From NCBI GenBank assembly GCA_003222845.1, contig QHXG01000245.1, positions 1 through 33,758 of the forward strand: a stretch of 33,758 nucleotides of DNA. Reading direction: 5' to 3'. A model generated the notes under the pieces. That model ran no database searches. It was not told the DNA's origin and was given only the letters and a program-made list of their open reading frames with translations. Of the stretch, positions 1-33,758 are shown in pieces (position 1 is the stretch's first letter; the number at the start of each line of letters is the position of its first letter). Origin of the DNA: Acidobacteriota bacterium (lineage in GTDB: Bacteria; Acidobacteriota; Blastocatellia; Pyrinomonadales; Pyrinomonadaceae). The position numbers were made by a program, and so were the translations under genes.

Positions 1-129
1 CAATTGACGATTTTTACTGAGAAGAGATCAGAGGTCGGAGTTCAGAGGTCGGAGAACAGAGGGCGCTTCGGTGAACCTTTCTTTGAACATCTGTCTAAGA
101 CTACATATACTTCTCACGCACATTCACGT

Positions 130-1335
130 ATGAGTACGGACGCCAGGCAAACCGAATTGGAACTTTCTCCTGAGATTTCTTTGTTGCTGGCGTGTGCGCG
201 CACTTGCATTGACCGGGAAGCGGCTCATCGAATTAAAGAAGCTGCCCGCCGATCGCTGGACTGGGATCGTCTGATTGAGACGTCTCTTACTCATGGCCTG
301 ATGCCTTTATTATATGAAAATCTCAACACTCATTGCGCCGACATCGTGCCGCCAAGTCGTCTGAAGCAACTCAAAGATTTATTCCAAAAGAATGCTGCGC
401 GCAGCGTGCTTTTGACCGGGGAACTGGTGGACATTCTCGATCTGTTTGCGACCGAAGGAATCGAGGCCATGCCCTACAAGGGACCGGCGATAGCGATTTC
501 TATCTACGGGCGTCTCGCGCTGCGTCAATTCTCGGATCTGGATATCCTGGTGCGCAAACGGGACGTTTGGCGCTGTCAGCAACTGCTGATCTCGCGTGGT
601 TACCAGCCTCACTTTGATATTACTGAACGGCAGTTGCCATCCTTTCTGAAGTTAGGTTACGTGCAAATGTTGACGCGCGATCGGGGCCAGAGCGTGGTCG
701 AGTTGCATTGGGGAATCGCGTCGCGGTTTTTTATGTTCCCGCTCGACACGGATCGTTTTTGGGAACGGCTGCGATCTGCGAATTTGATGGGCCGGAAAAT
801 TCTGGCGCCTTCAACCGAAGATCTTTTATTGTTACTTTGCGTGCACGGCGCCAAAGACCTTTGGGAACGACTGGAGTGGATCTGCGGAATTGCCGAGCTA
901 ATTCGGGCTCACGATGATATTGATTGGAACGCACTAACGCGGAATGCAAAGGAGTTGGGTGCGGAAAGAATTCTCTTGCTGGGCCTATTTCTGGCGAGCG
1001 ACTTATACGGCGCAGAATTGCCCGGCTCAATCGTACGCAGAATCGATGAGCAACCGACAATTAGATCCCTGGCCGGCGAGGTTCGAGAAAACTTGCTCCA
1101 ACCAAACCCGGCAGCGCGCGGATTGCGCCAGAGAATTCTCTTTCATATTCGGACGAGGGAAAGATTGACTGACAGGTTTCGCTACTGCACGCGGCTCCTC
1201 TTCACGACGACACCGATTGACTGGCAGACATGGCCGTTGCCGGCATCTCTCAGCTTTCTCTATCCTTTGTTGAGGCCGTTGCGCCTGGCCAAAAAGTACG
1301 CGCTGGATCACACTAAGAGCCTTTCTTGTTTTTGA
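130..1335 (+). CDS. Nucleotidyltransferase family protein (NTP_transf_5 / PF14907-like)
   Basis: ORF 4..1335; in-frame ATG at 130 (MSTDARQTELELSPEISLLL) is the likelier start. Contains MPYKGPAIAISIYGRLALRQFSDLDILVRKRD, typical of this nucleotidyltransferase family (KG...Y......R...DLDILV). Confidence 0.8.
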   Translation: MSTDARQTELELSPEISLLLACARTCIDREAAHRIKEAARRSLDWDRLIETSLTHGLMPLLYENLNTHCADIVPPSRLKQLKDLFQKNAARSVLLTGELVDILDLFATEGIEAMPYKGPAIAISIYGRLALRQFSDLDILVRKRDVWRCQQLLISRGYQPHFDITERQLPSFLKLGYVQMLTRDRGQSVVELHWGIASRFFMFPLDTDRFWERLRSANLMGRKILAPSTEDLLLLLCVHGAKDLWERLEWICGIAELIRAHDDIDWNALTRNAKELGAERILLLGLFLASDLYGAELPGSIVRRIDEQPTIRSLAGEVRENLLQPNPAARGLRQRILFHIRTRERLTDRFRYCTRLLFTTTPIDWQTWPLPASLSFLYPLLRPLRLAKKYALDHTKSLSCF

Positions 1336-1372
1336 GAATCTCACTCCTGCGCTTGAGTCTTCGATTCCATAA

Positions 1373-2599
1373 ATGCTAACCGGCCGCGACATCGTTTATA
1401 TCTCCAGCATCGAGTGGACTTTCTTGTGGCAGGTGCATCAAGAGATTGCGTTGCGACTCGCGCGTGCGGGAAACCGGGTGTTGTATATCGAAAACATGGG
1501 GGTCCGTTCACCGGGACTGAAAGATGCCTCGCGGATAGTTTCTCGTCTGAAGCATTGGGCCGGATCGTTCATGTCAAGAGGGGTGCGCGAAGTAGCTCCA
1601 AACCTTTACGTCTGCTCGCCGCTCGTCATGCCTCCGTTCGGCTCGTCGATTCGGCGGCGAATGAATCGTCACTTCTTATTGCCCGCAATAGGCCGCACCG
1701 CGCGCCGGCTTGGCATGCGCGATGTTTTGGTATGGACCTATCTGCCGACCGACAGCGCCGTAGACTTAGTCAAACTGTTCTGGAATTCGCGTGGCGCAAG
1801 CATCTATCATTGCCTTGCCGATTTTCCAGCCTTGAGTGCAACTCCTGATGAATTGACGCAAAGCGAAAAGGACCTGGCACAGTTAAGCGATCAGGTGTTT
1901 ACAAACTGTAGCCGCCTTTCCGAGCGCCTGTTCCAGTGGAACGACAATGTTTCGATTTTCCCGCCAGGTGTCGATCTCGCGGCCTTCCCGCCGGATGAGT
2001 CTCTCGAACAGCGGGTTCGTTCTGGAGATTCGGTTCAATTCGACAGTTCAAAGCATGCCGCGCAGTCGGGTCCCGTCATCGGCTATGTCGGCGGCCTTCA
2101 CCGGCATGTCGATTTCGATTTGCTCGCCGAGATGGCCGACGCGCGTCCGAACTGGTCCTGGGTGTTAATAGGACCGTTTCAAACGTCTGTCGAGAAGCTG
2201 CGTGGTAAAGACAACGTCCTCTTACTTGGTCCAAAGCTACATGACCAATTGGTCTTTTACGTGCGAAGTTTTGACGTGTGCCTGGTGCCTTATGTGAAGA
2301 GCGTCTACACCGAGACGGTCGTGCCCGCTAAGCTGAATGAATATCTGGCGGTCGGTAAGCCCGTGGTCGCAACCGATTTGCCGACGATCCGGGAATTCAA
2401 TGACCGGCATAACGTTTTGATCGCCACTGAAAACCGTGCGGACAAGTTTCTGCAAGCAATCGAAGACGCCCTGCGCCTCCCAAACGATTCGGAAACGATC
2501 GAGCGGCGCCGCCAAGTGGCGGCTTTGTGCGACTGGAACTTACAACTACACGCCATGAGCGATCTGGTCGAGCAGAAACTTCGCCACAAACGCTACTAG
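1373..2599 (+). CDS. GT-B fold glycosyltransferase (GT1/GT4-like)
   Basis: 408-aa ORF from ATG. C-terminal half has VIGYVGGLHRHVDFDLLAEMADARPNWSWVLIGP and VPAKLNEYLAVGKPVVATDLPTIREF, the GT-B nucleotide-sugar binding pattern. Confidence 0.82.
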   Translation: MLTGRDIVYISSIEWTFLWQVHQEIALRLARAGNRVLYIENMGVRSPGLKDASRIVSRLKHWAGSFMSRGVREVAPNLYVCSPLVMPPFGSSIRRRMNRHFLLPAIGRTARRLGMRDVLVWTYLPTDSAVDLVKLFWNSRGASIYHCLADFPALSATPDELTQSEKDLAQLSDQVFTNCSRLSERLFQWNDNVSIFPPGVDLAAFPPDESLEQRVRSGDSVQFDSSKHAAQSGPVIGYVGGLHRHVDFDLLAEMADARPNWSWVLIGPFQTSVEKLRGKDNVLLLGPKLHDQLVFYVRSFDVCLVPYVKSVYTETVVPAKLNEYLAVGKPVVATDLPTIREFNDRHNVLIATENRADKFLQAIEDALRLPNDSETIERRRQVAALCDWNLQLHAMSDLVEQKLRHKRY

Positions 2600-2720
2600 C
2601 CCGCATCATTCATGAAAGCGGTAAGCGAGCAGTCCGCGGAGCGGATGACCGATAGTATATTTTCGTCCGTCCGCTTCGCGGACTTATGATGAAAGCTTCA
2701 TTCACGAATAATGCTGGCTA
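2597..2720. repeat. Imperfect palindromic MITE-like element with ~20-bp terminal inverted repeats
   Basis: Left end TAGCCCGCATCATTCATGAA (2597-2616) against the reverse complement of the right end (2701-2720), TAGCCAGCATTATTCGTGAA, 17/20. Internal inverted repeat AGTCCGCGGAGCGGA (2631-2645) / TCCGCTTCGCGGACT (2670-2684), 14/15. Confidence 0.7.
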
Positions 2721-2743
2721 GGCAAAGCCGCTCGCTAGCGTTC

Positions 2744-4786
2744 TCACTCGCTAATTGCCTTTCGAATCTCCGCCAAATCAGGATCGTTGGGCTGAGGGCC
2801 CAACTCCAGATACCGTGACCATGCAGCCTTCATCTTAACTAGATTGGCAGGATCGTAAACCGTAAGTTTGCGGTATGCCTGGCCGAGCTGCTTGAAGATC
2901 AGCGGTGGTGGATTAGGAATGCGCGCTGTAATGTCTTCCAAACCGGCAGCCCCTGCTTCCAGCATTTCACGATCATTTCCATGCGCCGCTCCGTAGCTGA
3001 TCAGAAAGCTGGAGCGATTGAACCGCGCGGCCCAATAGTCTTTTATCAGCAGGTTCTCCCACGATCCGCTCGGGTAAGTGCGCAATGTGTTGAGGTCAAA
3101 ATTTGGAAGCCCTTTTTCGCTTTCTTCAACGTAGGCGTGAGCGTTGAAACCGTCTCGATTGGAGACGATCATATTCAGGGTTCCGAATGGCCAGAATTTG
3201 TAGTCTTTTTCCCAGCTCCTATCGGTCTCGTATAAAAAAGAATCCAGATTAATAAACATCCTGAAGCGGTTGGCGTTTGCATCGAAGAGCTGTTTCGTAT
3301 CGTAGCCGGCAGTCCCGGGCGCTCCATAGAATGGGCCGGGAATCGTGACTTCCGGATAATTGGCGTTCACCAATCGCTTCATCCAAGTCTTCTTCAAATA
3401 CTCCTGATCAATCACGCGAACGTCGTTTCGATAGCCTTCGCACTGCTGCAGATAACCGAGCACATTGATCATCAGGTCGCCCTTGGTCCAGAGAAGGGAA
3501 CCGGGAGGAAGCGCTGTAAGTAATGCGCGTCCATAATCTCTGATTACGAAGTTATGCCTCTGGCTCTCGGTCGCGAAATTTGTCAACGCGTGCGCTGAGA
3601 TCACCAACACCGCGACCGACGCCATTTCCACATTCCGCCAACGCGATTGGGGAATGAAAGCAGCCAGCGCGCCGAAGCCAAGCCCTGCCCACACACAGAC
3701 CACAAGTGTTGCCTGCTGCCAGAACCGCATGTGGATTCCGAGAAAGAGAGGATCATCCAGCGGAAGATTCGCCAGCGCATGGAAGACGAGCACGTACAAG
3801 CAAAATGCGACTACCGTCGTCGTAGTCAAACTAGCCGTTTTCTTATTACGCAGAGCGAAGTACAGACCGATTAATGCCAGGACTAATCCTATGTAATAGA
3901 CTTGAGCCGGCAACGCTAAAAAAAACTGGCGCATACCCAGCAGGAAATTTCCCCGAGTGTCCAACTTGTGCGCACCGAGCTGAAGCGTTCCATACTCACG
4001 CCTCAGCAGGTGGACCACAAAGCCCTTCAACGTGGACGTGTGCCCCCAGGAAAATGGCGCCGTGTGAAGATCGGCCAGCGGAAGATAAACATAAGGAAGA
4101 AGCCCAACGCAGAAACAAACGGCTGTTACCATCAGCGGTCTGAGCGACCAGAGCTTTGCGCGCCCGGTAATGAAGATCCACACCATGATGGGCGCACCGA
4201 AGAAGAGGCTGGTGTGGTGATTGGACATTCCCAAGCCGAAGGCGAGGGCACTGAGATAGGCAAATTTTAGTTCGCGGTCTTCCTGGTAACGGACTGCCAG
4301 ATAGATCATTAGCGCTACGATCAGATTATTTAGCGCAAAGACCTCGGCGACTACCGCGTAACGCCAGACCAAAGGCGAAAATGCAAACAGCCCCGCAGCC
4401 AACAGACCCGCCCAAGAATTCCTGGTCCAACGTCTGACCGCCAAAAGCAATATCACCGCCGCGCCTGTGTCGCACAGGGCTGACAACAGATTTACCCGCC
4501 AGGCAATCGTACCGAAAGGAATGAATGTGAAGAGCTTCGCGAGCATCGTGAACAGCGGATAACCAGGCGGATGCGCCACGCCTGATTTGTAAGCGACGGT
4601 AATTAGTTCTCCCGTGTCTCCACCGACGATACTTGGCGCCAAAGTGCTGAGGTAGACAAGAAAAACTCCGAGAGCGGCGATCACGGGTAACCCCCATCGG
4701 AGCAGTCTGGACTCTTGATCATGCGCCGGTTCTATTGGTGAGAAGGATGGAAGCTCAGCCGGTCGATTCCGGTTTTTCTTCGCCAT
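2744..4786 (-). CDS. DUF2723 (PF11028) family membrane protein, putative protein O-mannosyltransferase-like GT-C
   Basis: 680 aa; LAPSIVGGDTGELITVAYKSGVAHPPGYPLFTMLAKLFTFIPFG is the DUF2723 signature; many TM segments. Confidence 0.85.
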   Translation of the reverse strand: MAKKNRNRPAELPSFSPIEPAHDQESRLLRWGLPVIAALGVFLVYLSTLAPSIVGGDTGELITVAYKSGVAHPPGYPLFTMLAKLFTFIPFGTIAWRVNLLSALCDTGAAVILLLAVRRWTRNSWAGLLAAGLFAFSPLVWRYAVVAEVFALNNLIVALMIYLAVRYQEDRELKFAYLSALAFGLGMSNHHTSLFFGAPIMVWIFITGRAKLWSLRPLMVTAVCFCVGLLPYVYLPLADLHTAPFSWGHTSTLKGFVVHLLRREYGTLQLGAHKLDTRGNFLLGMRQFFLALPAQVYYIGLVLALIGLYFALRNKKTASLTTTTVVAFCLYVLVFHALANLPLDDPLFLGIHMRFWQQATLVVCVWAGLGFGALAAFIPQSRWRNVEMASVAVLVISAHALTNFATESQRHNFVIRDYGRALLTALPPGSLLWTKGDLMINVLGYLQQCEGYRNDVRVIDQEYLKKTWMKRLVNANYPEVTIPGPFYGAPGTAGYDTKQLFDANANRFRMFINLDSFLYETDRSWEKDYKFWPFGTLNMIVSNRDGFNAHAYVEESEKGLPNFDLNTLRTYPSGSWENLLIKDYWAARFNRSSFLISYGAAHGNDREMLEAGAAGLEDITARIPNPPPLIFKQLGQAYRKLTVYDPANLVKMKAAWSRYLELGPQPNDPDLAEIRKAISE

Positions 4787-4864
4787 TCGGCATAACTATA
4801 GCGAAAAATGTTTAGGTGGCGCGAGCGATTGGCGGGCTTTCAGCGTACCAAGATTTTGTAGGTA

Positions 4865-5035
4865 ACTCCCTCTCCCTTTGGGAGAGGGCTGGGGTGAGGG
4901 TGTAGCTGAGTAACAAGAAAAGAAAACTCTCCTCTGTCCTTTTTCCTGTCCACCTCCGATAAAAAAGGAGAAAGAAGTATTTTGGTTTTTGTCGCTAGGC
5001 CCTCACCCCGGCCCTCTCCCAAAGGGAGAGGGAGT
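4865..5035. repeat. REP-like inverted doublet (two 36-nt palindromic units in opposite orientation, 99 nt apart)
   Basis: ACTCCCTCTCCCTTTGGGAGAGGGCTGGGGTGAGGG (4865-4900) and its near-exact reverse complement CCCTCACCCCGGCCCTCTCCCAAAGGGAGAGGGAGT (5000-5035), 35/36. Each unit has an internal CCCTCTCCC-ttt-GGGAGAGGG stem. Confidence 0.85.
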
Positions 5036-5049
5036 CTGCTGGGCTGCGC

Positions 5050-7092
5050 TCAGTTGCTGACGGCATTTCGAATCTCCGTTAAATCAGGGTCGTCGGGCGA
5101 AGGACCCAGCTCGAGATACCGTGACCAAGCATCTTTCATCTTAACGCGATAAACGGGATCGTAGATGGCAAGTTTGCTATAAGCCAAACCTAACCTCTTA
5201 AAGACCCATGGTTCGCGGAGGTGAGCACGCTCGACCGAATCCGCCAGGCCCGCGGCGCCCGCCTCCAGCAGGTAGCGATCATTTTCGTGAGCGATTCCGT
5301 AATCGATTAGGTAGTCGGCTCGGTTGAGGCGGGCCTCCCAGTAATATTTCAGCATCTCGTTTTCCCACGAGCCATTTGGATATCTGGCCAGCATGGCCAC
5401 ATCTAATTGAGGCAGTGCACTCTCGCTTTCGCGAAGATAAACGTAGGGATCGATTGACACATGTTTTGAAACGATCCAGCTTGTCATTCCAAAAGGCCAC
5501 ATGCTGTAATCCTCATCCCAACTCCAATCGATATTCGCGCCAGCTTCCCAACGGTTGGCGAACATTTTGAAGTGCTCAACGTTCGCGTCAAAGAGTTGCT
5601 TGGCATCATAACCGCCAACTCTTGACCGGCCATAAACCGTCCCGGGAATAGTTACCTCAGGGTAGTTGAAATTCATTAGACGTTTCGCCCACGGAATTCT
5701 AAGCGTCTCGCGATCTATAACTCTGACGTCGCTTCGATACCCTTCGCACAGTTGTAGATAACGCGCTGTAAAGGTCACCAAATCTTCTCTCGACCAAAAT
5801 ATGGAATTTGGCGGCAGGGGCCTGAGTAACTCACGCGCGAAGTCCTGGGCGGAGGTGTTGAGGTGTTGGTCCGCAGCCCGAAAGTCAACGGCGACCTCGG
5901 CCAAAACCAGCGCGAAGACGATACCGGCAATCGGCACCCTGTGCCATTTCCATCGCGGAACCCAAGCCGCCAGCGATCCAAAGCCGACCCCTGCCCAAAC
6001 ACAGATCAAAATGTTCGGCTGTTGCCAGAACCGAGTTTGGACCTGAAGATAAAGCGGCTCACTAAAAGGTAGATTGGAGAGCGCGTTGAAAGCGATCAAG
6101 TACAAGCAAAACGATACCACCGTCGCCGTAGTCAGGCTGGTGTTTACTTTGCGATACAGATGGTGGGAGAGCCCGACAAGTGCAAGCACGATTCCAACAT
6201 AAAAGACATTTTCCGGCGCTGCGGAAAAGTATGCGTCAAGCCCACGAAAAAAATTTCCCGGTGCCTCTAATCGGTGCGCTCCGAGTTGAAGGGTTCCGTA
6301 CTCGCGTCTCAACACATGCGTAAAGAAGCCGTTCAGCGTAGAAGTATTTCCCCAGGAGACAGCCATCATACGAGTGTCCGCCAATGGCAGGTAGACGTAG
6401 GGCAATAAACCAACGAAAAAACAACCCGCGCTGATCAGAAGTTCTCGGAACGTCCAAAGCTCACGGCGTCCCGCGATGAGGATCCAAAACATGATCGGCA
6501 AACCGAAGAAGAGAGACGTATGATGATTGGACATTCCCAAGCCGAAAAAGAACGCGGTCAGATAGGCGTACTTTCGCTCATGTCCCTCAGCGTAACGGAT
6601 CGCTGAATAAAGCATCAACGCTACGATCAGATTATTAAGCGCGAAGACCTCGGCGATCGCGGCGTAACGCCAGACCAATGGAGAAAATGCAAACAGGCCG
6701 GCCGCCAACAGACCCGCCCACTCATTCCTCGTCCAGCGCCGAACCGCGAGCAGAATAATGACAGCAGCAGCGCTATCGCAGAGGGCGGACAACAGATTCA
6801 CGCGCCAGGCAATTGTGCCGAACGGAATGAATGTGCAGAGCTTGGCCAGCATCGTAAAGAGCGGATAACCGGGCGGGTGCGCCACGCCTAATTTGTAAGC
6901 GATGGTGACCAATTCACCCGTGTCTCCACCGACGACGCTCGGCGCCAGGGTTCGAAGGTAGATCAAAAAAACACCAAGGCCGGTGAGCGCGGGCAGGGCC
7001 CATCCAAGCAAGTAAGGGTCTTGCTCGCCGGGGTCCGTTTCCGGTTCTCTTGCTAGCGCTAAAACAGGCTGACCGCGCTCTTCATCGGACAT
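5050..7092 (-). CDS. DUF2723 (PF11028) family membrane protein, tandem paralog of 2744..4786
   Basis: 680 aa; LAPSVVGGDTGELVTIAYKLGVAHPPGYPLFTMLAKLCTFIPFGTIAWRVNLLSALCD, nearly identical to its neighbour in the N-terminal catalytic region. Confidence 0.85.
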   Translation of the reverse strand: MSDEERGQPVLALAREPETDPGEQDPYLLGWALPALTGLGVFLIYLRTLAPSVVGGDTGELVTIAYKLGVAHPPGYPLFTMLAKLCTFIPFGTIAWRVNLLSALCDSAAAVIILLAVRRWTRNEWAGLLAAGLFAFSPLVWRYAAIAEVFALNNLIVALMLYSAIRYAEGHERKYAYLTAFFFGLGMSNHHTSLFFGLPIMFWILIAGRRELWTFRELLISAGCFFVGLLPYVYLPLADTRMMAVSWGNTSTLNGFFTHVLRREYGTLQLGAHRLEAPGNFFRGLDAYFSAAPENVFYVGIVLALVGLSHHLYRKVNTSLTTATVVSFCLYLIAFNALSNLPFSEPLYLQVQTRFWQQPNILICVWAGVGFGSLAAWVPRWKWHRVPIAGIVFALVLAEVAVDFRAADQHLNTSAQDFARELLRPLPPNSIFWSREDLVTFTARYLQLCEGYRSDVRVIDRETLRIPWAKRLMNFNYPEVTIPGTVYGRSRVGGYDAKQLFDANVEHFKMFANRWEAGANIDWSWDEDYSMWPFGMTSWIVSKHVSIDPYVYLRESESALPQLDVAMLARYPNGSWENEMLKYYWEARLNRADYLIDYGIAHENDRYLLEAGAAGLADSVERAHLREPWVFKRLGLAYSKLAIYDPVYRVKMKDAWSRYLELGPSPDDPDLTEIRNAVSN

Positions 7093-7248
7093 AAGAGGTG
7101 AATTGTACGCACGACGCGATCTGAGCCAAAGCGGTCGAGATAAGTCACTTGTGTTTCAGACGCCTCACTCGTAATCTTTTGCTCTTTGATCTTCGAAATC
7201 GAAGCTTTGGTCCAGATCGAGCCTCAAGCTTAATCAAAAACGAAAAGG

Positions 7249-7959
7249 ATGAACAAAGAACGCACGCTAGTCATCGTGCCTACTTACAACGAGCGCGAAA
7301 ATGTGCCGAAGCTTATCCAGCAGATCTTTTCTATTGTGCCGGAAGTGGATGTGCTCCTGATTGACGACAACTCGCCGGATGCCACCGCTAACTGCGCGGA
7401 GGAGTTATTTGGTAGTGATCCGCGCTTTTCAATCATGCGCCGAGTTGGCCCACGCGGGCTGGGACGAAGTTATGCTGAAGGCTATCTTTACGCGCTCAAT
7501 CGCGGCTACACGCTGATGGTTCAAATGGATGCTGATTTTTCTCACGACCCGAAGTCCATACCGGATCTAATCAAAGCGAGCGACACCGCCGAAGTTGTGG
7601 TTGGCTCACGCTACTGCACGGGAGGACGTGTCCGCAATTGGCCCCGTCGTCGCCGTTTCCTTAGTCGCTTTGCGAATTACTACGTCGCTCTGATTACCGG
7701 GCTGAAAGTGCAGGATGCGACCAGTGGGTTCCGCTGCTTCAGCAGGAGCGCGCTCGAAACTATCCTCGATCAGCCCGTGCTCTCGGAAGGATATGCGTTC
7801 CAGGTTGAGACTCTTTACCGCGCATACAAAGCAGAACTGTCGATTGTTGAAGTGCCGATAACTTTCGCTGACCGTCAACGAGGAAAATCAAAGATCTCCC
7901 GCAGGGTCATCTTCGAGTCGATGCTGATGCCATGGCGTTTGCGGTTTCATCATGGCTAG
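7249..7959 (+). CDS. GT2 polyprenol-monophosphomannose synthase-like (DPM1 family)
   Basis: 236 aa; IVPTYNERENVPKLI...VLLIDDNSPDATA...QMDADFSHDPKSIPDLI...VVGSRYCTGG...SGFRCFSR; cytosolic DPM1-like without a C-terminal TM domain. Confidence 0.88.
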   Translation: MNKERTLVIVPTYNERENVPKLIQQIFSIVPEVDVLLIDDNSPDATANCAEELFGSDPRFSIMRRVGPRGLGRSYAEGYLYALNRGYTLMVQMDADFSHDPKSIPDLIKASDTAEVVVGSRYCTGGRVRNWPRRRRFLSRFANYYVALITGLKVQDATSGFRCFSRSALETILDQPVLSEGYAFQVETLYRAYKAELSIVEVPITFADRQRGKSKISRRVIFESMLMPWRLRFHHG

Positions 7960-7965
7960 GCGGGC

Positions 7966-9591
7966 TCACTCTGTCGTCAAATCGCTTCGCACGAAGACTA
8001 AAAGTTCGATGCCGGGACGCAATGTATAGGTCCCACTGGGATTTACGTTCGAGTTGATCAAACGGTAGGCCGTACCCGACATGGTCACAATATCGGCTAC
8101 TTGAGTTGGGGACGCGATAATAATTGGCTCGGTGAACGGAGTAACTTTCCCGTAGTAGGTGACATTTGAGTAGTTGCGAAGATACCAAGGGAGCGGCCAG
8201 TAATCAGGTGACGCAATTGCGATCGCTGTCTGCTCGCGTGTTCCGGCGCGTTGTGCCGTTGCGTCAATTTGCTCGAGGAGCGGAAATATGTCTCGCTGCG
8301 TATGAACATAAACGTAGGCGTAGGCGGGGTCGTCGTAATGAACAAAGTTAAGACTTAACATTTTATAGCCCGATATCGCGAGCGCTCCGGTCCCGATCAG
8401 CAGAGCGATTACACCAAGCTTAGCCGCAACTGCTCGTTCGTAGATTTCCTGTAATGCGTACCCACTGGTAACCGCCATCGGCACTACGAAGTTCAGCATC
8501 AACCAAGGTGTCTTGTAGGGAATCAACGAGTATGCCGAGAGCATTCCGAAGGCACAGAGCGCCATGAAAATCGCAAAGCTATTTGTGCGCCAGAGTGCCA
8601 AACCCAAACCCGCCAAGCCGAGCAGCAGAAGCGGCGATTCTTCCTGCCACAACCACGAAACATAAGTGGACCAGGGATGCACGTGCACGTGCTCGCCGGT
8701 CTGCGTCCAGAATTGAAGTGACTTTAGCGCATCGTAGAGGCCATTCGGATAATTGGTAAAAAACGATGAGTAGAAGACAATCTCGATAATCAGGAAAAGT
8801 GAAACCGCGGCGACCAAAGAGATGATCAGCGATGATGGGCCGCCAAATCTCTCGGTCGCCGATCGCAGGCGTTCTACGATCGTCCTCCTCTTTTCTGTCG
8901 CCGATCGTTCTTTGCTGGTACGTTCGCGAAGCTCGCGCAGTTTGACAAACAAAGCGGTCAGCACGAGCGCTATTAGCAACACGACGGCCGAGAGGATCGC
9001 GGTTTCCTTCGTCGCAAACAATAGCGCCGCAGTGGCGGCGGATAGTAACAGGTACGCCGGCCGCCCAGTTTCGTAAAACCGCGACGCCGCAACGACGAGG
9101 CCCAGCATGAAAAAGACGAGCAGTGTCTCGTGGATAAAGTAGCGCGAAAGATAAACCGCGCCGGGCGAAACGGCCAGCAAAGCGGCGCCCGCGAGCGCAG
9201 CGATGGTGCCAATCCGTCTTCTGAGGGTTAGTACCAGCCAGATTGTAGCGACGCCGAACGCGGCTGTTGTGAATCGAATGGTAAAGTCGTTAAGCGCGTG
9301 GGCTTCTGCGAAGGATTTGCCGAACAGCAGCCGTGAGATCCAGGGAATTACCGCGGCGAAGTAATAGAGCGTTGGTCCATGATAGTTCTGTGGGTCGTAT
9401 TGATAGAATCCCTCATTGACGAGTGTTAGAAGAAACTTGCCGTTGACTCCTTCGTCATGATGAAGCGGTACAAGCGTGAGATCATATAGACGAAGCGCCG
9501 CTCCGACGACTAGAACTGCGGCAGCGCTAATGCGCCATCGCAACTGCTTCGCTATCGGCTTATCGAAAGGTTCGTCAGATGTTAGAAGCAA
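7966..9591 (-). CDS. TIGR03663-like protein (flippase activity-associated protein Agl23 family), polytopic GT39-like
   Basis: 541 aa, probable TTG start; LTLVPLHHDEGVNGKFLLTLVNEGFYQYDPQNYHGPTLYYFA is characteristic of the TIGR03663 family. Confidence 0.78.
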   Translation of the reverse strand: MLLTSDEPFDKPIAKQLRWRISAAAVLVVGAALRLYDLTLVPLHHDEGVNGKFLLTLVNEGFYQYDPQNYHGPTLYYFAAVIPWISRLLFGKSFAEAHALNDFTIRFTTAAFGVATIWLVLTLRRRIGTIAALAGAALLAVSPGAVYLSRYFIHETLLVFFMLGLVVAASRFYETGRPAYLLLSAATAALLFATKETAILSAVVLLIALVLTALFVKLRELRERTSKERSATEKRRTIVERLRSATERFGGPSSLIISLVAAVSLFLIIEIVFYSSFFTNYPNGLYDALKSLQFWTQTGEHVHVHPWSTYVSWLWQEESPLLLLGLAGLGLALWRTNSFAIFMALCAFGMLSAYSLIPYKTPWLMLNFVVPMAVTSGYALQEIYERAVAAKLGVIALLIGTGALAISGYKMLSLNFVHYDDPAYAYVYVHTQRDIFPLLEQIDATAQRAGTREQTAIAIASPDYWPLPWYLRNYSNVTYYGKVTPFTEPIIIASPTQVADIVTMSGTAYRLINSNVNPSGTYTLRPGIELLVFVRSDLTTE

Positions 9592-9607
9592 GCTGTGACA
9601 GAAGCCC

Positions 9608-9654
9608 GCGTAAGCAAGGGCGCTCAGGCGGGCGCGTAAGCAATGGCGCTCAGG
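9608..9654. repeat. Short direct tandem repeat, period 26
   Basis: GCGTAAGCAAGGGCGCTCAGG (9608-9628) and GCGTAAGCAATGGCGCTCAGG (9634-9654), 20/21. Confidence 0.75.
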
Positions 9655-9657
9655 AAA

Positions 9658-10299
9658 TCATTGTTTGAGAGCCGCGTCAATCAATTCGCGCAGGTGTTCC
9701 AACTCTTCGGGCGCGATTAGACGCCCATTTAGAAAAAAAGTTGGTGTTCCTACGACTCCAAGAGATTGTCCGCGTTGCTGATCGGCGGCGATCCGCTGCT
9801 GCACCTCTGCTGAATCCATGTCGCTTCGCAGCCGTTTTGGATCAAGCCCCATAATGGTCGCTTGGCGCGCGAAGACTTGCCGCACATCTCTCCAATTACT
9901 CCACATCTCCTGCGTGTCATATATGAAGTCGTGCATCTGCCAGAAAGCCCCTTGCAATCCGGCGGCCTCTGCGGCGCGAGCTGCTTCGAGCGCGTTGACA
10001 TGGAGCTGCGTCATAGGAAATTCTCGGAAAACAATTGCGACGCGGGCGCCGTAATCTTCTTCGACTTTCTTTAAGACTGGATGAACCTTTCCGCATGGAG
10101 GGCACTGAAAGTCTCCGAACTCCTCCATCGTGACGCGAGGGCGGTTTGGGCCGATTACCTGTGGCGGCTGCGCGCCCGGCGCTCCCGCTTTGGTATTTAG
10201 AACGATGCTTGGCTTTCGTGATCGGTAGAACCAAACGCCGCCGATCAGAGCGAAGACCAGGACGGCGCCGACGATTATGAATGGCAACTTACTTTTCAC
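9658..10299 (-). CDS. DsbA family thioredoxin-fold protein (Thioredoxin_4), membrane anchored
   Basis: 213 aa, GTG start; N-terminal TM segment, FGDFQCPPCGKVHPVLKKVEEDYG (CxxC), C-terminal GTPTFFLNGRLI. Confidence 0.9.
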   Translation of the reverse strand: MKSKLPFIIVGAVLVFALIGGVWFYRSRKPSIVLNTKAGAPGAQPPQVIGPNRPRVTMEEFGDFQCPPCGKVHPVLKKVEEDYGARVAIVFREFPMTQLHVNALEAARAAEAAGLQGAFWQMHDFIYDTQEMWSNWRDVRQVFARQATIMGLDPKRLRSDMDSAEVQQRIAADQQRGQSLGVVGTPTFFLNGRLIAPEELEHLRELIDAALKQ

Positions 10300-10417
10300 G
10301 ATCCATTATTCGACAAAGATATAGTCCGAATTAGTTCCAAATCCTCGGCGGCGGGAATGAACTCAATACTTGACTCGACCAGTGGGTGACGATCACGCCG
10401 ATTGTGAGACACAGTGC

Positions 10418-11233
10418 TTAGGGATTTAAGTTCTTGGTGAGTTGATCCGCATACTGCGGGCTCAGCTTCTTCAGACTTTCGTATTGCTCCATCGCGCCTT
10501 TGCGATCGCCGTTCTCAAATTTTGCCATTGCCAGGAGATAGCGGGCCTCGGGATTATTGGGATCGATGCTGACGGCTTTTTCAAACTCATCACTCGCGTC
10601 TTTGAATCTGTGCTGTCGCCCATAGGCCACCCCCAAAACATAATGGGCGGCGCCGTTTTTCGGATTCAAAGCGAGCGCCTGTTTGTATCGCTCGATCGCT
10701 TCTTCGTATTTGTTCTGATTTAAGTAGGCGTTACCGAGGTTGTAATAGACTGAGTCGTTCTTTGGTTCGATCTTCGTCATCATTTCGAATTCCTGGGCCG
10801 CTTCCTTGTAACGCTTGAGTTTGTCGTACGTATTGCCTAACGTGTAGTGAGCGTCGGCATCATAAGGGTGGCGGTCGATGGCCTTTTGCAGCGGTTCGAT
10901 GGCTTTTTCATACTGACCGCCCTGGTAGTAGGTTTGGCCGAGGTTGAAATAGGCATCGGCAATGTCCGGCGCGCTCGGATGCTCTTTGACGTACTTTTCG
11001 AGAGTTCCCGCGACCTTTTCGACTACTTCAGGGGCCAGGGGTTGTAGCGCGGAACTATTGCGCGGCACAACGTCCATCGGGACGTTGGACTGAATCGTCG
11101 TATCCTTGAGCACGGCAACCGGCTTAGTGATCTCGGCTTCCTGAGGCTCAGGCTTTTTTGCAAAATGCTTTATTGTAAGCAGAAGACCTACCAGAACCAG
11201 CGGGAAAAGTAAAAGCAGCCATTGACGTTTCAT
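10418..11233 (-). CDS. Tetratricopeptide repeat protein, N-terminal membrane anchor
   Basis: 271 aa; repeated ADAYFNLGQTYYQGGQYEKAIEPLQKAI / ADAHYTLGNTYDKLKRYKEAAQEFE / DSVYYNLGNAYLNQNKYEEAIERYKQAL / GAAHYVLGVAYGRQHRFKDASDEFE units. Confidence 0.92.
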   Translation of the reverse strand: MKRQWLLLLFPLVLVGLLLTIKHFAKKPEPQEAEITKPVAVLKDTTIQSNVPMDVVPRNSSALQPLAPEVVEKVAGTLEKYVKEHPSAPDIADAYFNLGQTYYQGGQYEKAIEPLQKAIDRHPYDADAHYTLGNTYDKLKRYKEAAQEFEMMTKIEPKNDSVYYNLGNAYLNQNKYEEAIERYKQALALNPKNGAAHYVLGVAYGRQHRFKDASDEFEKAVSIDPNNPEARYLLAMAKFENGDRKGAMEQYESLKKLSPQYADQLTKNLNP

Positions 11234-11447
11234 CTAAGCAAACTCCTCAGAATAAATTCGGGCAATAGTAATATGGCTGCGATCGTAAGACAAGTGCGAA
11301 AGCTAAATTATGATACAATCCAGCGCTCGCTGGAGGTTGATGAGGGAAGATGTGCAATCCATTTAAGAGTGAGAGTGAGATACCACTGACGACAGTCGGT
11401 GGTGGTTAAATTTCAACCTACAAAACAGAGCGATTCAGGGGCCGTTA

Positions 11448-11500
11448 TATCTCTCAATTTCCAGCCTCACCGCCGCGCTGAGGCTGGAAATTGAGAGATA
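11448..11500. repeat. Perfect 22-bp hairpin
   Basis: TATCTCTCAATTTCCAGCCTCA (11448-11469), loop CCGCCGCGC, TGAGGCTGGAAATTGAGAGATA (11479-11500). Confidence 0.9.
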
Positions 11501-11546
11501 ATGAACTCAGGAGGAGGATGGCTGGTTGGTAGGCTGGAAGTTGAAG

Positions 11547-11570
11547 TACCACCGATTGAAATCGGTGGTA
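11547..11570. repeat. Short palindrome, related to the imperfect palindrome at ~11381-11403
   Basis: TACCACCGATT-GA-AATCGGTGGTA (11547-11570); TACCACTGACGACAGTCGGTGGT starting at 11381 is similar. Confidence 0.75.
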
Positions 11571-11679
11571 TACCTCAAGACGGCCAACTCTCACCTTAGT
11601 TAACCTATCCGCCCGGGCAAACTGAAACAAGATGAGCACGTTTTTGCCAAAAACTCACCAAAAAATCCCCAAAAAACTG

Positions 11680-11708
11680 TTGACTCGGTTTCAAGCTTGT
11701 GCTAAGTT
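11680..11708 (+). promoter_or_regulatory. Tentative sigma70-type promoter for 11962..14289
   Basis: TTGACT (11680-11685), 17-nt spacer, extended TGc-TAAGTT (11700-11708). The -10 match is weak. Confidence 0.3.
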
Positions 11709-11961
11709 GCCGGTACTTTACGCTTTACCTAGCTTGAAATGGACTGCTGGCGTACCCCGTTGATTGCGAAAACTTTCGGATTTGCGATTGACAGGGTTGG
11801 CGGAGAGTGATAGCTTCTCCGCGCTTGTAGTTCGGTATTTTCGTCAAGGAAACGCAGCTTGCCGTAGCTTTAACGCCAGGATAGGTTGAAGGGCTTCAGT
11901 TCGCTCGTTTCAATTTTCTATGAACGAAACAACTTTCCCGCTCAAGAGGAGGAATTCCAAG

Positions 11962-14289
11962 ATGCGATCTTCGATTCGATATGGTCTTGTAGCCGTGGGC
12001 GCGCTGGCGTTGATGATTGGTATATTCATCGCGCTGCGCCCGCGACTCGAACAGAAGGTGCAAGCTCAGACCTTCAACACCGGTCAGGTGGCGGGTTGCG
12101 ACGTGACGAGTGCTCCGTCCAAGACTAACCCCTGTCTGGTAATTAGCGCATTTAGAGAAAACGGACCCGGGACCACTGCGGGCTCCGGAAGGAAAGACGA
12201 GTTTGTCGAGCTCTTTAACGCGAGCGCAGTGAACGTTACGGTCTCGACCTTGTCAGACGATCCGAACGGCACGTTCAACGGTATTGGTGTGTTTGTATCC
12301 GCCGGCGAGGGCTTCAATCCGGCGCCGCCCTTTGGCGGTGGTTTCGGACAAGCGGCCAACGTGTCATCACTTGCCTGCCAAATTAAGGGCGCCACCATAA
12401 TTAAGGGGAGAACGTGGTTCCTGTGTGGCGGCCAGAACTACGGGCTGAGTAACCTTGGCGGTAACGGTGGAAGATTCCACTCGATTCCGGATGCGGTTAT
12501 CGGAACCCAAAACGCGGCCACAGCGACGCAGGATATTCCTGACGATGCCGGAATTGCGCTGCTGAATATCGGCAGCAATATCGTCACACAGTGTGTGATC
12601 ACGTCGGCGGGATGTCCCACTGGATTTAACTTCTCGGCCCTTGGCACCAGTGGAAATGCCGTTGTTTTGGACAAGGTTGGATTCAACACCTACGGTCCAG
12701 GCTCGCCGGAGAACACGGGTCCGGGACTTTTCCCGAATAATATACATCCCTCGCTTGCCAGTCAGTACTGTGAGGGCACTTGTCTGCAGCCGGTCGGAGA
12801 CGCGAGCGTGGTTCCGTTGGGACCGAGCGCGCCGTGTCCAGGGCCGGGGACGGGTAATCAACAGAACCCGCCAAATCCGCTGTATGGCTCTGGCGCGCCG
12901 ACGGTTCCCGTGGGTACCCAGGATCCAAACACAAACTTCCCGGTTAGCGGCGGTGCAGTCGGCGATGAATTTATTCGCCAGTCCGACGGAACCCCGACCA
13001 CTACGAGGAAGTGCTATGGTGAGTCCGGCCAGTACAAGATCGAACGTCGTCGATCGGCTAGCACTGACACGCCTACGGCAGGCCAGATTTACCGTGACTC
13101 CTTCCGCAGCACGCCGCTCACTACGGAGTATCCGTTTCCGATTGGGGCTACGGGGCCCATTGGAGCATGCGCTAACTCCGTCGGCGGATTCTGTGGCAAC
13201 TCGGAGGATTTCATCCTCGACGCGCCCAATCCGGCGTCTTCTAACGTTGGCTTGACCTTGACGGGCGTATCACTTATTTCGTCGGTCCTTGGTTCGGCTG
13301 GCGTCCACAACTGCGATTCGTCGTTCCATAATGGTTATCTCGATGGGACGGGTTGCACGGCCGCTCGGCCGGGCGGGATTGCCGCCTATGATGGTGCGGG
13401 CTCAGCACCGATTATCGGCAACACTCTGGTTTCTTTGAGGGTGTTCGATCCGAACTGCGGCAGTCTGCTTACTTGCGCGGGCTTTGCAAATGCTGAACGC
13501 CGGTACTCGCAAGACGCCAGCATTTTCGGTGCCGCCAACGATCCGCTGGGAGTACTTATCCTGAGATTCAGGGTGACCAACCTTAGCGCCGTGGCGGTCA
13601 CGGGCGGTCGCTTCCGAATTAACGATGCCCTGCTTCCGTGCGGTGGCCAGAGCTACGGCGCGCAAGGTAGTGCTCCGGCTTTCGGTCAGACCACGAGGGC
13701 CGGCTCACAAGAGGCGCGAAACCTCCGTGGTCCTAACAATGCAACTCAGCCAGCCGTTACGCCAACGCCAACCTGCGGCACGAGTGGTGCGAATGACGGC
13801 TCCGACGGCGTCAGCGCCTATGGTGCAGTCTTGAAGGCCTTGAACTCGCCCGGAGAGTTTGTTGTGGATAGCAACCTGACGCAACAGAGCGTTTGGGGGA
13901 CCGTACTGGAGGACACTACGGTGACCGCTGGTAATCCACTGCCAGGCTCAACGCCGGCGCCAATCGCTTGTACAAACCCGGGTTGTAATCCAGCGCCGCC
14001 GGCTGGTGCGGTATCCGAACACCAACCATTCGGTGGCGGTAGTGACAGCAGTCTGGTCCTGAACGCCACGGCTGCCGGAGGCACTTCGAATAACCTCTGG
14101 CCGCTCGGCGGGCCTTTCCCGGGTGTCGGTAGCGGAGCAAATGCTGCCCAGACAGGCTCGTTCAATGCTCTGAGTCTGATCGGCACATCCGGTACTCTTC
14201 GCCTCGGCTTCAAGTTTGGCGTGGTGAAGGGCGGGCGCCTGAAGATTGTCATCGGGCGTGAGATTTCCGGGCCGACACCTATACCATAA
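11962..14289 (+). CDS. Secreted protein with lamin-tail-domain-like N-terminal region
   Basis: ORF 11920..14289; ATG at 11962 preceded by GAGGAGG (11946-11952). Signal peptide MRSSIRYGLVAVGALALMIGIFIALRP, then PCLVISAFRENGPGTTAGSGRKDEFVELFNAS (LTD-like). Confidence 0.72.
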   Translation: MRSSIRYGLVAVGALALMIGIFIALRPRLEQKVQAQTFNTGQVAGCDVTSAPSKTNPCLVISAFRENGPGTTAGSGRKDEFVELFNASAVNVTVSTLSDDPNGTFNGIGVFVSAGEGFNPAPPFGGGFGQAANVSSLACQIKGATIIKGRTWFLCGGQNYGLSNLGGNGGRFHSIPDAVIGTQNAATATQDIPDDAGIALLNIGSNIVTQCVITSAGCPTGFNFSALGTSGNAVVLDKVGFNTYGPGSPENTGPGLFPNNIHPSLASQYCEGTCLQPVGDASVVPLGPSAPCPGPGTGNQQNPPNPLYGSGAPTVPVGTQDPNTNFPVSGGAVGDEFIRQSDGTPTTTRKCYGESGQYKIERRRSASTDTPTAGQIYRDSFRSTPLTTEYPFPIGATGPIGACANSVGGFCGNSEDFILDAPNPASSNVGLTLTGVSLISSVLGSAGVHNCDSSFHNGYLDGTGCTAARPGGIAAYDGAGSAPIIGNTLVSLRVFDPNCGSLLTCAGFANAERRYSQDASIFGAANDPLGVLILRFRVTNLSAVAVTGGRFRINDALLPCGGQSYGAQGSAPAFGQTTRAGSQEARNLRGPNNATQPAVTPTPTCGTSGANDGSDGVSAYGAVLKALNSPGEFVVDSNLTQQSVWGTVLEDTTVTAGNPLPGSTPAPIACTNPGCNPAPPAGAVSEHQPFGGGSDSSLVLNATAAGGTSNNLWPLGGPFPGVGSGANAAQTGSFNALSLIGTSGTLRLGFKFGVVKGGRLKIVIGREISGPTPIP

Positions 14290-14315
14290 GGAGTTCGACT
14301 GGAGGAATTCCTTTG

Positions 14316-15263
14316 ATGGTTATCTTCGAGCGGGGAGTTAACTCAGGTTTCCCAGCGGCTAATCACCGCTGGGAAACCCCTCTTTCTATAGTTCTTTTTT
14401 CTGCTCTTTTCATGTTTGCCGGCGTTACTGTGAGTGGAGTTACAATCCACCAGGAGCCTGGCAAGTTAAAACAAAACGCGGCTAAGCCAGCGACAACGCA
14501 GGCGAGTCCGCAAAAACACCCGACGTGGCGCGTTAAGGTAGTTGAAGATTTCGGCGCGCCGTTTGTATCGGTGCACGCGAAGAAGGCGCTTTTCTCAGAC
14601 GTCGCTTCAGAGATTGGGCGTCAGTTGAAGTTGAAGGTCCCGATCCACGTAACTGATAAGGCCAAGCAGCAATTATTGACAGACGACTTCGACAATTTGC
14701 CCCTGGAACAAGCCGTTCGGCGTTTATCGCCACACGCGGTGATCGATTATGTCATGAACGGCGGCGCCGATCCGATGTACCCGGCCAGGAAGCAGGCGCT
14801 CACGATCTATTTTTTGGGGTCGGACGAGAAAGCGCCCGATGTTCCGGCTTGGATCATGAAGGACCCTAGTTCAGAGATGTACGTGGGTATGGTCTATGCG
14901 ACTGAAGATGAAGAGAAGGACGCCCGTGAGAAGCGGAAGAAGGATCTGCAAGTCGCATACAACGACGGCCTTTTTACCCTTCACGTCCACAAGCAGTTTT
15001 TAACAGATGTTCTGGAAGAGATTGCCGCGAAAGCGGGAATCGGCCTTAACATCCTCACGACGAACGGGGCGCAAAAGGAAATCGATCAAGTAGTAACCTG
15101 GGACGTCGCGGCCGTTAGTTTAGAAGAATTAACAAATACTTGGTTTCCGAGCGGTATTCGTTTATACTCGCGAACTGACTTGGAGAAAGATGTCTCAAAG
15201 CCACTTCGTCTGACGATTGAACCTAATCAGGACGCTCAGGCTGAGCAAAATGTCACACCTTGA
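14316..15263 (+). CDS. Secreted/periplasmic protein with STN (secretin/TonB short N-terminal)-like repeats
   Basis: ATG 14316 with GGAGG at 14301-14305; hydrophobic segment LSIVLFSALFMFAGVTVSGV; ALFSDVASEIGRQLKLKVPIHVTDKAKQQLLTDDFDNLPLEQAVRRLSP and later LTDVLEEIAAKAGIGLNIL...VTWDVAAVSLEELT resemble STN repeats. Confidence 0.6.
   Translation: MVIFERGVNSGFPAANHRWETPLSIVLFSALFMFAGVTVSGVTIHQEPGKLKQNAAKPATTQASPQKHPTWRVKVVEDFGAPFVSVHAKKALFSDVASEIGRQLKLKVPIHVTDKAKQQLLTDDFDNLPLEQAVRRLSPHAVIDYVMNGGADPMYPARKQALTIYFLGSDEKAPDVPAWIMKDPSSEMYVGMVYATEDEEKDAREKRKKDLQVAYNDGLFTLHVHKQFLTDVLEEIAAKAGIGLNILTTNGAQKEIDQVVTWDVAAVSLEELTNTWFPSGIRLYSRTDLEKDVSKPLRLTIEPNQDAQAEQNVTP
14346..14378 (+). terminator. Terminator-like hairpin, located inside the predicted 5' end of the next CDS
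   Basis: GGTTTCCCAGCGG (14346-14358), loop CTAATCA, CCGCTGGGAAACC (14366-14378), then cctctttctatagttctttttt. Confidence 0.5.
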
Positions 15264-15279
15264 CGGGAGGAACAGAACT

Positions 15280-15459
15280 TTGATCAAGCAACAAACCGAA
15301 ACTACTAAGCGGGAACTTACCCCGCAAGAGGGGCAGGCGACAGCGAGAAAGCTTTTTGTCGAACCAGAAATTTCAGGTCCAGTGAACGTTCTCGAAGCCA
15401 CGGCCTTCTTCCAGATCTTTACGGGTGGCACGGACCCGGGAACTGGTTTACCGGACTAA
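15280..15459 (+). CDS. Small peptide (59 aa), candidate RiPP precursor
   Basis: TTG start at 15280 with GGGAGG at 15265-15270, directly after the stop of the upstream gene (15261-15263). Product (M)IKQQTETTKRELTPQEGQATARKLFVEPEISGPVNVLEATAFFQIFTGGTDPGTGLPD. An alternative ATG at 15250 would overlap the upstream gene. Confidence 0.6.
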   Translation: MIKQQTETTKRELTPQEGQATARKLFVEPEISGPVNVLEATAFFQIFTGGTDPGTGLPD

Positions 15460-15507
15460 TAATCAGAGCTTGGGCCAGGTTCGGCCGACCATATTCGCGC
15501 TCGGACG

Positions 15508-16548
15508 TTGCCGAAAGGGTTGCAAAACTTGGCTTGCAAGGTTGGACGACCGGCGTTGACGAGATATTACGCCATCGCCGGTCGTTTTCTGTGTGTTGAG
15601 GCCCTCGACGAGGCGTCCGCGACTTTATGCGACAAGTTTCTCCGCGACTTCCATCTTGCACCGCTGACTGATGACTCCGCTGCAAAGCCTTCTTACACCA
15701 TCAAGATTCGATCACGTGGGACACCACCTTCAGTACCTAAGGGACTCGAGAGTTTCGACGTGGCGTTTGGGCAGTGTTATGTCAAGGGGAATCGTTACTA
15801 CTTAGAAGTCGAAGATTCGTTAATCGTAGTCGGCGCTGAGAGTGAATCTTTGATCGATGTCTGGATCGGGACATCGCCCCATGCCAGGCAGCCACTATCC
15901 CTGGTAAACGTGATGTCGTATGCGCTCGAGGCGTCACTGAGGCGATGCGGGCTCTATCAGTTGCACGGCGCTGGCATCATCGAACCGCAAACAGATAGCG
16001 GCGCCTTGATAATTGGCGAATCTTGTAGCGGCAAATCGACTTTGGCGACACTTCTCGCGGCCAGAGGTTGGTCATACCTGACGGATGATGCGCTTCTCCT
16101 GAACCAGGAGGAAGATGGAGTGCGAGCGCGCGGAATCCGTAAGTTCTTCGCGGCCTCGGAAAAGACGCTCGCCGCGTGTCGATTACCCGAGATGGAGAGT
16201 GCGTTAGGTCCTCCGATAACTTCGGATCCCTCAAAGCGTCGCCTCGAGCCAGGCATCGCCTTTCCAGGAAGAGCGAAGGAATCCTGCATTCCTGGCGTGC
16301 TGCTGTTTAGTTCGATTACGAACAACCCGAAGAGCGTCATATCAAGTCTTAGTTCCGGCGAGGCCATGGCGCGGCTGATCAAATTTAACCCGTGGGCCAG
16401 CTATGATAAGGCGACGGCGCGCGAACATCTCCGACTGCTGAGTAGGCTTGCTAATCAGTGTCGAAGTTTCTTAATGGGCGCAGGGTTGGACATTTTAGCG
16501 AGCCCATCATGTGCCGAGGAGTTGTTAATACCTCTGCTGAAGACCTAG
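15508..16548 (+). CDS. HPr kinase/phosphorylase-like P-loop protein (HPrK-like, serine-kinase type)
   Basis: 346 aa, TTG start; YQLHGAGII...GALIIGESCSGKSTLATLLAARGWSYLTDDALLL shows a Walker A GxxxxGKST and a TDD motif as in HPrK-like proteins. Confidence 0.75.
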   Translation: MPKGLQNLACKVGRPALTRYYAIAGRFLCVEALDEASATLCDKFLRDFHLAPLTDDSAAKPSYTIKIRSRGTPPSVPKGLESFDVAFGQCYVKGNRYYLEVEDSLIVVGAESESLIDVWIGTSPHARQPLSLVNVMSYALEASLRRCGLYQLHGAGIIEPQTDSGALIIGESCSGKSTLATLLAARGWSYLTDDALLLNQEEDGVRARGIRKFFAASEKTLAACRLPEMESALGPPITSDPSKRRLEPGIAFPGRAKESCIPGVLLFSSITNNPKSVISSLSSGEAMARLIKFNPWASYDKATAREHLRLLSRLANQCRSFLMGAGLDILASPSCAEELLIPLLKT

Positions 16549-16658
16549 GAAGAGCCTGTACTCACACCTTATTCAGCAGATGCTCGGTGAGTCTTACCCG
16601 AAGAAGTTCTGATGTCCGCAAGAGTAAACGAATCAGCTACGGAAGTAGGGCCTTGACC

Positions 16659-18347
16659 TTGTCCAAATATCTTAGGCTTCTGCTTTTGGTACTGGCCGCA
16701 GCACTTGGTGCGCTTGATTCGTGGGCTTCGCGGTACTCCCTCAATCCAATGGGCGTTTCATACCTCGATATGGGCGACGCCTTTGTGCGCCGCGATTGGC
16801 AGACGGCGCTCAACGGTTTATGGAGTCCGCTCTATTCCTTGCCGCTTGGCCTGTTGGTTCGAGTCTTCAGGCCTTCCCCAAGCACGGAATTTCCGCTTGT
16901 ACATTTCGCCAACTTCCTGATTTACCTGACCGCGCTCTTTGCCTTTACGCTCTTCATGCGTGAGCTAGTGAGGTGGCAAAACGAGAACCGAGATTCAGTG
17001 TCCGAGCAAAGAACCATAGCCTTGCCTGAATGGGGAATGATGGCGCTTGGCTACGCGGTTTTCATTTGGTGCTCGCTAGGGCTGATAAAGATGGCGACGA
17101 CGGCGCCTGATCTGCTCTTTTCTGTCTTCGTTTATCTGGCCTTCGCTGTTTTGCTGCGAATACGCCGCGGGCTTCGAGACTGGCCCTCTTTCCTTCTGCT
17201 TGGACTAATTCTGGGTGTCGGTTATCTGGCGAAGAACCCGATGCTTCCGCTGGCACCGCTGTTCATATTGGTGGGGTTGGTTTTTGCCGGTGGGCTAAGA
17301 AAGGCAGGGGTGCGCTCAGCGGCCGCTATGCTCGGCATCTTCCTAACCGCCGGCCCATTTACAATTGCGCTCTCCGCCTCGAAACATCGGTTCACCTTTG
17401 GCGACAGTGGCAAGCTGAACTATTTATGGCACGTCAACAGAGTGCCGGCTTTTCACTGGCAAGGTGAAGAGGCTCGTTATGGCACTCCCAAGCATCCGAC
17501 CAGAAGAATCTTCGAGAATCCATCGGTCTATGAATTTGGGAGTCCGTTGAACGCGACTTACCCGCCTTGGTACGACCCATCTTATTGGTTCGAGGGCGCT
17601 ACGACTCAATTTGATCTCTCGCAGCAAGTAACAGCATTGCGAAGAAATCTCGCTACCTACCGGGAGATCTTTACCTATAGATCCAACCTGGCTCTGCTCG
17701 GAGGATTTCTGCTGCTTCTTTGCATTGGCCGCCGGAACTCGCTCAGAAACTTGTTGTCGGAATGGTGGCTGCCGATATTGTCATTCGCGGCATTTGTCCT
17801 CTATCTGCCGGTGCATGTGGAACCGCGTTACGCAGCGCCATTTATCCCCCCGATTTGGTTGACACTGTTTGCTGCTCTGCGATTACCGGTCAGCGAGAGT
17901 TCCAAGAAATTAATCAAATACGTAGCACTCATAACGGCAACGCTAATCATCCTTGCCCAGACGACGAGATCGCTTTCGTCGTTCCGCTCGGCCTTTGCCG
18001 CCAGACATCAGGCGGAGTTTGTGCAACTGCAGGTAGCCGACGGACTAAACCGCATGGGAATCCAACCAGGGCAGCCTGTGGGAACAATTAACTTCGATTC
18101 GTTTTGGCTGGCCGTTGTGCATTGGGCGCGATTGGCCCACGTTCATATCATCGCTGAGATACCCAACACTGACTCGAACACGTTTGCGACCGCGGATGAA
18201 TCGCGCCGGCGCCAAGTGATTGAAGCCTTTGCAAAAACGGGCGCGACCGCGCTAGTAGCGGAGCATGTGCCCAGAAACGTTACGTTACCGGGCTGGGAGC
18301 AAATCGGTGACACAGATTATTATGTGTTGAAGCTGAAATTGCCGTGA
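16659..18347 (+). CDS. Polytopic membrane glycosyltransferase-like (GT39/PMT-like)
   Basis: ORF 16458..18347; the first ~67 codons overlap the upstream CDS and look non-native. TTG 16659 gives MSKYLRLLLLVLAAALGALDSWASRYSLNPMGVSYLDMGDAFVRRDW; ~10 hydrophobic segments. Confidence 0.7.
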   Translation: MSKYLRLLLLVLAAALGALDSWASRYSLNPMGVSYLDMGDAFVRRDWQTALNGLWSPLYSLPLGLLVRVFRPSPSTEFPLVHFANFLIYLTALFAFTLFMRELVRWQNENRDSVSEQRTIALPEWGMMALGYAVFIWCSLGLIKMATTAPDLLFSVFVYLAFAVLLRIRRGLRDWPSFLLLGLILGVGYLAKNPMLPLAPLFILVGLVFAGGLRKAGVRSAAAMLGIFLTAGPFTIALSASKHRFTFGDSGKLNYLWHVNRVPAFHWQGEEARYGTPKHPTRRIFENPSVYEFGSPLNATYPPWYDPSYWFEGATTQFDLSQQVTALRRNLATYREIFTYRSNLALLGGFLLLLCIGRRNSLRNLLSEWWLPILSFAAFVLYLPVHVEPRYAAPFIPPIWLTLFAALRLPVSESSKKLIKYVALITATLIILAQTTRSLSSFRSAFAARHQAEFVQLQVADGLNRMGIQPGQPVGTINFDSFWLAVVHWARLAHVHIIAEIPNTDSNTFATADESRRRQVIEAFAKTGATALVAEHVPRNVTLPGWEQIGDTDYYVLKLKLP

Positions 18348-18367
18348 ATCCTCAAAAGGAGCTAAGG

Positions 18368-19594
18368 ATGTCCGAACTTGATTTCGATACTCTGATTTCG
18401 CCCTGCTCACGCGAACAGTTCTTTTCTGAGTACTGGGAAACGAAGCCGTTGCGGATTTCGAGACGCCAGCCTGACTATTACGGCTCATTGGTTTCGGGAA
18501 GCGACATAGATTACCTGCTCTCTGTTGCCTGTCTGCTCGATCGCGAGGGTGTCGAATTGCTTGGCTCCAAGGAACTCCGCGAGGGTTCGGACAAAAAACC
18601 TGCTTCGGCCCTTTATCAAGCCTATCGGCAAGGCGCATCCTTTAGAATCCGCGGAATAAATCGTTTTTGGAAACCTATCTGGACTTTGTGCATCCGAATG
18701 CAGGAACTGTTCGGTTTTCAAGTCGCAGCAAACCTATATTGCACGCCGGCAGACTCGCGTGCTCTCGATCGACATTACGATCTCCACGACACCATGCTGC
18801 TACAGGTAGCCGGCCGCAAGAACTGGCGTGTCTTTGGATCGCCGATTGAGCTTCCGCTTGAACATGTGCCGCTCATGAAATTCGAAAGGCCGATTGATGG
18901 TGTGCAATATCGCGGCGCTCCGGTCATTCGCGATGTGACGGCAAAATATGAACCGATCGAGCCGAGTGATGAGTTTGTGCTTGAACCCGGCGATCTCTTG
19001 TACTTACCCAGGGGGGCCGTACACGAAGCCCGGTCCGCAGATTCAATTTCTGCCCATGTGACAATCGGCATCTATCCTGTCACGTGGGTCGATCTAATCG
19101 CCGTCGCTCTGGGTCAGCTTGGATATCAAGACGTACGATTGAGAAAGGCTCTCCCGGTGGGCTTCAACTCAGCGGACGCGGCGATCAAAGAAGAGTTCGA
19201 CAAACTGCTAAATGAGGTCGCGAGATCCGCCGATGTTTCAAAGGCAATGGAAGAAATAAGGGCAAGTCTTACCTGGAACCAACAAGCTATTGGTGAAGGT
19301 TCGATTGCCGATTCTGAGCCTCGATCGATCGATGTTGAGACCCTTATCGAGCGCAGACCAGGATTATCGTGCAGGCTTGTAATGGATGGGGATTTTGTTC
19401 GTTTAGCGGCCTGCCATGGTGACCTTTCGCTGCCTAAATATTTCGCAAAGGCGATTCGTTTCGTTTCAGAGAATCAAAATTTCAGTGTGGGCGCGATTCC
19501 AGGCGGATTGAGCGATCATAGCAAGATCATACTTGCGCGCCGTTTAATCAATGACGGTTTCTTTCGCGTGGCGAAGAACTCGGTTCACAACTGA
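18368..19594 (+). CDS. JmjC / Cupin_4 (RoxA/MINA53/NO66-like) Fe(II)/2-oxoglutarate oxygenase
   Basis: ATG 18368 with AAGGAG at 18356-18361. FFSEYWETKPLRI; metal triad RHYDLHDTMLLQVAGRKNWRVF (HxD) and PGDLLYLPRGAVHEARS (distal H); C-terminal winged-helix-like region. Confidence 0.85.
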   Translation: MSELDFDTLISPCSREQFFSEYWETKPLRISRRQPDYYGSLVSGSDIDYLLSVACLLDREGVELLGSKELREGSDKKPASALYQAYRQGASFRIRGINRFWKPIWTLCIRMQELFGFQVAANLYCTPADSRALDRHYDLHDTMLLQVAGRKNWRVFGSPIELPLEHVPLMKFERPIDGVQYRGAPVIRDVTAKYEPIEPSDEFVLEPGDLLYLPRGAVHEARSADSISAHVTIGIYPVTWVDLIAVALGQLGYQDVRLRKALPVGFNSADAAIKEEFDKLLNEVARSADVSKAMEEIRASLTWNQQAIGEGSIADSEPRSIDVETLIERRPGLSCRLVMDGDFVRLAACHGDLSLPKYFAKAIRFVSENQNFSVGAIPGGLSDHSKIILARRLINDGFFRVAKNSVHN

Positions 19595-19625
19595 TAGCTA
19601 CTGTACTCACGCTGTGACTCGAAGA

Positions 19626-21302
19626 GTGTCCGAATCGATCAGTCACTATCGAGCAGAACTAATCTGTGGGCTTCTGCTCGTTGTGATGGGTCTGAATTTT
19701 CTTTCGGTTCTCCCGCGAAAGAACCTGACATTAGATGAGACCATCCATATTCCGGCCGGCTTCTATAATCTCCATGGAAACCTTGGCATCAATATCGAGC
19801 ACCCACCGCTGGTGAAGATGCTCTCGGCACTGCCGCTCCTTTTCACGCACACGCAGGCGCCGGCGGTGGATCCTCAGCGAGAGTATTCTGATTATCAAGT
19901 TGCCCAGAACTTCTGGCGGGCCAACGACGCGCATTACGAAGCGTTGACGTTCTGGCCGAGGGTGCCGATGATTGCGATCGCTCTGCTGCTTGGGGCGTTG
20001 ATATTTTTTTGTGCGCGACGCCTATTTGGTGCACGCGCGGCCGTCTTGGCGGTAGCCCTCTATGCACTTGAACCTACTGTGCTGGCACATGGCAGAGTAG
20101 TTCAAACTGATATTCCTTCAGCCCTCGCCTACTTGCTCCTGTCATTCGCGCTCTACTCTTATTTACAAACCCCTAACTTTCGTCATGCGCTATATGTCGG
20201 TCTGAGCGCCGGGCTGGCACTCTCCACCAAATTTTCGATGGTTGCGCTGGCGCCGCTGGCGAGTTTGCCGCTACTTGGCCTTTTCATTTTCGCACCGAGA
20301 CTTGGACAAAAGCGTGGCTTGGTTGCGGCGCAACTGGCCACTGCGACAGTTGCACTAATAATGGTCGTCAACGCGGGTTATTTCTTTCATCACTCTGCTC
20401 AGCGATACACTCTGTCTTTGTACGATAACGGAAGTTCGACCGTAACCCATCAGCCAGTGAGAGAACTGGCGACGAAAGCCTTCACAGCCTTACAATACAT
20501 CATTCCAGCGGATTTTATTCACGGTATGACACGCGTTCTGATCCTAAATCAGGGTCGGTCAACCGCAGGCTTACTTGGCATGTACAGCAAAGAGGGATGG
20601 TGGTACTACTTCCCGATCGCGTTTGCGCTGAAGACCGCTATCCCTTTTTTACTTCTCTCAGTGCTATCCACTCTCTGGGCGCTCTGGATCTTATTTCGAA
20701 AACGCGACGAGCGCGTGTTGGTCTTACTCGTGCCAATGTTTTCATACGCCGCGTTGGCGATGATGGCTTCGACGAACATCGGGATCAGACATCTGTTGCC
20801 AGTCTATCCGTTCCTCTTCATCCTGGGTGGCGCGTTTTTGGATCATCTACTTTCTTACCGCAAGCAGCGCGTTCTGATGGCAGGAATCCTGGCGGTAGTT
20901 TTAGGCTGGATGGGCATTGAAGCGATTAGGGCGTATCCCGATTACGTAACCTACATGAATGAGTTTGCATCGCGGGCCCCGCATTGGTACTACCTTTCAG
21001 ATTCAAACGTCGAGTGGGGCGATGACGTTAAGGGGCTGGCCGCATATCTGCATGAGCGAGGCGAAGACACAGTGAGCGAGGCAATTTGGGGTTTCGAGAT
21101 CCTGGAGAAGTATGGAATAAGAAAGGCCGATGCTCCGTCTAATCCGGCCGAGGCGATGACTCGCTACGTTGCCGTCGGCGCCAGTTTCTTAAACGGTTCG
21201 GTCAATCCCAGTCGTAATCCTAATGATTATGCTGCGTATCGCGAGTTGAAACCTGAAAAAATAATCGGAGGTTCAATCTACGTGTATCGAATAAGGCAGT
21301 GA
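19626..21302 (+). CDS. GT39/PMT_2 family membrane glycosyltransferase
   Basis: ORF 19551..21302; GTG 19626 is a plausible start beyond the upstream CDS. LTLDETIHIPAGFYNLHGNLGINIEHPPLVKMLSALPLLF and LFGARAAVLAVALYALEPTVLAHGRVVQTDIPSALAYLL. Confidence 0.8.
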   Translation: MSESISHYRAELICGLLLVVMGLNFLSVLPRKNLTLDETIHIPAGFYNLHGNLGINIEHPPLVKMLSALPLLFTHTQAPAVDPQREYSDYQVAQNFWRANDAHYEALTFWPRVPMIAIALLLGALIFFCARRLFGARAAVLAVALYALEPTVLAHGRVVQTDIPSALAYLLLSFALYSYLQTPNFRHALYVGLSAGLALSTKFSMVALAPLASLPLLGLFIFAPRLGQKRGLVAAQLATATVALIMVVNAGYFFHHSAQRYTLSLYDNGSSTVTHQPVRELATKAFTALQYIIPADFIHGMTRVLILNQGRSTAGLLGMYSKEGWWYYFPIAFALKTAIPFLLLSVLSTLWALWILFRKRDERVLVLLVPMFSYAALAMMASTNIGIRHLLPVYPFLFILGGAFLDHLLSYRKQRVLMAGILAVVLGWMGIEAIRAYPDYVTYMNEFASRAPHWYYLSDSNVEWGDDVKGLAAYLHERGEDTVSEAIWGFEILEKYGIRKADAPSNPAEAMTRYVAVGASFLNGSVNPSRNPNDYAAYRELKPEKIIGGSIYVYRIRQ

Positions 21303-21401
21303 ATCCCGCCAAACCGCGTCATCTCTCTCGCTCGACATGGTAAACTCCACCTTCCTGACCTAAGGCTTTAGAGCCAGTAGAATTTCAGACGAAGCTGCGC
21401 G

Positions 21402-22991
21402 ATGTCTCTGCCCGGTGCTGCAAAGCTAACGAATTTCATCCGTCGGCATAGCCTGCCCCTTTCAATAATCGCGATCACGATTCTGTTCATTCTTTACACC
21501 TATGGACTCACAGAGAATCCGCCCGGTTTCTATCATGACGAGGCAGCTCTTGCTTATAACGCTTACCTCTTGGCCAAAACTGGTAACAGCGAATTCGGAG
21601 TTCGCTGGCCTCTCTTTGTTCAAACCTTTACGTGGCCGTTAACGGTTTATGCTAATCCCGTCTGCATCTATCTGCTGGCGGCATTCAATCTTGTGTTTCC
21701 TCCGAGCATTTGGCTTGCCAGGTTCTTGAGTTCGGTTGCCGGCTTTGAAACAGGGTTGCTGTTGGGTCTGCTGGGCTACAGAATCTCGCGCAAGGCTAAG
21801 TTTGGAGTCATCGTCGGACTTACCGCTTTGATTACGCCGTGGCTCTTCGAAGTCGATCGTCTGTTCTTCGATCCGTCCTTCTACCCTCTCGCGCTGACTC
21901 TTTTCCTGCTGTCACTATACAAAGCGCACACCAAGGAACGTTGGAGTTGGTTCAACGTCGCCGCACTCGCGGCCACGCTTGGGCTGCTGACTTATACTTA
22001 TACAATTGGACGAATGCTCTCCGGGCTATTGGCCCTCGGCCTTGGTTTCTTTGCCATTAATAAAGGGCGACTATTTGATGTCATTAAGGTCTGGATTGGT
22101 TATGGCGTCGCTCTGATCCCGCTCGCGATATTCAATCTCAGACATCCGGGAGCTCTCACTTCGAGATTCTGGGCACTTTCGTACGTGAGCGCTGAGAAAA
22201 CTTTTCAGGGAATCGCCTTCACATTCATCACCCGATATTTTCAGGACCTTAGTTTTGCGCGGCTTCTCACAACGGGCGATATCAACCCGCGTCATCACGT
22301 GCCTGGCGCAACTGGTAGCTTGCTCGCCGCGCCGTTCATTCTTGCTTTGATGGGCATCGTAATTATTTTCTGGCGTCACCGGCGCGACCCGTGGTGGCGC
22401 TTCATGATTTTCGGTTTGTTTGCAGCCGTTATTCCCGGCGCGCTGACCTCCGATGCTTTTCACACCGGACGAATGATCGCATGTCCAATCTTCTTATTAG
22501 TTTTGACAATTCCAGCGCTTGAATGGCTGATTCAAAGCGGTAGCGAGAAAGAACAATCGCAGGCGATCGAAGGCGCGTCAGAAGGCGCGGCCGATTCGAC
22601 AAAAGAAGAGACGAGCGCCTCGCCCCGACGAGCAGTCTTAGTCATTTTGCTGCTCGCCACCATCGTGCAGGCTGCATATTTCCAAGCGGTATTTTGGCGT
22701 CTCGGTCCGAAACGAATATTCGTTTTGGATGCAAACTACAAGACCGTTTATGACGTTGCCGTCGCGATGCCTTCGAGACCCATTTATCTTGCGGATGGAG
22801 AGTTTGGCCCGGGTTACATTCACGCCCTTTGGTACGCGACCCTGGAAGGACGAAACACGTCGGAGTTCGTACATCTGAATTATGGCGAGAAGGCTCCTTC
22901 GGGATCTCTCGTAATCAGCGCAGAGGGCAGTTGCACAAGTTGCGAAGTCGTGTTAACGAGCGGCCAATACTCTGTGTATCGACAATTCTGA
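21402..22991 (+). CDS. GT39/ArnT-like membrane glycosyltransferase
   Basis: 529 aa from ATG; LTENPPGFYHDEAALAYNAYLLAKTGNSEFGVRWPLFVQTF (acidic motif after TM1); multiple TM segments. Confidence 0.78.
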   Translation: MSLPGAAKLTNFIRRHSLPLSIIAITILFILYTYGLTENPPGFYHDEAALAYNAYLLAKTGNSEFGVRWPLFVQTFTWPLTVYANPVCIYLLAAFNLVFPPSIWLARFLSSVAGFETGLLLGLLGYRISRKAKFGVIVGLTALITPWLFEVDRLFFDPSFYPLALTLFLLSLYKAHTKERWSWFNVAALAATLGLLTYTYTIGRMLSGLLALGLGFFAINKGRLFDVIKVWIGYGVALIPLAIFNLRHPGALTSRFWALSYVSAEKTFQGIAFTFITRYFQDLSFARLLTTGDINPRHHVPGATGSLLAAPFILALMGIVIIFWRHRRDPWWRFMIFGLFAAVIPGALTSDAFHTGRMIACPIFLLVLTIPALEWLIQSGSEKEQSQAIEGASEGAADSTKEETSASPRRAVLVILLLATIVQAAYFQAVFWRLGPKRIFVLDANYKTVYDVAVAMPSRPIYLADGEFGPGYIHALWYATLEGRNTSEFVHLNYGEKAPSGSLVISAEGSCTSCEVVLTSGQYSVYRQF

Positions 22992-23036
22992 GGAGAGAAA
23001 GGCCAGGGTCCTGTTTCTAAAGTTCGCATGGATATC

Positions 23037-23134
23037 TTCGACAGGATTTACAAGTTTCACAAGATTAAGGAAGAAAACTCAGACAAGGAATTACGCCCAC
23101 CTTCCATTTTGTAAATCTTGTTAATCCTGTCGAA
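23037..23134. repeat. Imperfect inverted repeat between convergent genes
   Basis: TTCGACAGGATTTACAAGTTTCACAAGATTA (23037-23067) against TTGTAAATCTTGTTAATCCTGTCGAA (23109-23134; reverse complement TTCGACAGGATTAACAAGATTTACAA). Confidence 0.75.
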
Positions 23135-23173
23135 ACAGAGCGCACTTTTGCGGCGTTCTTTGGAGACACCACA

Positions 23174-24175
23174 CTAACCGATCTTTCCAAAACCTCGCCA
23201 GCTATTTTGATTGTGCCAGCCGATAACGACATCGCTGGCGCCGATGTCGCGCCACCATTCTTCAAACTCTTCGCGCGGAATGTAGAACGCCGTTGGCGCA
23301 ATTAAATGATCGAAGACGATCGAGTGATGCTCGCGCCAGTCAAAAACCGAAATCGAATTCAAGTAGTCGTTATAGAACAGATGGCGCGCGCATCGCCGGC
23401 CTCGCGGACTGCGATTGAGTGGGCCATAGATTGTCTTGCTTATGGCGTATACGAGCGCGGTCGGCAGCTTGGAGAGATGCAAAAGTAAGCGAGGCCCAAT
23501 GCGAGACGTAATGTTCTTACGAAGCGGGTCGACAAGGCGCGTTATCCATTGATTATTTTCAGCGCCGTAGACCCACGCCGAGATATGACCTCCCGGCTTT
23601 ACTTTCGCCGCCAGCGCTACGAATCCCCCGCGGGGATCAGGAAGATGGTGCAAGACACCGACTGAAAACGCATAGTCGAATACGCGACGCAGCGGCAGAT
23701 GATAAATGTCGGCTTGTATGATATGCGCGTTTGGTAGCTCCCGCGTCGCCGTAAACGCAGTTTCCACCGCATCGCTCAAGTCAAAGGATACAACGTCGCG
23801 TGCTCCCCAACCGGCTGCCAACTGCGTATGCCGGCCCTTGCCGCAGCCGCCTTCAAGAATGACCTTGCCGGCGAAGAACTCCGTACGAACGGGGGCGAGC
23901 CAACCGAGAAACTGCTGCGCGTAATCCGGCCGGTGATGGTTGAAGTGCTGCCACGACCAACCGAACTTTTCTGCGGTCGCGGCCTTATCTGGTTCGATTT
24001 CGCGTGCCTCGACAAAACGTGGTATGCCTCGCACGACGGGAAACCGCCGGCTACAGCTTGCGCACTCGAGTTCACCTTCGATTATTTCGCCCGCTTGCTC
24101 TTTCGTCACTGAAAACGGTTTGATTTCACCTTCACACAAAGGGCATGCCAAATATTGAAGCAGGCGTTCTTTCAT
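23174..24175 (-). CDS. Class I SAM-dependent methyltransferase with N-terminal Trm112-like zinc-binding segment
   Basis: 333 aa; MKERLLQYLACPLCEGEIKPF...LECASCSRRFPVVRGIPRFV; VILEGGCGKGRHTQLAAGWGARDVVSFDLSDAV; FSVGVLHHLPDPRGGF. Confidence 0.88.
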   Translation of the reverse strand: MKERLLQYLACPLCEGEIKPFSVTKEQAGEIIEGELECASCSRRFPVVRGIPRFVEAREIEPDKAATAEKFGWSWQHFNHHRPDYAQQFLGWLAPVRTEFFAGKVILEGGCGKGRHTQLAAGWGARDVVSFDLSDAVETAFTATRELPNAHIIQADIYHLPLRRVFDYAFSVGVLHHLPDPRGGFVALAAKVKPGGHISAWVYGAENNQWITRLVDPLRKNITSRIGPRLLLHLSKLPTALVYAISKTIYGPLNRSPRGRRCARHLFYNDYLNSISVFDWREHHSIVFDHLIAPTAFYIPREEFEEWWRDIGASDVVIGWHNQNSWRGFGKIG

Positions 24176-24201
24176 AGGACTATAAGAGCGATGAGCATCT
24201 C

Positions 24202-25857
24202 TTAGTTATCATCTGGAGTTACATCACGATAGATCGAAAGTTCAGTAACCAAATCCTGATATGCTTTGCGCTTCTCAAGCGCGCTACCGGGCCGCGCGCA
24301 TATTGAAAATGCCGCGTTACGGTTGATCGCCACGGGACAATAATGCTGCGAAACCCACGCTCGCAATGGATGCTCAGGTCCCAATCGGGCGGGCGCTGGA
24401 CCAGTAGTCTTTTCGCCGATCACGTCATTCATTAGAATCACGAGATCTGGTGGATTACGTTCGAGGTCATTGATGGCTTTAGTTGTCAGTTCCCCTGCCA
24501 ATGGGCCACCCGCTGCGTCCTGGATAAAGAAGAAGCCCACGGGCGGTCGCCGATTAGTGAGGAAGTAGAAGCTCGGCTCACTGCCAAACACGTACAACGT
24601 CTCATTGGGAGCCAGAAATTTTTTGATCTCGTTCGCCAATTCTTCGCTGGCTGCATAAACATTACCATATTCTCGTTTTGACCATTGCTGCGGACTCATA
24701 CTGTAAACCCACAGTTCTGACTGCAAGATGAACAGCAAAGCGATCACGGCGAACGCTTGGGGCAGCCACGCGGCGAACTGCTCTCTGATAACGTGAGTTA
24801 GCTGGATCATCGCCCAACTCGCCCCAACTGCGAACAATGGCAGCCAAAGCTGATAATAATGGCTATAGAATCTCCCCGAGATTCCGATCGTGACTTGCGT
24901 TGCGACAGCGTATGCGATTAACAAAACCCAGGGTCGCCGCGATCCTTTAAACCACGCAATGATTCCGCCGACTAGCGTCAGAAAGATCAGAGGAGAAATG
25001 ACCTGCAACTGGGTTGGATAAAGGTGCCTTCCGAGTGAGGACAATAAATTAATGAATACGTTGCCGGAATAATAACGTGGATAGACAAACATCGTCGTGT
25101 ACAGAATCTGAAACCGGCCCGTCACTGAAAAATAGGCGAAGAATGCGGCCCACGCAGCGGCGCCTACAGTGGCGATAATCAAGAATTCTCTGACAGCCTG
25201 CTTGCGCCTCTTCGGGGAGAGTTCAGGGGGGTAGGCCACAAGGGCGATGGCAAAACAGATTCCGTAAATCGCGCACTGAGGTTTATAGAACGAGGCTAAC
25301 GCTAAGACGCACCCAATCGCGATAGACCAGGGAATATAGGACTTGTCAGAAGCATTATCTGAGCGTGGTTGGCGCAACAAGAGCGCGAAGGTCCAGATAA
25401 TTGGTCCATTCATGAAGGCTTCTAGATTGGGTTGATTAGCCTGAAGATCGAGATCGCCCGAAATGACCGTCCAGAAGACAGCGGCCCATAATCCGGCGGT
25501 GCGGCCCATTCCACTGCTTGACGCCGCCACATACACACCTAATAAGGTGATGATTGAAAGGGCTACATTCAGCGCATAGATCGAACCTCTGCCATAGCCG
25601 AATAAATCCTGGGCGATAACATTGGCAATATGAACCGCCGGCGGTTTATTCTCCCAGACTTCCGAATAGTAATGACGACCCGCGCGCATCTCGTTGGCGA
25701 TCACCGCCGCCGTCGTGATGTCATGTTCAACCGGCTCGTCATAAGTATGAAGACGCGCGACAAAGATGAAACACGAAAGTCCTAAGAGGAACAGGAGGAC
25801 GAATCGTTTGCTCGCCGATCGTTGAGGAGAGGAGCCAATCTCGATTTGATCACTCAT
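24202..25857 (-). CDS. GT39-like membrane glycosyltransferase
   Basis: 551 aa; LHTYDEPVEHDITTAAVIANEMRAGRHYYSEVWENKPPAVHIANVIAQDLFG; about 10 TM segments. Confidence 0.78.
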   Translation of the reverse strand: MSDQIEIGSSPQRSASKRFVLLFLLGLSCFIFVARLHTYDEPVEHDITTAAVIANEMRAGRHYYSEVWENKPPAVHIANVIAQDLFGYGRGSIYALNVALSIITLLGVYVAASSSGMGRTAGLWAAVFWTVISGDLDLQANQPNLEAFMNGPIIWTFALLLRQPRSDNASDKSYIPWSIAIGCVLALASFYKPQCAIYGICFAIALVAYPPELSPKRRKQAVREFLIIATVGAAAWAAFFAYFSVTGRFQILYTTMFVYPRYYSGNVFINLLSSLGRHLYPTQLQVISPLIFLTLVGGIIAWFKGSRRPWVLLIAYAVATQVTIGISGRFYSHYYQLWLPLFAVGASWAMIQLTHVIREQFAAWLPQAFAVIALLFILQSELWVYSMSPQQWSKREYGNVYAASEELANEIKKFLAPNETLYVFGSEPSFYFLTNRRPPVGFFFIQDAAGGPLAGELTTKAINDLERNPPDLVILMNDVIGEKTTGPAPARLGPEHPLRAWVSQHYCPVAINRNAAFSICARPGSALEKRKAYQDLVTELSIYRDVTPDDN

Positions 25858-26082
25858 TCGTGAGTTGGATTCAGCGGTGGAACTCTATGCTTTTGAAGTT
25901 AGACCTGTCATCGGATAACACATTGTAAGAGCCGCCAAAACTCTGGTCAATGCACAAGTGGCGACGATCTGCAGTTTGGGCGATTCGTAACGCGCACTCC
26001 AATTTCGCTAGCGTAATCTTCTCTGAGGGACTAACTAATTCTCAGTTGTACCTCTAAGAACGTTATTAGCTCTAGCAATGAC

Positions 26083-27678
26083 TCAGAATGATGTACGGCG
26101 ATAAACGCGTATGCCGGTCATAAAATCAACTTGGAAGCGAGTATCGGGCAACGGAAAGTTGGCCTCAAGATGGTATTTGTCGCTTCCTCGAATAAGCTCG
26201 TCGAAAAGCATGAAGGTCTCGGGCGATGGTGGGTCGTAATTGTACCAGTTGTTGTTGTGATTGGGGTCCCAAGACCAATTCTTAAGATAAGGCGAGCGGA
26301 GCGCTTGTTCCATGATTCCGTAGGACAACGAACTCATAATGATAACGTCCGGCTGCTCGAGCGGCGACACCATTTTTAATTTCGATTCGTCAACCCAGGG
26401 ATACTCCCAACCCAGAATGATGGGCGGACTGTCTCCCGCTAAAGCGACGGTGCTGCCTGGTTGAATATGAGCATTGAGCCATTTAGAGGCTTCGGTTCGG
26501 GGATCCGCAAAACGCGCATGAATTCCCTGACCGCAGGCCCATCCTGACACCACCAGAATGATTGCGGCGAACCCTAAGCCGGTCATACGCAACAATAGCG
26601 ACGGACGCTTCACCAAAGCCATGCAAGCGTGGGCAGCGTAAATGCACATGAGCGGCGCCAGGGTTGCAATGTAGCGGGGCAAAACGTGGTGACGAAGAAA
26701 CCAGTAGTACAAGACAATGAAGCCGAGAATGGCGAGGTGGTGAAAGCGGTTCCGTCTGCCGGGCAGCAACACGCCAACGAAGAAAGCGATCAACACCGGC
26801 ACAGTCACAGTCATCGCTGTAATGCGCCACCAGATACCCGGCACTTGGTTCCACGGGACCATGCCGCGGTCGTACCATAAGAACTTTTCTTGTTTCCAAA
26901 AGGCCAGAAATCCTGAGAAATTGAGAACTATGTGCGGACTTGTGACCGCGAATACCACAAAGGCTATTTCGCCACAGATGGCGAGTCGTATGATCCAGCG
27001 CCGGGTGGTCTTAGCGGCCGCACCACGGGCGCGCACGATGTCTATCACAGCTAGTACAACTATCGCGAAGAGAAAGAGTGCCGCAGTGATTTTTGTACCC
27101 AGCAGAAGTCCCGTGAGCACGCCGAGGATCAGAAAGTCTCGGTCTCGCCCCGATCGTACGGCGCGAAAGAGAGCGAGAAAGCATGTGAGGAGAAAGAAAC
27201 CTACGATGATATCTTGAGTCGCGAACGCACTGTTCATACAGTGCGTGAACGAGACGGCTGTGATCGCCGCCGCCAGCAGTGCTGTGTTCCTATCATAGAG
27301 ATCAAGGGCGAGCCAATAGACGAGTAGGAGGGCTGCCGTCCCGGCCAGCACCGAGATCGCGCGCATTCCCATTAGGCATACTATTTCCCAGTGAGCCGGT
27401 GTCACAATAGACTTCACCGGCAGGAGCAGCGTCGCCAGCAAGTAAGGCACCGTTGAACCGTGAGTGAATCCCGTATCGCTGCCATAGTTGCTTGGAAATT
27501 CGACGGCGTGCTGAAAGGTCTTTTTCTCGTCTGGGTGATAGCGTCCGGTATAAGGGAGTATTCCCGCGCCCCAAAATATCGTGGAAACTCTCAGCAGGAA
27601 TCCGAATATTATGATGAGAAGCAAAAGGCGCTTCTCGCTTCGTGAGAATTGACCTGCTTCTTGGTTTGGGCTGCGCAT
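26083..27678 (-). CDS. GT39/PMT_2-like membrane glycosyltransferase
   Basis: 531 aa; ILPYTGRYHPDEKKTFQHAVEFPSNYGSDTGFTHGSTVPYLLATLLLP; LYDRNTALLAAAITAVSFTHCMNSAFATQDIIVGFFLL. Confidence 0.8.
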   Translation of the reverse strand: MRSPNQEAGQFSRSEKRLLLLIIIFGFLLRVSTIFWGAGILPYTGRYHPDEKKTFQHAVEFPSNYGSDTGFTHGSTVPYLLATLLLPVKSIVTPAHWEIVCLMGMRAISVLAGTAALLLVYWLALDLYDRNTALLAAAITAVSFTHCMNSAFATQDIIVGFFLLTCFLALFRAVRSGRDRDFLILGVLTGLLLGTKITAALFLFAIVVLAVIDIVRARGAAAKTTRRWIIRLAICGEIAFVVFAVTSPHIVLNFSGFLAFWKQEKFLWYDRGMVPWNQVPGIWWRITAMTVTVPVLIAFFVGVLLPGRRNRFHHLAILGFIVLYYWFLRHHVLPRYIATLAPLMCIYAAHACMALVKRPSLLLRMTGLGFAAIILVVSGWACGQGIHARFADPRTEASKWLNAHIQPGSTVALAGDSPPIILGWEYPWVDESKLKMVSPLEQPDVIIMSSLSYGIMEQALRSPYLKNWSWDPNHNNNWYNYDPPSPETFMLFDELIRGSDKYHLEANFPLPDTRFQVDFMTGIRVYRRTSF

Positions 27679-27719
27679 GTGCTTGGCTTCGAGCGGGCGC
27701 TTAGATCCTCGATGAATCC

Positions 27720-27794
27720 TGCCGTCAAGAGTAGCAGGATAACGGAGAATGCAGCGAGTGCGGTAGCCAGTCGGCGCGGTCCGTTGGACCGCAC
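27720..27794 (-). pseudogene. Remnant of a second copy of the C-terminal region of the 27960..29531 protein
   Basis: ORF 27609..27794 begins (V)RSNGPRRLATALAAFSVILLLLTAGFI, matching LRGPRRLVVALSGVSVIMLALTAGFL in 27960..29531. The DNA also shares GAATCC[C/T]GCCGT and GGTCCG blocks. Confidence 0.5.
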
Positions 27795-27959
27795 AATATT
27801 TTTTTCATTGAGAGTTTACCCGTAAGCCACGGGTGCGATTTTCAAAGCTCGGAGGATGCCTTCAGTTGACCGATCATATGCCTCTGAGTAAGTCCGTCCT
27901 TGAGGTACTACAAACGGAGGACTAATTGTAGGTGCCGTCACCAGCTTGGTCCAATCTGG

Positions 27960-29531
27960 TCAGCGCCAAACTAAACGCTGAGTTCGTCGTCGGCGCCAGC
28001 GTGCCGAACACAAACGTTTGAGCCACCTCATCCGTGGCAATAATCGCTCGACGAGGCCGGTCACGGCCAGCGCTCCCATGAGAGCTGCGCCGCCATGTAG
28101 AGTTGACAGATATCGCTGTTCTGCCCAGGAAAGGAATCCCGCCGTTAGCGCAAGCATGATCACGGAAACGCCACTCAGCGCCACCACTAACCGCCGGGGT
28201 CCGCGCAGCCACGGCAAACTCAAGAGGGCTATCAAAGTAATGATTAACGATCCCCGAATGAACGGCGTTTCCCACGCCAAAACTGGCCGAAGATAACCGT
28301 CGAAGATCAACCTGCGCGACATAATGGTGTAGGTTGCTTGATCCCGGGCGGCACGGTATTCGTTTACGGAAAACTCCCGGTCAAGATAATCCCACTGTTG
28401 GTCCCAAAGCGCGTTTGTAGCAAACTCAACTGGATGTTCGACCGTAGCAAACCACACCGCGCCTTGGTCGTCGCGGAAAGCGAATTCACCTTTGCTTTTT
28501 GCCCATTTGAAGAACAGCATCTCATAGGTAGTATTCAGACCACGCTCAACGAAGGCCACTGGGTGATGGAGAATGGCCTCGCGCGCTAGGGCGCTATAGA
28601 CTTCGTCTCGACGATTCAGATCGCTCGCATACTTGCGATCGATCAAGTAACCAGGTCCATCCTGCTCATACAGAACGAAGTCCAAATTCTCCGGCATCGT
28701 TTGATAGCGACGAATCGAATCTGAAATGAGCGCCTTGTCCTCAGCCAGCAAGGGACTCTCGAGATCGATCCAGCGGGCCGAAACGCCGAAAGCTTGAAAG
28801 GGACCAAGATTCGAGAGACCGAAGAATCCATGGACGACTTTGTTGCGCGCTGACCAACCGCCGAGCAGCAAGAGCGGGCCGGCGGCGGCGGCCACCAGCA
28901 ACCAAAGCAACTTGCGCCGTCCGAGCCGCCGTCCGGCCCACGCAATGGCGAGCAGCATCAGCGGCGTTAAGAACATACCTTGCGGACGAATAAGAACGGC
29001 GATGGCGGTAAGCACGCCGGCGGCCGCCGCGTGACGTGGTGTGGTTCGCAGAACCGCTAACGCAATCGCGCAGAGAGCCAAAGTGAAGAATGCCTGAAAG
29101 CTTCCTTCAGTTTGAAGGAAGTGCTCCCAATAGAGAATGTGCGGATGTACGACCACGAAGGCAAACGCCAGTGCCGCGGGCGGCCGAGACGGTCCGCCAA
29201 ATACGCCCGCAACATAAGCCACGGCGACGCCGGCGAGGAACGTAAGGATGCCGTTAACGATGTTAAGCGCCGCAAAGCTACCGGAGACGGTGAGTGTGAG
29301 CCAGACAATGAGCGGAAAACCCGGTGTCCGTTGCGCAAAAAGATCAAATTGCCCTTTTTGGAGCAGACCAAATGCACCAGTTAGGTAGCCCCAAGCGTCT
29401 TGTGTCGGAATGGGGTCGGGGAAACTACGGAAGAATTGGACGCGGAGCCACAGACCGCAAACAAGGCCCCCTCCAGCCAGGAGGCCGGCGAGTATGGCAA
29501 TCCATGGAACTCGCAGATCCCTTTTCTTCAA
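27960..29531 (-). CDS. GT39-like membrane glycosyltransferase
   Basis: 523 aa, probable TTG start; FPDPIPTQDAWGYLTGAFGLLQKGQFDLFAQRTPGFPLIVWLTLTVSG; many TM segments. Confidence 0.75.
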   Translation of the reverse strand: MKKRDLRVPWIAILAGLLAGGGLVCGLWLRVQFFRSFPDPIPTQDAWGYLTGAFGLLQKGQFDLFAQRTPGFPLIVWLTLTVSGSFAALNIVNGILTFLAGVAVAYVAGVFGGPSRPPAALAFAFVVVHPHILYWEHFLQTEGSFQAFFTLALCAIALAVLRTTPRHAAAAGVLTAIAVLIRPQGMFLTPLMLLAIAWAGRRLGRRKLLWLLVAAAAGPLLLLGGWSARNKVVHGFFGLSNLGPFQAFGVSARWIDLESPLLAEDKALISDSIRRYQTMPENLDFVLYEQDGPGYLIDRKYASDLNRRDEVYSALAREAILHHPVAFVERGLNTTYEMLFFKWAKSKGEFAFRDDQGAVWFATVEHPVEFATNALWDQQWDYLDREFSVNEYRAARDQATYTIMSRRLIFDGYLRPVLAWETPFIRGSLIITLIALLSLPWLRGPRRLVVALSGVSVIMLALTAGFLSWAEQRYLSTLHGGAALMGALAVTGLVERLLPRMRWLKRLCSARWRRRRTQRLVWR

Positions 29532-29782
29532 GGGCGTGCCTTTATCTTTCGCGCGGTTGATGAAAAGTGGGGGAAAAGGATGTCATTTACTCCTTTGTTC
29601 ATCGCCAGTCTTATCGCAATTAGTTTCTTTAGTACGCTCACGCCAATGGTCAGGAGTTGGGTAAACGTCTTGGAGACTGCCCGCGATATGCTGCATAGAA
29701 CTGAACCTTAAATCCAAGATATTACGATCTCAAGGTCCGAAGTTAAACGTTCAACTATTAGATTTTTTGGCGACTCTCCGTC

Positions 29783-30745
29783 TCATTGTTTGCGGTTATC
29801 TCTGTGCTCCCCTATCAAAGCTTGCAAGTGGTAGTTAAGCTCCTGAAAACGTCGCGTGATGGTATGCAGGATCAACCCTACCATGACCAAAAGCATTCCA
29901 GAGATAACTAGTCCAACGGCTAAGATGGCTGAAGGTACATGGCTAATGAAGCGGGTCTCAATGAATTCAAACACAACGATGAGACCGGGAACGAAGCCCG
30001 CAGCGATTACAATCAAGCCCATCGCACCAAAGAAAGTTAGAGGTTTATAATCACGAAAAAGCGCCAGAATCGTATGGATGATTCGCATACCATCTCTGAC
30101 GAGACGAATCTTCGAGCTGCTTCCCGTGGGGCGCTCGCTTAGGTCTATAGGAACTTCCACGATCCGATAACCTCGTTCGAGCGCCTTAATCGTCAACTCT
30201 GTCTCAATCTCAAAGCCTCCGCCGAATAATGGAAGGCTCTTGACGAGCTTCCGATTGAAAGCGCGGTAACCGGATAGGATGTCAGTTAGTCTAACCTTAA
30301 AAATGGAATTCAAAGCGGATAAGAACAGCTTATTCCCAAAACGATTTAGAAACTTAAACTGACTTTGAGATTGACCATGCAATCTCGAGCCGACAGCCAT
30401 ATCGGCTTGATTATTAATGATTGGCGCGATCAGGCTATGGACTGATGCGGCGGGGTACGTTCCGTCACCGTCCACCATTACATAAATGTCAGCCTCAACA
30501 TGCTGGAACATGAACCGAACAACATAGCCCTTGCCTTGTTGTCCCACTGGCAAAACGATGGCGCCCGCCCGCTCAGCTTCTGCGGCGGTGCGGTCGGTGG
30601 AGTTGTTATCAAAGACGTAGATCTCTGCGTCGGGTAACTCAGCCCGAAACCGACCTACCACGTCGGCTATGGTTAACTCTTCGTTATAGCAAGGGATAAG
30701 AACCGCCGTTCTGGCCCTTGCGAGTATCCTATCGCTCGATTCCAT
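29783..30745 (-). CDS. GT2 family glycosyltransferase (polyprenyl-phosphate sugar synthase-like) with C-terminal TM helices
   Basis: 320 aa; TAVLIPCYNEELTIADVV...IYVFDNNSTDRTAAEA...ADIYVMVDGDGTYPAASV...DMAVGSRL; LTFFGAMGLIVIAAGFVPGLIVVFEF and a following TM pair. Confidence 0.88.
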   Translation of the reverse strand: MESSDRILARARTAVLIPCYNEELTIADVVGRFRAELPDAEIYVFDNNSTDRTAAEAERAGAIVLPVGQQGKGYVVRFMFQHVEADIYVMVDGDGTYPAASVHSLIAPIINNQADMAVGSRLHGQSQSQFKFLNRFGNKLFLSALNSIFKVRLTDILSGYRAFNRKLVKSLPLFGGGFEIETELTIKALERGYRIVEVPIDLSERPTGSSSKIRLVRDGMRIIHTILALFRDYKPLTFFGAMGLIVIAAGFVPGLIVVFEFIETRFISHVPSAILAVGLVISGMLLVMVGLILHTITRRFQELNYHLQALIGEHRDNRKQ

Positions 30746-30993
30746 TTGAAATTGATCCGTTGACGGGTGTCAGGTTCGTACTAAATGACCGGTAGAGTAC
30801 GGCAAAATCATAACGAGGTAAAGATATGAAATTGTCGATAATGATGTTGCTGCGGGCTTGGTCAGACAATACTCTTGTTTATGATAGGATTCTTCCTTCA
30901 AACTAAAGTTAGCTCGCTTTAAAGAATCTGATTTTGCCAAGACCCGATCGAGGGATCGCCCTGATTATCGGTACGAAAAGGCAAGCTGAACGA

Positions 30994-31710
30994 ATGAACG
31001 CAGACAGTATCACCATTTCTGATTTGGAAATCATGTCCAATGCGAACAACTATCGGAATTGGATGTATCGCCAAATTGCGCCGTTCATCGGTCAAAGGGT
31101 CCTTGAAATTGGAGCGGGCATCGGAAATTTCACTGAATTACTGCTGGATCGCGAGTTAGTCGTAGCTACGGACAAATATGGTCCATGCATCGACTACCTC
31201 AGCGCGCGACTTGGCGAACAGCTCAACGCAATGCCAATTCAGGTCGATATTGCTGAGTTAGGTGGTCGGATTGATCAGCAGTTCATTGAGTATGGATTTG
31301 ACACGCTGATTTGCCTTAATGTGCTTGAACACGTCGAAGACGATCTGCGTGCCTTGTCAAACATGCATCGAGCACTTAAGCCGGGAGGCCGCCTCATTCT
31401 TTTGGTGCCGGCATTTCAATTCTTATTTGGCACTGTCGATCGTTCGCTTGAGCATTACCGGCGATATACCAGGAAGACGCTGGCGCCGAAGCTAACGCAA
31501 GCAGGCTTTCGGATCGAGAAAACATTCTACATGAATGTGATCGGGATAGCCGGATGGTTCCTTAATAATCGAATAACAAAGCGACGTGAAGAGTCAAAAG
31601 AGCAAATCAAGTTCTTCGATCAACACATCGCGCCTTGGGCCGAACGCATTGAGAGACTCTTACCGCCGCCGATTGGCCTATCGCTGATTGCAATTGGAAT
31701 AAAGGATTGA
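30994..31710 (+). CDS. Class I SAM-dependent methyltransferase
   Basis: ORF 30934..31710, ATG at 30994 preferred; QRVLEIGAGIGNFTELLLDRELVVATDKYGPCIDYL and FDTLICLNVLEHVEDDLRALSNMHRALKPGGRLILLVPAF. Confidence 0.88.
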   Translation: MNADSITISDLEIMSNANNYRNWMYRQIAPFIGQRVLEIGAGIGNFTELLLDRELVVATDKYGPCIDYLSARLGEQLNAMPIQVDIAELGGRIDQQFIEYGFDTLICLNVLEHVEDDLRALSNMHRALKPGGRLILLVPAFQFLFGTVDRSLEHYRRYTRKTLAPKLTQAGFRIEKTFYMNVIGIAGWFLNNRITKRREESKEQIKFFDQHIAPWAERIERLLPPPIGLSLIAIGIKD

Positions 31711-31833
31711 TTATTCAAGGTCGCGGCAGCCTAACTGGATGGGCTCATTGTTTAATTCGAAATTTAAGTACGACTCTGCGAAGGTTGATTCTTCGTTGTG
31801 GGAAGGGATAAAGATTGCCATGTGTTCTTTCTT

Positions 31834-33758
31834 ATGAGATTAACTTCAATCCAGCCTCGTAGCCCTATCGTGAAGCAGGCGGTACTCATATTTTTTCTCC
31901 TGGCGACTATTACTTCGATTCTATTAGCCCCGCAATCTGTAGCGACGAGCCAAACATCTGTACCACAGTACCAAAACAATCAGCCCCGGGCCGGCGAAAA
32001 GCGCGGCCGACCTGAATTCGTTTCCGGTGAGGCCCTGGTGCGATTCAAGCGAGGCCGCGCCTTCGAAGGAGCGGCCCGGCTTCCCGTGCCGAACGATGAT
32101 GCGTCAAGTCTGGCCGCGGGAAAAGCTGCCGATTTGGCTCAGTCTCAGGAACAGGTTCTGGTGAGCATCGACCGCTTTGAGGGCTCAGAAATTGTCGATG
32201 GATTGCGACTCGCGCGCATGGCTCCTGACGATACGGCGAAGGCAATCGCGGCACTGCGCGTGCGCGATGACGTTTTGTATGCTGAACCAAATTACCTTCG
32301 ACGTGCGATTGCTACTCCAAACGATCAGTGCTTTCCCCCAAATAGCTCAAGCCCCTGCTTCTCAAGTCTGGGCTTATACGGATTGAATAAGATCGGAGCG
32401 CCGCAAGCCTGGGATACTAACACCGGCAGTAGTAGCGTTGTTGTTGGCGTGGTCGACGAAGGGATTGACGTTAGTCACCCCGATCTGCAGGCCAATATTT
32501 GGACCAATCCTGCGCCCGGTTCCATCTCGGGAATCAGCGGTGATGTTCATGGCTATGATTTCATTAGTAACTCAGGAACAATTCCGGCGGAGCCTCATGC
32601 TACGCATGTCGCGGGCACGATTGGCGCAGTTGGGAACAATGGACTCGGTGTTGTGGGTGTCAATTGGGTGTCGAGCCTGATGTCTCTTCGTTTCATAGAT
32701 GACGCAACAGGCTCTGGCTCGACTGCAGGTGCGATTCGCGCTTACAACTACGCCAAACAAATGCGCGATCTCTGGCTCAGTACGAGTGGCGCGAAGGGCG
32801 CCAACATTCGAGTTCTCAACGCGAGTTATGGGGGAAGCGGCTACTCACGAGCGGAAGAAGATGCGCTCAATGCATTGGGACAGTCCGGCATTCTCTTCGT
32901 CGCCGCTGCCGGGAATAATGGCCGCAACACTGACGTACAGCCGAACTATCCATCCGGCTATGCGCTTTCGAATGTGATTTCAGTTGCAGCAACGGACACA
33001 AATGATGCTCTGGCGGGCTTCTCAAACTTTGGCACGCGGACAGTTATGCTTGGGGCTCCCGGCGTGAACATTCTGAGCACCTATGCAGAGAGCTATGAGA
33101 ACTTCGGCGCGAACATTCTGAACCTTTATGAAGGCTATACTTCCCTAAGTGGCACGTCGATGGCTGCGCCTCATGTAGCCGGCGCTGCGGCTTTGTTGTG
33201 CGCCGTAAATCCGAATCTGAACGTAAATCAATTGCGCGCTCTCTTATCTTTCAATGGAGACAATATTCCTCCTCCACCGCCATCACCGTCGCCTACTCCC
33301 AGATCGCTTCAAGGCAACACATCTAGCGGCCGCCGGCTAAACGTCTTCAAATCCATGCAGGCGATGAACGAGGGCGACACGACGCCGCCTGGAACTGTGG
33401 GTAGCTTTCAAATCGCCCGGCAGAACGGGCGCAACATGAATCTTTCATGGATCGCTTCGGGCGATGATGAGACCGTGGGACAGGCGTCACTTTACGATCT
33501 AAGTTTAGTCGATCAATCCAGTCATGCGGTAATTCCGATTACCAGGTTCCCGCCTCCTCTATCCGGCACGGCCCAAACTCTTAATCTAAATCTGCCCTAT
33601 CGTCACACCGCAGGAACTCTTCAGATACGCGAGTTCGACAACGTGGGAAACGAAGGAACGGCCGTGAGTGTCCCTGCAAGCGTCCATTCGAACTTTGCCG
33701 ATCCCTACACTGTGGCAGTCAATTCCCCGGCGCCGCTTTCGACTGATGGCACTGCCTT
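31834..33758 (+). CDS. S8 family serine peptidase (subtilase), secreted; truncated by the window end
   Basis: Open frame from ATG 31834 (or GTG 31822) to the window end, not in the supplied ORF track. Signal peptide VKQAVLIFFLLATITSILLAPQSVA; Asp motif VGVVDEGIDVSHPDL, His motif PHATHVAGTIGA, Ser motif LSGTSMAAPHVAGAAALL. Confidence 0.9.
   Translation, partial: MRLTSIQPRSPIVKQAVLIFFLLATITSILLAPQSVATSQTSVPQYQNNQPRAGEKRGRPEFVSGEALVRFKRGRAFEGAARLPVPNDDASSLAAGKAADLAQSQEQVLVSIDRFEGSEIVDGLRLARMAPDDTAKAIAALRVRDDVLYAEPNYLRRAIATPNDQCFPPNSSSPCFSSLGLYGLNKIGAPQAWDTNTGSSSVVVGVVDEGIDVSHPDLQANIWTNPAPGSISGISGDVHGYDFISNSGTIPAEPHATHVAGTIGAVGNNGLGVVGVNWVSSLMSLRFIDDATGSGSTAGAIRAYNYAKQMRDLWLSTSGAKGANIRVLNASYGGSGYSRAEEDALNALGQSGILFVAAAGNNGRNTDVQPNYPSGYALSNVISVAATDTNDALAGFSNFGTRTVMLGAPGVNILSTYAESYENFGANILNLYEGYTSLSGTSMAAPHVAGAAALLCAVNPNLNVNQLRALLSFNGDNIPPPPPSPSPTPRSLQGNTSSGRRLNVFKSMQAMNEGDTTPPGTVGSFQIARQNGRNMNLSWIASGDDETVGQASLYDLSLVDQSSHAVIPITRFPPPLSGTAQTLNLNLPYRHTAGTLQIREFDNVGNEGTAVSVPASVHSNFADPYTVAVNSPAPLSTDGTA

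Follow-up and report, generated by a model that had tools for sequence, protein, structure and literature searches.

Linear polyphosphorylated peptides (LPP), whose loci encode LppA/K/B/S/N/D, were described in 2026 from Bacillota and reported as restricted to Bacillota, with a precursor motif YxxPxVLxHQxIxFETxxS and an LppA leader carrying Y(-16), P(-13) and T(-1) (PMC13381572). In lasso leaders the corresponding residues are Y(-17), P(-14) and, at (-2), Thr or Ile; lasso precursor kinases share a signature of H, three G, K, S and DD, and the BsfK/B1/B2 biochemistry has been described for Bsf (PMC10368454). The leader proline is held in LppB by Asn33 and the hydroxyl of the leader Tyr is bonded by Asp70. 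An NTP_transf_5 nucleotidyltransferase is the usual partner in HPrK-type lasso and LPP clusters. A further cassette, SynChlorMet, combines an HPrK-like protein (ScmC) and a PqqD-like protein (ScmD) with the radical SAM proteins ScmE/F. The closest known kind to the acidobacterial locus described here is the LPP of Bacillota, and the locus as a whole is best explained, with good probability, as encoding the precursor of a lasso-related RiPP pathway that works without a cyclase.

The precursor ORF is a real gene. It lies in a window of 33,758 nucleotides, the whole stretch of DNA that was analysed, which is the entire contig C116 of an 851-contig assembly. The ORF (15280–15459, + strand; stop codon at 15457–15459) starts with TTG, 9 nt 3' of a Shine-Dalgarno GGGAGG read from the sequence (15265–15270) and 16 nt 3' of the stop of an STN-type gene, and its translation of 59 aa agrees residue for residue with the one proposed in the first-pass annotation of this DNA. 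Two other in-frame starts are present, TTG at 15217 and ATG at 15250; homologues use the start equivalent to 15280, with their own Shine-Dalgarno. Such homologues were found in 16 of 60 Pyrinomonadaceae genomes, the source genome included (E ≤ 3e-4), and an independent, alignment-based scan of GTDB contigs returned 17 loci of the precursor family. Seven columns are invariant in an alignment of 18 copies (A1), namely M1, F26, P29, L38, E39, T41 and F43, and a GGAGG-type Shine-Dalgarno precedes the start by 6–10 nt in 18 of 18 homologous copies. The start codon is TTG in 14 copies, GTG in three and ATG in one (window 15280; L060, L061, L062, L064, L065, L067 and L069–L074); with 17 of 18 copies non-ATG, the earlier suggestion that an unusual start could hide the gene is supported, and short length together with a non-ATG start can conceal an entire precursor family. 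The non-ATG start is conserved despite the strong Shine-Dalgarno, and may set a low precursor dose. Pfam and NCBIfam profile searches with the peptide gave no match. With a peptide HMM run against 396 genomes of the phylum, in which few genomes of the relevant genera were sampled, matches were confined to the source genus. Weak extra matches, with an in-frame stop codon, were recorded at G045:C44:585-719, G048:C353:1650-1805 and G031:C133:11072-11194, and are possibly decayed paralogues or chance.

The conserved part of the homologues is an invariant F-x-x-P...L-E-x-T-x-F block. In the window it corresponds to the putative RRE-recognition block FVEPEISGPVNVLEAT (15355–15402, + strand; residues 26–41), where, counted from the aromatic as 1, F1 is followed by P at 4, a branched aliphatic (I/V) at 6 and Thr at 16; F26, P29, L38, E39 and T41 are identical in 18 of 18 copies. 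The remainder, AFFQIFTGGTDPGTGLPD (15403–15456, + strand; residues 42–59), is variable among homologues and is the putative core, with a predicted cleavage position taken from the LPP/lasso register. Mean pN/pS is 0.56 for the whole peptide, 0.21 for the F-to-Q block and 0.87 for the tail columns, and pS exceeds pN within the motif in 151 of 153 pairs. Purifying selection acts on the motif block, and the tail is almost unconstrained. A conserved block joined to a variable tail is the pattern of a RiPP precursor, in which the leader is kept and the core varies; the first-pass proposal of such a precursor is supported, and the outcomes named there as refuting it, homologues away from HPrK genes and a lack of coding constraint, did not appear. 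The tails of the homologues span 11–18 residues, many being just 11–12, and a strongly conserved FFQ-type block stands right behind T41; the core would begin A/T-F-F or F-F (alignment A1), with Phe or Gln as residue 3. Gly-Gly tails (FTGGT, DFGGS; window 15412-15456 and L066:9696-9875) occur in just two cases, both in genomes that do not have the radical SAM partner described below; TDSG/TVDT-type tails take their place in the other homologues.

Directly 3' of the precursor lies a co-directional HPrK-like kinase gene (15508–16548, + strand), whose start is 48 nt away. A homologue of this kinase follows the peptide directly in 16 of 16 peptide-positive genomes, at a stop-to-start distance of about 0–76 nt or overlapping, in agreement with the linkage that had been proposed from the window; in a 17th genome with the kinase (G057) the contig ends at the kinase gene and the upstream side is unreadable. 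HMM matches to the protein are weak and a sequence search against the PDB gave no match. Its AlphaFold model (mean pLDDT 90) has the PEPCK/HPrK P-loop kinase fold according to Foldseek, the best PDB match being PEPCK (E 4e-10), and H153, G170, G175, K176, S177, D193 and D194 are kept, corresponding to the His, P-loop GxxxxGKS and Asp-Asp signature of the peptide kinases PadeK, BsfK and LppK. Two details count against the preferred explanation: the middle Gly of the Walker A motif, present in most relatives, is Cys173 in the source kinase, and the putative core has no Ser3, the residue that serves LppK and BsfK as acceptor.

In relatives the genes usually follow one another as NTP_transf_5, STN-type, peptide (in one or two copies), HPrK, radical SAM and PqqD, with the PqqD gene beside the kinase, a B2 gene near the cassette on the opposite strand, and two-component genes often flanking the locus. 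The B1/B2 pair, which in the source genome lies on another contig, and the radical SAM, STN-type and NTP_transf_5 partners had been missed in the first-pass annotation. The gene directly 5' of the peptide (14313–15263, + strand; cluster c3, 14 related loci, alignment A3) encodes an exported protein with STN/FecR_C-like repeats, FecR_C being matched in a relative at 9.5e-4. This protein is a constant upstream neighbour and may be a binding partner of the mature peptide. The NTP_transf_5 gene (4–1335, + strand; PF14907, 3e-64) adjoins the STN-peptide-HPrK unit in most relatives and stands 13 kb upstream of the cassette here; it is paired with a glycosyltransferase gene (1373–2599, + strand; PF13692), and the same pair is found beside the cassette in L074 (54% identity). 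Between the kinase and a JmjC gene lies a multi-pass membrane protein gene (16458–18347, + strand; true start probably near 16653), which gave no confident Pfam match and is of glycosyltransferase type by inspection. A scan of the cassette proteins found neither an SpI-like LppS nor an MsbA-like transporter, a B2 protein being present instead of the former; no dedicated exporter was identified, which weighs against the explanation preferred here.

In the source genome, the PqqD gene (1344–1622, − strand) and the B2 gene (889–1359, + strand) lie end to end on contig C526 (locus L087). This 4.3-kb contig is separate from the window, and the link of B1 and B2 to the peptide therefore rests on the relatives and on the genome bin, a point against the preferred explanation; with a bin contamination of 2%, C526 likely, if not provably, belongs to the source genome. 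The B2 protein passes the NF033537 lasso_biosyn_B2 model (42.4 bits, cut-off 33). The PqqD protein matches PF05402 at 2.3e-15, is matched best by the lasso PqqD models, and has the lasso RREs PbaB1, TfuB1 and TbiB1 as its nearest solved structures in the PDB. The residue equivalent to Asn33 of LppB is Asn in 15 of 15 acidobacterial RREs compared, and the equivalent of Asp70 is Ser in 13, Asn in one and Ala in one. The leader aromatic, in turn, is Phe in all copies and thus has no hydroxyl. Together these sequence differences suggest a matched loss on both partners, Tyr to Phe in the leader and Asp70 to Ser/Asn/Ala in the RRE, and a Phe leader facing Ser in place of Asp70 offers a natural test of RRE specificity.

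Co-occurrence across the 60 Pyrinomonadaceae genomes is strict. PqqD was found in 17 of 17 kinase genomes and in 0 of 43 others (Fisher p 2.6e-15, phylogeny ignored). The 17 include G007, whose match (E 4e-8) is truncated by a contig end, and unrelated PqqD matches near E 1e-7 occur in three non-kinase genomes; the distribution supports the earlier idea that the leader is of the RRE type and is read by a PqqD/B1-like protein. For B2 the corresponding counts are 17 of 17 and 1 of 43 (p 4.6e-14), and for the radical SAM gene 15 of 17 and 0 of 43 (p 2.6e-12), again with phylogeny ignored. The kinase genomes without the radical SAM partner are the source genome, where a search returned unrelated radical SAM enzymes only, and G012. 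Consequently, the radical SAM protein is regarded as accessory. Its best models are ScmE/ScmF, mycofactocin and tungsten-cofactor maturases, with NCBIfam scores far below the cut-offs.

Downstream of the membrane protein gene lies a JmjC_2 oxygenase gene (18344–19594, + strand; PF08007, 7.9e-24), with HxD...H ligands recognized by inspection. The first-pass annotation had tied this gene to the peptide, a link that is weak, though with some support: no such JmjC gene stands beside the peptide in 15 of 16 peptide genomes, and the only full-length relative in 97 genomes (G009:C237, 42% identical) lies 0.9 kb from B2 (L117:8876-11480), the sole B2 in a kinase-negative Pyrinomonadaceae genome. That JmjC gene also adjoins the two-component genes found on the borders of the cassette in relatives, and its position hints, short of proof, at JmjC as an alternative accessory modifier. 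Neither a kinase nor a peptide was found in G009, and the stretch between JmjC and B2 contains neither peptide nor PqqD; the locus resembles a cassette that has eroded.

Like the LPP loci, the cassette combines a discrete RRE, an HPrK-like kinase and an NTP transferase with no macrolactam cyclase, its leader is of the aromatic-x-x-P type with Thr 15 residues on and a variable tail, its setting is rich in glycosyltransferases, and several precursors per locus are possible (1–3 in LPP). The F-to-T spacing of 15 equals that of Y(-16)/T(-1) in LPP, and the spacing of lasso leaders is likewise the same. Unlike LPP, the cassette has Phe for the leader Tyr, Ser in place of Asp70 in the RRE, a B2 cysteine peptidase where LPP has the SpI-like LppS, a frequent radical SAM gene, a conserved STN-type partner and an acidobacterial host; the LPP precursor motif itself is not matched, as FxxPxV has Phe for Tyr and there is neither HQ nor Ser at +3. 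With the phosphorylated lasso peptides paeninodin and Bsf the cassette shares B1, B2, a nucleotidyltransferase, a YxxPxL-type leader and a kinase with the H-G-x-x-G-x-GKS-DD signature; it differs from them in the lack of a cyclase near the gene and of ring-forming residues, in Phe as the leader aromatic, and in keeping the penultimate-type Thr.

The lasso-type assignment made in the first-pass annotation is not supported in its strict form. A discrete RRE (B1, PqqD-like) and a B2 transglutaminase-like leader peptidase are present, and the leader register fits lasso precursors. Phosphorylated lasso peptides have been reported in other Acidobacteriota (PMC10368454), and Asn-synthetase genes are present in all genomes tested, four of them full-length in the source genome, all on other contigs. 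These points speak for a true lasso peptide whose precursor is unusual and whose cyclase would act from another locus; the four genes count against the cyclase-less explanation. However, a PF00733 search of the source genome and 18 related genomes found no Asn-synthetase-like cyclase near any cassette, in 16 genomes with the peptide, and the tails in alignment A1 have no conserved Gly/Ala/Ser/Cys at residue 1 and no conserved ring Asp/Glu at 7–9, many being as short as noted above. The nearest Asn-synthetase gene in the outgroup G065, about 10 kb away, was considered as a lasso cyclase and rejected, as it is AsnB-like and belongs to a polysaccharide cluster. With no cyclase nearby, and with neither a ring acid nor a small residue 1 conserved in the tails, the product is probably linear. 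A true lasso peptide is accordingly considered very unlikely and the label 'lasso peptide' is not supported, whereas 'RRE-dependent RiPP precursor' is. A redox-cofactor or radical-SAM product of the PQQ, mycofactocin or SynChlorMet-like type, for which PqqD would present the peptide to the radical SAM enzyme with the kinase as an auxiliary, draws on the 15 of 17 relatives with a radical SAM gene and its best models, and on the conserved FFQ-type block behind T41. Yet the NCBIfam scores are all far below the cut-offs, two genomes, the source included, combine the peptide with kinase, RRE and B2 while lacking this radical SAM gene, and the tail varies freely, unlike cofactor precursors; we hold this account to be unlikely. 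SynChlorMet itself resembles the cassette in having a kinase-like, a PqqD-like and a radical SAM protein, with ScmE as the best model of the last; it differs in that the cassette adds a B2 peptidase and can dispense with the radical SAM enzyme, and all matches to the NCBIfam ScmC/D/E/F, HprK_rel_A and PqqD_rel_X models are well under the curated cut-offs (77/400, 18–20/100 and 14–20/125 bits for the SynChlorMet models). The constant STN-type neighbour, the two-component genes often flanking the locus and the one or two near-copies per locus would also suit a peptide that is no secreted product but stays uncleaved and, as a regulator or scaffold, controls the kinase or the exported protein encoded next to it. 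However, a conserved leader with a variable tail and strict co-occurrence with the B2 leader peptidase fit a cleaved precursor, and such a role appears very improbable.

For the preferred explanation, a cyclase-less RiPP pathway, the N-terminal two thirds of the peptide would serve as leader, with the FxxPxV block bound by the discrete PqqD/B1-type RRE encoded on C526. Through the RRE the precursor would be offered to two enzymes. The HPrK-like kinase probably phosphorylates a Ser/Thr in the short tail, and the B2 cysteine peptidase probably cleaves at the invariant Thr41 or one residue further on; a linear, modified peptide of 11–18 residues would result. NTP_transf_5 and the glycosyltransferases may afterwards decorate the phosphate, and a further modification would be introduced, in most relatives by the radical SAM enzyme and in the source genome perhaps by the JmjC oxygenase. 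The pathway would constitute a linear, kinase-linked branch of lasso machinery in uncultured soil Acidobacteriota, equipped with a canonical B2 and, in most cases, with a radical SAM enzyme. More tentatively, the cassettes might form a distinct RiPP class of Acidobacteriota, cyclase-less and with FxxP leaders, RREs without the Tyr-bonding Asp, a lasso-type B2, modification by a kinase together with a radical SAM enzyme (or JmjC), and an exported STN-type protein as dedicated partner. They would then represent an independent, linear offshoot of the lasso lineage, with a peptide that acts at the envelope and not as a freely released antibiotic.

A more distant branch was found in another family of the same class, where three loci (L076, L077 and L079) have the order B2, peptide, HPrK, radical SAM, PqqD and NTP_transf_5, with B2 directly upstream in the cassettes. 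Their peptides (L076:9087-9242; L077:8773-8931, locus reversed; in L079 upstream of HPrK) fall outside alignment A1, carry Phe-x-Glu-Pro-Glu-Leu, again with Phe, and terminate in FIEPELKEFDQLEKQIQGLRVLEAFTASFLAP-like sequences; the family is apparently unnamed so far. The window of the source genome is itself rich in glycosyltransferases, and at 2744–4786 and 5050–7092 it contains tandem genes for 680-aa TMEM260-like proteins of the O-mannosyltransferase type, which belong to one protein cluster.
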